A stretch of DNA of 64,000 nucleotides, from contig OZ004583.1 in NCBI GenBank assembly GCA_963924555.1, forward strand, positions 4,931,501-4,995,500, given 5' to 3'. Origin of the DNA: Crambe crambe. Its lineage: Eukaryota; Porifera; Demospongiae; Poecilosclerida; Crambeidae. The position numbers and the translations under genes were made by a program. Below the pieces are notes generated by a model. The model was not told the DNA's origin. It did not search any database and saw only the letters and a program-made list of their open reading frames with translations. Numbering within the stretch: position 1 is the first letter of the stretch; each line of letters opens with the position of its first letter. Positions 1 to 64,000 of this stretch are shown piece by piece.

Positions 1-3000
1 GATAGGACTTGATGTGCAAGCAAGACTGGAAGCATTCAGCAGCAATGTCACAGGAACTGTGGTTTCCAACATATTGTGGTGAAGCTTGGAGACATCTCAC
101 CAGTCCAGGTGGAAGCAGGGAGTGAGCAGCTGAATGTCTATATTGGAGGGGTGCTTCAAGAAATGGCCGTTGGTGATTCCCCTCTGATTCTCAACGGTTC
201 TGGCATTGTCTCCACCAACCTAACTGGGGGTATCGGAAACATTGGAGATCCGATGGCACTGGCTATGGCCACTGAACAAATGGTTATAAGGATGGAAGAC
301 ACTAACAGTTTGGTGATAAGTGCTGGGGAGGGAGAGTCTTCCAACTTTCTTCAACTCTCCATCGCTCTTCCAGATAGTTTTAAGAATAAAACCAGCGGTC
401 TATTGGGAGTCTTCAATGACAATCCTGATGATGACTTCAGAGATAGAAATGGAACCATATTGGACTTATTTACTGAGCGTGAAATTTATGAGTTCGGTTT
501 ATTATGTAAGTTTTAATAATTGTGAAGTCTCCTATGGTTGCCATTATAGTTGTAATATGAAGATCTATTGGCTGGTCATTTCAGTATTTTATATTGCTTG
601 GTTTCTAAAAGCATGTGAGCTGTCAAGGGCTAGTTCAAAGTTCAAACTGATATTGTTTCTGCTTGAAATACTCCTAAATACCTTGAATGGTGCCTAGTAT
701 AGCTGCTAATTAATACCTTGAAATCACTAAATATTTTTCCCGTAAATAATAGCTAATCAAACCACCAGCCCTCAGCCTTGGAAGTTCTACTATTAAAATT
801 TAGGACCTTCAACTAGCTAATGACCTTAAATCCCCCTTTTCAATCTGGATTGAGTTCTGTCCACAGCCCTCTCTTGTAAAGTGAATTAGTACTACTTAAG
901 TTCAACCCACATCAGAAGGTGGGTTGAATTTGGATTCATTTACACATCTATCCATTGTGGTAGATTTAATCCAGATTAGAACCCTCATGTAAACGGGGCT
1001 TTAGTCACCATAATAGCAACAACTCTCTGGTAAAATTCCTCAAATTTGTAATTATAGGGTATAATAGCATGAAACCTGTTGGAGATCACAGTGTTAGAAT
1101 ACCACCTCTCTTTAAAGGTCACTTGCCAATTAGTGCTTCCACTACATTTATAATCTGTAGGGCATGTGGCAGAAGAAGAGAGTCAATTCAACTACAGTAT
1201 TGGAAGCACCTCTTACTTGGCCATCAATGAAGATTACATGAACCATCAACCATTTTTTTCTGAGGACCTCAATGTTACCCAAACAGTGAGAGATATGTGT
1301 CAAGGAAATCCAGCCTGCATATATGATTCCGTGGTAACTGGCAGCATGGAGATTGGCCTTTCTACCTTGGTTGTCTCTAGAGCTAATGATGAAGTCATTC
1401 AGACACTCGGTTAGTTCATAAAAACGAACGTTAAAATATGCAAACTAGCATTATGCTCCTACATAATACTATACATAACATAGTGAAGCAGGAGCTTTCA
1501 CATGGGTATCAGAGAGTGCGGTAGCACTCTCTATGTAGTGGTGACTCAGACGGCCGCGCGCGCCGCCTATAGACTAATACAAAAGTGAAATTCTAGTTCC
1601 CCCACTTAGACCTTACAAAAGCTACTGTGAATGATTATCCAGCCTACTAGAGCCTACTACAATGTGCAGACCAAGTTTCAGGACCAGGGAGCTTACCGTT
1701 TCAGAACTACGGCAAGCAGGTAAATCGTTGGATTCTTCTTCTTCTTCTCTATTATTATTCTTCTTCTTAGACAACCATATCTCTCGAACCACTCAAGCTA
1801 CAGCTATGATTTCTGGATAAATCCACTATGAACTACGATCTTTTCTACTCGTTGATCCTCGAAAGAGTCAATGAAAAAGGAGACACTACGGAGCACAGCA
1901 CTCGACTAATTCAATTAGGAAGCCATCTTTCTATAATACGCATGCGCATATATTTGATATCCAATTATTCAAAATTATAATATTGCTCAGCTATCTCTAG
2001 CTAGCTAGCTAGCTCTAGATAATGATGATAGACTACTGTATCGGCTCGGGGATTTATGGTAGACTCTATTTCAGCATCTTCCTTCGACCTCCAAGTATAG
2101 CTCAACAATAACACAACACCTTGACTCGTTGATAATGATTGGGCTGGTGTGCTGAGAACTATTGGAGAACTATTCTTCTTTCATCTGTCCCTGCATACAC
2201 ATAGAAGAATGAACTCTATACATAGCTAAAACCATAAAAGAGAGGAAAAAAGACCAGGAATAAGTAAGGGAAAAAGCATTTCGTGAAATAAAAAAAGATG
2301 TAGGGATGACCACTGCTCAAAAAAGTAAGGAAACAAGAAGGATGGAAATGGGATCAATCTTTGTTCTGTATATCCAGCCAACAATCCCTACATATACGTA
2401 CATTACCTGAAGCTACCCGACGTATATGTAGGGATTGTTGGCTGGATATACAGAACAAAGATTGATCCCATTTCCATCCTTCTTGTTTCCTTACTTTTTT
2501 GAGCAGTGGTCATCCCTACATCTTTTTTCATTTCATAGCTATATAGTGATGGTCAATTTAATCATAAATCATGCAAGATTTTAGATCCAAGTCAGTTAGA
2601 AGAGAGTCTGCTCTATGTAATATTATTGACCACCACCCCACCATCATTCTTATTTCTCCCGACTTTGATTTTAGGAAACTCACCTCCAATTATACAAGGA
2701 AATTTTACGTTATCTGCTGATGCTGGTATTGAAGCTGTAGCAATATTCAGAGTGAGTGATCCTGATGATGAAGATTCTGTGGACACATTCATGTGCTTGG
2801 TGAGTCTATAATCTAGTTGGCAATGAAAATTTCTAATGTCAATTATAAAATTTCAGGTAGAGCTCATCTAGTTGTAATTATGTATAGGTCATAAAAGGAC
2901 ACAAACAAAATAGCTATTATTAATTTAATGTGGCTATCTTTAATAACTGGCTACTGGCTAGATTGAGCCTATAACAACATGAGGACGAACTAGGCAAAGA

Positions 3001-6000
3001 GGCACATCTCTGCTTCATCAGACTAACAGTTACTACACAATAGATTTTAACTGAATCTGAGTCTGATGACGATACAGTACTTTGATGGTGTGATAATAGC
3101 TACATCACAAAATAATTATGCTGAGATTCTCTCTACAATGCACCAAATTGAATTAGGACCTATTAATCGTCCTGTTCCCAGACACTAGAAAGTGTGCTGT
3201 ATGGTCACACTTATGCAAGTATGTGCGCTACTAATATGACACGTACTATATACACACTTGGGGCATTTTGGAGTGTGGACCTAGGTATCTTCAATTTCAA
3301 TTAGTCATGGCAGCTTGCTCACTATGCTCTCTCACTAAATAAGTCACACACTCAACTTCTGAGGTGCAAGTATGGCAGTATGCTACTTGCCCCTACTAAC
3401 TTCCAGCAAGTAATTCTAATTTTTGTTTCACAAACTAGTCAGTGTCACTATTAAATTCTTTAGCTAGCTAATTGACTATACTCCAAGTATAATAATCATA
3501 TGGTTAATATTTTTTACACTCATTAGTTCGAGTGAAATTAATCCTTAATTTCACTCGTAGTTCATACTTTCACTCCTACCTACTGCGCATGTGCAGACTA
3601 ACACATTTCTGAAGATTGTAGGCTAGCTTGATCGATTTCTACAGTGTTTTTTTCAGGGTGAATTGTATGTGCTAGGCTTATCTAAATGGATTGTGGGCCT
3701 AGTAGGCCACCACTAGGCTGAAGTAAGTGTTTTGTGGCAAGCATTACAGGTTCACATAAACAGCTTCGTACAAGCAGCTGCCTGGCTGATTAATTTACCA
3801 TAATTATGATTAATAGCACTTTTTCATGCAATTTGGGTATAATTGCATTCAGAACTGTCTAAAATTGCACTCAGCTTCGCCTCGTGCAATTACTTAGCCA
3901 GTTCCTCATGCAATTATACCCAAATTACACTCAAAAGTATGTAATTACCTATACTAATTATGATTTTTACTGTCAGATCACTGTATTAAGAATAATTGCA
4001 GTGAGCGAGCTGACTCTCAGGTCATGACTCATTGAAATTGTAGATATATATATCTAGGTCTACACTCCAAAATGCCCCAGGCGTACGTACGGTACGTACG
4101 TGTCCCGAATTAGTAGCGTTGAGCGTACATAATGCGCATGCTCCAATTGTAATTGAGTTCTACAGCCTTTTGTAATAGAGGCGCTAGGCTTATCAAAGTC
4201 AATTGTAGGCGCTTAGCTTATATTTACAGCTTTTTATGTATGGAGCTTCATGGTTGGAATCACCACTTACATGACTCTTGTCTCTGACAGCAAAATCAAG
4301 CACTGGAGCCTATCAGCTACTTTTATTGCTCACTTACTCACTGTCAAATGCTGCACATTGCTAATAGCAAATGAAAATCTTCTAAAGAGTTGAAGAATAC
4401 TTGTTTGCTCGCTCGCTGTCAACTGAATGTTGAACATTGCCCTAGTACTGATAATAAATCCAAAAGACCACATGCATTATTTCTTGTATAGGATGACATT
4501 GAAGGGTTTATTTGTACCAGGAATGCAAATATTCTGCAAGTGAGATGGGTACATCCCGTGGCTCCTTTCCCTAACAATTCTCTGAGTCTCTTTGCTAATG
4601 ACAGCAATGGTGTTGCCACCATCAGGAGAGTTTCTGTTGTTCTCTGCCAGTGTAACAGTGGTAATTGCACCACAAATAATATCACCTTGGAACCAGTTGC
4701 CTTTGACGAGAATGGCTACTATCAGTGGCCATGCCAGTGTCCATTCTTCTTCAGTGGAGATTCTTGTGAAGTTGATGAGAGAGGATGTGGACAGTTCAGC
4801 CTGTGTACAGGTTCTGTCTGTATCAATGATAGTAGCCAAGCATCTGGTTATATTTGTGGAGACTGCCTTCCTGGATACAGGAGGAACCAAGAAGGAGAAA
4901 AATGCACTGGTAAGTAAGTTACATTGGAACCACTCTTTAATGGCCACCTCTCAAATTTCTTTGTTATGTCCCAAACATCCACCCCCTGAAATGAAATGCC
5001 ACAATTCTGTTTCCCCTATAGAGAGGTTTCTTAACACAAACTCTTTATTGTGAGTGTTTATAGTAATTGATCCTACTATACAGATATTGATGAGTGTCAA
5101 GCTAACCACGACTGTTCTCAAATCTGTAACAACACTGAAGGAAGTTACACCTGCAGCTGTGGCATGGGCTACACCTTAAGCAATGACTCAGTATCTTGTG
5201 AAGGTGAATTTGACAACAACCATGTACCTTGAGAATAAGCTAATCTTGTGGTGTAAACGCAAAGTGTGTTTAATCAATTGTTCCTGTGTATTACAATACA
5301 ATGTTGCTGATTTTTCTTGTGTGATCTGACACATTACTGCCCATTATTTATTAGATATTGATGAATGTGACCAAAGGACTTCAAACTGCTCACAAATTTG
5401 CACCAACATACTTGGAAGTTATTCGTGTGGCTGTACCCCAGGGTACACTCTTGCTCTAGACGGAGCAACTTGTCACTTAGGTACACAGGCCACTAATCAA
5501 TTCTGGGTGATAGTAATGTTATCTATACTTTATATACTTACTGAATATTGCTGATAGGAGATGTTGACTTGTAAGTAGCACAAGGCAGCTACATACAGAG
5601 AATCCTCTGACAAAGTGCTGTAGAAATTAACAGTTGCCTTGGAAATTATGACAGTGGGCATGCACACTAGAGCACTAGATAACAAGGGTTTGATATTGGT
5701 CATAAGCCAATTAACCATGATTGCATACAAAATCGGTGAATAGCTAGAGACCACAGCTTTGAGCTAAATACATATAATCTTACTACATCAATCAGAGTGA
5801 AATAATTATGGCAAGTTATATTTCATGAGTGAGGTAATCGTATTTTTATGAGCCGAAGGCAAGTGAAAAAAATTAAAATATTCCGTGACAAGTATAATAC
5901 TTTCTGTCTTTCTGTATAAGCATTAATGATCATTCCACAGGAACCTGTCGTACCAATCCATGTAACTCAGGATTGGTATGTGTGGAAATTGAAGATCAGT

Positions 6001-6283
6001 ATGAGTGCTTATGTGATGCTGGACAGGTGTGCAGTGAAAGCAGTAACTGTATTAGTGCTGACCTCAATGCCCTTAGATCTGGGACACGAATCTGTGAAGG
6101 TAATTTTTTTCTTCAATGATACAGTAGGACCTGGTTATAATATCACTGTATAAACAGGTTATCTCTATAACAGCCAGGGGTCCAAGTCCCAAGAGGGCTT
6201 TTTAGTTACACTACCAAAGGTTTAGAGACTGAACTCTGTGTGGGTGGTAGTCTGGTGTTGCCAGCCCAGCTTTTTTTTTTTCT

Positions 6284-6316
<33 letters not shown>

Positions 6317-9300
6317 AGAGAAAAGTGATCTGGTGGCTCTAGCATCAACTACTTGTGTCGCCCACACACGCAGCTATAGCTGCGTGCCAATCAGATTACT
6401 CCATTCAGTCATTATTCAACATGCATGTATATTACTATTTAAATTATTTTTGAGAGAGCGTGCAGGCGTCACAAGTAGTTGATGCTAGAGCTTTTCATCC
6501 CCCTTCCCCCCCCAAAAAAAAAAAGAAAAGAAAAGAAAAGCTGTGCTGGTGATGCCAGACTATGTGGGTGTGTGCATGAGCAGCTGGCTTCAAACTGGCA
6601 TACAGTATTTCGGCTCTCTTTATTTAAGTTGACTATAAATTTTAGTAAGGTTTAGAGCCTAACACTAACTTGTCTATATATGTAAGGCCACAATGACAGT
6701 TGTTCTTTACTTTCTGTATCAGACTGCCCTGAGGATATGTACGGTGTGAGGTGTTTTCAAACTTGCATGAGTTGCAGTGGAAATGGCAACTGTAATAGAA
6801 CACATGGCTGCATATGCGATGACGGCTGGTCTGGACTCCACTGTAATCAAGGTTAATTCCTCATAAGTCACCAGTGAGCTATAGTATTATGCAGTATTTC
6901 TGGTAACCTGCAGAATTAAATCGCTTCACACCAAGTTTTGTCAATCATACAACTACACATTTACAAATCTTATGGAACATAGCCGAAGGCGATGAAATCA
7001 TCAGAATTTCAGCTACTGATAATGACACTGGACCAAATTCTAGTCGCATTCGCTATTCTCTAACTGCTTCTCCGTACACACTCCCCTTTGGTGTATCTAA
7101 TGGTTTGCAGATTTTCATGATTGATGCAATATCTGGCCTCATTACATTTGCCAGTAACCGTCCTTTAAATCCAGAAAATATAATGGCAACTCAATTTTTA
7201 CTGTCAGTTAGAGCCTCAGATGCTGGAGTACCTCCACGCTTTGCCATTCATACACTTTACCTGCTTCCTGTTCCAGCATTAGTCCTACATAATCTCATGG
7301 GAAAGGTGAGTATTCAAGAGGAGTCTGCTTTGGGAACTATAGTAGCACAATTTTCTTGCGAAGCTCCAATAGAGAGCTGAGATTCGCAATAGTGAGTAGC
7401 AATTTAACCAGTATGCTAACAATCAACGCCACCAGTGGTTTACTCACAGCATCATCTGGTTTGGACAGAGAAGATTCGATTCAAGGTAGAACTCATGAAG
7501 TTGCAATACAGGTATGCGATGATGGAAACGTTCCGAGATGTTCGGTCAATACCACCCTGTTCAGACTCCTCGATATTAATGACAACAGTCCCAGGTTGTC
7601 CTCAGGATTTACCTATCATGTGAATGAAAGACTGCCAGTACGCACTCATGTCTTCTCCTTCATTGGTGTGGATTATGATCTTGGAGCTAATGGTACCATC
7701 AGATACCTCCTACATTCAGCCAATACTCCCTACATTCAGCCAATACTCCATTCCTCTGCAATGAGACCACTGGTCAGATCAGCCTGCTTCGAGAGCTAGA
7801 TTATGAAATGCAAATATCCTATAGGCTCACGCTAACAATGAGAGACACAGGCACTCCAACCTTATCAACAGTTTATAGAAACATAACAGTTGATATCATT
7901 AACTTACCTGATAATGCACCATTCTTCAACCAGACTCTGTATCATCATGCCACTAACCCAACTGCCTATGCTGGCAAGGTCCTGTTTCGGGTACAAGCTG
8001 CTGATGCAGACATTGGTTCCAGTAACGATTCATTGCAATATGTCATTTCTAGCATTCAAATAACTGGGGATAATGGAGTCAATCCAAGGATTGTCATGAG
8101 GGAAGACACTGGGGAAATCGTAAGTGAAGTTGCACAGGTGTTAAATCCAGGGGCAGAAATTACCGTCATCATACGCGCCTATGACCAGAGTGCATTTGAT
8201 CTCAGTAGTACGACAACTCTTATTATTACTGTGGTCCACAATTCCCTGGCCTTCACAGTTGAGGAATATTCCTTGACTGTCAGTGAGGATGTGCCACTGG
8301 GATCCTCAGTAGCAACACTTGATTTAGATCCCTTATCTGTCTCCTCGGAGGTTATGTTCACTTTCAGTGTGATTGACCCAGTTCTTTTTCCAAGCCTCAT
8401 TCCATTCACTCTGATTAGCAACAGAACATCCACAATCATTGCACTCCGCAGCCACGGGGTAGGTTTAAACAGAGAGCATATTGACCACTATGTGATAGAG
8501 GTGACTGCCTCTCAGCAGAATGAAACTGCACAGACTACAGTGACAATAGATGTGGCAGACGCTAACGACAACAGTCCCAGGCTCCTTGATACTGACGGAA
8601 CTGTCATATTCATCACTGAAAACACACAAATAAATACTGTTGTTACTCGAATAAATGCAACTGATTTGGATACAGGAGAGAATGCAAGACTGAATTTCGA
8701 AATCTTAGGCCATGATCTCAACCTTCCTTTCAATGTTAATAATACAACTGGCATCATACGAACACGAAATGTTCTAACTGGGGAAGACATACTCCCATCG
8801 TACGATGTAACTGTGTATGTTCGTGATTTTGGCCAACCAAGATTGGAAACATACATCACATACACCTTCAACATCACAAGATTTGAAAATCAATCTGAGA
8901 CAGTTACATCTCTAATATCTCCAACTGTCTCTCCAACAGCAAACCCGACAGCGCCTCAGACGACAAAGCCTTCGATGACCTTTACAGAACTACCAACCAC
9001 AGGCTTAACTTCTTTCATTTTTGTCATTATTGGAGTGTGCGTGTTTTTTCTACTCGTAGTACTCATAGTTGTTATTACTATCGCAGTATTTGTGTGGTGG
9101 AAGAACAGAAGAAACCGCCAAAAAAAGGAAATAAAGTATAAAAGTGACAGCATAAACAATAATACTAAGTCATAACACTACTTTTTTTGTAGGATGAGAA
9201 GATACGACCAAGCTGATCTTTCTCCCAGTCTCAACAGAGATTTATCACGTGATTATGACTCCATCATCAACCTCTCTTTGTTTGATCCTAAGTCAGATGG

Positions 9301-10089
9301 AAATTCTGTAAGTGGCTCCATAATAACTTGTTCTATCAGTAGCTATTCTGATAATGAACCACATGCATGTTTGGTAGGAAAATAGTGACACACAGGATAT
9401 TGTGGATTTCGATGACTATATGCCTGAAGTTTGTGAGCCCAAAGGAATAGTGAAGGAACGCCTGGAGTATTTTTCAGGTTAGCTATAATAATTATGTATC
9501 TAGATTATATATAGACCACTGCAACCAGGTAAAGTGCACAGCTAGCTAAGATAATAATTTTTTTTATGAAGCTCACTGATCAGCTATATAAATGCACTGG
9601 ATATAAATGCACTGGCTCATAATAATACTAAAGCAGAGGGCATGCTACTAGTTATTTCATACCCATTCCCATTTTCATAGCTAACATTGGGGTCAAATTT
9701 CTTTTTCTGCTACAGAAAATTTGTTTGGACAAATTAAACAATGTTGTGTATTTCAAGAGTGAATTTGTCTCTCAGCTTATATAAGTTATTTCTAGTCAAT
9801 CAATTATAGGAATAGCATTATAGGTGGAAGTTGCATAGCTATACAAACTTGGCTCAATTGTGGTTCTAGCTATGCTTCCATTTGATTACTTAAAGTGTAA
9901 TGATGGTTCGATTGAGCATAGGAATAAAGATATTACATTGAAGTACAATGTCATGCAGGGCAGTGATAGTGCAACAAATAGCTAGTCTATTTCCCCCTGA
10001 TCAGTGAGCTTTCCAAAAAAATGTTTTAACCTCCTTTGTTTTCAGGATTGAAAACAGAAGAAAACCAAAAGGCTGTCACTAACTTGTAA
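1..10089 (+). CDS. Transmembrane adhesion protein: mucin-4-like VWD region, EGF domains, cadherin repeats (5' end outside window)
   Basis: Exons read from GT-AG borders and phase continuity: <1-505, 1161-1409, 2675-2799, 4492-4909, 5084-5203, 5355-5480, 5941-6099, 6723-6851, 6914-9135, 9193-9307, 9378-9477, 10046-10089. In order: the end of a VWD domain (motif GLLGVFNDNPDDDF), a mucin-4/SUSD2-like stretch, a cysteine-rich segment, two calcium-binding EGF domains opening DIDEC, two more EGF-like modules, then cadherin repeats with DINDNSP and DANDNSP calcium motifs. A membrane helix lies at about 9010-9105, followed by a basic stop-transfer stretch and a short acidic tail. It is a type I surface protein, probably for adhesion. 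The frame breaks at about 60-75, 7365 and 7730; the last break is a 20-bp tandem duplication. So it is either a damaged allele or pseudogene, or an assembly with indels. VWD next to EGF is known from mucin-4-type proteins; joining this to cadherin repeats is unusual. AATAAA follows the stop directly. Confidence 0.8.
1511..2540. repeat. 1-kb interspersed repeat, copy 1, ending in a foldback (intron)
   Basis: The left end is a 22-bp perfect hairpin (1511-1532, arms AGAGAGTGC/GCACTCTCT). The right end is a long palindrome (about 2262-2540) whose two arms are near-identical inverted copies around position 2400. The same unit, inverted, occurs at 47674-48735, so this is a dispersed element. It has no open reading frame of note and sits inside an intron of the adhesion gene. 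The superfamily is not recognisable. Confidence 0.75.
3225..4118. mobile_element. Inverted-repeat element (MITE-like) in intron
   Basis: The ends are inverted repeats of roughly 65 bp. Left begins GCGCTACTAAT and contains GGGGCATTTTGGAGTGT; the right end is its imperfect reverse complement, ending ATTAGTAGCG. The right arm also holds a GTACGTAC-rich palindrome at about 4083-4100. The interior is AT-rich and has no coding capacity. It lies in the intron between 2799 and 4492. No clear target duplication was found, so the limits are approximate. Confidence 0.55.
6248..6562. mobile_element. TAGTCTGG-type MITE, copy 1
   Basis: Terminal inverted repeats start TAGTCTGGTGTTGCCAGCCC on the left and end GATGCCAGACTA on the right, and the homology continues inward for over 70 bp. 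It is flanked by TGTGGGTGG (6239-6247) and TGTGGGTGT (6563-6571), a 9-bp target duplication with one mismatch. Duplications of 8-9 bp are typical of MULE/Mutator elements. A run of about 23 G lies near 6294. Same family as 14989-15471. It lies in an intron of the adhesion gene. Confidence 0.75.
7710..7749 (+). repeat. 20-bp tandem duplication breaking the cadherin frame
   Basis: Two adjacent identical 20-bp units (7710-7729 and 7730-7749). With one copy, the cadherin reading frame runs straight from the upstream repeat into the downstream one; with two, it shifts and stops at about 7799. Confidence 0.85.
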
Positions 10090-11235
10090 ATAAAATCTGT
10101 TAGCTTGCTGTTAAACTGTTTTTAGTTTCATGTGTGACTTAACTAGGAACCATCTGTTGATTTTTTTTTTTTTTTTTTTTTGCATAACTTATTCTTATTG
10201 AGTTCATTTCAACGTGTCTGTTTTGTGTTTATTATGAATAACACGAACTATAGTGATAAATCCAGCAAAGAAATTGTAGTAGCTCATTGTATTATGTAAT
10301 GATGCATGTGTTCCAGTGGCCAGCTGCAAGTTAAAGCGGGGCTATTCCGTAGTTTCTAATATTTCTGAAACTACTATATTATCAGATTCAACAAGAAATG
10401 AATAAATAATTTTTTTAAAAATAGCCTTCATGTGAATTTTTAAAAGCTCGCTAGCTATAATACTATGCAGCTAGCTATACAAAAACTGAACTCTTAGCTA
10501 TACTTCCACTAGCTACTTATCACTCCACCATTTAAACTTGCATTGTTACTGGGATCAGACTCTCCACCCCCTGCTCCCCCAGGAATACAAGCATGAGGCA
10601 GGGCAGGGCTGGCTGTAACCAAAATGAGGAAGGAGGAATATCACAATCAATGCCATAGTCTCTTTGATGGAGAGGAAATCTTAGATAAAAATAATTGTCA
10701 TAAAAATTTTGTCTAAGAGCTGACTACTTTTTCTTCCTGATCGGTGTTTATTTACACCTGGAAGGTCCTAACAAAGCAGTCAGGAATAATAATGCATCCA
10801 TTCTCTCTTCGCTGTCCGATAAACAAGGGGTGTGACCTCCTGGCCCCTCCCTATGTTGAAAGTGGGTAAGATTCAACAATAAGGTCCACATTTGCATGAA
10901 AAGGGATATTAAATTGAATTGCTTTGGTTTGTACAGTATCTGTTCAACCACAGGAAAGACTTGCATCGCTTCTGGATTTCGTTGGAAGCTTCTTCTGACT
11001 CCTCCCCTCCTCCAGATGACTGTTCTCCACTGCATCACGATATTAGGTTGGCCTCCTCTGTCCATCAAGTAGTGACATGATCCACACCATTCTGTCAATC
11101 AGCGTTGACATGATCTGCACCAGTGGTGACATGCTAAAGTGTCCTTTATGAGAGGTTGTCCCACTGTACACCGAGGCACCAATAGGCATAAGTACAACAC
11201 ACAAACAATAAAAATGTACACTGCACAGGCCAGTA
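10090..11235. other. Intergenic stretch without recognisable gene
   Basis: AT-rich sequence with a poly-T run near 10160 (about 22 T) after the probable polyadenylation signal of the adhesion gene. A 116-codon minus-strand open frame at 10748-11098 shows no family resemblance and no splice context, so I do not call it. Confidence 0.5.
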
Positions 11236-11392
11236 CACAGAGTGGAACCTCTGAATAAAGGACACCTGGTATAATGGAGGATTCACAATGTCCCAAACAT
11301 ATACAGTTAATCCTCCTAATAAATGATACACCTTCATATAAAGGGTAAAATTACTGACTCCAAAATGTTAGTTATTCAGAAGTTCCATTGTA
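11236..11392. mobile_element. mariner-like MITE remnant (GTGGAACCTC ends)
   Basis: The ends read AGTGGAACCTCTGAATAAAG on the left and, inverted, CAATGGAACTTCTGAATAAC on the right. The interior repeats phrases such as AAAGGACAC found in a second copy at 58042-58217, which has clear TA flanks. No coding capacity. Confidence 0.5.
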
Positions 11393-11470
11393 TATATCAC
11401 ACAGAACATTACAGAAAAACTCTAGAAAAGCCACAAGTACAGGGTTATCTTTGTACATAATATCATTTTA

Positions 11471-11984
11471 TCACTTCTCAACCAAATGTGCTTCATCAAC
11501 AGCAAGACAGACAAGATTGTTCTGGTAGGTGAGGGTATGAAACATATCTCTCCAATGAGTATGAGACAGCACGGATTCAGGGCTAAGATAAACTAACTGC
11601 ACATCACCATTGAGAATGTCATCACAATTAACCTCTGCACCCCCCACATAATTATGCCACTTTCAATCCCTTAGTCCTAAACTTCGATACCTGGTCATCC
11701 ATTAATGCAGTAAGTGGAGACACAACAACAGTAATACTATGATGACTTGATAAAGCTCTTAGTTTATCAAAAGCTAGGGGGGTTGAAGCAAAACAGACAT
11801 TTTTCCCACTCCCTGTAGGTAAGGAGACGAATACATTTCTGCCACTAACGAAATTCATGACGTCTAGCTGTGGTTGTCTTGGCTTATCGTACCCTAGTTC
11901 CTTGATGCTCTCAAAGATCGCTCTTTCCATAAATTCCTTCGGAAAGGTCAGTCCCAAGCGAGGAATACTTATTACCTCCGCCAT
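11471..11984 (-). pseudogene. RecQ-like DNA helicase, N-terminal half (remnant)
   Basis: A start codon at 11984 opens 110 codons carrying the front of a RecQ/SF2 helicase: a Q-motif-like PRQPQLDVM, Walker A LPTGSGKN (the final S/T is N), and motif Ia with LTALMDDQV. After a short break the frame resumes with LVYLSPES and the DEAH box in CLAVDEAHLVEK. It then stops at a TGA where family members have W. The C-terminal helicase half is absent. A functional copy would unwind DNA 3'-5' using ATP; this one is broken. Two other RecQ-like pieces occur in this window (15198-15330 and 37621-38761), both within or beside transposons, so I infer a mobile-element rather than a host origin. Confidence 0.75.
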
Positions 11985-13795
11985 TACATCAGCGTCACAT
12001 GACTAGGCTATATTCACCTGACCATCACGGGAATTTTCACCTGCAGTGCTTCTGATTGGTGTAACAGAAATCGGAAACTGCTGAGTCAGCAGGCCCCAAG
12101 AATTGCACCATAGATATTAGACACGGAACAGGATTGGAAACTTAATACTACCATGCGCGTGCTATCCGTGTTTGCCGGGAAATTTTGGCGCGAGATATGA
12201 ATGCATAGTTACCACATAGTTAAGGATGAGTTCTGCAAAAGATATCAGAGCGAATATTAGTTTAGTAGCTTAATATTAGCTGGACTAGAGTGTTTCCATG
12301 TTGTGCTTTTATAAAAATTTAATATGAGACTAGATCTAGCTAGATAGTATAAATCTATGAGAGATTCAGTATCTCAAGTTTTGAAAGATGAAGAGTTTAG
12401 TCTTCCTCTCCAGCCATCTATAGATGCCCGTTCTTGTGCAGAGAGCTTTATGAAGTGGATAATAAAACATGATAATGCAAATAAATAATAGAAATGTAAT
12501 AATAATAACTATTTAACCCATAGTTTAACACTGCAACCAAAAAAAAAACTAACAGCTATGAATCAATACAACATTATATCATCCGATCGACAAACTATTA
12601 TACTACTAAAAGATACCAAACGCTTGACTTCTAAATTTATATGAGTCCTGTTCTAGTCCCACAAATTGGTAGGCCTATAAAATCTTTAGCAACATATCCT
12701 ACACCAAAAACAGTTATTACACTCTTTATTTCAGTCTATTCCAGTAAGAAACTTTACCTTCCAAACTTCTATAGGATAAAATTGCAAGAAAAACATTTGT
12801 ACTCGTAGCTCTAGTCCCACAGTCTGTACTTCTCTTCCTCAGAAAATGTATTGCGACAATAGGGCTAAATTTTCTATGGTTACAACGCGGATAGCATGCG
12901 CGAAATGTATTAGGTTAATGGGAGCATAGATACTATAAACTACGTGTACGGGATTGGAAACCCGCCCCCGCATCCGTATATGGCAATGTAATTCATCCTT
13001 GTCCGAGGTTTCCTAGATAAGTTAGTTTCCTGTTTTGGCGAATTTCGCGTGTTCTACGCATCCCAAGTTCATCTCCAAAGGAGGAATAGTTCCTGCGGTG
13101 GATTAGCAAGGTAACTATGCAAAGCTTTTACACGAAAGAGTTGCAGAAATAGTTCATAAACTCTAGTTACCGTGAAAATGGCTACTTTTTTGCATGTTAG
13201 TAACATTAACTTGCCTAGAACTCACAGTGAACAGTAATGACAATGAAAATTAGTTGGAGAATAGTTTCTTACATGTACTTAACCATATTTTAAGTCATGT
13301 AATACTATTACATTCAGCAGAGTGAACAATTTGGATGAAAAAAACCAGTTCAACTGTAGTAACACTTCCTACATTACTATTAGCTAAAATGCCTACCACT
13401 CTACTGAAAGTGGTAGAGCAATGCTTACCATATGTACCTGTAACAAGCTTTTGATCCTAGAGAAAACAGTTAATTTGTTACACTTTTTTGAAAATGACTA
13501 TTATTAAAATTGAATTATAGCTATGAGTCAAAGAAATGTATGTATTCCAATGCTAAAAGACAGCAACAGTCTCACAGTGCTAGTGATGATTGGGTCGAAT
13601 CTGCAGAGATGTAAAAGAGGCAGAATTAGGGGAGATAATCATTCAGAACATCTTGTTAATGTGCATGGGAGAGTATCTATTCCTGTTATATTAAAATGGC
13701 ACCGTGTACTATATTCTATGGCACATAGGGTATAATAAAAGCTGTGGATTAAACCTCTCCTATCGATGGCACACCACACATCCATTCCTCCGATT

Positions 13796-14345
13796 CAGAT
13801 GGTTCCATGTTATCGTCACTGTTGTAAGTCGTCAAGTCCAAGTAAAATTTCTTTGACTGTGCAGTCTTTGTGAATGGATCTGACTATGTAGCCTCCAATA
13901 TACCTAATTGCACACTGTCCTTCGTATATTAGCTCCTTTATATTGGTGTGTACATCATCATCAACTGTCACAGGTAATGCTTTTTCTATCAGTGAGATGA
14001 ATAAATTCAGAGTAAGTTGCTGATAAAATAGGGGCTCAATGGTTATGCCACAATCAGTGAGGAATTTCACCAGATGGTTCCATGTTATCGTCACTGTTGT
14101 AAGTCGTCAAGTCCAAGTAAAATTTCTTTGACTGTGCAGTCTTTGTGAATGGATCTGACTATGTAGCCTCCAATATACCTAATTGCACACAGTCCTTCGT
14201 ATATTAGCTCCTTTATATTGGTGTGTACATCATCATCAACTGTCACAGGTAATGCTTTTTCTATCAGTGAGATGAATAAATTCAGAGTAAGTTGCTGATA
14301 AAATAGGGGCTCAATGGTTATGCCACAATCAGTGAGGAATTTCAC
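13796..14345. repeat. 275-bp tandem duplication inside the transposase remnant
   Basis: 13796-14070 and 14071-14345 are near-identical; the one difference I see is CACTGTCC versus CACAGTCC. The unit duplicates the 3' part of the minus-strand open frame, so the C-terminal motif AIRYIGGYIVRS occurs twice. Confidence 0.9.
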
Positions 14346-14617
14346 CCACTTATCAATAAATGAAGATGAACTCCGGAGTGAGTGAAACTCAATCCATAAT
14401 TTTTCCTTAATACTTGAAAATTTTCTATACCTTTTGTAATGATTTTTGAGATAGAATCTAGAAGCCATTTACTGAACTCAGTAATAATGGAATTGGGTTG
14501 CTGGTATAGCTCATATAACTTAGTAGCCATGTCAATTAAAATCTTACAATTATCCATGGAGGTATCATAATCTGCATCCATGCTCATATTATGGCAAGCA
14601 GCTTTTATAGCTTCCAC
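13816..14617 (-). pseudogene. Transposase-like remnant, possibly P/THAP type
   Basis: Three overlapping minus-strand open pieces (14617-14342, 14468-14091 and the duplicated 14094-13816) encode helical sequence and the motif CAIRYIGGYIVRSIHK. An aromatic-GGY/AGY pattern of this kind is common near the C-terminus of many eukaryotic transposon proteins. No catalytic acidic triad or N-terminal THAP zinc finger is visible, so the identity rests on the motif and on the 7-bp target duplication of the surrounding element. It is broken by at least one frameshift and by the 275-bp duplication. Confidence 0.45.
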
Positions 14618-14988
14618 ACAACTATCTGCAGATATGAAGTAGCCTCTAACTTAAATATCACCTAGCTACCTATTTTTCATTTTTCTCTCTCCCTTTTTTA
14701 TACAGTAATAAGTTGTCAGCTAACCTTTAACTTGTGGAATGCAAGTGGCCATAGGTAACTCAGAGGATCACAGAGATCAGTAGCTAGCTTAGCTCGATGC
14801 AGCGGCAATCTCCCGCGTTACGTTGCTCGCGGATAAAGAGTTAAGCAAGGCCACGCCCTCGGACACGGATTCAACGAGTTAATGCGCCGTTTCCAATCCC
14901 GTACACGTAGTTTATAGTATATAGTATCTATGATGGGAGTGACGTCACATGACGTAGGCAGTTTCCAATCCTGTTCCATGTCTAATCT

Positions 14989-15471
14989 TAGTCTGGCGTC
15001 GCCAGCCCAGCTTTTCTTCTTTTTTTGGGGGACGGGGAAGAAAAGTGGTCTGGTGGCTCTAGCATCAACTACTTGTGTCGCCCGCGCGCGCAGCTATAGC
15101 TGCGTCCCAATCAGATTGCTCTATTCAGTCACGTGAAGTAGTATTAATGTTGGCGAGACACACCCACTATTTATTCCAAGTTGGCAGAGCTAGAGCTATG
15201 GAGAGTAACCAAGAACTGTGTTTAAAGAGCTAGGAATACCTGGCCTGAAGCCTGAACGGCTGAAAGTTGTATCAGCGATTTTCAAGGGCGATGTGTTCGC
15301 AATTCTACCTACTGGCTTCGGAAAATTATTCAACACGCATGTTATTGCAATTTAAATTATTTTTGAGAGAGCGCGCGGGCGACACAAGTAGTTGATGCTA
15401 GAGCCACCAGACCACTTTTCTTCCCCGTCCCAAAACAAAAGAAGAAAAGCTGGGCTGGCGACGCCAGACTA
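14989..15471. mobile_element. TAGTCTGG-type MITE, copy 2, carrying a RecQ fragment
   Basis: Inverted repeats of over 100 bp open TAGTCTGGCGTCGCCAGCCC and close with GGCGACGCCAGACTA. A perfect 9-bp direct duplication GTCTAATCT flanks it (14980-14988 and 15472-15480). Copy 1 (6248-6562) lacks the middle, which here holds a piece of helicase coding sequence. The 9-bp duplication points to MULE/Mutator transposition. The helicase piece suggests the mobilising element encodes, or once captured, a RecQ-like enzyme. Confidence 0.8.
15198..15330 (+). pseudogene. RecQ-like helicase N-terminal fragment inside MITE
   Basis: After a start codon at 15198 and a frameshift, the text ELGIPGLKPERL..VVSAIFKGD leads to FAILPTGFGK. 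This is a RecQ Q-motif region followed by Walker A. The lysine is present, but the normal following S/T is lost and the sequence then runs into the right inverted repeat. About 40 codons only. Confidence 0.6.
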
Positions 15472-15897
15472 GTCTAATCTCTGATTGCACGAAGAGTACC
15501 AGACCCCTTTTCCCTCCTTAGAGGGCGGGGTCTGGGGACGAGACTAACGTTAAGATGGCACAGATGGACATCATTCAAAACCTACTACTGTAATGTATGT
15601 ATTAATTTTAATATCACATTACTGATTTCTTTTGCACTTAATAAAGTTTTATAGCAGTTTATTTTGGAACTTGGTAACCAATGAAACACCCAACTCAAAG
15701 CTAATTGTCATCTAGGACTACCCATTCACATGTACTTGTAAAAATATATATTGCTCCCTTGAAGTCAGCAAAGTTTAACAAACCAGTTTAATTAACATAA
15801 ATAACTAACCAGTTTGAAGGCCACCCATGTCACAATCTATAATATAACCTGGTTAGAAAAAACAGGTTTTTATCTACCTTCCCTATCAGTAGACTGG

Positions 15898-15906
15898 TAT
15901 AAAAGG
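15898..15906 (+). promoter_or_regulatory. TATA box of the RPA-like gene
   Basis: TATAAAAGG lies 86-94 bp upstream of the start codon at 15992, a plausible core promoter for the gene that follows. Confidence 0.55.
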
Positions 15907-15991
15907 AGGTGTTGCAGCTTCTCCAGCATTTCTGCAGTGTGTTGTCTACTGTAACCAGTCTTCAAAAACTTCAAAATCTAGCGATTTCCTT

Positions 15992-17000
15992 ATGGCTCGC
16001 AAACGTCTTCTCTATGAGGTCGACACATTGAAAAGGTCCAGGAACCAGTGTCCAATGCAAGCCTGCATGCAACACTGACTTCTCTTTCTCCACTCAAGAA
16101 GGGGAAACACTCTGTGTACTTTGATGGTACACTAACGGATGGTACAACAGAGCAGCGTTTTGTGGGGTTCAGTTCTGAGCAGCAGAAGAAACTGGTATCA
16201 TTTCACTCATCCCACACACCTGCTCACTTGAGCAACTGTGAACTGAAAAAGGCTAGGCAAGGTGACGAAATGGAAGTGCTGCTGAAAAAATTTACGAAGA
16301 TCTCGGAGTCCCCCAAGAAAATCAATATCCCAGACTCAACGGTTGACACTGCACCACCAGTCATCCAGTTGCGCAATTGTCAACTTTGCAAGTTTTTCAA
16401 AAGGTCAATGTTGATGTACGAGTGGTTCACATCCATGAACCCAAAATAGTGACTGGTGGAAAGAAGAAACAAGAAGTAGTAGTATCAGACTCCACAACAA
16501 CAGCTCACTTGACTCTATGGGAAGACGACGTTGACACCATGGAGGAAGAAAGCTGCTACTCACTCAAAGCTGTTGTACGTCAGTACAAAGATTTTCCAAA
16601 TTATCTATCAATGGCCAGAAATGGATCCACCATAGATCCTATCGGTGATATCGGAACATTTGTGCCATATGACTCTGACAACGAAGACAATCAACGACGT
16701 GAACTTGATTGTGCCACCATCATTGCAGTCATCCACTTTGGAACATATAAAGGATGCCTTGTGTGCAAGGCGTGAGTAGAATCCACCAATCCACCATTGG
16801 GACAATGCTCTATTCTTCAATGTATGGAGAAGTGTCTGGACCAACTATCTGCCAAACTCATCTTCGAATCCGGTGGATCCACAATGACACTGCACGCATT
16901 TGGAGCTATCCTTCACCAAATGGCAAGAGTTGATACTGCAGCTGAAGTCACTGAGGAAACTTTGCTCAATTCTGGAATGATCAACACTATCTTACAATGA
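15992..17000 (+). pseudogene. RPA1-like OB-fold single-strand-DNA-binding protein (frameshifted)
   Basis: The N-terminal part includes SLSPLKKGKHSVYFDGTL and LLKKFTKISESPKK. A second part, VNVDVRVVHIHEPKIV..GGKKKQEVVV with HLTLWEDD, resembles the OB-fold strands of RPA70. A C-terminal zinc-ribbon-like region has CLVC and a later C-x4-C pair. I infer single-stranded DNA binding in the nucleus. The frame breaks at about 16035 and 16375, and an in-frame TGA at 16773 sits where an arginine (CGA) is likely. I see no introns, and it has its own TATA box, so it may be a retrocopy or a transposon gene rather than the host RPA. It could also be a lineage-specific OB-fold family. Confidence 0.55.
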
Positions 17001-19739
17001 GAACATCATCATTATTGCTATTGACAATTTTTTGAACTAACATTGTACTAATTTCCTGATTTCATATTAATTTTTGACCTGAATTTGATTAGCTGCTTGA
17101 ACTTCATATTAAATTTCATAATGGTGCACACCAAGCTAATTCATAATATAGTGCACACCATGCATGCACTATTATACTGATGACCACTTACCTAATGGTA
17201 GTCAAAAGTTATTGGTATCACTTATTATAGCTAATCATACAATTATATCATAGCTTTTTAATGACAAGACCTATACTGTGCCGAGGCACAAGTCTTTTTC
17301 AAAACTAACTTGTTCCCTTTCATTTGATGCTTGGTTTAGGCAGTGATGTAACCAGTGTGGCTCTTCAGTATTTGTGTCATCCTATGGTAACATGGTTTGT
17401 GTCATCCTATAGCTAGTATCCTGGTAACTTCAGGTAACACCCAGTGAAATTGAAGTAACCAAAGGTAACCAGCATGGCCATTTTATATTATGTGTCATGC
17501 ATAATCATATATAGCTAGTGTCCCAGTGAAATTGAAAGGTAACCAGCATGGCTGTTCTGTATTATGCGTTCATCCTGGTTTGTGTCATCCTATATATATC
17601 TACGTAGTAACCTTCAGAAACTGCTGTTAACAAAGTAACCAAAGGTAATAATCTTTAGAAAACGCTTAGCTAGTGTTACGAAACCAAATGCACACTAAGA
17701 TGCATCAATTACACGATCACTTCCTCTCTTGTGGCTTGTACTAGGTCAATACAGTGGAATTTGACATTTAACATTACCTGTGATATCTCAGAAATGCTTT
17801 CAGCTAGTGCTTTAATTTTTTTGATACTTACTAAATGAAAGGTTGGTGATCATTCTCTTTACCTTTAATTCAGCAAAAACTCAGTGCCCACTCTGATGTG
17901 GCAGGGATAACTAGTGAGATTTCGACATGGGTACCTATCTTCAGTACACCAGACATCTCAGATGCAAAATAGGATGTACATTATGAAACCACACTACAAA
18001 CCACTTGATGACCTTCCATAAGGCTTCACATGATGTAGAAACTGTATATTCTTATTGAGCTGCAACCCTCCACACTATAAAGAAAGGGCTAGTTAAGCCT
18101 CCATTCAAGTCTCAGAAACATTCATTCAGTTTACGTTAAGTACCTGACTGGAATGTATAGGCCTTTGATACTTTGCATGTGGATAGCCAACAGTATGAAC
18201 TATATAAACATGTAAAAAAAACTTAAGTTTAGCTTGAAAACACAATGAAATGTCACTTCTTTTGGGGTGACACAGCAAACTTTCTACTCATAATATTAAA
18301 ACAAACAAACAAAACATCAAAAAGTTGGTATGGCTATAGTTCCTTCAAAGATCTCTGAAATCAAATTTATACATAACAATTATAACAATATGGAAGCAGC
18401 TGTATTCAGGCCCTGCTATATTATTCCCTCTTTTATTCTCAAAAAAGTTGGTAATTATTCCCTCTAATTATTCCAGCAAGAAAGGAATTTTATAGTGTTT
18501 GTGACACAATAAAATCATGTTATTATTGTAACCTGACAGATGTTTCTATATAGTCTTGCAGTGAGAATGCTTGTTTATGTACCTTTCTTTTACGTGCTAA
18601 ATCAGATTCTCTTGGGCATTTCAGAATTAAGGCAAACAACAGCTCTTGAACTGGAATATCTTCAGAAGCCATTGCAGGCCAAGCTATGCAAGCTCAGCTA
18701 TGCTAGCACAGCTATGCTAGCAATGAAAAGCACTGAAGTGCTAACCCTCAGCGCACACTGAAAATGCTTAGTTATAGCAAGTATTATTAAGCAGATAAGC
18801 ATATCATTTATAAAGCAGTTGAGCTAGCTAGCATGTTTCTACTAACTCTGAGGTAGCTGCAGTTTGTCGTGGCAACACCATCGTAAACTTGTTACTAAAG
18901 ACACTCCAGCTAATTCATGCTGTTGCCACTAAGTCCTGAAACAATAGGTAATGGTCAGCAGTCTGGAGTGTGCATTATATGGAGTATAAGCCATATTGTA
19001 TTACTATAATGCACGCTTTTTCAAAGACGGCACAGAATTGCTTTTTTTAAAAATGTATAATTATTCAGCTGCTATGTGCTCGTAGCTGTTTGAACTGTGG
19101 TAAGTGCGCTAGCTCCTAGATCAAGGTGTGATGTGCATTATATAGAGTATAGGCCATATAGTATTAGTAATACTATAATGGATAATAGGGCTTTTTTCAA
19201 AGACGGCACAGAATTGAAGGATTTTGCTCTTTTTAAATCAATAACTTTTCAGCTGCTGCTGTTTGAGCTGTGGTAAGTGCGCCAGCTCCTAGATCAAGGC
19301 ACTAGGCATGACTGACAGAAAAATAATTCAGCATGTCAGGTATGTCGGAGCTCGCCAGCTAGCACTAGCGGCAGTTAAAAATCCTGGCTTTCTGGTGACC
19401 AAAAGCTTTATCTAATGATCTACTCAATTTCAAAGCTAGAAAATAGCATCTAGACACTGTAAACTGGTTTCAAGATCCAATAGTTGAAGTGGCTCCTATG
19501 AGAGGCATGACAGACAGATGGGACACAACCGAGTACCCGTAACCCTCTAGCGCATGCACGCTGAGGGTTAATAATTGCTACTAAATTGCTTCTACATGTA
19601 AACATTATATACCTGAGAAGATGATCCAACAATAGTTTAGCTAATTATTTTTCCAATTATTCTAGAATTATTCTATTAGCTATTATTCTGATCAATCAGG
19701 TGGAAGGGGAATCATACATAAATGACTTTAGATCATGAC
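17001..19739. other. Gene-free stretch with irregular repeats
   Basis: At 17340-17640 phrases such as GTAACCAGCATGG and GTGTCATCCTATA recur irregularly. At 18690-18730 AGCTATGCTAGCA is repeated. I looked here for the missing 3' exons of CWC22 on the minus strand and could not identify one. Confidence 0.5.
18968..19302. repeat. Diverged tandem duplication, unit about 165 bp
   Basis: Two copies (about 18968-19130 and 19132-19302) share TGTGCATTATAT, CAAAGACGGCACAGAATTG and CTCCTAGATCAAGG in the same order, with several substitutions and small indels. Confidence 0.75.
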
Positions 19740-19743
19740 TTAC

Positions 19744-21768
19744 GCTAGTCCACCAAGCCCAATGGCAGTAAAGAAATTGGTCACAAATCTTGCATTCGTT
19801 TGTGTCTTAAATGGTCTTAATTTTTCCTTCAACTTGGGCAAGCCCATAAATTCAGCAAGTTCTTGTAATAATATTTTTATAAAGATCCGGCTATAATATG
19901 TAGCAAAAAAAAAAACTCTTATAAAAATGAAGGAGATCCTATTCTCTCTCTCACCTGGATGAATTTGTTTCTTCCTCATTGAGGTGAATGCATTCCATGC
20001 TGTTCCATGGTAAAGCATCCATGTAAAACAGTTGACCAAAGAATCTGGCCACGTTTCTGATTTTGTTGGTCTCCAGACGATGAATAGTAGCGTATTGGTT
20101 TTCAAATGTATCCTCGAAAACAGCAACCCAGGCATTACTCAAAAGACAGAGATGGTTGCCAAGCAAACCATAAAAATGGAGGTAAGTTCGCTCTTGGCAA
20201 CAACACTCTATCAGCGTAAGAGCAATCTCCTTCTACATGATAAGTACAAAGGTCAAGAGAATAAGAAAACAGAGTATATTTCACACCTCGTGGCCTTCTC
20301 CCATCGTCTTCAGAAGTTTGTGGGCACACTCTTCAAAGGCAAGACTAGACATTATAATTAGGTAGATCTGCCGTCGAAACCCTGGAAACCCTGTCTGGTC
20401 GATTATCTCCATCTTGTTGCCTTCCTCTTCATCTGTTGGACACAAGTGATGTCAATAGTGTGGTGTTTATCCCATACCTCTTCTCTTACCTGCTTCACTC
20501 TCTTCCTCCTCTGACTCGCTTCCTTCTCCAGACTCGGAACCCTCTCCAAGTAGTTCTTCTTTAATACTCTCATATTTTCCCTCATTCTCAAGATAGTTGG
20601 GATCAAACCGAAACACATCTGGAAGACAGTGGATGGGTAAGATATCATGTCGAAGATAATGATATGAACAGCTTACCGAGCATGTCTTCTGGGTCCAAGT
20701 CCTCCACTAATGATAGCAGATGGGTGATCTGATCATCCTCATTGATGAGATCGAGTTCTTCTCGTACAGATGGATAAGCCTACATGGGGAAGATGCCCAA
20801 TTAAAGCCCGCCCTAGCCCTACCCCTCAAACACCTTACTTTGAAATTATCTTTTCTGACAGCAAAAAGAACTTCAATCATGTACTCCACACGACGACTCG
20901 TTTTGCCAGATTGAAGGATGGAGTGAAATGTCTCAAAAACAGCATTAATTCCCTTTGGAGTGACTTCTGTTAGCTTCTTCCCACACTCCTGGAGAAGAGA
21001 GTGTTAAATATTGATCACAGCGAACGTTTTGCCCCTACAAACCTTGATGAATCCCACGGCAACCTCCACACTGTCATCACTTGGTTCCTCCAGAAGGAGT
21101 GTCAGCAACTCCAGAGCCACTAACTCGTGGAGTACAATCTGGTTGACCAGATGAGCTAAAAACTTCACAGCAGCAATGCAAACAGTCTGAATGAAAGAAA
21201 GCTCAAATCAATGCGAGAGATGAACTATGTCAATAACGCACCTTGTCATTCCTCCGAAAGCTCTTTCTGAATCTTATAATCAGTCGTTTAGCAATTAGCT
21301 CTCCAATTGTTGGGAATTTTGTGTTTATGACAGCCACCAAGGCAGCATAGACATGCGTAAATATTGGTGCTGCTGATTGAGCCCGGATCAATGAGCGAGC
21401 CAGCAGTCCTCTCATTCTTATTACATTCTCCTGAAAGAGCTCTCCAATTATGTACGAAATGTTGGAGACGTTGACCTATGAGAGAGCAATACCATTAGTG
21501 CCAGTGAAATCAATATAGGCTATACCTTATTGACAAGACCGTTTATCGATTTTTTAAGGGACTCCCATGCCAGCCTCTGATTATCGGTTATGTCCATTCG
21601 TAACCTGGCTGGCGGGATGTAGGGCCCCCCCCGTGTCCTCTCGCTTCCGCTTTGGAGGTGGGGGTGGGTCATCGAACTGCAGCTGCCTCATTCTTCTCCG
21701 AACCTCCTATAATATACCATCAAGAATCATGCTATAGTTCAACACTTTGGTTACACTCTACTAACCAT
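19744..21768 (-). CDS. CWC22: Pre-mRNA splicing factor CWC22 (MIF4G and MA3 domains), 3' end not found
   Basis: Ten exons by splice signals and phase: 21768-21766 (ATG directly before the donor), 21706-21526, 21475-21242, 21186-21043, 20988-20839, 20779-20677, 20618-20490, 20432-20287, 20232-19955, 19890-19744. The protein opens near [12 protein letters not shown], the hallmark start of the CWC22 MIF4G domain. It continues with [20 protein letters not shown] and [16 protein letters not shown], an acidic Glu/Ser linker, and the MA3 domain with [17 protein letters not shown] and [12 protein letters not shown]22 brings eIF4A3 to the spliceosome for exon-junction complex loading. The frame shifts inside a run of eight G at about 21625-21632; seven would restore it, so an indel or sequencing error is likely. 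The last recognised exon ends at a strong GTAAGT donor, so the C-terminus, usually an RS-type tail, should lie further down. N-terminal extension is much shorter than in vertebrates. Confidence 0.85.
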
Positions 21769-21800
21769 TATCCGAATCTTCTAGCATTTACACGTGCTCA

Positions 21801-21865
21801 GCGCGCGCATGTTACTGTGACGTAATGATCATGAACATTATTACGTCACAGTAACATGCGCGCGC
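21801..21865. promoter_or_regulatory. Perfect 26-bp inverted repeat with CRE-like sites upstream of CWC22
   Basis: Arms 21801-21826 and 21840-21865 are exact reverse complements around a 13-bp spacer. Each arm contains GTGACGTAAT/ATTACGTCAC, a CREB/ATF-type core, next to a GC-alternating GCGCGCGCATG block. It begins 33 bp upstream of the proposed CWC22 start. It could be a paired activator site, or the ends of a tiny foldback element. Confidence 0.6.
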
Positions 21866-21894
21866 ATATGCATGGTTTAACCTTTCACCCCAAC

Positions 21895-22170
21895 ACGGCC
21901 ACACTAGCCCGGGGGTGCCGGGCCGGGCAAATTTTTTTTTTGGACGAGGTTTTGACTTAGAAAATTTTCAGATTCTCCATATTGACCTTTGAACCGAGTT
22001 GTGCACATGCCCATGGCAATAGGAAATATATATCCCAGGTCTTTCATTTTGTTTTGTTTGTCCGAGAACGAGTTAGTGAAGCCAGAACCAAGACCCCTTC
22101 ATTGGTAAGCAAATCTAGCTCTGAGTTAAGCTTAGGTATGACAAAAAATGTATGTTCTCTAGCTACACAC
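21895..22170. repeat. Half copy of the GC-centred foldback repeat
   Basis: GCCGGGCCGGGCAAATTTT followed by GGACGAGGTTTTGACTTAG and the AACCGAGTTGTGCACATGCC phrase match one arm of the complete foldback at 22811-23100. The other arm is missing here. Confidence 0.6.
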
Positions 22171-22238
22171 AGAGAATGAGTACATATACCGAATCCTTGT
22201 TGGAAGAAGCCTTAAAGAGATATAAAGAGATATAAAGT

Positions 22239-22798
22239 GAAGGAGCTAGATCTACATACCAATTTTTATACACTGTGAAATACATCTCTCTAATGGCCAC
22301 CTGTCAACTACCCATTATCTCTCTACAGTTACTTAACTGAGAGAGAATGGGAACGAATTATTTCTGAAGTGACAATAATTGACATCAAAAAGAAATAAGA
22401 TCCTAGGGCCTCAAGGTCCCATGTATAAGAAATAATAGATAAGGTGCTAAATAAGAGAGGAAAAGAATGAATAAACCTAGAACAATAAAAAGGAACTGAG
22501 AGGAAAGAAACTGAAATTATGTAATTGTTGGGAGGGGTGGGACGATCATGGCTATTCCCCATGGTGTTATTTCATGAAAATCTGTTCCTTCTCAGCAAAG
22601 TTCAGACCTCTGCTTGATGTAGCTGGGGAAAAGGGCTTCAAGATGACCAGAAAGTTCATGGAACCCTTCTCAGCAACTGCTTGTATTTGAGTTGATGGGC
22701 TGTGTAGAGAACAGACTTAGGATGCAACTCACACATAACTCAGAGCTACCAGTAGGTTGACCACGGAATAACAACAGTTTCTAGGCTAACGAACACGG
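22239..22798. repeat. Left arm of a long inverted repeat
   Basis: This roughly 560-bp segment is an imperfect inverted copy of 25690-26353. Shared phrases include TTCATGAAAATCTGTTCCT, CAGACCTCTGCTTGATGTAG and TCACACATAACTCAGAGCT. Both arms have diverged by substitutions and indels. The 2.9 kb between them holds a foldback and a Ginger-type transposon. Confidence 0.75.
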
Positions 22799-22810
22799 TA
22801 AAGAGTCTGT

Positions 22811-23100
22811 AGAAGCTTGCATGCTAGTCTCTGGTGGGTGTGGTCTGAGATCTCTGTCTCCCACGGGCATGCGCACAACTCGGTTCAAAGGTCAATATGG
22901 AGAGTCCGAAAATTTTCTAAGTCAAAACCTCGTCCAAAAAAAAATTCGCCCGGGCCGGGCGAATTTTTTTTTTGGACGAGGTTTCGACTTAGAAAATTTT
23001 TTAGACTCTCCACTGACCTTTGGCTTTGAACCAAGATGTGCGCATGCCCGTGGAAGATAGAGTCTCTCAGGCCACACCCACCAAAGACTAGCAAGCTTCT
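22811..23100. mobile_element. 290-bp foldback element with GC-rich centre
   Basis: The whole unit is a near-perfect palindrome. It runs from AGAAGCTTGC to GCAAGCTTCT, with the axis at about 22955 inside CGCCCGGGCCGGGCGAA flanked by A and T runs. A single-stranded copy would fold into one long hairpin. There is no open frame. A half copy lies at 21895-22170. Confidence 0.8.
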
Positions 23101-23174
23101 ACCGTACACTATAATAGGTTCCTACAATATGGACTGGAAACGCCTATTAAATTAATATTAACAAGCACTTCCGG

Positions 23175-25153
23175 TGTCGCAGTGAATTTTGTCCCCCTCT
23201 TAATAGTGTCCCCCCGGACAATATTCACTAGTGAATAATGTCCCCCCGGACAATTTTCACCAGTGAATAATGTCCCCTTCGGTGAATAATGTCCCCCGAT
23301 CGATGACGACGATAGTCTTGTATGTGCACGCGTTCAATCGAGATGGAGGATCGACCATGATCAGGTCTACGAGTTTTTATCCTGAAGGATTTTCTAAAAA
23401 CCAGAAGAGAATAGCTACTGCCAATGCACACTTCAAGGTAGCTAGTTGCTTAGCAATTGGCTCTAATAATAGCTCTATAGTCTAGCTAGCTATAATTATA
23501 ATTATTATAGCCTGACTCTCTACTATAATTATTATATCTATTCATTGACTCACAATGAAGCCAAAACCAGTAACTATAGCTACTATGCATAATAGCAAGG
23601 ATGTTATTTTCCCCCCTCTCCAGATGAATCCAAATCATTGAAAATGTCTCTAGCAGTAGGGACTGGCACATTATGTTTTTTGCTTCCCTATTATTCTATT
23701 CTTTAATAATTATTCCAGCTGTATATAGCTAAAGTCGTTATTCTTTTTTTACTGACCTATTATTCTTTGATTATGCTCGTACCTGATGTCATATGTATTT
23801 GAAAGATTACATAAATAGCTAAGATTGGTCAAGCTAGTGTAGGCACACATAGCTACATTCAAGATCAACCATGAAGTTCACTTTCGATACTCATAGCCTA
23901 TTATGCCAGCATTATACTTCCTACTTTGATAGACCTATTATTCCCAAAACTATGCTGGCAGAATGTGCCAGTCCCTATCTAGCAGCTCAAAGAGATGCTA
24001 TAGGAGGTGGGGACAAGATTGGCACGCAAAAGCTATGGGGTAATAATCATCTTGCATGGGGTATAAAATATATCTTTATACAATACATTCATGATAGTTC
24101 ATTACATTGACCAAACATCGGAAGAAGATCAGAAATGCCAAGGAGTGCAGAGAACACAACGACACTGGACAAAAGAGTTTAGTTTATATGCATCTGATCG
24201 TTTGAGTTGGCTGGACAGATGCTGTCATTAACTGTGCTCAAATTCTCAGTAGCTACCCTCATATTGGTGGATTTCAGGAGACATCTCTTGGTGAAATACT
24301 ATTGAAAGTGGGGAATTCATCAGATTTAGAATGTCCGAAAATCATTTGATCACTATTTCAAACATTGGTTGCTCACTTAATCACATCAATGTGTTCGATA
24401 GTATCCCTCATCGGCATATATCATCAAGAGCTAAGGAACAAATTTGTGCTCTAATGTTCTCTGATGCTCGGAAGCTCACTCAATTTCAGAAAGGAGGTAG
24501 TGATTGTGATTTATTTTCCATTGCATTTGCGGCATCTCTTTGCACTGGATTCGATCCAGCTGACCTTCAGTACTATCAAACTCTTTTCCATAATCACCCA
24601 TTGAAATATCTCACTCCATTCCCTGCATATTTAAAAAACCAAAAGTCAAATCACCAGCAGAAGATTTCACTTTACTGTCTCTGCAGACAGCCAAAAGGAG
24701 CTAGGAAGTATGGTACAATGTGATAAGTGTGATGAATGGTTTCACAATGAATGTCAGTGTCACAAAACATCAATAGTGTGAAGTGCTCTGCCCAAAATGC
24801 AAGTAACAATCACAGCTGTCATGGATACCTATATAATGTTTCAATTATCAATCTTCTATCACTTCTGGCAATGCATTATAGCATGAAGGGACTCGACCAT
24901 ACTGCCTTAGAAAAAAATAGCTGAACTATGGGATCCAGGAATTTTTGAGGGGAGACAAAATATACTGAGTTGGAAAATGTCCTGGGGGACATTATCCACT
25001 GAGGGGGGACATTATTCACCGGTGAAAATTGTCCGGGGGGGGGGGGGGGGGGGGGGGACATTATTCACTAGTGAATATTGTCCGGGGGACATTATTCACC
25101 GGTGATTTTTGTCCGGGGGACATTTCATAGGGGGGACTAAATACACTATGACA
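23175..25153 (+). mobile_element. Ginger1-type DNA transposon, internally deleted, CCGG target duplication
   Basis: The element starts TGTCGCAGTGAATTTTGTCC and ends CACTATGACA, with CCGG directly on both sides (23171-23174 and 25154-25157), a 4-bp target duplication. Subterminal regions on both sides carry many inverted GTCCCCCGGACA / TTCACTAGTGAA motifs and a run of about 30 G near 25040. Inside are a short integrase-leader exon (23357-23437, SFYPEGFSKNQKR) and a Ulp1 plus PHD segment. The integrase core is missing, so this copy cannot move itself. Ginger elements are known to use a retroviral-type integrase and to carry Ulp1 and PHD modules, which fits. Confidence 0.75.
24190..24806 (+). 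pseudogene. Ulp1-like cysteine protease with C-terminal PHD finger (Ginger1 cargo)
   Basis: A peptidase C48 pattern is visible: SENHLITISNIGC, HINVFDSIP (catalytic Asp region) and KGGSDCDLFSIAFAASL (Gln/Cys motif, here GSDCDLF). A PHD finger follows with LYCLCRQP, then after a frameshift MVQCDKCDEWFHNEC and finally LCPKCK before TAA at 24806. Ulp1 peptidases normally cleave SUMO-like proteins; in transposons their role is unknown. PHD fingers read histone tails and could steer integration. The usual catalytic His-Trp is NHL here, and a stop at about 24347 breaks the upstream frame. Confidence 0.7.
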
Positions 25154-25689
25154 CCGGTCGTGTGATATCCTTGTTGCGCCTATTGTATCTCCATGAACAG
25201 GAAAGATCACTTTAGTGGTTAACCGTACAAGCTTGTAAGTGGCTATGAAGAGGCTGAACTCTGCCAGGGAGACTATACTACAAGATGCCAAGACCCTGGG
25301 ATTATTGTCAGAGCAAAACTCGAGTTAAAGTGTCTAGCAGTTAAATTGCATATAAATACTTTGTGTAATTTTATCTCCTGAAGTAGTTCTATCATCCATA
25401 GTTAATGTGGTTGAGGACTTGAAGTACATGTTAGTAAATTGTTTTAAAAGATACATATCAACTTTCTACTACATTGTTACTACACCTTTCTTTGTCAAAT
25501 AGTATACCTGCTTTGCGTAATTTTCTAGGACCAAGTTTAACCTATCCAGCTCATACTGTAATATAAGCAGTTCATATAAAGTTTGCAGTGTTGCATAGTA
25601 TCCATTTGGGGTACATATTTGGTTGTAGAAATTCACTAGACAGCATTCTGGAACCTCTATAGTCTATGCTTACAGACCTCTTTACGTGT

Positions 25690-26353
25690 TCGTTAGTAGT
25701 CTAGAAACTGTTGCTATTCCGCCATATTGGTGGTCAACCTACTGGTAAGCAAATCTAGCTCTGAGTTATGTGTGAGTTGCATCACTAAGTTTGTTCTCTA
25801 GCTACATAGAAGCCAAGGAGGATACATACACTGCCTCGTTGTTTAACATTATAGAAATAACTATCCCATACAACTGGACAAAATCAATCAACACTCAAAT
25901 ACAAGCAGTTGTTGAGAAATATTCCATGAACTTTCTGGCCATGAAAATTATTGTTCAGCTACATCAAGCAGAGGTCTGAACTTTGCAGAGAAGGAGGAAC
26001 AGATTTTCATGAAATAGTATTCTCAAGCACCAAGGAGAATAGCCATGTAGCTCCAGATTGCTCCACCTCTCCCAACATACTCTCCTGTCAGTTCCTCTAG
26101 GTTTATTTAGCACCTTATTTATTATTTCTTATACACTCTTGTGGGACCTTGAGGCCTAGGATCTTATTTCTTTTTGATCACCATTTTATTTATTTTGTCA
26201 CTTCAGAAATAATTGGTTCAAGCTTCTCTCTGATAAACTGCCCAGGAATCTCATTTTATAATAAGTAACTGTAGAGAGATGATGGATAGTTGACAGGTGG
26301 CCATTATGTATTTCACAGTGTATAAAAGTTGGTATGTAGATCAAGCTCCTTCA
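25690..26353. repeat. Right arm of the long inverted repeat
   Basis: Imperfect inverted partner of 22239-22798. It ends just before the pol remnant at 26362, so it may be the flank of the same ancient retroelement, or the arm of a large foldback. A short open stretch at 25791-25979 shows no recognisable family. Confidence 0.7.
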
Positions 26354-26361
26354 TCAGCACA

Positions 26362-27320
26362 ATGGAGGACTTTGTCAGCTCGGTTGTAGTGGCAGGCCTA
26401 CCCGCTAGTCCAACTACACTTGATGCTTACCGTCACACTCAAAAGCTTGACCCTATCTGCCGACAGTTGCTGGAATTCAATTCAATTGGATGGCCCGTGA
26501 AGGATAAAATTGCTCCTGAATTGAGGCCATACTGGAAGGCTAGAGATTCCTTTACAGTAGGTGATGGCTTGCTATTGTTCAATGCTCGTATAGTGGTCCC
26601 AGAAAATCTGAGGAAGACTGTGATGACGAAACTACACCAAGGCGTTGAGCGATGTCTCCAGAGGGCACAGCACTCTGTCTGGTGGCCAGGCATTTCAAAC
26701 CGCATCAAACAGCTGGTTGGAGACTGCCCAGTGTGTGCGAAGAATGCCCCGCCCCCGGAAAGAGCCTCTACTTTCTACGCCACTCCCTCCCTATCCCTGG
26801 CATACAGTAGCAACGGATCTGTTTGAGCTACAGAGTGTACACTACCTGATCATAGTAGACTATTTCTCTCGTTACCCAGAAATCATCAAGCTGGGCTCAA
26901 CTACTTCCCTGGCAGTGATAGGAGCAATGAAAGAAGCTTTCGCTCGTCATGGCATTCCTGAAATTATCAGGAGCGACAACAGACCCCAGTATGCTTCTGG
27001 TGAGTTTGCTTCCTTTGCTGCAGAGTATGGGTTTCAGCATTCCTCCAGTAGTCCCTACTATCCTCAGAGTAATGGACAGGCAGAAAGAGGGGTTCAGACA
27101 GCAAAAAGACTTCTAACTAGCTCTAGTGATCCCTTTATTGCATTACTGTCTTATCGCTCTACTCCCTTCCCGTGGTGTGGTCTCAGCCCTGCAGAACTCC
27201 TTATGGGGAGGCAAATCAGAAGCACTGTTCCCCACCAGCAAACAGCTCACCCCGAGGTGGCCATATCTGAAAGCATTCAGGAAGCAAAATGCAGAGTACA
27301 AAGCTAAGCAGAAAGCTAAT
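26362..27320 (+). pseudogene. Ty3/gypsy-type pol remnant (integrase region)
   Basis: The end of a linker and the integrase zinc-binding region (HSVWWPGISNRI, CPVCAK) run to about 26790. After a frameshift the integrase core follows: ATDLFE for the first Asp, IRSDNRPQY for the second (family normally DNGPQ), NGQAERGVQTAK for the Glu, and RSTPFPWCGLSPAELLMGR. It is clearly related to the intact element at 41122-45366 but older. There are no LTRs nearby. The 5' part is missing, and the 3' end is cut by the transposon starting at 27321. Confidence 0.8.
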
Positions 27321-27960
27321 CAGTCGTTACGCAACCAAACCGGAAGTCAATTGGGCCCCATTGAAATTTAATTTTACCGGAAATGTCAATTCTTGCCGTA
27401 GGTGCACAATGAATCAAAACAGCAGGTCTAGAAAACGTCTTCTCATTTCGTTACCTGTGCATTCTTGGACTTGAAATTTGTTAGCGAGGACACACAACCT
27501 TCCTAGTACACTAATAACGCACTTAATCGCTTACAACTGCCAAAATCCACTTGCACGGGCACCAAACATGCAACATACCTGTTTTGAAAGGATGCACTAA
27601 CTAACGTGGTATAATATTTTCCGACACAGATCTAAAGCTTTACTTTCTCCAGCATCATTCTGACATCCTTAGCTTACAATGATCCAAGTATGGACTTGTG
27701 CACGCTCGGCAGCAATGTACTTAAGCGCGTGCAAAGTCCAGCTGCATTCACTGTGCAGCTGAAATTGGTTAAGGTAAGTGTACTTGTGGTTTATACTTGT
27801 ATGTGGTTGATAAGTAGGTAAACAATCCTATTACTTAGTATTTCAACCGCTGCTAAGTGTGGTAACAGATCAGAGAAGGAACATATACATGGTAATATTT
27901 TATCATTAAAAAGTGATAAATAAAATTATCAGTGTACTAATACATTATAGTTATAGTGCA

Positions 27961-30900
27961 ATGACAGAGCAGACCACCAGCCTCACAGAAGCTTGCTACC
28001 TCTGCCATGGAAAAGTCCATCTGAACACACCATCCAAGTGGAAAAATGTAGAGGCTTACAGGTACATATCAAGCCTTGATGTCCCTGATGATGGAGTAAT
28101 CTGTCAAACCTGCAGAAGGGATGTAACAAGGGTACTTACAGATCCTAGCCATACACCTAGGTGGTTGCTAACAACCAGCCAAACAACCTGTTGCATCGAT
28201 GAGTGCAAACAAGTAGTGTCTTCCTCATTACAAGGACAAACGGAATCGGTACTTAGAGGTTTAGGATTAAAGAGTAAAGTTTCGCCCATCCCAATCCCTA
28301 CACCACTCTGCAAACATCACTACCATATGGTATATAAAAAATTGCACCCCGTACAAAGACATTGTGTCACTTGTGGGACAGCACTCCGCAGAGATTCCAA
28401 CCCCAAACTATGCCCCCAACCTAACCTAATACAACAACATTTATTCCAACACACCAATTTTGAAGGCACCATAAAACAACAGGATAAAGTATGTTATACA
28501 TGTTATCGTTCACACTTATTTATTATACAAGAAGAAAAAACTATTAGCAAGGATAGTGATCTACACGGTATTATCATCAAATTATCAAGTAACGTACATA
28601 ACACAGTGGAAGAACTGGTAGAATCCTCACTAAAAACCATTACTGTAGTTGTGGCAAAGGAACTACTTCAGGGGAATGCTCTCCTGCTTCCAGACATCCA
28701 GGACATGTTCTCCACTGCTGCTACAAAATTAGCACACCAACTACAGGAGGACATTGATATACCCAAACTTGTTTCACCACAACTTATCCTCAACCCCTAT
28801 CTCAAGCACTATGGAAAGTACGAATAGCACAACAGGTCCCTGAAAATGAAATCAAGCATACCACCACCAGCACGAGTATTGAGCACACAGAGCACACCAG
28901 ACGTAAATTACTCACAGAAATTAATCAAAGAGCATGCTCACATATCAACTCATTTTTAACAAGTAACAAAAAACACAATTTTGAATTATCCGATACAACC
29001 ATAAAAGAGCTCATTGCTGATATTGACATATTGTGGGAAGCCATCTGCCTTTTAACGAAGAGTCCATGGGAGAAAAAAGATACAACAAAAGTTTCACCCA
29101 AGACCAAACATACTAAACTTATGAGGAGGTTCTGTATTTTCTGTTCTGTGATGTTTTGCATCAATGACAACTACACAATACCCCTGCATACCTTACTCAC
29201 CTCCATCATAGATGGCCAGGGGGGATCAGCCACACTCATCAAGTTTCTGAACCAGCTTGGCGTATGTGCCTCAATGGACACACTGGCTAGGCACATTCAA
29301 CAGAAGCACACAGATCGAGAGCAACTTAAGATCAAGTGTCTAGATAGTGAGAGCTTCATTATCGTATCAGCCGACAATATCAACTTCAAACACAGCTTTG
29401 CAAGAGTCAGTAAAGGCTCAAATAACAGCAGCTGGCATGGAACATCTATTCAGGTTGTTCAGCCTCTACCATCACTTGCACTGTCTATTGAACCAGCATT
29501 CAGTGATCATACCCTACTGAATACGGCTGCTGTGCATAGCAGTTTTTCCTCAGTTGCTCAACCTAGTTGTAACCATGACATCACTCACAGACTAGGTAGG
29601 AAAAGATTACCATCATATACTGCAGGACCAACTGCTAAAAGGCAGCCAAAGCCTCGAACAGGCACCGAGTATAACTCACAATTGCGTGCTGAAAGTTCTA
29701 GCAACCAGCACCCCTTCTTCCATATGAGTGCCACTGCCCAAAAGGAAAGTCGACTTCTTTCACTCTCAGATTTTCTGCCTAACGATCAGGAGAAGTCTGC
29801 AGCGATGGAGCTGAAGAGTGAACTGCACATGTATATGCTTCAGAAAGTAGCAGTTGCAGCCAAGCAACCAGACAAGAAAGTAATAAGTATACAGGATTAC
29901 TTCTCATGCACCAGGGCCACACATATAGAAAAATCAAACTTTTTCTATCTTAATATTATGGATTGCAAGGCTGACAGCAAAGACACTCTAATGTCCATGC
30001 TCCATGACGAGTTTATACACACAGCTACGGGCAACAAATATCTGGTTGTTGAAGGGGATGCCAAAATTTATGAGTTGTTGCAGTCTCTAAAATTGGAGTA
30101 CAGTGATGAGTTGGGCTGGTTGATCCCCTACCCAGGGGACTGGCATATGCTCATGAATTATCAGGTGGCTTTAATGAAGCCATACTTTGATGCTGGGCTG
30201 AAATCACTCGCTGAGGTAGCTGGCTACCCAATGGCTGCTATCAAAGAATGTAGCCAATTCAAAAGAACCCATAACTTCATTCTGGAAGCCTGGGAGGCAC
30301 TATACAGAGCAATGCTGCACTCATTTCTTGGTACTGCTCCATCTGCTTCCACACATGTGACATCAACAGTGGCTACTACTGAACCTCCATCTGCATCTAC
30401 CATGGCTACTGCATGTGCTGGACCACCATCTACATCTACTGTGGTTACTATAGCTACAGGACCTCCATCTACATCTACTATGCCTACTAGAGCTATTGAA
30501 CCTCCATCTGCATCTACTGTAGCTACCTCATGTGCCAGACCACCATCTACATCCACTGTGGCTACCACATGTACTGATTCTACAGTTGTGGTTACCACAT
30601 GTACCGAACCTCCATCTACTACATGTAACACAAGTACATTGACAACAGCAGGATCACAAACAAGCCTCCTAAACAGGGTGATAGATATCCTCAACAACAC
30701 CAGGAAAACTTTAGGCACAAAATAAATACTTCTCTAGTGACACTAACCACCTTAGCAGAGGATAAAAAAGTAATGTTCTCTGAGTTTGAGAAGTACTTGC
30801 AAAGTATGGCTAACAAAGATAACACCTGGAAATTTTGGGTTCAGTTTGTCTTTGAGGATGCCATGGCTTATGTTGGCCTCTACTTAGCCATACGTAGTGG

Positions 30901-33378
30901 CAACTGGGCTTTGAGGATGAACAGCATGAAGACCATGGCTCCTCTATTCACGGCATTTGATCACCCCACCTACCAAAAGGTGATTTCAAATCACACCCAT
31001 GATCTACTGAATTTACCAGAAGAAGTGCTGCTTATGTTTACCCAAGGAGTCTTTGTAGCCAACATCAGTGGGAGGGAATGGCACTCTGTTGGGATTGACG
31101 AGGCCCACGAAATGTTAATTAATAGGCAATTCAAACAGGCAGTGATAAAACCATCTGAAGATTACATCAACAGAACTGCATCTTACCTCGTATACAGAAC
31201 CATTGCATTTGAACACCTCTATAAGGAGCTCTTTCCTGAAAAAGAAAAAAATACCAGTGAAGTAGAATCAGTGTACTCAACCAAAAATGTGGATACTAAA
31301 ATTGAATCTAATATAAAGTCACAGATTTGTGCCCTCTCTGATATTTCCTTCCTAGAGGCCAATGAAAACAGAGGATTGATCAACCCATTTACAGGAGAGA
31401 AAGCACAAGATTCAAAGTACCACCATCTCCTAAACTTTCGAAAAATTGGTGAAGAAGAATACCAACTCAGAATTTCCTATTTCACTCTACAAACACCAAG
31501 CACTGAAGCACCTAATAGAAGGAGAGCACTGGAAACCTTCACAACAAGAAAATCCAATAAAAGAAAGGTATCACAACTGGAAAGGGATCAAAATTAGTGC
31601 TAACAGCAATCAAAAGAAAGCTCCTCTTCTCTCAGAAAACTGGCCAACAAGTAGACAGGCCAGTTGAACAGCTCATGCAATATCCACTGTCACTTAGTGA
31701 TAATGAAGGAAATCCACTCAGTGGGAAAAAGAGTTACTTCACAAAATCCCTGGAAACCAGATATAAAAAGTGCTCCCCACCAATAATCACCCATCATTTG
31801 CCTTCAGGCTGGAAACCTCAGTGCTCTTTGCTGGAGGGTATGTTTTTAATAAATACGTACCCTCTCAGCCACCACAAGACACTTGCTGATTATGGTTCCT
31901 TTCTACTGAGAAGATTTATTTTTCCACAGTTCTGCAAAGGCAGCCTGGAGGTTCATGTCATTTTTGACAACCCTGGAAGGTTACAAAATACACCAAAATA
32001 TTTTGAGCAACATAGAAGAGATGCACTATCCACAATTTCGACCAATCATGTGTGCATGAACATGACCAAGGATGCAGAAATAGTCCCCAGGAAATGGAGG
32101 GAAAACATTCTTAATTGCCGGACATGCAAACGAAACCTAGTAAAGTTCCTTGGACACTACTTTCTTCATCATTCTAGTACCTTCCTTACAGCCAATCAGT
32201 CCTTGTATGTGGCAGGCACATTCAGTGATGAAGCATGGTTTGTGACTGAAGAAAACATACCACAGCCAGACCCCACCTACACATGCAATGCAGAAGAAGC
32301 TGACACCAGGCTATGGTTACATGCATGTATGACGAGATACCACAGGATACTTCTGATCACACCAGACACTGATGTCTACATGATTGGAATTGGCCTCCAA
32401 TGTTCCAAAACAAAGGACATAATTGCACAAATCAACCTTTATAGTGCCAGAGAGTTAAGACTACTTCACCTAAAAAATCTGATCATGGCCTTAAAAGCTG
32501 ATCCAGATCTAGGCAAGCTCACACCATCAGAGTTACCCCGTGTTCTTCAGACGCTGTTTGTGTGTACTGGCTGTGATTATGTGTCCTTTTTCAGTGGGAT
32601 AGGTAAAGCCACTTTTCTACGGTAGTACGCTACCTTCATTACTGGAAGTACTGCTTCAGGAACCTTAGGGTTTGAAACCCTACCCTTAAACTGGAAGTCA
32701 GGCTATTTGGCATTCCTACGACTAGTGGGTACAGTGTATTTCAAAAAGCATTCTTCTGGTTTTATTACACAATGTCCTGCCACCCACTACTCTACATTCA
32801 ATAACCTGGGCTTGTCTGAAGAAGAACAGCATCATAAATGGCTTGATGACATCAGGAACACCATCTGGTTCAGAACAAAGTTTGAAAATGAGATGATGGC
32901 CTCCAATGAAGCACTAAAGTTCCACTGGAAGAGATCCTGCTGGGTTCTACACCTGTGGGGACAAGCACACCTTAATGAAATGACACTCGAGTCACTATCA
33001 TATTACGGATGGTCCATAAAGAACAACTCACTCGCTATAGTGTGGGACACTGATGAAAACATCAAGACCATCAGGAATAGACTTGAGAGTTTAATAAGAG
33101 GTTGCAGGTGTGCGACCGGATGTACGACCAATCGCTGCAGCTGTAGAAAGAAGGCAAACTCTTGCTCAGCTGGATGCGAATGCACAAACTGCTGCAACAC
33201 CACATCCATGAATGACATCCACAATAGTGAATCTGCCATCAGGGACCTGTCAATTGAAGAGGAGATAGAGAGAGATCATGATGTTGATGATATTATGGAC
33301 TTCGTTTTTCAAGATGAACTTAATGACTTTGAAATTGAAAGTGAGGATGACATTATGGAAGACATGGATTTATTGTAG
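27961..33378 (+). pseudogene. Large transposon protein: N-terminal zinc clusters, FEN1/XPG-like nuclease core, C-terminal tesmin/CXC domain
   Basis: Five consecutive open stretches join by small shifts: 27961-28827, about 28815-30725, 30737-31597, 31597-32625 and 32707-33378. The last two are in one frame, separated by a single TAG at 32623. Cysteine pairs at the start (CYLCHGK, CQTCRRD, CVTCGTA, CYTCYRS) suggest zinc binding. The segment from 31.9 to 32.6 kb follows the FEN1/XPG order: VHVIFDNPGR with a following KYFEQHRRD, EEADTRLWLHA, ITPDTDVYMIG, and CTGCDYVSFFSGIGKA (as GCDY..GIG in flap endonucleases). At 33.1 kb CRCATGCTTNRCSCRKK plus GCECTNC is a tesmin/TSO1 CXC domain, known to bind DNA. 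An Asp/Glu tail closes the protein. I infer a transposon-encoded structure-specific nuclease; the gene is broken. Confidence 0.6.
30330..30645 (+). repeat. Pro/Ser/Thr-rich tandem repeat in the transposon protein
   Basis: A degenerate 42-bp unit encodes variants of PPSTSTVATTCTE, seven or so times. This gives a low-complexity, mucin-like insert between more conserved parts of the protein. Confidence 0.75.
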
Positions 33379-33729
33379 CTGTACATATTATCATTCTGAA
33401 ATCTTTAACATACCCGGTTATTGAATTGTGCACGCTTTCCAATGTTGTCCTAGAGCGCGCTTTCCAACGAGACCCAAGTACAGCTCTTTAATCCATCGAA
33501 CAGAAGTTCCCCATTAAAAACAGAGTGCCCAGCTATCTACACTCCACAAACACATAGCTTGTTTTTACAGCTTTCCTGCATAGGTACTTCAAGCGTGGCC
33601 ACTGAAAAATGCTCTCAAGGAGAGTAGAGAGGCTAGAACTACCTACCACTTCTTCAACAAAAAATTGCCCACGTGGCAAGTCAAATATGACGTCATACAA
33701 AATTAAATTTTAAGGTTGCGTAACGACTG

Positions 33730-35559
33730 CTTCTACGTGTGATAATGAGATTCATAGTTCACGCGCTGCATGAACCAGTCCTTATTGAAGCCCTTACTAG
33801 TTAAAATGTGTAGTTTTCAATAGCCGTACAATAAGTCTGAATTTAAGATAACAACTATTTCATTCTAATACTATCTGACCTAGCTATCCTCCTATCTATT
33901 ATGCTATTTCCTAGCCACGAAAGACGACTTTCCCCTTTACCAATATTGTATCTGCACAGTGGTATTTAGCTGACATTATTGTGACAGCAGAACCACTTCT
34001 TATCTGTCCTTATAGATACTGATGATCATTGTGGAGGTTTCTGGCCAGCTTCTCAGATATTCAGTGCTGGAGAGGATTGAGAGTGATCATCAGGGTGTCA
34101 TGATGAGTCTCTTCCAAGCTGTATTGGAGTGGCTCAAGCTGAACTATGACCATGTCAGGCATGGCAAGTCAAGTTGAAGGTGACTAGCAACAAGATATCA
34201 AATCTTGTGAGTTTATAGCTAACTAGGCGGCTAATTTTTGTTTTGTTTGCATGGATTTTTGATGGTTGCTATATACTATTGCAATTGTTATTTTAGAGTG
34301 GTAGTGTTTGTTGTCAATTAGTGCTTGTAGTCCTCAGTTACTATGTATCAGCATCCTTACTGCTGATAATTATTATACTTTTTTTCAAGTAGCTAGCTAT
34401 GGTTTTTTGTTATAGTGTGATGAGGAAGCTGACTTGCTGGGCCAGAATTCATGAGCCTCCTCCACAGAAATTTGACTAGTTTCCTCATTGATGTAGTAGT
34501 TACCAACTTGATTTTGCTAAGCTTCAGAAATTGAACTCGATTTACAGCTCACTTACAATCATTGTAGCTATCAGTCTAACTGCAAGCATTGCAAAAAATA
34601 TTTTGACATTTTTATTACCCACTTATCCTCATGAGCTTGGTAAGGTGCATGGATATAGCTATACTTTCTTTCATAACTACAAAACTTATTAGCATGCTCA
34701 CAATTCTTCTCCAGGTCTTTTCCAATTCTTGATTCTTTGTGTGCATTATATTGTTGAAAACCAGCTACCTGCTCGGGGTTCAGTGGCACTTTAGCTATTA
34801 GAGAAGAACAAGTAGCTAAGATATTCCCCATGTATCCACCATTATTAAGGGTGCATGCTTGCAATAGCAACGCCCGTGCTTCTATTTCTAGAGTAAGAAA
34901 AGGTTGTCCTGCACTTATACTGCAGTTAGTCAGATAATTTTATAGTCTTATCTTCAGATAGGATCAATCTACACACTATGTATTAATTATTAAGAGGGGG
35001 TGGGGCATGGTGTGGCTAAAATACCTTAAACCATAAAGTTTTGATTACCTCGTAAACCACTGGTTGGAATCAGCTCATTTTTTTGCATGCAGCTTTCATA
35101 AGCTAAGGTGATCAACGTAACAGTTATATCTAGCTTACACTTTTCAAATCACAAGGTCGGACATGAAAAAAAAATTAATATTGAAATTCAGAAAAATTCA
35201 ATGTTATGTTGTAGAATATAGATAGGTGCCTGAGAGAAAAAAAATCATCCAAGTGAGTCCAATAGTTCCTGAGAATTACAGGCATTAGCAAAGTTGTTCA
35301 TAGCACCCACGAAAATTAAAATTGTTGGTGTATGTGGTAGTGACATGGTACTCTATAGCTAGGATATTGCTGCTTTAAACAGCTCTGGAGTTATACTCTC
35401 CTAGCAACCATGCGTGGGTGGAGGGTTGCCAACACCCTTAAGGTAGCTATAGTTGGGTTCATGGTTGTAGATCGAAAAGATAGATAGTTGGCAATGGAAT
35501 AATATTAACTTTCATTATTGTGCACAAAATATTATTTATAGGTGTCCTAATTAATGGCC
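33730..35559. other. Mostly gene-free stretch with one death-fold exon
   Basis: Apart from the segment at 34020-34190 I see only AT-rich sequence. A 99-codon minus-strand open frame at 34571-34870 has no recognisable motif and no splice context. Confidence 0.45.
34020..34190 (+). pseudogene. Isolated death-domain-like exon
   Basis: The reading includes LRYSVLERIESDHQG, LFQAVLEWLKLNYD and RHGKSS. This follows the helix pattern of a death domain (L..IE.DH....C...ML..WL.......W). The final tryptophan region is frameshifted. No flanking exons were found. It may be a leftover of a lineage-specific death-fold gene like the one at 51.5-58.7 kb, but from a different subfamily. Confidence 0.5.
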
Positions 35560-36395
35560 TGTCACGCAGTGGATAGTCCCCCGTAGGCGTAGTACCCCCG
35601 GTTCCAATTTTTCAGCGCATGCGTGAAGTACCGGTTCCGCCAACGAAGTACTTGGACCTCCAGCTGCAGCTGCTGGTGTGAGAAGAAACGAAGAAATGAA
35701 TGAGTCGAAAGATGATATTTTGGATCTTGCTATTGAGTATGCTGTCAGAGGTTGTTACAAGGATGGTCTTTCTAAAGACAAAAAGCGAGCAGTTCGTAAA
35801 AGGGCCAAAAAATCTAATTGTTGAAAAGGGAGAAGTGTATCTAAGAAGAAAAGGTGGCACTGTAAGTTATCTAAGAAGAAAAGGTGACACTCTAAGTTAG
35901 TAAAATTAGCTACTCAAATTATACTGCTCACTCCATAATTAGTTGCTTGCTCCCCCTCCCAACCAACTTTATACACTTCATGCATTCTTGTTTTATCACT
36001 ATGCATCATGTAGGTGAAAGTAATAACAGGAGTTAAAGATAAAAAACGAATCTTGAAGTCATGTCACTTTGGCATAACCAAAACATGGCGTAGGGTTGCT
36101 GAGAGATTTTACTGGAAAGGACTGTATCAAAATGTAGTGGAATTGGTAAGTTTCATTCCTCCTCCTTTCAGCCCCAAAAATAATAATAATAAAAAAAAAT
36201 AATTGTGGTAACTTTGGAACATTTTATGAGCATGCTCAGTATTGTGTTTTGTCCATCTAGCGCATTGCGCTATAGCTCTTAGCTCAACCTCTGTATCACT
36301 TCCAGTCACTGGCTGATTTGATCTGATTTTTGTCACTTAGTTACTGTTGGCTAGTTATTGCTAATTAACATTGTGATACTATTGGAGAACATCAC

Positions 36396-36466
<71 letters not shown>
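36396..36466. repeat. (AAT)n microsatellite
   Basis: About 23 uninterrupted AAT/TAA units within the intron of the Ginger-type integrase gene. Confidence 0.95.
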
Positions 36467-36467
<1 letters not shown>

Positions 36468-36934
36468 GAGATAAAAATGTGCATTCTAGGTTGAGCATTG
36501 TCATATTTGCCAATCAATGAATAAGAGAATCGAAAGAGTCAGGCCTGAACTCCATCCTGTTCCAGTTAAATCTCCATGGTTCCATGTGGGAATGGATTTC
36601 ATTGGACCTATTTCTCCACCATCATCTTCGGGTAATAGGTATATACTTACCATTTCGGATTATTTCACAAAATTTGGATGGGCAAAAGCTCTACCTACAA
36701 AAGCCGCTATTAATGTCGTCAGTGCTCTACGAGAGGTAAGCAGTAATGGCTTAATACACTTGATATTAAATATTTTCTTATAATTTTATAGTTAAAGATG
36801 TATGTCCCGTCAGTGGCCTTCAAAAAGTCTGCTGTGGACTTACATTATCTTTTTCAGTTCAAACCTCTGAGTTCTTACAAATATTGAACACTGGCAATGG
36901 TCACTGGCTTCTTGTGTCAACAATAGGCACTGTA

Positions 36935-37016
36935 CATCCTACTGTATATGTATATGATAGTGCATATCCAACAGTCATCCTACTGTATATGTATATGATA
37001 GTGCATATCCAACTGT
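36935..37016 (+). repeat. 41-bp tandem duplication breaking the Ulp1 frame
   Basis: 36935-36975 and 36976-37016 are the same apart from one base (CAACAGT versus CAACTGT). Forty-one is not a multiple of three, so the protease frame is lost. Confidence 0.9.
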
Positions 37017-37620
37017 CAGTACTTTCGTTGAGAAGCAGATTGCTTGCTTGCTTTCTTCAGAAGAAAAAGAAGTTGACCTGCAATTTATCAATGTTCAGAT
37101 GCAGTATGGACAATCAAATTGCGGCATGTTTGCAATTGCTTTTGCAACTGCTTTAGCCCTTGGCCATCAGCCTGAAGGTTACCATTTCACACAAGATGAA
37201 ATGCGTCCTCATTTGCTTAAATGTTTTTCAGATAAAAAGATGGTGATGTTCCCATATGATAAGACTCGTAGGGCTTAACTCGGGTGAAAAACACACAAAA
37301 ATTTTCTTTATATTGTTTCTGTCGGCTCCCAAAGTTTGAGAAAATGATCGAATGCTCACGTTGAGTTAACATCTTAGGAGTAGCTTATCAGCTATAAATA
37401 ACCTCTGAGTCAAAACTTTATTATTCACCATACAGTGATATACAGAAGTGTATTATAGCAAGTTACTTCACTCGTAGGCTATATATTTTACTTGCCTTCA
37501 GCTCATAAAAGTACGGCCACGTGCCCTACTCGAACTCGTGAAATAACTTACCATATTCCACTCTGACTCGTGTAATAAGATAGTATTACATACCTATGTA
37601 GGTACTCAATCCTATTACAC

Positions 37621-38761
37621 ACAAGTTGCCGATCATCTTGGACAGCTAATTGGAACCAGCAGAACAATTGTGTACACCGATTTTGTGAAGGATGTAGCAC
37701 CTTTGGCTATAGCTCTACGTGAGAAGGGAATAAAAAGTTGGAGCTACCATGGCAAGAATATGTCTACACATGACAAGGTGAAAGCTGTGGATAACTGGTG
37801 TCCTGAGGACTCAAGTATCCAGGTAGATAAATCACTATCTTTATTATAATAATGAATGCTAAATAATCGATATTGTTGAATACTCAGGTCATGGTGTGCA
37901 CAACTGCATTTGGGATGGGAGTTGATGTGCCCAATGTAGATGTCATTATCAGGATTGGATGTCCCTCATCACTCGAAGAGTTAGTCCAGGAATTTGGGAG
38001 GGCTGGTAGAGATGGTCGCAAAGCAAAAGGTCAGCTTAATGTGTGTTACACAACATGTATGTATATAATATATTGTATTGTAGGAATTTTGCTTTTCAAT
38101 GAAAGTGATCTACAGCATGCACTGTATTGGTGCAAGGACAAAAGTCAAGAATACCAGCAGAGATTATTAAGCGATTTCCAAGCTGTCTGGAGGAAAAATT
38201 TTCCTAAACCAAACCAGATTTAATTGATGTTTTTATGTTCTTTTAATTAGATATGCACTAGCAAATCATTATGGCAAATGCAGACGAAGCATTATTTTGG
38301 AACATTTTGATGAGGATTTGCCTGAGAATCAAGTGGAAGTATTAGATGAATGCTGTGATGTATGCTCCCAGTCAAGCTCAGTTGAAATGGTGGATTGTTC
38401 ACATGAGATTAAATCCATTATTCAAGCAGTCAAGGACAGACCCAACAAAGGAGAAAAGAAGGTAAGACATCAATGTGATATCTGTAGTGTGAATTCATAA
38501 TATCCACAGATAGCAGAGTGGTTACGTGGCTATGCTGGTAGTTCATCAGTGAGGAATTTCAGTGATGAATCTTCATCTATCAGTGAGGAGTCATCTCTTG
38601 GTGTTGGAGCTCATCTCCATCTGACAGAGACAGAATGGAGATTACGTGTCCGCCAAGCATGGCTGATAGGGCTTCTTGAACGAACCATGCAGCTTGGCTT
38701 TGGTTATGGTCGTATCAAGAATATGATTTTCAACTCATACAGTCTCACAGAAGCTGGATAA
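37621..38761 (+). pseudogene. RecQ-like helicase, C-terminal half, leading in frame into a MULE transposase
   Basis: Exons at about 37621-37822, 37888-38029, 38084-about 38216, 38251-38461 and 38510 onward, most with clean GT-AG borders. Motifs: RTIVYTDFVKDVAPLAIAL (motif IV), MVCTTAFGMGVDVPNVDVII (V) and QEFGRAGRDGR (VI). The zinc-binding subdomain follows with KCRR..L..FDE and ECCDVCSQ, then a winged-helix-like segment ending IKNMIFNSYSLTEAG. The next codon is TAA (38759), and after it the same frame continues into the MULE part. The N-terminal ATPase lobe is missing upstream, where a Ginger copy ends. One donor (after 38216) is not convincing. Confidence 0.75.
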
Positions 38762-40715
38762 AAGTATGCAGTAGAATCACATTCTGTTGAACTGCCAAAG
38801 CTCAGAAGCAACATGAAGTCTGCTTGAGTTCAGACTGACAGCTCTCCAGATGCTACCAAACACACCAGACAGAGCAAAGGGACACATCTTCTCCCTGTCT
38901 TTACTAAACTTCTCTCTTCCAAGGATAACTGGTACATAATTGAACAAAATGAGGATTATCACTTTCCAGGAAAATTTTGCTTACCATATCCTCATCGTCT
39001 TGGATTTGTACCTGACATAACCACCCTCTCATTCTATGTCAAGGATGATGAACACTTTCTGTTCAATGACATACAGATAGGCAAAGGCAAATCAAGAGCT
39101 GCACGAAAGGTGCTTCTATCAGTGGATGGGAAGGAGGAAGAACTCTACTACCATATAGCACCATGTGGAGGAGCTAAATATTGTCCAATTGAAGGTTGTT
39201 CCTTCACTATATCCACTAGGGAACACCGAGGATGCCCAGATCACCCAGATTCTCACTTGACTCTTCAAGAATGTCAAGTGGAGTTCGTTTATGTCTGGCC
39301 TGAAAAAGATGAAGACAAGAGGAGGTGGCTGTCAGGTATACTTAGAAGAGGGACTATGGAAGCAGATAATCTCCACAATCACCCTCTCCATGGCTCTACC
39401 AAAGTACCATCTAAAGTAGTACATGATATCCAACAAGCTTTAAAACTAGATCCAACTCTGAAGACACATGATCTTATGACTGGTGAGTATCTGATAATTA
39501 TTATAAGCTAGATTTCCATCTAGTGAACACATCTGCAGGTAAAGGAATGCCATACATGCCAGTAGCTGCTTCATTCTCAGCAGCACATAAAGGACGGATT
39601 CAGAACATCAGAGCTGCTACCCTCAGAGAAACTAAAGAAGAAAGAAAACCTGGAGTTATCTTGAATTTTGAAGATGAAAGTGTTCGCTACGACAAAAGCC
39701 AGAAGGAGCACTTGGGATACTCAGGTATGAAGCATGTTGTTTTGGATACTATGAACAGCTTCCACCTTACTTCTATTGAAGCCCTCACACATGTTATATA
39801 TCTTTCAGAACATATGGAAGAGTATTTTGAACTTGGGCATGAATACATTTGTGATTACTCCCTCAATCCTTCTTACACATGGGTCTTGGCAATGAGTCCA
39901 GTAATGGCTGGCATTTTGAGCAAAGCAGAATGTGTTGAAGTGGATGCAACATTTAGAGCTTCAATTGAACTGGAATACCTGCAGCCAAGACCAAGAAAGA
40001 TGTAGAGTCCTTATTTAGAGTTCTGTCTGGAACTGAGCCACTCTCAGTAGCAATCAGTGTCTTGCCCAATCCATCAACATTGAAGGAATACGAGTCCGAG
40101 CACAAAATGGAAAATTGGGAGCAGTGTTCGCATTGGTGTGAGTGGTGGATGCGACCAAACCACCTCAGTAAGACAACACTAGCTACAGTATGTATATGAA
40201 AAGCATAGGTGATCTTAAATAGTGATGTTATGTGGATGCCACTCATCTATGGATCGTCAGCAATTTGAAGAACTCCCAACTTCTACAAACGCTGTTGAAT
40301 CATATAATCGTTTTGGCAAACACAGACAGCCTCTCAAGGTAGCCATGATGGCCACTTACAAAGAGGACATGGCCAAAACATGGCCAGAAGACAGGGTCTC
40401 ACAACCAGCTATGATAATCAGTCAACTAGTGCACGTGCCAAGCGTTCATCCCAACAAAATCGTGCCCGCCAGAAACGTCTCCGAAGTGAGAATGATGATC
40501 CTGAAGGACCCCCAGATACAAAGAGAAAGTTTTTTCCAGGTAGCTATTTTTGTATAATTTATAATCATACCATGGTCTAATTTCAATATTAGCTGCACAT
40601 TTTCCATGCATTATTTTAGACATGTATTGACAGGTATGTACTGTGTATACATGTAGGTGACACACTAGGTAGATCTACAAGCAAAAAACTAAGCCTCCGA
40701 AACAATGATTCAAAT
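38762..40715 (+). pseudogene. MULE-type transposase region, same frame as the RecQ part
   Basis: From 38762 the RecQ frame reads on through one TGA (38825) into KGTHLLPVFTKLLSS and FCLPYPHRLGFVPDI, and to a cysteine/histidine region (CGGAKYCPIEGC, REHRGCPDH, LHNHPLHG). An intron at 39483-39538 joins MTG to KGMPYMPV. The transposase core shows AECVEVDATFRA, a MULE first catalytic Asp. At about 39985 sequence is missing and the frame shifts; the expected middle of the core is gone. Later pieces read WCEWWMRPNHLSK and LPTSTNAVESYNR, typical MULE C-terminal motifs, then a basic tail. MULE transposases cut and paste DNA with 8-9-bp target duplications. This copy is dead. Confidence 0.65.
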
Positions 40716-41121
40716 TCCTCTGGTAAGTACCTGCTCAGTGATTAATGTGATGCCAACATAACTACGGTTTAGCATATCTTTGCTTTTTATGTTTGCTCTT
40801 TCTTTATTAATTCCTAACAGCTCAAATGATTACTAATGACTGTCCATCACCAGAATATAAATGGTGGGTCAAGGAACTGGGCCTTCAGGAGTCTGAAAAA
40901 TCCAAACTCAAAAACAGAGAGGAGCTAACTGACTTACACATGAACGCAGCAATTGCACTCTTCAATCGACAGTTTGAGGCTATGCCAAAGATGCTACAAA
41001 CTATCATATTCCAGAAGCCAGATAAAGTGAGCAGGGCTTTGGACAATCACATTCAAATTCACTTCACCAATGGCCATTGGGTGGTGTCTCAACTACACGA
41101 AGGGACAGTGAACCTATATGA

Positions 41122-41285
41122 TGTGGAATAAGTTGACTTGTATTTTTATTATATTTATTGGTTATCTTTTGTGAGCATGCTCAGTAGAATATTGTAGAGG
41201 TCACCACGTGTTTTTTACATGTCACCTTTTGAGTCACACCACTTGTAAGTCAATCCAGTCTTATTGAATAAGAGCTTTTACTACA
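41122..41285 (+). repeat. 5' LTR
   Basis: Begins TGTGGAATAAGTTGAC and ends GAGCTTTTACTACA. It is directly followed by the primer-binding site. Confidence 0.95.
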
Positions 41286-41303
41286 TGGTGTCAGAAGTGT
41301 CTC
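41286..41303 (+). promoter_or_regulatory. Primer-binding site, tRNA-Leu type
   Basis: TGGTGTCAGAAGTGT directly abuts the 5' LTR. It is complementary to the CCA-tailed 3' end of a metazoan tRNA-Leu (TGGTGTCAGAAGTGGG expected), a known primer for gypsy-type elements. The tRNA match is from general knowledge, not a search. Confidence 0.7.
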
Positions 41304-41310
41304 AACGAGA

Positions 41311-44300
41311 ATGGCTTGTGTAAGACTACAAACCCCGGCACCGTTTTCCTTCCGCCATCCAGATGAATGGCCTAAGTGGAAGAGGAGATTCGAGCAGTTT
41401 CGCTCAGCATCTGGTCTGTCCTCTGAAGAACAGGAGAGGCAGGTCAGCACCCTTCTATACACTATGGGAGAAGAAGCAGACGACATTCTAACGTCCACAA
41501 ACATAACTCAGGAGCACAGGAAGATCTATGACCGGGTCGTAGCAAAGTTCGATGCTTTCTTCCAAGTGAGAAAGAACGTTATTTTCGAGCGTGCCCGTTT
41601 CAACCGACGGAGCCAAAACAACGACGAGTCAGTCGAACAGTTTATCACTAATCTCTATCAGCTAGCCGAGAATTGTGCCTACGGCGAAATGAAAGAGGAG
41701 ATGATCAGGGACCGTATCGTAGTCGGCATCAGAGACACAGGGCTCTCGCAGAGGCTACAATTGGATGCGACTCTCACCTTAGAGACGACTAAAAAGATGG
41801 TGAGGCAACGTGAGGCAGTACAAGAACAGCAAGAACTGATGAAAGCGGGATTTAAGCCAAAGTTACCCGTGGATGCTGTCAGGTACAAGCCAAAGGTCAA
41901 TGTAAAGCAGTCACAATCTAGTACCAAAAAGGTCAATTTCAATTTTAAATCGAATAAATGTTCAAGGTGTGGTAAAGGGCCTCATCCCAAACAACAGTGC
42001 CCTGCAAAGGATGTTGTATGCCATTCTTGTAAAAGGAAAGGTCACTATCGTTCTCAATGCTTTTCAAAGAAGGCAGTTGACGATGTTACAACACCTCAAG
42101 AACCTCAAGACGATGTACCAGAATCAGAGTACTATGACACAGCTTACCTTGATGTGGTCGATGAACCAGAAGGGAATAGCAATTCGTGGAGAGTCATAAT
42201 AAAAGTGAATGGCCAAGGGGTCAACTTTAAGATAGACACAGGAGCTGAAGTCTCTGTAATTACCGAAAGGACTATGGACTCTCTGAAGCTCAATCGCAAG
42301 CTATCCCGAGAGACGACGAAGCAGTTGATGGGAGCTAACAAGACCCAACTAGAGGTTATTTGTGAGTTTGTAGCTTGTCTGGAGTACAATGGTAGAAAAG
42401 CCGAACAGCCTATTTATGTTGTGAAGAAGCTACAAAATGACCTTTTGGGTTTACCTGCAATTAAAGCCTTGAATTTATTGGCACAAATTGACTCTATTCA
42501 AAAGAGCATACCTGATCAGTATCCTTCACTATTTGAAGGTTTGAGAACCTTTAAGGGGGAGTACCGTATTGAACTCAAATCAGGTGCTAAACCTTTCGCA
42601 TTATTTACCCCGAGAATTGTTCCCCTTCCTCTGAGAGACAAAGTTCATCCAGAACTTACCCGCATGGAAACACTAGGAGTGATTTCAAAAGTTGAGAAGC
42701 CCACAAGTTGGTGTGCTGCAATGGTGGTCGTACCTAAAAAGTCGGGATCTGTTCGTATTTGTGTTGACTTCCGACCCCTCAATGAAAGTGTATTAAGGGA
42801 GGTTCATCCTATACCAAAAGTAAATGAAACCTTAGGTCAACTTGCAGGAGCTGCTGTATTTAGCAAGTTAGACGCAAATTGTGGTTTTTGGCAAATTCCA
42901 TTAGAAGAGCACTCACGAGATTACACCACCTTCATTACTCCATTCGGGAGGTTTCGATTTAACAAGTTACCATTTGGGATTGCAAGTGCTCCCGAGCATT
43001 TTCAGCGCCGCATGAACCAAATGCTGGCAGGGTTGGAGGGAGTGCTTATACACATGGACGACGTTCTGGTGTATGGTAAATCCAAGCAAGAGCACAACCA
43101 AAGGCTCCATGCTGTCCTTGAGAGAATTCGTGAGAGAGGTGCTACACTGAATAAAGACAAGTGCGAGTTTACAAAAGCAAAACTTCACTTTCTCGGACAT
43201 GTTATTGGGAGTGATGGAATGTCACCTAACCCTGCAAAGACAAAAGCAATCCTGGAAATGGAGAAACCAAAGACGGTGACAGAGCTGCGGAGATTTATGG
43301 GGATGGCTAATCACCTTGGGAAATTCAGCCCCAACTTATCAGAGTATTCACAACCCCTTCGTGAACTCCTTACTTCAAAAAGAGTATGGATGTGGGGAGC
43401 AGCTCAGGACGAAGCATTCATCAAGATTAAAGGAGAACTTACTAAACCAACAGTTTTGTCATTATACGATCTGAATGCTCAGACAAAGATTCGTGCTGAT
43501 GCTTCAGCCTATGGGCTGGGTGCAGTTTTATTACAGTACCACCCACAACAGCAACATTGGAAGCCGGTTGCATATGCTTCGAAGTCTTTAACAGAGACTG
43601 AGAGGCGATACTCTCAAATAGAGAAGGAGGCACTCGCTCTAGTATGGTCATGTGAGAAGTTCTCAGATTACATAATCGGGAAAAAGATCGAAATTGAAAC
43701 TGACCATAAACCACTAGTTCCTTTGCTGAGTCATACCAGCCTGGACAGGTTACCACCAAGAATTTTACGATTCAGATTACGCCTAACCAGGTTTGACTAT
43801 TCCATATCACACGTTCCTGGAAAAAGTTTATATACGGCAGACACGCTGTCTCGTGCTCCGCTACCCTCAGCAGATCCAGTATTTGAAGGAGATGAGGATG
43901 TGGAAAATTTTGTGCAAGCTATAATTCAACAACTCCCTGCTAACAAAGATCGATTAGAGCAGTATCGGAAAGCACAGCAAGATGACTCACTCTGCTCTCA
44001 AGTTATCGGCTATACCAAGTCAAAGTGGCCAGCAAGACACACAGTTAAAGGAATCCTCTCGAAGTATTGGGCCGTGAGAAATGAACTCACTGTTAGTGAC
44101 AGCCTCTTACTCTACAGGAGGAGGATAGTCATACCTTCGTGCTTGCAACATGAGACACTAGAAAAGATCCATCATGGTCACCAAGGTATACAAAGATGTC
44201 GTTTACGAGTGTCCAATTCAGTCTGGTGGCCGGGTGCATCAAAAGCAGTTGAAGAGTTTGTGAAATTGTGTCCTACTTGCATGAAGACTACACCACCACC

Positions 44301-45192
44301 AGTGGAACCACTATTACAACCAGAGCTACCCAGTCATCCATGGGAACGAGTAGCTGCAGACCTATTTCAGCTGAGTGGAGTAGTTTACCTACTTGTGGTA
44401 GATTACTATTCAAGGTACATGGAAATTCAGAAACTTACCTCAACATCATCAGCAAGTGTGATTGCTGCGTTAAAAGCTATATTTTCACGTCATGGAATTC
44501 CGTCTGAGTTTGTGAGTGATAATGGTCCTCAATTTGATTCACGTGAGATGAAGGAATTTGCAGCCAGTTACAATTTTACTCACACAACTAGTAGTCCACA
44601 TTACCCTCAGTCTAACGGCTTGGCTGAACGTATGGTGAAAACTGTGAAAGAGCTAATTGGTAACTCACCTGATCCATATATGGCCCTGCTCAGCTACCGA
44701 GCTACCCCACTTCCGTGGTGTGGACTAAGTCCAGCTGAGTTGCTTATGGGGAGATGTCTTCGAACAGATGTTCCTCAAGTCAAGAAGCATTTTATTCCTA
44801 AATGGCCACACATCAAAGATTTTAGGGAGAAAGACGAGAAACACAAATCGGACATGAAACATCATTATGACAAGCGTCATAGAGTACGTGAAACATCACC
44901 TCTCCCTGACAACACAGATGTATGGATTAACACTCAAGGTAGAGAAAATATACCAGGCCAAGTTATACAAAGGGCTGAGGAACCCAGGTCATATCTGATC
45001 AGCACGCCATCAGGGGAAGTTCGGAGAACTAAAAGCCAAATTAGAGTACGTGCAAAAACCACCAGTGTACCAGAGTCAGAACTCGCCCTTCCATCATCTA
45101 CCACTCAGACATCTCGAATTGCCACACGTTCACAAACTGGAACTGTTCTACATCCCCCTGATCGATATTCAAATTGGGTTTACACTGACTGA
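41311..45192 (+). CDS. Gag-Pol polyprotein of the Ty3/gypsy element (1293 aa, single frame)
   Basis: The start at 41311 is 26 bp after the LTR. Domains in order: a gag capsid-like region; two CCHC zinc knuckles (residues about 217-250, both C-x2-C-x4-H-x4-C); an aspartic protease with IDTGAEVSVI (about 307); reverse transcriptase, whose active site reads HMDDVLVYG rather than the usual YxDD (about 582); RNase H with RADASAYGLGAVL (about 727); and integrase with its zinc-binding region (HHGHQGIQRC, CPTC, about 952-990) and the D-D-E core (AADLFQ, SDNGPQFDS, NGLAERM). Gag and pol are fused without a frameshift. No env-like frame follows. All recognisable catalytic residues are present, so it may still be active or was until very recently. 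Confidence 0.95.
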   Translation: MACVRLQTPAPFSFRHPDEWPKWKRRFEQFRSASGLSSEEQERQVSTLLYTMGEEADDILTSTNITQEHRKIYDRVVAKFDAFFQVRKNVIFERARFNRRSQNNDESVEQFITNLYQLAENCAYGEMKEEMIRDRIVVGIRDTGLSQRLQLDATLTLETTKKMVRQREAVQEQQELMKAGFKPKLPVDAVRYKPKVNVKQSQSSTKKVNFNFKSNKCSRCGKGPHPKQQCPAKDVVCHSCKRKGHYRSQCFSKKAVDDVTTPQEPQDDVPESEYYDTAYLDVVDEPEGNSNSWRVIIKVNGQGVNFKIDTGAEVSVITERTMDSLKLNRKLSRETTKQLMGANKTQLEVICEFVACLEYNGRKAEQPIYVVKKLQNDLLGLPAIKALNLLAQIDSIQKSIPDQYPSLFEGLRTFKGEYRIELKSGAKPFALFTPRIVPLPLRDKVHPELTRMETLGVISKVEKPTSWCAAMVVVPKKSGSVRICVDFRPLNESVLREVHPIPKVNETLGQLAGAAVFSKLDANCGFWQIPLEEHSRDYTTFITPFGRFRFNKLPFGIASAPEHFQRRMNQMLAGLEGVLIHMDDVLVYGKSKQEHNQRLHAVLERIRERGATLNKDKCEFTKAKLHFLGHVIGSDGMSPNPAKTKAILEMEKPKTVTELRRFMGMANHLGKFSPNLSEYSQPLRELLTSKRVWMWGAAQDEAFIKIKGELTKPTVLSLYDLNAQTKIRADASAYGLGAVLLQYHPQQQHWKPVAYASKSLTETERRYSQIEKEALALVWSCEKFSDYIIGKKIEIETDHKPLVPLLSHTSLDRLPPRILRFRLRLTRFDYSISHVPGKSLYTADTLSRAPLPSADPVFEGDEDVENFVQAIIQQLPANKDRLEQYRKAQQDDSLCSQVIGYTKSKWPARHTVKGILSKYWAVRNELTVSDSLLLYRRRIVIPSCLQHETLEKIHHGHQGIQRCRLRVSNSVWWPGASKAVEEFVKLCPTCMKTTPPPVEPLLQPELPSHPWERVAADLFQLSGVVYLLVVDYYSRYMEIQKLTSTSSASVIAALKAIFSRHGIPSEFVSDNGPQFDSREMKEFAASYNFTHTTSSPHYPQSNGLAERMVKTVKELIGNSPDPYMALLSYRATPLPWCGLSPAELLMGRCLRTDVPQVKKHFIPKWPHIKDFREKDEKHKSDMKHHYDKRHRVRETSPLPDNTDVWINTQGRENIPGQVIQRAEEPRSYLISTPSGEVRRTKSQIRVRAKTTSVPESELALPSSTTQTSRIATRSQTGTVLHPPDRYSNWVYTD

Positions 45193-45202
45193 GAAGGGGA
45201 GA
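45191..45202 (+). promoter_or_regulatory. Polypurine tract
   Basis: GAGAAGGGGAGA, twelve purines directly before the 3' LTR; it overlaps the last base pair of the gag-pol stop codon. Confidence 0.85.
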
Positions 45203-45366
45203 TGTGGAATAAGTTGACTTGTATTTTTATTATATTTATTGGTTATCTTTTGTGAGCATGCTCAGTAGAATATTGTAGAGGTCACCACGTGTTTTTTACA
45301 TGTCACCTTTTGAGTCACACCACTTGTAAGTCAATCCAGTCTTATTGAATAAGAGCTTTTACTACA
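45203..45366 (+). repeat. 3' LTR
   Basis: Same 164-bp sequence as the 5' LTR, followed by the second TATGA target copy. Confidence 0.95.
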
Positions 45367-45757
45367 TATGACAGTCTCAATGCTACTACAATTTCTGCTA
45401 ACCTATCTGAGCAGATACAAGCCCTTTACTTCAAGGGAGCTGGTTCTGGTAGTGTCAGTCTCATCCCAGTCCAGAAACAGCCAAATGTGACAGATTGTGG
45501 ACTATATGCCATAGCTAATACCACATCATTAGCATATGGGGAGGCTCCTGAAAAGAATTTGTATGATGAGAAAGAAATGCGGGACCACCTACTCTCCTGC
45601 TTTGAAGCAATGGTTCTCATTTCATTCCCCACTAAAAGTAGAAGTAGAAGGAAGACTAAATCAATCGTACTGTGTATTTAGTATTAGTGACATTAATTAT
45701 TAATTTGAATGCATAGTGTATTGCTTCAGGTTTAAAGTACTCCCTGTCATTAAATAG

Positions 45758-46090
45758 GTGCACCTTGCACTAAAGCTTCTCTATATTATTGTAGGAGAGA
45801 TTTAGTGCACCTGGCACTAAATCCTCCCTATATTATTATAGGAGAGATTCAATGCACCTGGCACTAAATCCTCCCTATATTATTATAGGAGAGATTTATG
45901 GCACTAAATCCTCCCTATATTATTATAGGAGAGATTTAGTGCACCTTGCACTAAAGCTTCCCTATATATTGTAGGATAGATTTAACATTAATAATAGTGC
46001 TGTATTCCACTAGTAATATAGGAGAAATTTAGTGCCACATGTCACTAAATCTCCCCTATATATTATAGGGATTTATTTCATTTAGTGAAA
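45758..46090. repeat. Array of hairpin-forming tandem repeats
   Basis: About six units of roughly 45-60 bp built on CACTAAATCCTCCCTATATT ... AATATAGGAGAGATTTAGTG, so each unit is itself an inverted repeat around a TATATTATTATA-like centre. Unit lengths vary and the last ones degenerate. It lies just after the Ulp1 stop. Confidence 0.85.
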
Positions 46091-46607
46091 GTTTATATAT
46101 GCCCATTCACTCCAAGAGTATGTAAAGTGACTTGCAGCAGAGCAGAAATTATATTTCAAGGGATGCCTCTGGCCATACTGAACAAATGCACATCACATAT
46201 AGATGGTACCAAACTGAGACTGTCTGGTCATTGGGGAATTGGATTTACAAGCGGTCCATTCATGATGCATGATGCACAGATCATGACAGGTTTCATGTAG
46301 TGTTGTTTGCAAAGGTCGGAAGAACAGGTTCCATGTAGTGTTGTTTGCAACCAAAACAAACACTGATATTACCTTGAATGGTCACCCGAGTTTTCCAAGT
46401 ACACATCATTATGCATGCAATCAAGTTTGCCCACTACTCTTACTATTGCCAGCAACTCCAGGATATAGCTATGACACAGCAAGAAATGGATCCATTTTGT
46501 TATACTGCATGCATTCACTTGTTGCTGTGGAAAGGCTATGATTAGCATCCCTTTATTCTATACTGGTATACCAGTTTGTCCCTTAAGGCTTTACCACAAA
46601 ATGATGT

Positions 46608-47669
46608 ACGGTAGGGCGGGTTAATTTTGTCAGGAATAAAATTCGTCTATTTCACCGTTGGTATAAAGAGTTGAAATTTTATTCATCATAATTTTTACTG
46701 TCATAAATTTTTGTGCGCATTTACGCACATGGTAGATCGTCAATCGCGATCGCTTCGTGGCGAGAGCTAGCTAGAGACTGCTGTAAGAGAACTGTTCCAA
46801 AAGCTGCTCATGGCTCTTCCCTAATACTTTAAAGTTGCAGCTTGTAGGGATCTCTCCAATCTTGATGGACCATTGTCCGCTTTGACACCATCAAGGCTAT
46901 AGAAGCGGCTAACAGTTGAAGAGCAGGAAGAGTCTCAGGTTAAAAAAGAGAGGCCCATAGGCATATCTAACAAGGTTAGTTGGTTCTCGCCTACACTCCA
47001 GCTCCTCTCCTACAGCAGCAGCCCAAATAGCTTTGTATTCATCTTCAATGCACATGTGCGAAGATTTATCCGTTCAATTTTTTTCATAAGTATAACGATT
47101 CCGGATATGACAGAATTTTTTCCTAATGAAATTAATCTGCCCTATGGTATTGAAAGGATTCTATTGCCTTTTATTATGAAGAAACATGATGAATTGAAGT
47201 TACATCCTGTTTCCGAGGTCAAACCACTGATGAAATTTTAAAAAAATGTTTCTTAAAAATAATATTATATCCTCCCAAACTGAATCTTCTGAATCTAATA
47301 TGGCAGATTTATCACTCTCCATAAGGTGGACACCACAATATGCTACCAATGGCTTTAGCAGACTTAATTATGTTCTTCAGGGTTACACTTTGATTTCAGG
47401 CTTCTTGCTTCTCCCCCCTGAAGGTGTACTGACATGGCGATTCTAATCCTCCTTGAGGGAGATCTTCAGAATAGTGCCTATTCCCGGTGACTGTCTCTTT
47501 CATCAAAATCTGCAGCTGATATGACTACCTGTTGTTTGCACGTGTACACGTACTGACATGCATGCTAGGCATGCGCATCGGTAAAACCTGTGCCTGCGGT
47601 GCGCCCTGTCAAATTTTATCCCTGCCAAATTTGAAAGAGGTCAAACTGCCAAATTAATCCCCCACCATA
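46608..47669. mobile_element. Possible inverted-repeat element, about 1.06 kb
   Basis: The left edge (TACGGTAGGGCGGGTTAATT, then a GTCAGGAATAAAATT block) and the right edge (inverted ATGGTGGGGGATTAATTTGG, then GGCAGGGATAAAATTTGAC) are similar in reverse orientation. The interior has short open stretches without recognisable families. Weak evidence, because the arms are diverged. Confidence 0.35.
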
Positions 47670-47673
47670 TTAA

Positions 47674-48735
47674 AGTGCTATAAGGGAAAAAGCATTTCGT
47701 GAAATGAAAAAAGATGTAGGGATGACCACTGCTCAAAAAAGTAAGGAAACAAGAAGGATGGAAATGGGATCAATCTTTGTTCTGTATATCCAGCCAACAA
47801 TCCCTACATATACGTACATTACTACACTATAATCTGAAGTTACCCGACATATATGTAGGGATTGTTGGCTGGATATACAGAACAAAGATTGATCCCATTT
47901 CCATCCTTCTTGTTTCCTTACTTTTTTGAGCAGTGGTCATCCCTACATCTTTTTTCATTTCACGAAATGCCTTTTCCCTTACTTGTTCCTGGTCTTTTTT
48001 TCCTCTCTTTTATGGTTTTAGCTATGTATAAGAGTTCATTCTTCTATGCAGGGACAGATGAAAGAAGAATAGCACAGCAGCCCAATCATATTTATCAGGA
48101 GTCAAGGTGTAGTGTTATTGTTGAGCTATACTTGGAGGTCGAAGATGCTGAAATAGAGTCTACCGTGGTGAATCTAAATCCCCGAGTCGATACAGTAGTC
48201 TATCATCATTATCTAGAGCTAGCTAGAGACAGCTGAGTAATATTATAATTTCGAATAATTGGATATCAAATACATGCGCATGCGTATTATAGAAAAGATG
48301 GCTTCCTAATTGAATTAGTCGAGTGCTGTGCTCCGTAGTGTCTCCTTTTTCATCGACTCTTTTGAGGATCAACGAGTAGAAAAGATCGTAGTTCGTAGAA
48401 TTTGGAGTGGATTTATCCAGAAATAATAGCTGTAGCTTGAGCGGTTCGAGAGATATGGTTGTCTAAGAATAATAATAATAATAATAATAGAGAAGAAGAA
48501 GAATCCAGTGATTTACTTGCTTGCCGTATTTCTGAAACGGTAAGCTCCCTGGTCCTGTAACTTGGTCTACACATTGTAGTAGGCTCTAGTAGGCTGGATA
48601 ATCATTCACAGTAGCTTTTGTTAGGTCTAAGTGGGGGAACTAGAATTTCACTTTTGTATTAGTCTATAGGCGGCGCACGCGGCCGTCTGCGTCATCCCTA
48701 CATAGAGAGTGCTACCGCACTCTCTGATATGGTAG
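47674..48735. repeat. 1-kb interspersed repeat, copy 2 (inverted relative to copy 1)
   Basis: Begins with the foldback (about 47674-47985, arms around AAGATGTAGGGATGACCACT) and ends with the 22-bp hairpin at 48714-48735. The whole is the reverse complement of 1511-2540 with a few differences (for example a longer foldback arm and an (AAT)n instead of a TTC-rich tract). One arm has a long open frame (47862-48236) only because of the repeat; I do not call a gene. Confidence 0.8.
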
Positions 48736-50140
48736 TATACTTTACATTGCAATTATAACTAGGGAAATGTGCAACATTTGACAGCAAGCAAGAGAGCAAG
48801 TATTCCTATAGCTATTAGAGCTGATAGGCTCTAATTCATTTGTACTGAAAGACTGGATCACTATTTTCTTGCATGTGAATGACGTGGGAAAAAGTGTTCA
48901 ATTCTTCTTTCTGCATGTGGACCCTAGCTGATCTGCAGTCTTATAGAGGCACCTGCTACACTGAATGTGACAAGCTATCAAGCTAGTCAAGAGCACTCCA
49001 TCAGCAATAGTGAAGCAATTCCAGTTCTACAGTTTGTTGTTGTTGTTGTTATTGTTTTGTTGTTGTTGTTGTTGTTTTTGGGGGGTTGTGTTTTTTTCTC
49101 GGTAGCTACAGGTTTAGTCCTGAAATTCTAGCTAAAATATGGTAGCCAATATGGTGGAGGTGCAGCTGCTCAACATTTTTCAAGGGAGTCCAAGCAGAAA
49201 GTGACCAAGTCAACTGACTGCATTGAAGGATTGAAAAGTGAAGGTAATGTGAAAGTCTTGCCACAGGAACATTTGTACCATAGAATCCAGTTATATTTGA
49301 AGAAGGTTAGGGAGGAAGGAGGAGCTCTATCAGTTAGGATTGCAATGGCAGCTGGGCATGGAATTTTACAACAAAACCAAATTAGAGGAGTTTGGAAGGA
49401 AACCATCAATTTTTGACAACATCTAATTTCGGATACGATTATCTCATGAATGAGGAACAGTGACAAGCTGAATATTTGTAGTAGTAGAACCAATTAAGAT
49501 ATGTAAATGGGAAGCTGACAATAATCCTTCTTGATACAACAATCGCTAAAAGCGAGGTTAAAAACAACAACAACATGGGCTCCAGTTTAGCTAGAATTCA
49601 AGGGATAAAGTTGGTCGGAGTTTTAGCTCCTGATTCATTGCAGTTTGTTCACACTGGCTGTTAGAAAACAGCTGCTAAACTCGGTCAATTTTTTGGCTGA
49701 AGTGTATTAGGAGGAAGAAAATATTTCCCACAGGTGTAATACATGTAGCAAAAAAAAAAAAAAAGTTTTCTAAATATTCAATTTAATTTTGACTGGAGCA
49801 GTAGCTAGTTTCTGGAGATGAGGACAATAATAATATTCCACTGACACAGGCAGAAATGGCCAGTCTGCCAAATGTTACTAAATGTACAATTTCAAGCAAG
49901 ATGTTATAAGTTGTTAGAGCTTGTTAAAGTTTACAAGCTACATACAAAATGTACATGAAGCCTAATTTTCAAACCAAATTGAGGTTCAAATATGTTACCA
50001 TATAGCTGGAAATATTGATGGGAATTATATACGATTTCCTCATAAAAATACCAATGACAGTATTTAATTTGACGGAAGAGCACAAAATAAATAATGCGCG
50101 TGCGTTGCACATGTGTGCTGTGTACAGCTAGCTATCATCA
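48736..50140. other. Gene-free stretch with (TTG)n
   Basis: A TTG-rich microsatellite lies at about 49029-49082. Parts of 48790-48860 resemble, inverted, the segment around 4280-4440. No exon-like sequence was recognised. Confidence 0.45.
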
Positions 50141-50144
50141 TTTA

Positions 50145-50460
50145 GCATGGATGCCTTCGAGTTCTCTAGTTGCGTGAAGGGTCATCACGTCTAAGAAACC
50201 GTATGGACTCCAGTTCTTGGGGAAAAATTAGAGTGTAGAAGAGCTATCCTTATGCTGTTGCTGTTCTTAAGACGGCTGAAATTGTTGGACACATCCCTTG
50301 AAGGATTTCAGCCGCTTGTTCTCTCTTTCTTTGCAGTGATGGCTTTGCAGGTTCAAGGCACTACTCTCTAATTTACCCCAGGGAAGGTCTATCAGTTTGA
50401 CTTTCTCTCCAGCAAGCACACGTCTTTATCAGGCAGGACTGGATTCAGGACTGGATTCTC
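50145..50460 (+). pseudogene. HIRAN-like domain remnant
   Basis: Reading across two shifts gives ETVWTPVLGEKLECRR, then SYPYAVAVLKTAEIVGHIP, a stop, RISAACSLFLCSDG and SLIYPREGL. This YAVAV...VGHIP...S pattern resembles HIRAN-type domains (HIP116/Rad5 N-terminal), which recognise DNA ends and which I associate with many uncharacterised, often transposon-linked invertebrate proteins. It has in-frame stops and no neighbours. Confidence 0.45.
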
Positions 50461-51506
50461 TTTCTTCAGTAGAATACACTTCAGCAAAGACATACAGTAT
50501 GACAGCTGCATGTAGTGGTGTGCAATAAATGGCATGCAATATGTGCATGCGTACGTATTGCGCGAAGTTAATTAAACCATGTGACTTTTTGACGGTTTTA
50601 TTTTTGGTGATATGATACTTAAACCACCAAAGCGTCAAATTAAAACCTTTGTATACATTTCTGGCCATACAGTAGCAACCACATCAGTTGCAGCAAAGCA
50701 CTCGAGCCCCATGCCCAGCACAGGTGTGTAGAGGGCCAGGGGTATAAAATATCGTAGGCAAGATAATAACAATCATACACCCTCATCTGGATGTTTTGAA
50801 GGAGATCTAGACCATGATCTAAATTAAACAGTACTTCCTTCATAACAAGTTCCAACTTTTCAGATTCATACCCTTGAGCCTATATCCAAGCAATAAAAAT
50901 GCAAACACCTTCTATTAGTGTGTTGACCTGCTTTGAAACATTAGTTAGTGTGTCTATTTGCTTGTCCTTTAATTAACACTCTATCAGCTGTGTGGGTAGC
51001 ATGATGCTTTCTTGATTTTTGACTTGTAGATTTAGAAATAAATGCTTTGTTCAAGAGTTATGGTACTTTATGCTTACCTCAAAGACTGCTGGGATAACTT
51101 AAGGAAGGGAAATTTACTAATGAAGTAAGCCAGTAGACTTCTAACCGACATGAGAGTGTGGCAAAGCTAAGAAGCAACTTTCTATACAGTGGCATAGGAA
51201 GATGATTTAAAGACTTCCTAGGAAAATTTTGATTTAACCTGATTCAGACTTCAGAAGCGCAAAATAAGAGAATGAAAATTAAGCTCTCAAATCACCAAGC
51301 TGGACTGGCCCTTATGGGGTAGCTATGTTTGCTAACTTGTTACCACATACACAATATTCACATACTTACAGATTCAAAATTCATAAAACTTTCTGTACAT
51401 AATATGCACAGTATGTGAAACGTAATGAAACTATGCATGACTGTAATAGCAGCAACATTACCCCTTTAAGTTTTAATAGGCAGTTATTGGTGTGTGTAAG
51501 TCTCAC

Positions 51507-54500
51507 CTTTGACATACTTGGTGGTAACATCCTCAGTAAGTGCATCGTAACCTGTACACCTGAGTGCCCAGGCCAATCTCTCCCAATCAATAGCAGGGTT
51601 AAGACGTACCATGATCTCAGCTAAGGCTTTTTTTGGTGTAGCATTCTCACTTGACTCGATTCTTTCCATTAGCGAATCAGGAAGAAATAGGTTTCGTGCC
51701 ACTTTCTCCCAATCTTCCACTTCCTCCAACACCTTGTTTATTCTCTCAATGCTGAAGTTGGAATCTGTCAATGATGAAATGAAGATGTACAGGTATAATT
51801 ATTCCAACATGATTACTCAAAAACTAAGTGACTATCCCATGCATTGTAGAATGAGAATTAGAATAGTATTGTGCACATAGCTACACATCATACATGAGTC
51901 AATAAATTTCCCCTACAGCATGTGCACACCTGTACTGATCATTCTGGCTATAGCTGTAATGGATCACTAAAAACAACTAACTCACCTCTAGTACAATAAT
52001 CACAAGCTTTAATGGCCACATCTACATCTTCATAGAGTGCAGCTGCAGCAATTGCCTTCCAAGGTTGATCTGGATGGCTACTGATGTAACACATGGCAGC
52101 TGCCTTCACTTGCTGCTCCACACTGGGTATACAGGACTTAATACGATTCATTAGATCATAAAATGGTCTGCCCCAATCGGAATCTTCCACTCTGGATATA
52201 ATTCTCAACGATGACTCCTTTGCACTCATCAGTACAGTCGTCAGGTTCTCAACTGTCATTGTGGGGTCTGCAGGGGAAACTTGATTACAGCTAGAACTGA
52301 ATGGAAATAATGACCTATGACACAATAGCTACTTTAATCACTTAAAGGGAATTGTCTATGGAAGGGATAGTTTGTGTCATGAAACCATAGAGTCATTTTG
52401 GATTCCACTGTATCCCATATGAACCATACACTGCAATTTAGTTGCTATGGCATGTACACATGCTATTGAGATCTTACAACTTTAACAAAGCATGGAAAGG
52501 GTTTTAATAGAGGGTACAAAGTTGAATTCAAGTGATCCATATACACTGTTTGAGAATAAGTGTGTTCTAATTGTATTGCAGCCATACAGCTAGCTGATGG
52601 GATGTAATAGTTGACAGAGTCAGTCACTATGAAATAGAAACAAGTTCCACTCAACACTTAATACAGTTCTTAAAATAATCTGAGAATACAATCATCTAAT
52701 GAATCAATCCGGCTGAGCCAATTACAAAAACTCTGAGGAGTATGCCATGGGTAGAATCTTAATAAAGATATTGGCTAGCACACAGTAAGTCAATTAGTCT
52801 AAAGTTAGGAGAGGGATGTGTGTGATGGAATAGGGGATTTCCCCTAAATTACCTGTCACTGGCTCTGCAAAGTTTCTGATGCTGTCAGCATACTTGCATT
52901 GATCCATTGTATCCATTATGCTTATGAGTTGTCTCCATGTAGTGATAGCTTTAGCAGTCAGGAATTCTTCCAAAGAGTAGTAGTAGTGGTAGTCCTCCTT
53001 CTCCAGAAGTACATAATTTCTTCACATTCTCAACAGAGAAATCTGATCCTAAAAGAGAATAATATTATTTAGTCGGGATTCTAAGCATGCACGTATGCAG
53101 GGCCTAAATTTTTAATACTCCAGGAACTACAATTCTAAGTGTCAGTTCTGATATCAGTAGGGATGGCAGGTCAAAGGTCATTAAGACTGTATAAACTAAA
53201 AACTCTTCTTTCTCTTCTACCCTTATTCCACAGGTTCTCACAAGTCCTAGCCCAATCTCTACATCTACACAGAAGACAGGACAATATTCAATAATCTAAA
53301 ATTCATTCAATAACATTTGAAAAAAAAAACGATTTCAAAAATTGACTTTTGTTCTGTTATTTAACATAATAATAATAATAATAAATAAGATCGACGTACT
53401 GACTAACTGGCTATAGTCATCAGAATTCTGTTCGGGCCATCTGTTAGAGCGGCACCTAGAGGCTGATCTTTTGCTATTAGTTTCACTACAGTTCCATTTC
53501 ACAATTCAGTGATTATGGAGCACTAGCTAATCTTTCTTCGCCATTTTAAGGGCGGGGGCCACGTAGGTGCGCGCTAGATAGAGCTGTTCAGCTTTGACTT
53601 TAGATAGCTATTTCTTGTGTTTCAGTCATTCCTCAGCACAGATTCTCATCCTACACATAGTCAGTACTTAGCTCTGTACAGTTGACTCACTTCACCATGC
53701 CAGTGCCTCCAACCTGTCAGTGTGAACTTTCATAGGCTTTAAATATGAAGGACAGTCCTTAATTTTTAGACTTTGTCCTTCGTCCTTCAATGGCTTGCTA
53801 CTGCCCTATTGTTTGTCCTTAAAGTTGTCTAGATATGAAAACTCAAAACTGTAAGCTTGAAGTTGTAGTTACAGCACATTATAATTATTATGGCCAATAT
53901 GCAATTCAGGCTCTGCTTGGCATGTGCAAGGTCAGCTGCTCTATTTATAGCTATGATGTCAGTGTTGTGTATGCACTGCCAGAGCCGGAGCAAGCTCATT
54001 CATTTGTACTGGTACGGCCATGCATCTGGGGGAAGCCCTCCAGTAAAAAATTTAATTGATTCGATTTCTATCTGGTATGATCTAGGCAATGCCACGTACC
54101 AACTTATAAGTCATTGTTATTACTCAAATTACATACACACATGCTGAATGGTGGTATGGCCATGGCCATACCAGCCGTAGCAGTGCCTCTGGCCATGACT
54201 GCTTGCAAATTGACATGTATAAAATTATAACACACAATTTATTCCATTAATATGGGTGTGGTTGGGGCGTGGTTATGTCAATTAGGGGCGTGATGATTAT
54301 TGAATTATTAATGGGTATGGTTTGTGTCCTTAAAGCATTTTTAGAAAAGTTGGAGCCTACAAACTTTGATTTCAGGCTCCCATTTTCTCTAGAATTCTAG
54401 CGATTCAGTTACTTAATGCTATAATGTGAAATGTATAAGTTAAATTTCTTGAGTAGCTACTTTTAGACAGATATTTAAGTAAAAATACTTTAGGAGTCTG

Positions 54501-57500
54501 CCATGCACACAGGTCATTAGCTATACATTGCTGTTATTGTAAAGTTTGATATTGACTAATTGTTGATCACTACGTACCTACATAAGAGGAAGATAATAAA
54601 TAGGTTATGTTATGAATTTATTGCAAAAATGCAGTGCCACCACCTGCCCCCCCCCCCCCCCCCTCCCAACAGGGACCGGTAATACTGTATTACATACTCA
54701 AATTAATGTAACATTCTTACTTAAATCCCTGCAATCCAATGCCATTGCCATATCCCGCTCCCCCTCCCACCTTTCGCCCAAGTATCCCAACTGGTAATAC
54801 TGATACAAATCCAGTGCCACCACCTGCCCCCCCCCCCCCCCCCCCCAACTTGGACCGGTAATACTGTATTACATACTCAAATTATTAAATGTAATATTCT
54901 TACTTAAATTTCTGAAGAGCACATCCCCCTTCCACTGGTAATGCAGGTATCTGCACACATCACCAAATGTAACACTGTTATTCTACTCAATCCAGTGCCT
55001 TTGCCATATCCCTTCCCCCCTACCGAGGGGGTAGGAAGGGGGGAGGCAACGATTCATGCCCAAATTGCCCTTCCCTCGTGAGTATGAAATACCTATGATA
55101 CTATTTCATCACCTTATGAAATTGCAGAATTGAATTATTGGCGTGCATCGTGTAAGTCAAAATAATTATTACAATCACTATTCCACCTACATAGCTCAGC
55201 TACTTCTCTTTTCCAGTGCACTTCCACTACCATACTTAGAAAGTGGATGCAGGTAAGTCAAACAGCAACATTACAAAAAATCATTAATCTTTCATCTAAA
55301 TTATCCCATGAAACAGAAAAACATCTCAAGGCGCCAGGCAAGTGTAAACCTGGCATTTCAGTATTTCAGTTCATTATACCAATTGCTTTATATATTTGCA
55401 GAACTGACTGATTAAAATTATTATTGCAATAAACATCGCGATATTACCTCATAAAAGGGGTGTGGTCACTAAAAATTAGCATTTCTCCTCATGATACACC
55501 TGCACAGGGGTGTGGCCATTTGATGGCATCCACTATAATTATAATCACTACACCAAATATGCACAGCCACTGCATAAACTCATCCCCCATACTCTCCTCC
55601 CTCAAGCAAGACATACGTACCATCTCAATAATTATTTCAGTGATCACATACGTAATAATTAGCTAATGCTGTTGCACTTTAAAATGTTCACTCCTTTCAG
55701 TACTCCATTACACTGCAGATGATCATCCTTCAAGGTGGTCATAGCTACTCTCCTCCCTGAACAGAATGAAATACTACAAAATTTCATTCAAGGGAGGAGC
55801 ATTATACCTTAAATATCTATCAATTTTCATAATCACAAAGAAAAAGAATGGAAACAAGTGAATGCAAAAAATTTCTTAGAAATAAAAATGTGAAGTAGGG
55901 ATGGCCCCAAATTTAGCACATAGCTATTACAACTGCAGCTTCATTATGAAACCAAGTTATATGCCCCAAAAATCTAGCTGCACTGCAACATCAAAGCAGT
56001 AGCTATGGCCCCAAAATCTAGCTGGAATATGTACTATAACTGCATGCAAGAGAGTGAACTTAGTGAAGTAATCCCTTACCCATCACCAAGTACGAGATAC
56101 TATTCCTACTTCACTCCCATGACAGGCAAAGGGAGTGAAATAGGAATAGTATCTCGTACTTGGTGATGGGTAAGGGATTACTTCACTAAGTTCACTCTCT
56201 TGCATGCAGTTATAGTACATATTCCAGCTAGATTTTGGGGCCATAGCTACTGCTTTGATGTTGCAGTGCAGCTAGATTTTTGGGGCATATAACTTGGTTT
56301 CATAATGAAGCTACAGTTGTAATAGCTATGTGCTAAATTTGGGGCCATCCCTACTTCACATTTTTATTTCTAAGAAATTTTTTGCATTCATTAGATAAGT
56401 ATGAATGCTATTAATATTATGCATATGAGAAATCTTATAGGAATCCCATTCCTTAGGTTATATAGGCTAATGAGATTCTAGTGGCCACATGGTCATACCA
56501 AAAAGTTAAGTCCTGATATAGTCCACTTAGATTTCACTTGATAAGTCAAAAGACAACTCAGAGTTTCTAAACTATAGCCAGCCACTCACATCAAGATCAT
56601 TACATTCCTGGATCCTATATGGATCATGTCAATACTACTAGAATTTCTTACACTGTTAGCTTACAAAGTATCAACAAGAAATGTATCCCTCACCATTAGG
56701 AAGGTACTTTGATGCCTGTTCAGCTGCAATCTCCTCCCCACAGTGAGACAGTGCTGTGATCACATTCCCCCAGGTCACATAGGGGCACACATGGACTAGG
56801 TGATGAACAAGGGCTCCTTTCTGATCGTGAGCAGACTTGATCTGTGATATAGTATGGTCATCGATCCCCATGTACTTTGATATGGTCTCCCAGTCCTCCA
56901 CCTCGTTTAATATCTCACTTAACAACTCAGCAGTAAATGTTGGATCAGCTAAGAGGAAAAAGTAGTCTCAAGTGTATGCCCAGGAACAGTGATGACTACG
57001 TATGTCGTACTCATCACTTTATTTATATGTATCATATAGCACTAAATTTTCATGGTTTTGCAATAGAAGTGTAAACCTCTAATTATTTTTCAATACCACC
57101 AAATCTGCAAAACCCATGAAAAATTCCTACAATATGGTAGCTTACTGTCCCCTGACCTTTTGAGAAGTTAGTCATGGCACACTCAGCAGCCTTCATCTCT
57201 CCAACTTCATAGAGCAGTAGGGATAATAACTTCCAAGAGGGACAACCATGACTGGTTATGTAAAGAGAGGCAGCAGCTCGTATCTTCTCCTCTCCACTTA
57301 GGGATGAGATGCGGAAGGAAAAAAACAAAGGAGAGCCACCAATAGAATTGTCCTGTTTCTCCAGCACTGATGACACATCTCCCTCTATCTGCATGAGTAC
57401 TGCTGCTACATTCTCTACACTCAAGGTGGATTCTACAGGAGTAAACACAGCATGTTGAAGTACAACCATGCAGGTTAGGTGCTATTCAGATGCCTGCATG

Positions 57501-58747
57501 TATGAATGAATCACACTCATCAAGACTTAGTGAAGTCTGCATGTGCTCATGCAGTCATCCTTGTATGTCTCATGCAAACATTTCTCATAAGATAATGCAT
57601 GGAGGCAAAGTATAGAGCTCATAAAGTTCATATTGTGTAGCATTTTATTTTCAAGGAGCAAAAACTTTTTTAAAACAAATACTCAAATCTTCCTACCAGT
57701 GCCACCTGGCTGCATGGGTACTGATACTAATTGTCAGTACTGAATCTGCAGCTGATTAAGTTTCTTGTGACTGTTAATTGCTCAGCCTTGCCATTTTCAT
57801 TCTGGGTGCACATTATTTAGAGTACTGTGCAGCAATTAGCTGGATTGATATTTGATACAAATGTAGGTATGCATAGAGGCTGAGTTTTAAGTATGGTGAG
57901 CATGAATTGACTATAGTCAGAGCAGCAAGAAAACTAGAACACACGAATGAATATGCACATATGTATGAATATAGCCTGCTGCATAAGGGGTAGGTGCCAA
58001 GATTTGTTAAAATACTAGATGGTCAATCTGCAAAAGTTGTACAGTGGAACCTCCAATAAAGGACCCTCCAAGAAAAGGACAACCTCCCAACAAAGGATGC
58101 TCCTTTGGGCCCCTTTCCCATAGCATTAGTACATTTTTAACCTCCGAGAAAAGGATAACCTCTCTGCAAAAACAAAGTGGCTGATCCCAAAGTGTCCTTT
58201 ACTCGGAGGTTCCATTGTAATGAAAATTGAGCTCCTCCATTACAAATTACTATGTAGTATCTATAGGTGGGCATTAATATAAGGGGTCATGATGGCAAAA
58301 TAAAGTTATCTTGGCAATGGACTCTTCCAGATGATCATCACCCTGACATGCTTCAAACAATGTTCAAATTTATGCAACTTTCTCAGGACTTCAAGCTAAA
58401 GTCAGGTCACACACAGAGAGACCTGAACTCTGGGCTATAATAATATCAGCTAACAATACAGTCATGCATGACGATCATACCTTGTGGTGGCTCAGCAAAC
58501 TTTCTGATGTTATCAGCAACATACAGTGGTCCTTCATAATCATCCTCAACTTCTATTACATCGAGAGCCCAAATAAGTCTCCTCCATGAAGGAGGTGCTC
58601 CCTTTCCTGTTAGCCAGGCACCAATAACCTCTTCAACACTAGATGCAGGAGCATTTTTCACTGCTAATTGTTCTTTCAATGCTGCTGCCTCTACCTCCAG
58701 TATTTGTGGGATGTACTTGGTGATGTTAGGTAGAGTCAACTGTGGGA
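51507..58747 (-). CDS. Tandem death-fold domain protein, six domain exons in two A-B-C rounds (partial)
   Basis: Domain exons in transcript order: A 58747-58481, B 57432-57157, C 56948-56694, A' 53048-52853, B' 52267-51986, C' 51764-51507. Each has a clean acceptor and donor; all but A' are multiples of three and begin and end in phase 1. C and C' are classic death domains: EILNEVEDWETISKYMGI / KVLEEVEDWEKVARNLFL, then a W..V..AL helix. A carries WLTGKGAPPSWRRLIWALD and ADNIRKFAEP; A' keeps only the second part and is frameshifted. B and B' share TVENLTTVLM / SVENVAAVLM and an ISSHPDQPWKAI-type core. Death folds build signalling assemblies in cell death and innate immunity. No first or last exon was identified; the pogo element at 59.2 kb sits in the upstream flank. 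Whether all six belong to one transcript is inferred from order, phase and strand. Confidence 0.7.
53049..54611. other. Gene-free stretch
   Basis: AT-rich sequence with a short (AAT)n at about 53370. Open frames at 53835-54147 overlap each other and show no family resemblance. Confidence 0.4.
54632..54920. repeat. Tandem repeat with poly-C tracts
   Basis: Two units, from 54632 and 54812. Each opens AGTGCCACCACCTGCC plus a C run of about 18-20, then GACCGGTAATACTGTATTAC and TACTTAAAT. A third, weaker echo runs to about 55030. Confidence 0.8.
55859..56390. repeat. 532-bp near-perfect palindrome
   Basis: The left arm from 55859 (TGAATGCAAAAAATTTCTTA) and the right arm ending 56390 are near-exact reverse complements of about 255 bp each around a short spacer near 56125. 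Arms contain GTGAAGTAGGGATGG and AAGTACGAGATACTATTCC. No open frame. Likely a foldback transposable element; it lies in the intron between death-fold exons C and A'. Confidence 0.9.
58042..58217. mobile_element. mariner-type MITE with TA flanks
   Basis: Ends CAGTGGAACCTCC and inverted CAATGGAACCTCC, with TA directly outside both ends (58040-58041 and 58218-58219). The interior shows repeated AAAGGAC/GTCCTTT. Related to 11236-11392. It lies in the intron after exon A. Confidence 0.7.
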
Positions 58748-59177
58748 CTGCATGGGAACACAAAATAGTAGAACACATGATCACTACAATCATGTGCCAG
58801 TCAGAACATAATACCAGACAGTTCATCATTGCAGTGCATACCATGGTTAGTACATCACTGCTCACTAAACATAGGGATAGTACATTACTACACACTGTAC
58901 TTCACTCCACACCATATAGGAATAGTACTTCAGGATTTTATGTGGGGGGAGGAATTATAGGGAGGTTTGTGAGGTTATAGGGGGGCAGGAAGTCTTGATG
59001 TCACTATTATTTTAGACCTTGGTTACATGTGATTTGTGTATGTAATATTAGCAAGTTTAACTTTGATGTGTGTACACTGAAAGTATGTGCAACACATTTA
59101 CATAGTTCTCTTGATACACACCCCTAAGGAAGATATGGGATCATAACTGCATGACAATGAGATGCTGAAGTGCACTA

Positions 59178-62100
59178 GTGACTCCAGAACTGGCGATAAA
59201 TAGGTTCTACAGGGTATTATCACCCAGCCCTTGGCGATAATTGGGCAACAGTTCTTATTATCGCCAATTAATTTTGTTATTTTTAGCTAATATACAATTA
59301 AAAAACTCTATCAATCAATATTGAACAAGAAATAGCTACACTGGCTGTTAAGCTATGTGCAGCTTGAGCACACATATCCATGGGTAACATCGTTCTTCTT
59401 ATTGAAAGTACAATAATTATGTACCCAGCAGCCACACTTGTCACAATCGATCCAAAAGACGATACTTGCTGCCAGACCTTCAGGCTCATTACGATGACAT
59501 AATGCACACATAACACCATCATTCTCATCATCACTTTCAGCCCTAAAACGTGTAGGAAGACGTGTACTTCGACTAGGTCGGACGTTTGCTCCCGGGTCAG
59601 ACTCACTGGTATCTTTTGCAGATGTCGTGTGAGAAGTAGAAGGACTTTGTATAGGTGGAGGGTCTTCATCATCACTACTCAACAGCCTTTGTCGCAGACT
59701 GCTCCGTTTGCGTTTCGTGTTCTTTTCTTTCTGCTTGGTCTCTTTCTCTTTCTTCTTCGCTTCCCTTTCTTTCTTCTTTGCCTCCTTTTCTTTCATCTTC
59801 TCTTCCCTTTCTTTCTTCTTGCGTTCCCTTTCTTCTTTCTTCTCTTGCTTCAACTTTTCAGCCTCTTCTTTTTTCTTTTTTTCTTCCAACAGCATTTCAG
59901 AATAGTCATCTGCAGTTAGAGCTCTAGCTCCTGTAATTCTTTTAGTACGTTTCTTTGAAATAGCTGCATCCTCTGGTGGGGCAGCAAGAATATCAGAGAG
60001 GTCCTCTGGGATTAACCCAGCAGACACTAATGGATTTACTATAGGAGAAGCCAGTGTGGGAGATATCTGAGGAAGGGTTGGATGTGAAGAGCTCACCGAA
60101 GAAGCCAGTGTGGGAGATATCTGAGAAAGGGTTGGACCTGAAGAAGTAAGTGCGGGTGGGGAGCTCACCAGTGTAGAAGATATCTGAGGATGGGTTGGAC
60201 CCGAAGAACTCACCGAAGAAGCCGGTGTGGGAGATATCTGAGGAAGGGATGGATGTGAAGAGCTCACCGAAGCCAGTGTGGGAGATATCTGAGGAAGGGA
60301 TGGATGTGAAGAGCTCACCGGATGTTCTTGTGATAGTGGGGTGCTGTGATCAGAAGGTGCCAATAAACTTTCATCTAAGGAAATGGAAATTGGAAGAGGA
60401 TCTTGTGTTACGTTGCCATACATTGCAGCTAAAGAGTTGGAATAATTTTGTGGGTTGCTACATAATATCCGAAATTCAAAGGGTATAGTTAATAATGCAA
60501 TTAGCAGTAATTTGAATACATCAGTATAGTGAGAGTGGTATGCTGAATTGGAAAATATATCATTGTACTTGTACTACTTTCTTACCTAAATTAGGATCAG
60601 TATCTGTTTCATCACTTGAAGATGAAGGTAGAGAGGAACGTGGATGAGTATCAGATGATCCAGATGATAAATAAACTGTAGAATTTCCAGAAGACGATTC
60701 ACTTGCAGATGAAAGGTCATGTAGTGTTGATGGGGTCATTTTATCCTTGGGTATAACATCAGGGTTAAATGGATATATTCCACACTTTTTAAACCCAGAT
60801 TTGATGGTTGGAATAGAAAACGCTCGTTCAAAAGGAGCTTTAACCACACGAGAAAATTCCCTCTTTGACACAATAAAAAATTTTTTGGTGAAAGAAACGG
60901 CCCGAATTGCTTTTGAATATTGGTCCTTCAATGATTTGAAGACTGAAACATCTAACGGTTGTAAGGCATGGGTAGTGTGTGGTGGCAAGCAGAACAAGAT
61001 TATGTCGCTATCACGGCAAATATCAACAGCTTCAAGAGTGATGTGTGACTTATGCCCATCAATCAACAAAAGAATTGGTCTTTGGCTAACAACATGCTTT
61101 AAAAAAACCTTTTTTAACCAAACGAGAAAAAGCTCACTGTCGATCCATCCAGACTCACTCCTTGCATAAAGAGCATCATCGGGGCCACAAAATCGATACT
61201 GCCCACCAGGGAATGCCTTAGAAAAAATGATCATTGGCGGATGAGCTATTCCAGCTGCTGAAGCACAGCATAGCATTGTGATATGTTCAGATGTTCCATA
61301 CGATTGACGGTAAACATTCTTCACTCCTTTTGTGGTGACTGCCTTTTCTCATGTATAATCCAAAGGAAGAAAAGTCTCATCGCAGTTATAAACTTGTCTT
61401 GGTTTGTTTTTCAGATTGTTGTCATCAAGTGTTTTCTCTAGAAGTTTGAAATACTCCTGGACAATCTGAGGATTTAAGGCCTCAGCACGACTACGATCCA
61501 GTGAGTCTGTCTGTCTGAGTGACAGCTTGGGATGTCGCTTTTTGAAATTTTGCCACCAGTGTTCTCCAGGTCCATTTTCAGTACTAAAACGATCCCCATT
61601 GCCTGAACGCTTGGCAATCGCCCAAGCAAAAGCCTTTACCATTGTCCGAGTGAGTGGAAAACCACATTGTGCCATGTATACAAGGTAGGAGGTAAGAGCT
61701 TTTTCTTCATCTAGCGAGAGGATAGTGCTGGGTCCTGGCTTTGTACCATGCCTCACCCGCCCCCTTATCCTGTCATCCAAAGTCTTTCGTGGTACACTAT
61801 GGAGCTTGGAAGCAGCATTGACATTCATCTTCCCTCTTTTAACATCCTCCATTGCCAAAACCATGTCTTCATCGTTCCATACACAACGCTTTCGTTTTCC
61901 AGGCATTCTGTGAAAAAATATGCTAGTTAACTGGCTAATTTTACAACCAAAGTAGCCTCCTGTACACCTGTGATAGTTTGAGCCTATCAGTTTAGCCTGA
62001 TGAAATACCTACCTTCACTAACAGGCTTTTTCAGAAGATATATCTTATCGCCAACCTCGAAGTCAGTTCAAAAACAAACACTGGTTAGCTTTGATCGACA

Positions 62101-62275
62101 TAACTTCTCACCAGTTGCAGCTTAGAACATCAAACAGACGCCAAAATGAAGCACGTGCTCTTCTCTAACTACTGAGCATGTGCAAAATTGATTAGCAGCA
62201 TGTTACTGAGCAGTTACAGCAGAATGGCGATAATAGGACGAACACGCAAGGTGGCGATAATAGGCATGCCTACGC
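59178..62275 (-). mobile_element. pogo/Tigger-type DNA transposon
   Basis: Contains the transposase gene below. TGGCGATAA-type motifs cluster at both ends (59190, 59245, 59268; 62225, 62252), as expected for transposase-binding subterminal repeats. TA at 59176-59177 and 62276-62277 may be the TA target copies, but the outermost 20 bp match only weakly, so the limits are approximate. Confidence 0.6.
59353..61906 (-). CDS. Pogo-type transposase with C-terminal PHD finger (one premature stop)
   Basis: Two exons: 61906-60586 and 60428-59353, joined in phase 1 by a 157-bp GT-AG intron. The N-terminus MPGKRKRCVWNDEDM starts a pogo/CENP-B helix-turn-helix (ASKLHSVPRKTLDDRI), with a second HTH around WAIAKRSGNGDRF. 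The DDE core shows VYNCDETFLPLD, ILLLIDGHKSH and HALQPLDVSVFKSLK. Exon 2 adds Ser/Pro repeats (SSHPSLPQISPTLAS), a long Lys/Glu coiled-coil-like stretch, and a PHD finger with CALCHRNEPEG, CDKCGCWVHNYC and YVCSSC. One TGA at about 61350, likely from CGA, interrupts exon 1; everything else is open. The PHD may guide the complex to modified histones. It lies next to the death-fold gene on the same strand but is unrelated to it. Confidence 0.85.
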
Positions 62276-62277
62276 TA

Positions 62278-63200
62278 GTGTCAACTGTGAGAACATCATG
62301 ATGACTGCATGTGCCAGTCAGAAGGCAGTAGTGCATACCATGGTTAGTAGTACATGACTGCACACCATAATAAGGACAGTATATCATTTTCAATCAGGTA
62401 GAATCACATTTCAGGTGAGTCTTAATTACAAAAGTCTTATATTAATCAAAAATAATAGTGAAGTCATTAACATAAGCAAGGAAATGAAATTAAGTGAGAG
62501 TACAATAACTATGTTATCAACCACTTACTCTGACCAGTGTCACCACTTGGAACACAGGAAGAGGAGGAGGAGGAGGAGGCTGATAAAATCTAAACGTGGT
62601 AAAATAGCATTATTCAATATGTTTCATGCCATCATTATGACTACTCTGCAGTGCTATATGGAGAGTAGTCATATAACCTAACTAGTAGGTCATCCTCTAC
62701 TTGGTGATCTTTTGTCTAAGATAGTAAGTTATAAACAGTGAAAGAACAGCAGCTGGCAGGTAGTAGCTATCAACTGTGGCAAATGTTCAATTGTGTCAAC
62801 CCTTTACCAACTTCAACAGTAACAATCAAGGCTAGCATGCAATGGATCCAGGGAACTATGGTGAATGTATGCCAGGGTGATAAGTAGGAACATAGCCCGA
62901 GGCAGGTCATGCTCTTGTGTATAACTATTTGTGCATGTTACTAATAAGATGTACATTCCATAGATAGACAGCACCTCCACCCTTGGGACCTGTCAATACA
63001 TGTACTTATCAGTCATGGCTAACACAATGTATGGGACTTCCTTATCTATATCTAAGCATACATAGGATAGAATTGACCACCATTGTCTGTCTTTAAGTCT
63101 TCGGTGCACGCTCCAAGAACAATTGCTACATGAATATGATCTGATTACTGGGAGTGTGCAAAGCAAATGCAAATATAAGCCATTTAAACGAGAAGGCGGA
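62278..63200. other. Gene-free stretch upstream of the last exon
   Basis: Starts with sequence (CATGTGCCAGTCAGAA, GTGCATACCATGGTTAGTA) also present near 58793-58855. A (GGA)n tract lies near 62565. Nothing else recognised. Confidence 0.4.
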
Positions 63201-63201
63201 G

Positions 63202-63209
63202 TATAAAAG
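63202..63209 (+). promoter_or_regulatory. TATA box
   Basis: TATAAAAG in a GGCGGAG-TATAAAAG-GGGC setting, about 140 bp upstream of the start codon at 63345. Confidence 0.55.
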
Positions 63210-63344
63210 GGGCATGACCGGAATATACATTCGCGCTTTCAAAATGGCGCTAATCCAATTCAAACTGCGATCTCTATACAGTCATTATACAGCTTGCACA
63301 GCGCATCAGCAGTCGCCTTCTTTTTTTCTTTTTCTTTTTCAAAA

Positions 63345-63596
63345 ATGGCTACTTCGAAGCGTGTTCATTTCACTATGGACTTGAATTTTACTAGCGAGGC
63401 TGAGAAGGATGCTTTTTGTGAAAGACTGAGTGTTGTGAGAGATAGACTAACTCCTAGAGGTTCACAAACGCTGACAAACTATGAGCTTTTTGCTCGCGTT
63501 GTTTGATTTTGCTGGGGATAGGACATCTCTGCACAGCTCCAGCCAGAAAATAGATCAGACTCCTTCTAAAGGATCGATCCTTTTTGAAGAATGCAG
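63345..63596 (+). CDS. First exon of an unrecognised gene (continues outside window)
   Basis: The start AAAATGGCT has a good Kozak context. The text MATSKRVHFTMDLNFTSEAE, then AFCERLSVVRDRLTPRG and NYELFA, has a charged, helical character seen at the start of some uncharacterised invertebrate proteins. A one-base shift at about 63500 is needed to reach LFDFAGDRTSLHSSSQ and a donor at 63597 (CAG|GTAATA); otherwise it stops at 63504. The function is unknown. It could be a transposon gene leader, given the TATA-driven layout similar to the RPA-like gene at 16 kb. Confidence 0.45.
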
Positions 63597-64000
63597 GTAA
63601 TATATTTTACTATCATACTGTCAAAGTGAGTGGTCAAATTTTTGGTATTGAGTAATGAAATGAGCATTTATGTTTTAGTGCACAGATCTGGACATTATTT
63701 GGAATGTGTGAAAGAGTGTGCACATTGACAACTATCAATGCAGAAAGCCGTTGATACCGCCAAGAGTACCCCAGACTACAATACATATGGAGAGGTAGAA
63801 GTACATAATTAGGTGAAGTAGTTTGTTTTTGTTTCTTTTGGTTGTTGTTTTTTGTTGTTGTTTTGTTTGTTGGTAATGACAGATGCAAGACATGATTCCA
63901 CTGCTAATGCCTCTCACAGCACAGTTGTTTGTTTGTCTGGCAGGTAAACTGGCATGTCATTTATCCTGAAAATTTATGTATACATGTACTTGTGTGGCTC
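63597..64000. other. Probable intron; nothing else recognised
   Basis: AT- and GTT-rich sequence after the donor at 63597. A (GTT)n-like tract lies at about 63835-63875. No exon was recognised before the window ends. Confidence 0.4.

Follow-up and report, generated by a model that had tools for sequence, protein, structure and literature searches.

Organization of the locus

The stretch of Crambe crambe DNA analysed here, called the window (64,000 nucleotides; contig OZ004583.1), holds RecQ helicase, DDE transposase and Ulp1 protease sequences in this order on the plus strand, and their coordinates are collected in Table 1. Judged by sequence, the locus is a 5′-truncated and decayed transposon copy in which RecQ leads into a DDE transposase and then toward Ulp1 through predicted introns that are in phase. 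Two other genomic copies match it from 37361 to 46104, namely C17:6750913-6758320 (98.3% identity in the longest piece) and C8:3680911-3687886 (95.3%).

Table 1. Features of the RecQ-transposase element in the window
Feature	Position	Strand	Remarks
Whole window copy of the element	37361..46104	+	5′ end lost, 3′ end intact; boundaries from homology to the C17 and C8 copies
RecQ helicase, C-terminal half and zinc-binding region	37634..38461	+	several predicted exons; tblastn alignments to P0001 and P0003 in matching order
Fusion exon, RQC-like domain of RecQ into transposase N-terminal region	38510..39482	+	single frame except TAA 38759 and TGA 38825
In-frame stop TAA	38759..38761	+	private to the window copy among three copies
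In-frame stop TGA	38825..38827	+	private to the window copy among three copies
Transposase exon with first catalytic Asp (VDATF, about 39943-39945)	39540..39976	+	
Deletion joint in transposase core	39971..39977	.	blastn gap against C17 (9715-10410) and C8
Transposase C-terminal region, conserved TNAVE motif (Glu codon about 40297-40299) and GPPD tail	40236..40539	+	
Small predicted exon linking transposase tail to Ulp1 exon in frame	40657..40722	+	GT-AG borders, matching phases
Ulp1 (Peptidase_C48) exon, first part, catalytic His	40821..41121	+	domain detected in C17, where the exon is unsplit
Ty3/gypsy-type LTR retrotransposon inside Ulp1 exon	about 41122..45366	+	5-bp duplication TATGA
Ulp1 exon, second part, Gln and Cys; gene end	45372..45681	+	
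3′ subterminal array of about 47-bp repeats and 3′ end ...TATATATGCCC	45760..46104	.	
Presumed 3′ copy of 9-bp target duplication	46105..46113	.	position equivalent to TCAAATTTC (C17) and GCGTAGAAA (C8); 5′ partner lost

The N-terminal half of RecQ is missing along with the 5′ end, and in the remaining half Pfam Helicase_C is called at 37867-38220 (45.8 bits). The RecQ/RQC frame of 38501-38758 terminates in LTEAG before the TAA, and past the TGA this frame stays open as far as 39511; the fusion exon therefore spans the RecQ-transposase junction, and the original prediction of one exon with only these two stops ahead of the transposase holds in the sequence. The arrangement goes beyond chance: distant relatives match the pieces in the same order, and one alignment to P0003 covers the junction from 38249 to 39493 (tblastn; E 2e-73 for the linked set). 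The transposase core carries the VDATF motif, whose Asp corresponds to D1067 of P0001 (D in 54/56 rows of the column), but it is incomplete, with about 690 bp absent relative to C17 and the second catalytic Asp gone. The window copy also has a frameshift between TNAVE and GPPD, where C8 has none.

The Ulp1 motifs NGHW...YD...VQKQ...DCG are present, which bears out the expected His, Asp, Gln and Cys; taken singly, the two halves stay below the Pfam Peptidase_C48 cut-off (no match and 14.9 bits), and the C17 copy passes it (22.3 bits, cut-off 20.7). The retrotransposon that splits this exon carries a 1306-aa frame with RVT_1, rve and RNase H and has identical LTRs (167/167). The 3′ subterminal array is inverted relative to the 5′ arrays found in C17 and C8.

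An element with an H2C2 integrase and a C-terminal Ulp1-like domain adjoins the copy at 36.0-37.3 kb. Over 99 residues this Ulp1-like domain and the one in the RecQ element share 37% identity, but the neighbour has the H2C2 integrase in place of RecQ-DDE, and we take it to recall Ginger elements. The only other RecQ fragment found in the window by tblastn with two transposon proteins lies at 11652-12002 on the minus strand. The original prediction cited as a second hint a MITE family with 9-bp duplications and a RecQ fragment inside; this was not confirmed, as the fragment at 11652-12002 is single-copy and only a flanking 134 bp turn up again, in two further locations, although the check is partial since no MITE coordinates had been given.

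Copies and families of the element

The window, C17 and C8 copies make up family 1, and none of them is intact. Both C17 and C8 have sense codons at the two window stop positions, with a 336-codon open frame over the fusion exon in C17 and a 150-codon open frame through the RecQ-transposase joint in C8, and they carry 9-bp target duplications (TCAAATTTC and GCGTAGAAA, respectively); the arrangement is therefore no accident of the locus. The evidence for fusion in this family consists of open pieces and splice phase, and in C17 and C8 the frame across the transposase-Ulp1 joints breaks within the Ulp1 exon. Synonymous and non-synonymous counts are small, the window copy having 7 non-synonymous changes against 1 synonymous.

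Family 2, 33% identical to family 1, provides an uninterrupted frame of 1479 codons that comprises ubiquitin-like, B-box-like, RecQ, RQC and transposase parts. The family 2 element has 440-bp inverted repeats, a 9-bp target duplication (CTGGTAGAT) and four paralogous empty sites of 91-100% identity; at the C8:7561310 element no 9-bp duplication was seen.

The fused helicase is a RecQ by its domains, with a DEAD/DEAH and Helicase_C core (TIGR00614, 314.7 bits, cut-off 219.8), the zinc-binding domain in 12/13 members and RQC in 8/13 (E up to 1); in P0001 the zinc domain is below its cut-off and RQC is uncalled. The original prediction would have fallen had helicase and transposase proved separate or never adjacent in other copies. 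This is not the case: RecQ or RQC sequence lies directly upstream on the same strand at 6/6 loci that the transposase piece of the window detected, and family 2 joins both in a single frame. With the RQC-transposase segment as query, 12/12 database matches carry helicase or RQC domains. When the transposase alone was the query, 55 of 62 matches were without a precomputed helicase or RQC domain, in a search whose length gate favours fragments, and of eight matches inspected five reach into the RQC region and three do not.

A RecQ pseudogene lying by chance, or as a local chimera, beside a transposase pseudogene would suit the window copy, which taken by itself is broken up by stops, a deletion and an insertion. 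This reading is extremely improbable given the identical part order at all six loci, the single frame of family 2, the fused database matches and the enclosure of both enzymes within repeats bounded by 9-bp duplications, and it was dropped as contradicted by the other copies and the database matches. The 9-bp duplications that had been predicted were recovered in other copies in both families. On these comparisons the joint RecQ-transposase enzyme is real and such an element has moved in the Crambe crambe genome.

Affinity of the transposase

The DDE core has an all-helical insertion and a conserved CxxH between the second D and the E (C in 50/50 and H in 49/50 rows with letters). Its structure was predicted from a 371-aa segment with 56 rows, which replaced a first, poor model of a 546-aa piece with 10 rows (pLDDT 61.9). 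Among the fold families compared, the top match of the predicted core is ISCth4, tied with Hermes; ISCth4 is presumably of the IS256 family and thereby tied to MuDR. No match reached E <= 0.001 with Foldseek alone, where the best was a foamy virus integrase (3.4e-3). When 54 of the 56 aligned cores were compared by hhalign with nine MULE frames from Crambe crambe itself, the probability was 61% (E 8e-5), and two controls, one reversed and one column-shuffled, gave 0.2 and 0.1%. In Pfam the MULE model (PF10551) found no significant match (best E 0.093, 2/56 members), and among the 25 of 27 families listed the only other DDE family was Transposase_mut (4/56, best E 0.05).

The original prediction of a MULE transposase thus held in part: CxxH, predicted fold and profile comparison suggest a transposase that is only distantly MULE-like, within the MuDR/IS256/hAT/P clan. 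Likewise, of the helicase-equipped MULE that had been proposed, the DNA transposon, the 9-bp duplications and the RecQ fused to a DDE transposase stand, but the MULE identity does so only partly. A genuine MULE (MuDR) lineage with an independently acquired RecQ, unrelated to Academ, would fit the CxxH following the second Asp, the hhalign result with its controls, the two DDE families matched, the ISCth4 fold and the 9-bp duplications. We regard it nevertheless as rather unlikely, because the family matches are all non-significant, the 54 matches of the MULE model in the Crambe crambe genome miss all six fusion loci, Hermes ties with ISCth4, and a helicase-carrying lineage with 9-10-bp duplications already bears the name AcademH. 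No RecQ-carrying MULE was found in the partial texts covered by the literature search.

Accessory domains and proposed mechanism

For the prediction that Ulp1 shares this gene, splice phase gives support in family 1 only; a search for Ulp1-fused relatives gave one candidate, without a Ulp1 match in Pfam, and the window exon is split by the retrotransposon. A finger of B-box or B-box-like type precedes RecQ in both families. The ubiquitin-like domain of family 2 ends in LKGG ahead of RecQ, and two relatives have LLGG at the equivalent place, preceding their B-box-like fingers. The literature search found no description of the Ulp1 tail of family 1 or the ubiquitin-like front of family 2.

Upstream of its RecQ-transposase exon the C18 element has two short exons, bordered by GT-AG, that connect to it in frame; they would supply a signal-like start together with a single strongly hydrophobic segment before the ubiquitin-like domain. 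The transposase might then be a membrane-tethered precursor, cut at LKGG by a ubiquitin-like-specific protease such as the Ulp1 of the sister family so that the RecQ-transposase is freed; such an element would be not an Academ but a helicase-coupled, possibly replicative IS256/MuDR relative. We consider this a long shot. The hydrophobic exon had no match in Pfam or PDB, and between C18 and C8 three amino-acid differences were counted by eye, one being a stop in C8, with no sign of constraint.

As a whole, the data are quite likely best explained by a low-copy DNA transposon, broken in the window copy, whose one gene encodes a RecQ-DDE transposase fusion, and the sequences show terminal inverted repeats, 9-bp duplications, the empty-site comparison, a RecQ core with an RQC-like domain and the DDE core. 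Most cut-and-paste transposons leave repair of excision and insertion sites to the host, and RecQ enzymes are by family 3′-5′ DNA helicases. In the fusion element the transposase part would cut or nick the ends and join them to target strands 9 bp apart, after which the covalently attached RecQ might open the joined or excised ends and host repair or replication complete the event; the role of the helicase in transposition is one that we infer only. The Ulp1 protease that follows in apparently the same gene of family 1, the ubiquitin-like domain in front in family 2 and the B-box parts may tune ubiquitin/SUMO-type control of the protein, and so hint at a link between transposition and such control. 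With RecQ in the same chain as the transposase, the element lends itself to asking whether a helicase sets target duplication length or drives a copying step, and family 2, by virtue of its open frame and identical empty sites, is well suited to such a test.

Comparison with known systems

Kojima (2020, Mob DNA 11:15) reportedly described AcademH as a lineage of Academ DNA transposons carrying a helicase.

In published passages, AcademH encodes a helicase, makes 9 or 10-bp target duplications and occurs in animals and fungi, with low copy number in fungi (PMC10045372, PMC10799480, PMC3627910); an excerpt names RecQ as the helicase encoded by Academ (PMC3627910), and another suggests from AcademH and AcademX that the helicase sets duplication length (PMC10045372). 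A search of the genome with XPG_I, made for an AcademX comparator, gave 3 matches. The excerpts on Kolobok give it TTAA 4-bp duplications and place the RecQ of KolobokH downstream of the transposase and in fungi only (PMC9587614). In published lists, C/DxxH is common to MULE/MuDR, hAT, P, Kolobok, Dada and IS256, and Academ is absent, which counts against filing the element under AcademH.

KolobokH shares with the present element the RecQ accessory enzyme and a DDE transposase of the CxxH clan. Membership in it is scarcely conceivable, because here the duplications are 9 bp of unrelated sequence, RecQ is N-terminal and the host is an animal, and it was ruled out by duplication and gene order. 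The MuDR/MULE and bacterial IS256 groups resemble the element in 9-bp duplications, CxxH and remote profile and fold similarity, and MuDR/MULE also in long target duplications with terminal inverted repeats, but neither gave a significant family match here.

AcademH, compared by its description, agrees in the 9-bp duplications at C17, C8 and the family 2 element, in encoding a helicase (RecQ here, by TIGR00614) and in an animal host, the Pfam wnt model having 14 matches in this genome and none in any of 14 control genomes; its excerpted descriptions do not state a single-protein helicase-transposase or Ulp1, ubiquitin-like and B-box parts. By accessory enzyme, duplication length and host, the element is most probably, if with only modest confidence, of AcademH type on that descriptive comparison, and otherwise it would be an unplaced lineage of the MuDR/IS256 clan. 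Helicase-carrying DDE transposons are already in print as AcademH and the RecQ-carrying KolobokH, and the fusion element is thus not new in kind.

The copy in the window

The reading frame given in the original prediction was found to be exact, as positions 38501-38758 end in LTEAG, stops follow at 38759 (TAA) and 38825 (TGA), and the frame is then open to 39511. The copy is heavily damaged. It starts abruptly at the onset of homology to the other copies of its family (family 1), it is without the 5′ part and the first half of RecQ, its transposase core is short of ~690 bp and its Ulp1 exon holds an inserted Ty3/gypsy-type LTR retrotransposon, whose insertion is taken to be recent because the flanking repeats are identical (167/167). 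The other end carries subterminal repeats of ~47 bp in an array, and a short terminal inverted repeat.

A 1255-bp fusion probe located at least three places in the 143-Mb genome (counts from this search are lower bounds), which are the window and two further contigs, C17:6753963 (99%) and C8:3683735 (96%); for the longest piece, the full comparison with the window copy gave 98.3% for C17 and 95.3% for C8. None of the three copies is intact throughout. The RecQ-transposase joint is open in both other copies (C17, 336 codons; C8, 150 codons), and therefore, of the three copies, the window copy is the only one with these stops. The B-box finger in the first exon of family 1 is barely above the Pfam cut-off (24.8 against 24.1 bits).

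Coordinates of the elements and neighbouring features in the Crambe crambe genome
Feature	Location	Strand	Details
Window copy (family 1)	window 37361-46104
C17 element (family 1)	C17:6750913-6758320		7408 bp; TCAAATTTC on both flanks
C8 element (family 1)	C8:3680911-3687886		6976 bp; GCGTAGAAA on both flanks
C18 element (family 2)	C18:2942557-2950118		inverted repeats ~440 bp, 96% alike; duplication CTGGTAGAT
C8 element (family 2)	C8, about 7561310-7568834		97% identical to C18 element; frame breaks
Predicted upstream exons of C18 element	L033 (stretch with this element), ~8358 to 6840	minus	two, 77 and 407 bp; GT-AG borders
LTR retrotransposon	window 41122-45366	plus	single open 1306-codon gag-pol frame
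H2C2-zinc-finger integrase-type remnant	window 36014-37275	plus	directly upstream of RecQ element
DEAD-helicase fragment	window 11652-12002	minus	single-copy, RecQ type, apparently unlike the transposon's RecQ; a neighbouring piece of ~134 bp is found again at C15:16250 and C1:7032456
Inverted repeat	window 47681-47981		135 bp, near-perfect, 31-bp loop
Open frame in another stretch of DNA	L037 908-4891		1328 codons; long proline/threonine-rich repeat region, then MULE-type transposase

Fusion of helicase and transposase

The 218-aa transposase piece of the window, searched in its own genome, gave 8 matches at six loci: the three family 1 copies, C18:2944997 and C8:7565783 (32-33% identity; together family 2), and a relic on contig C3. 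RecQ or RQC sequence lies immediately upstream on the same strand in 6/6, that of C3 being remnants only, recognised by eye from the frames and by a 182-bp DNA match. The predicted fusion is thus borne out by other copies, and family 2 settles it at the sequence level, as the C18 element carries RecQ and transposase in one uninterrupted frame of 1479 codons; Ulp1, which the original prediction placed in the same gene, was not called there by the Pfam search.

The order in the C18 frame is ubiquitin-like domain, B-box-like finger, RecQ (PTGSGKS, DEAH, LTATA and GRAGR were read), RQC-like region and transposase. The ubiquitin-like domain ends in LALKGG and matches a PDB ubiquitin variant (E 7e-5); it was not called by the Pfam search of this protein (P0001), and the database relative P0004 has a Pfam ubiquitin match of E 5e-13. 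The finger was assigned via alignment with another relative, P0003, whose own B-box match in Pfam is below the cut-off. In these three proteins, which are those of alignment A1 (P0001 with its relatives) extending that far, the domain ends in LKGG or LLGG (P0001 93-98) with the finger directly after; this end resembles the processing site of ubiquitin-like precursors. ATG is absent before the ubiquitin-like domain in the C18 frame, and the start is therefore placed in an upstream exon. The two predicted upstream exons are in frame with the RecQ-transposase exon and would give a hydrophobic, signal-like start and a ~20-residue hydrophobic segment ahead of the ubiquitin-like domain. The second carries a stop in the sister copy on C8, and the few differences between these copies give no sign of constraint.

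With the NCBI RecQ-family model, matched by 12/13 family members, P0001 reached 314.7 bits (cut-off 219.8), and with the bacterial RecQ equivalog 309, under its cut-off of 640; in a profile comparison the helicase matches both WRN and the RecQ of E. coli. Residues 600-1300 (RQC to transposase), in a search that scored just the 7990 candidates with most words in common, gave 12 proteins, 43-62% identical, all with helicase or RQC domains. The transposase-only query gave 62 proteins, 7 of them with a precomputed helicase or RQC domain, in a search whose length gate shuts out full-length fusions; among 8 inspected, five extend into RQC and three start within the transposase.

Mobility and mechanism

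Comparison of its flanks with other places in the genome shows that the C18 element inserted cleanly and left a 9-bp duplication, and the frame it breaks resembles reverse transcriptase by eye. The joined flanks gave 23 genome matches, of which four cross the joint over query positions 53-400 (100, 100, 97 and 91% identity), and further matches at 67-71% also cross it. The insertion is suggested to be recent because two empty sites are identical. No duplication was found at the flanks of the C8 family 2 element. Family 2 is a low-copy element, since the terminal repeat matches its two elements and, in part, two places elsewhere.

The sequence shows that such an element has moved, leaving a 9-bp duplication, and that one chain carries the catalytic sites of both RecQ and the DDE core. 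This core would cut the ends and join them, and RecQ, kept in place through fusion, may open up the joined ends, or the gaps, so that repair or copying can follow. Transposition may be by cut-and-paste, or conceivably, given the resemblance to ISCth4, by copying.

The Ulp1 domain

In family 1 the Ulp1 exon lies 3′ of the conserved transposase tail across two introns with GT-AG borders. Its proposed place in the same gene is supported by the window copy, where the three pieces from transposase tail to Ulp1 form one open frame; in the C17 and C8 copies both joints are open and the frame then breaks within the Ulp1 exon. The C17 domain is above the Pfam cut-off, and a family 1 transposase-Ulp1 query recovered one relative, without Ulp1. 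The Ulp1-like domain that closes the H2C2-integrase remnant shares 37% identity with that of the RecQ element, and a transfer of the domain from one superfamily of elements to another is therefore probable.

Selective constraint

The family 2 copies differ, across 1458 codons, by 17 non-synonymous and 11 synonymous changes (ratio 0.40; gap or stop codons dropped), and by part the ratio is 0.26 for RecQ, 0.33 for transposase and 0.77 for ubiquitin-like plus B-box, with single-digit counts in each. The fusion exon has 8 and 6 changes between C17 and C8 (0.39), and 7 and 1 between C17 and the window copy (2.0), which fits decay of the latter. The stronger argument for constraint is the long conservation of the fused chain across family 1, family 2 and database proteins.

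Comparison with known lineages

In the titles, abstracts and passages retrieved from the open-licence literature, no description of a RecQ transposon bearing Ulp1 or a ubiquitin-like domain was found. KolobokH, a named helicase-carrying DDE lineage, is described with RecQ downstream of the transposase and from fungi only (PMC9587614). RecQ helicase is named for Academ (PMC3627910); the duplications of AcademH, also helicase-carrying, are given as 9 or 10 bp and those of AcademX as 3 or 4, a contrast tied to helicase versus nuclease (PMC10045372). Academ is missing from the published lists of superfamilies with CxxH that were compared. Judged by description, the RecQ transposon most probably belongs with AcademH in view of its enzyme, duplication and host, and its CxxH motif is the single discordant sign.
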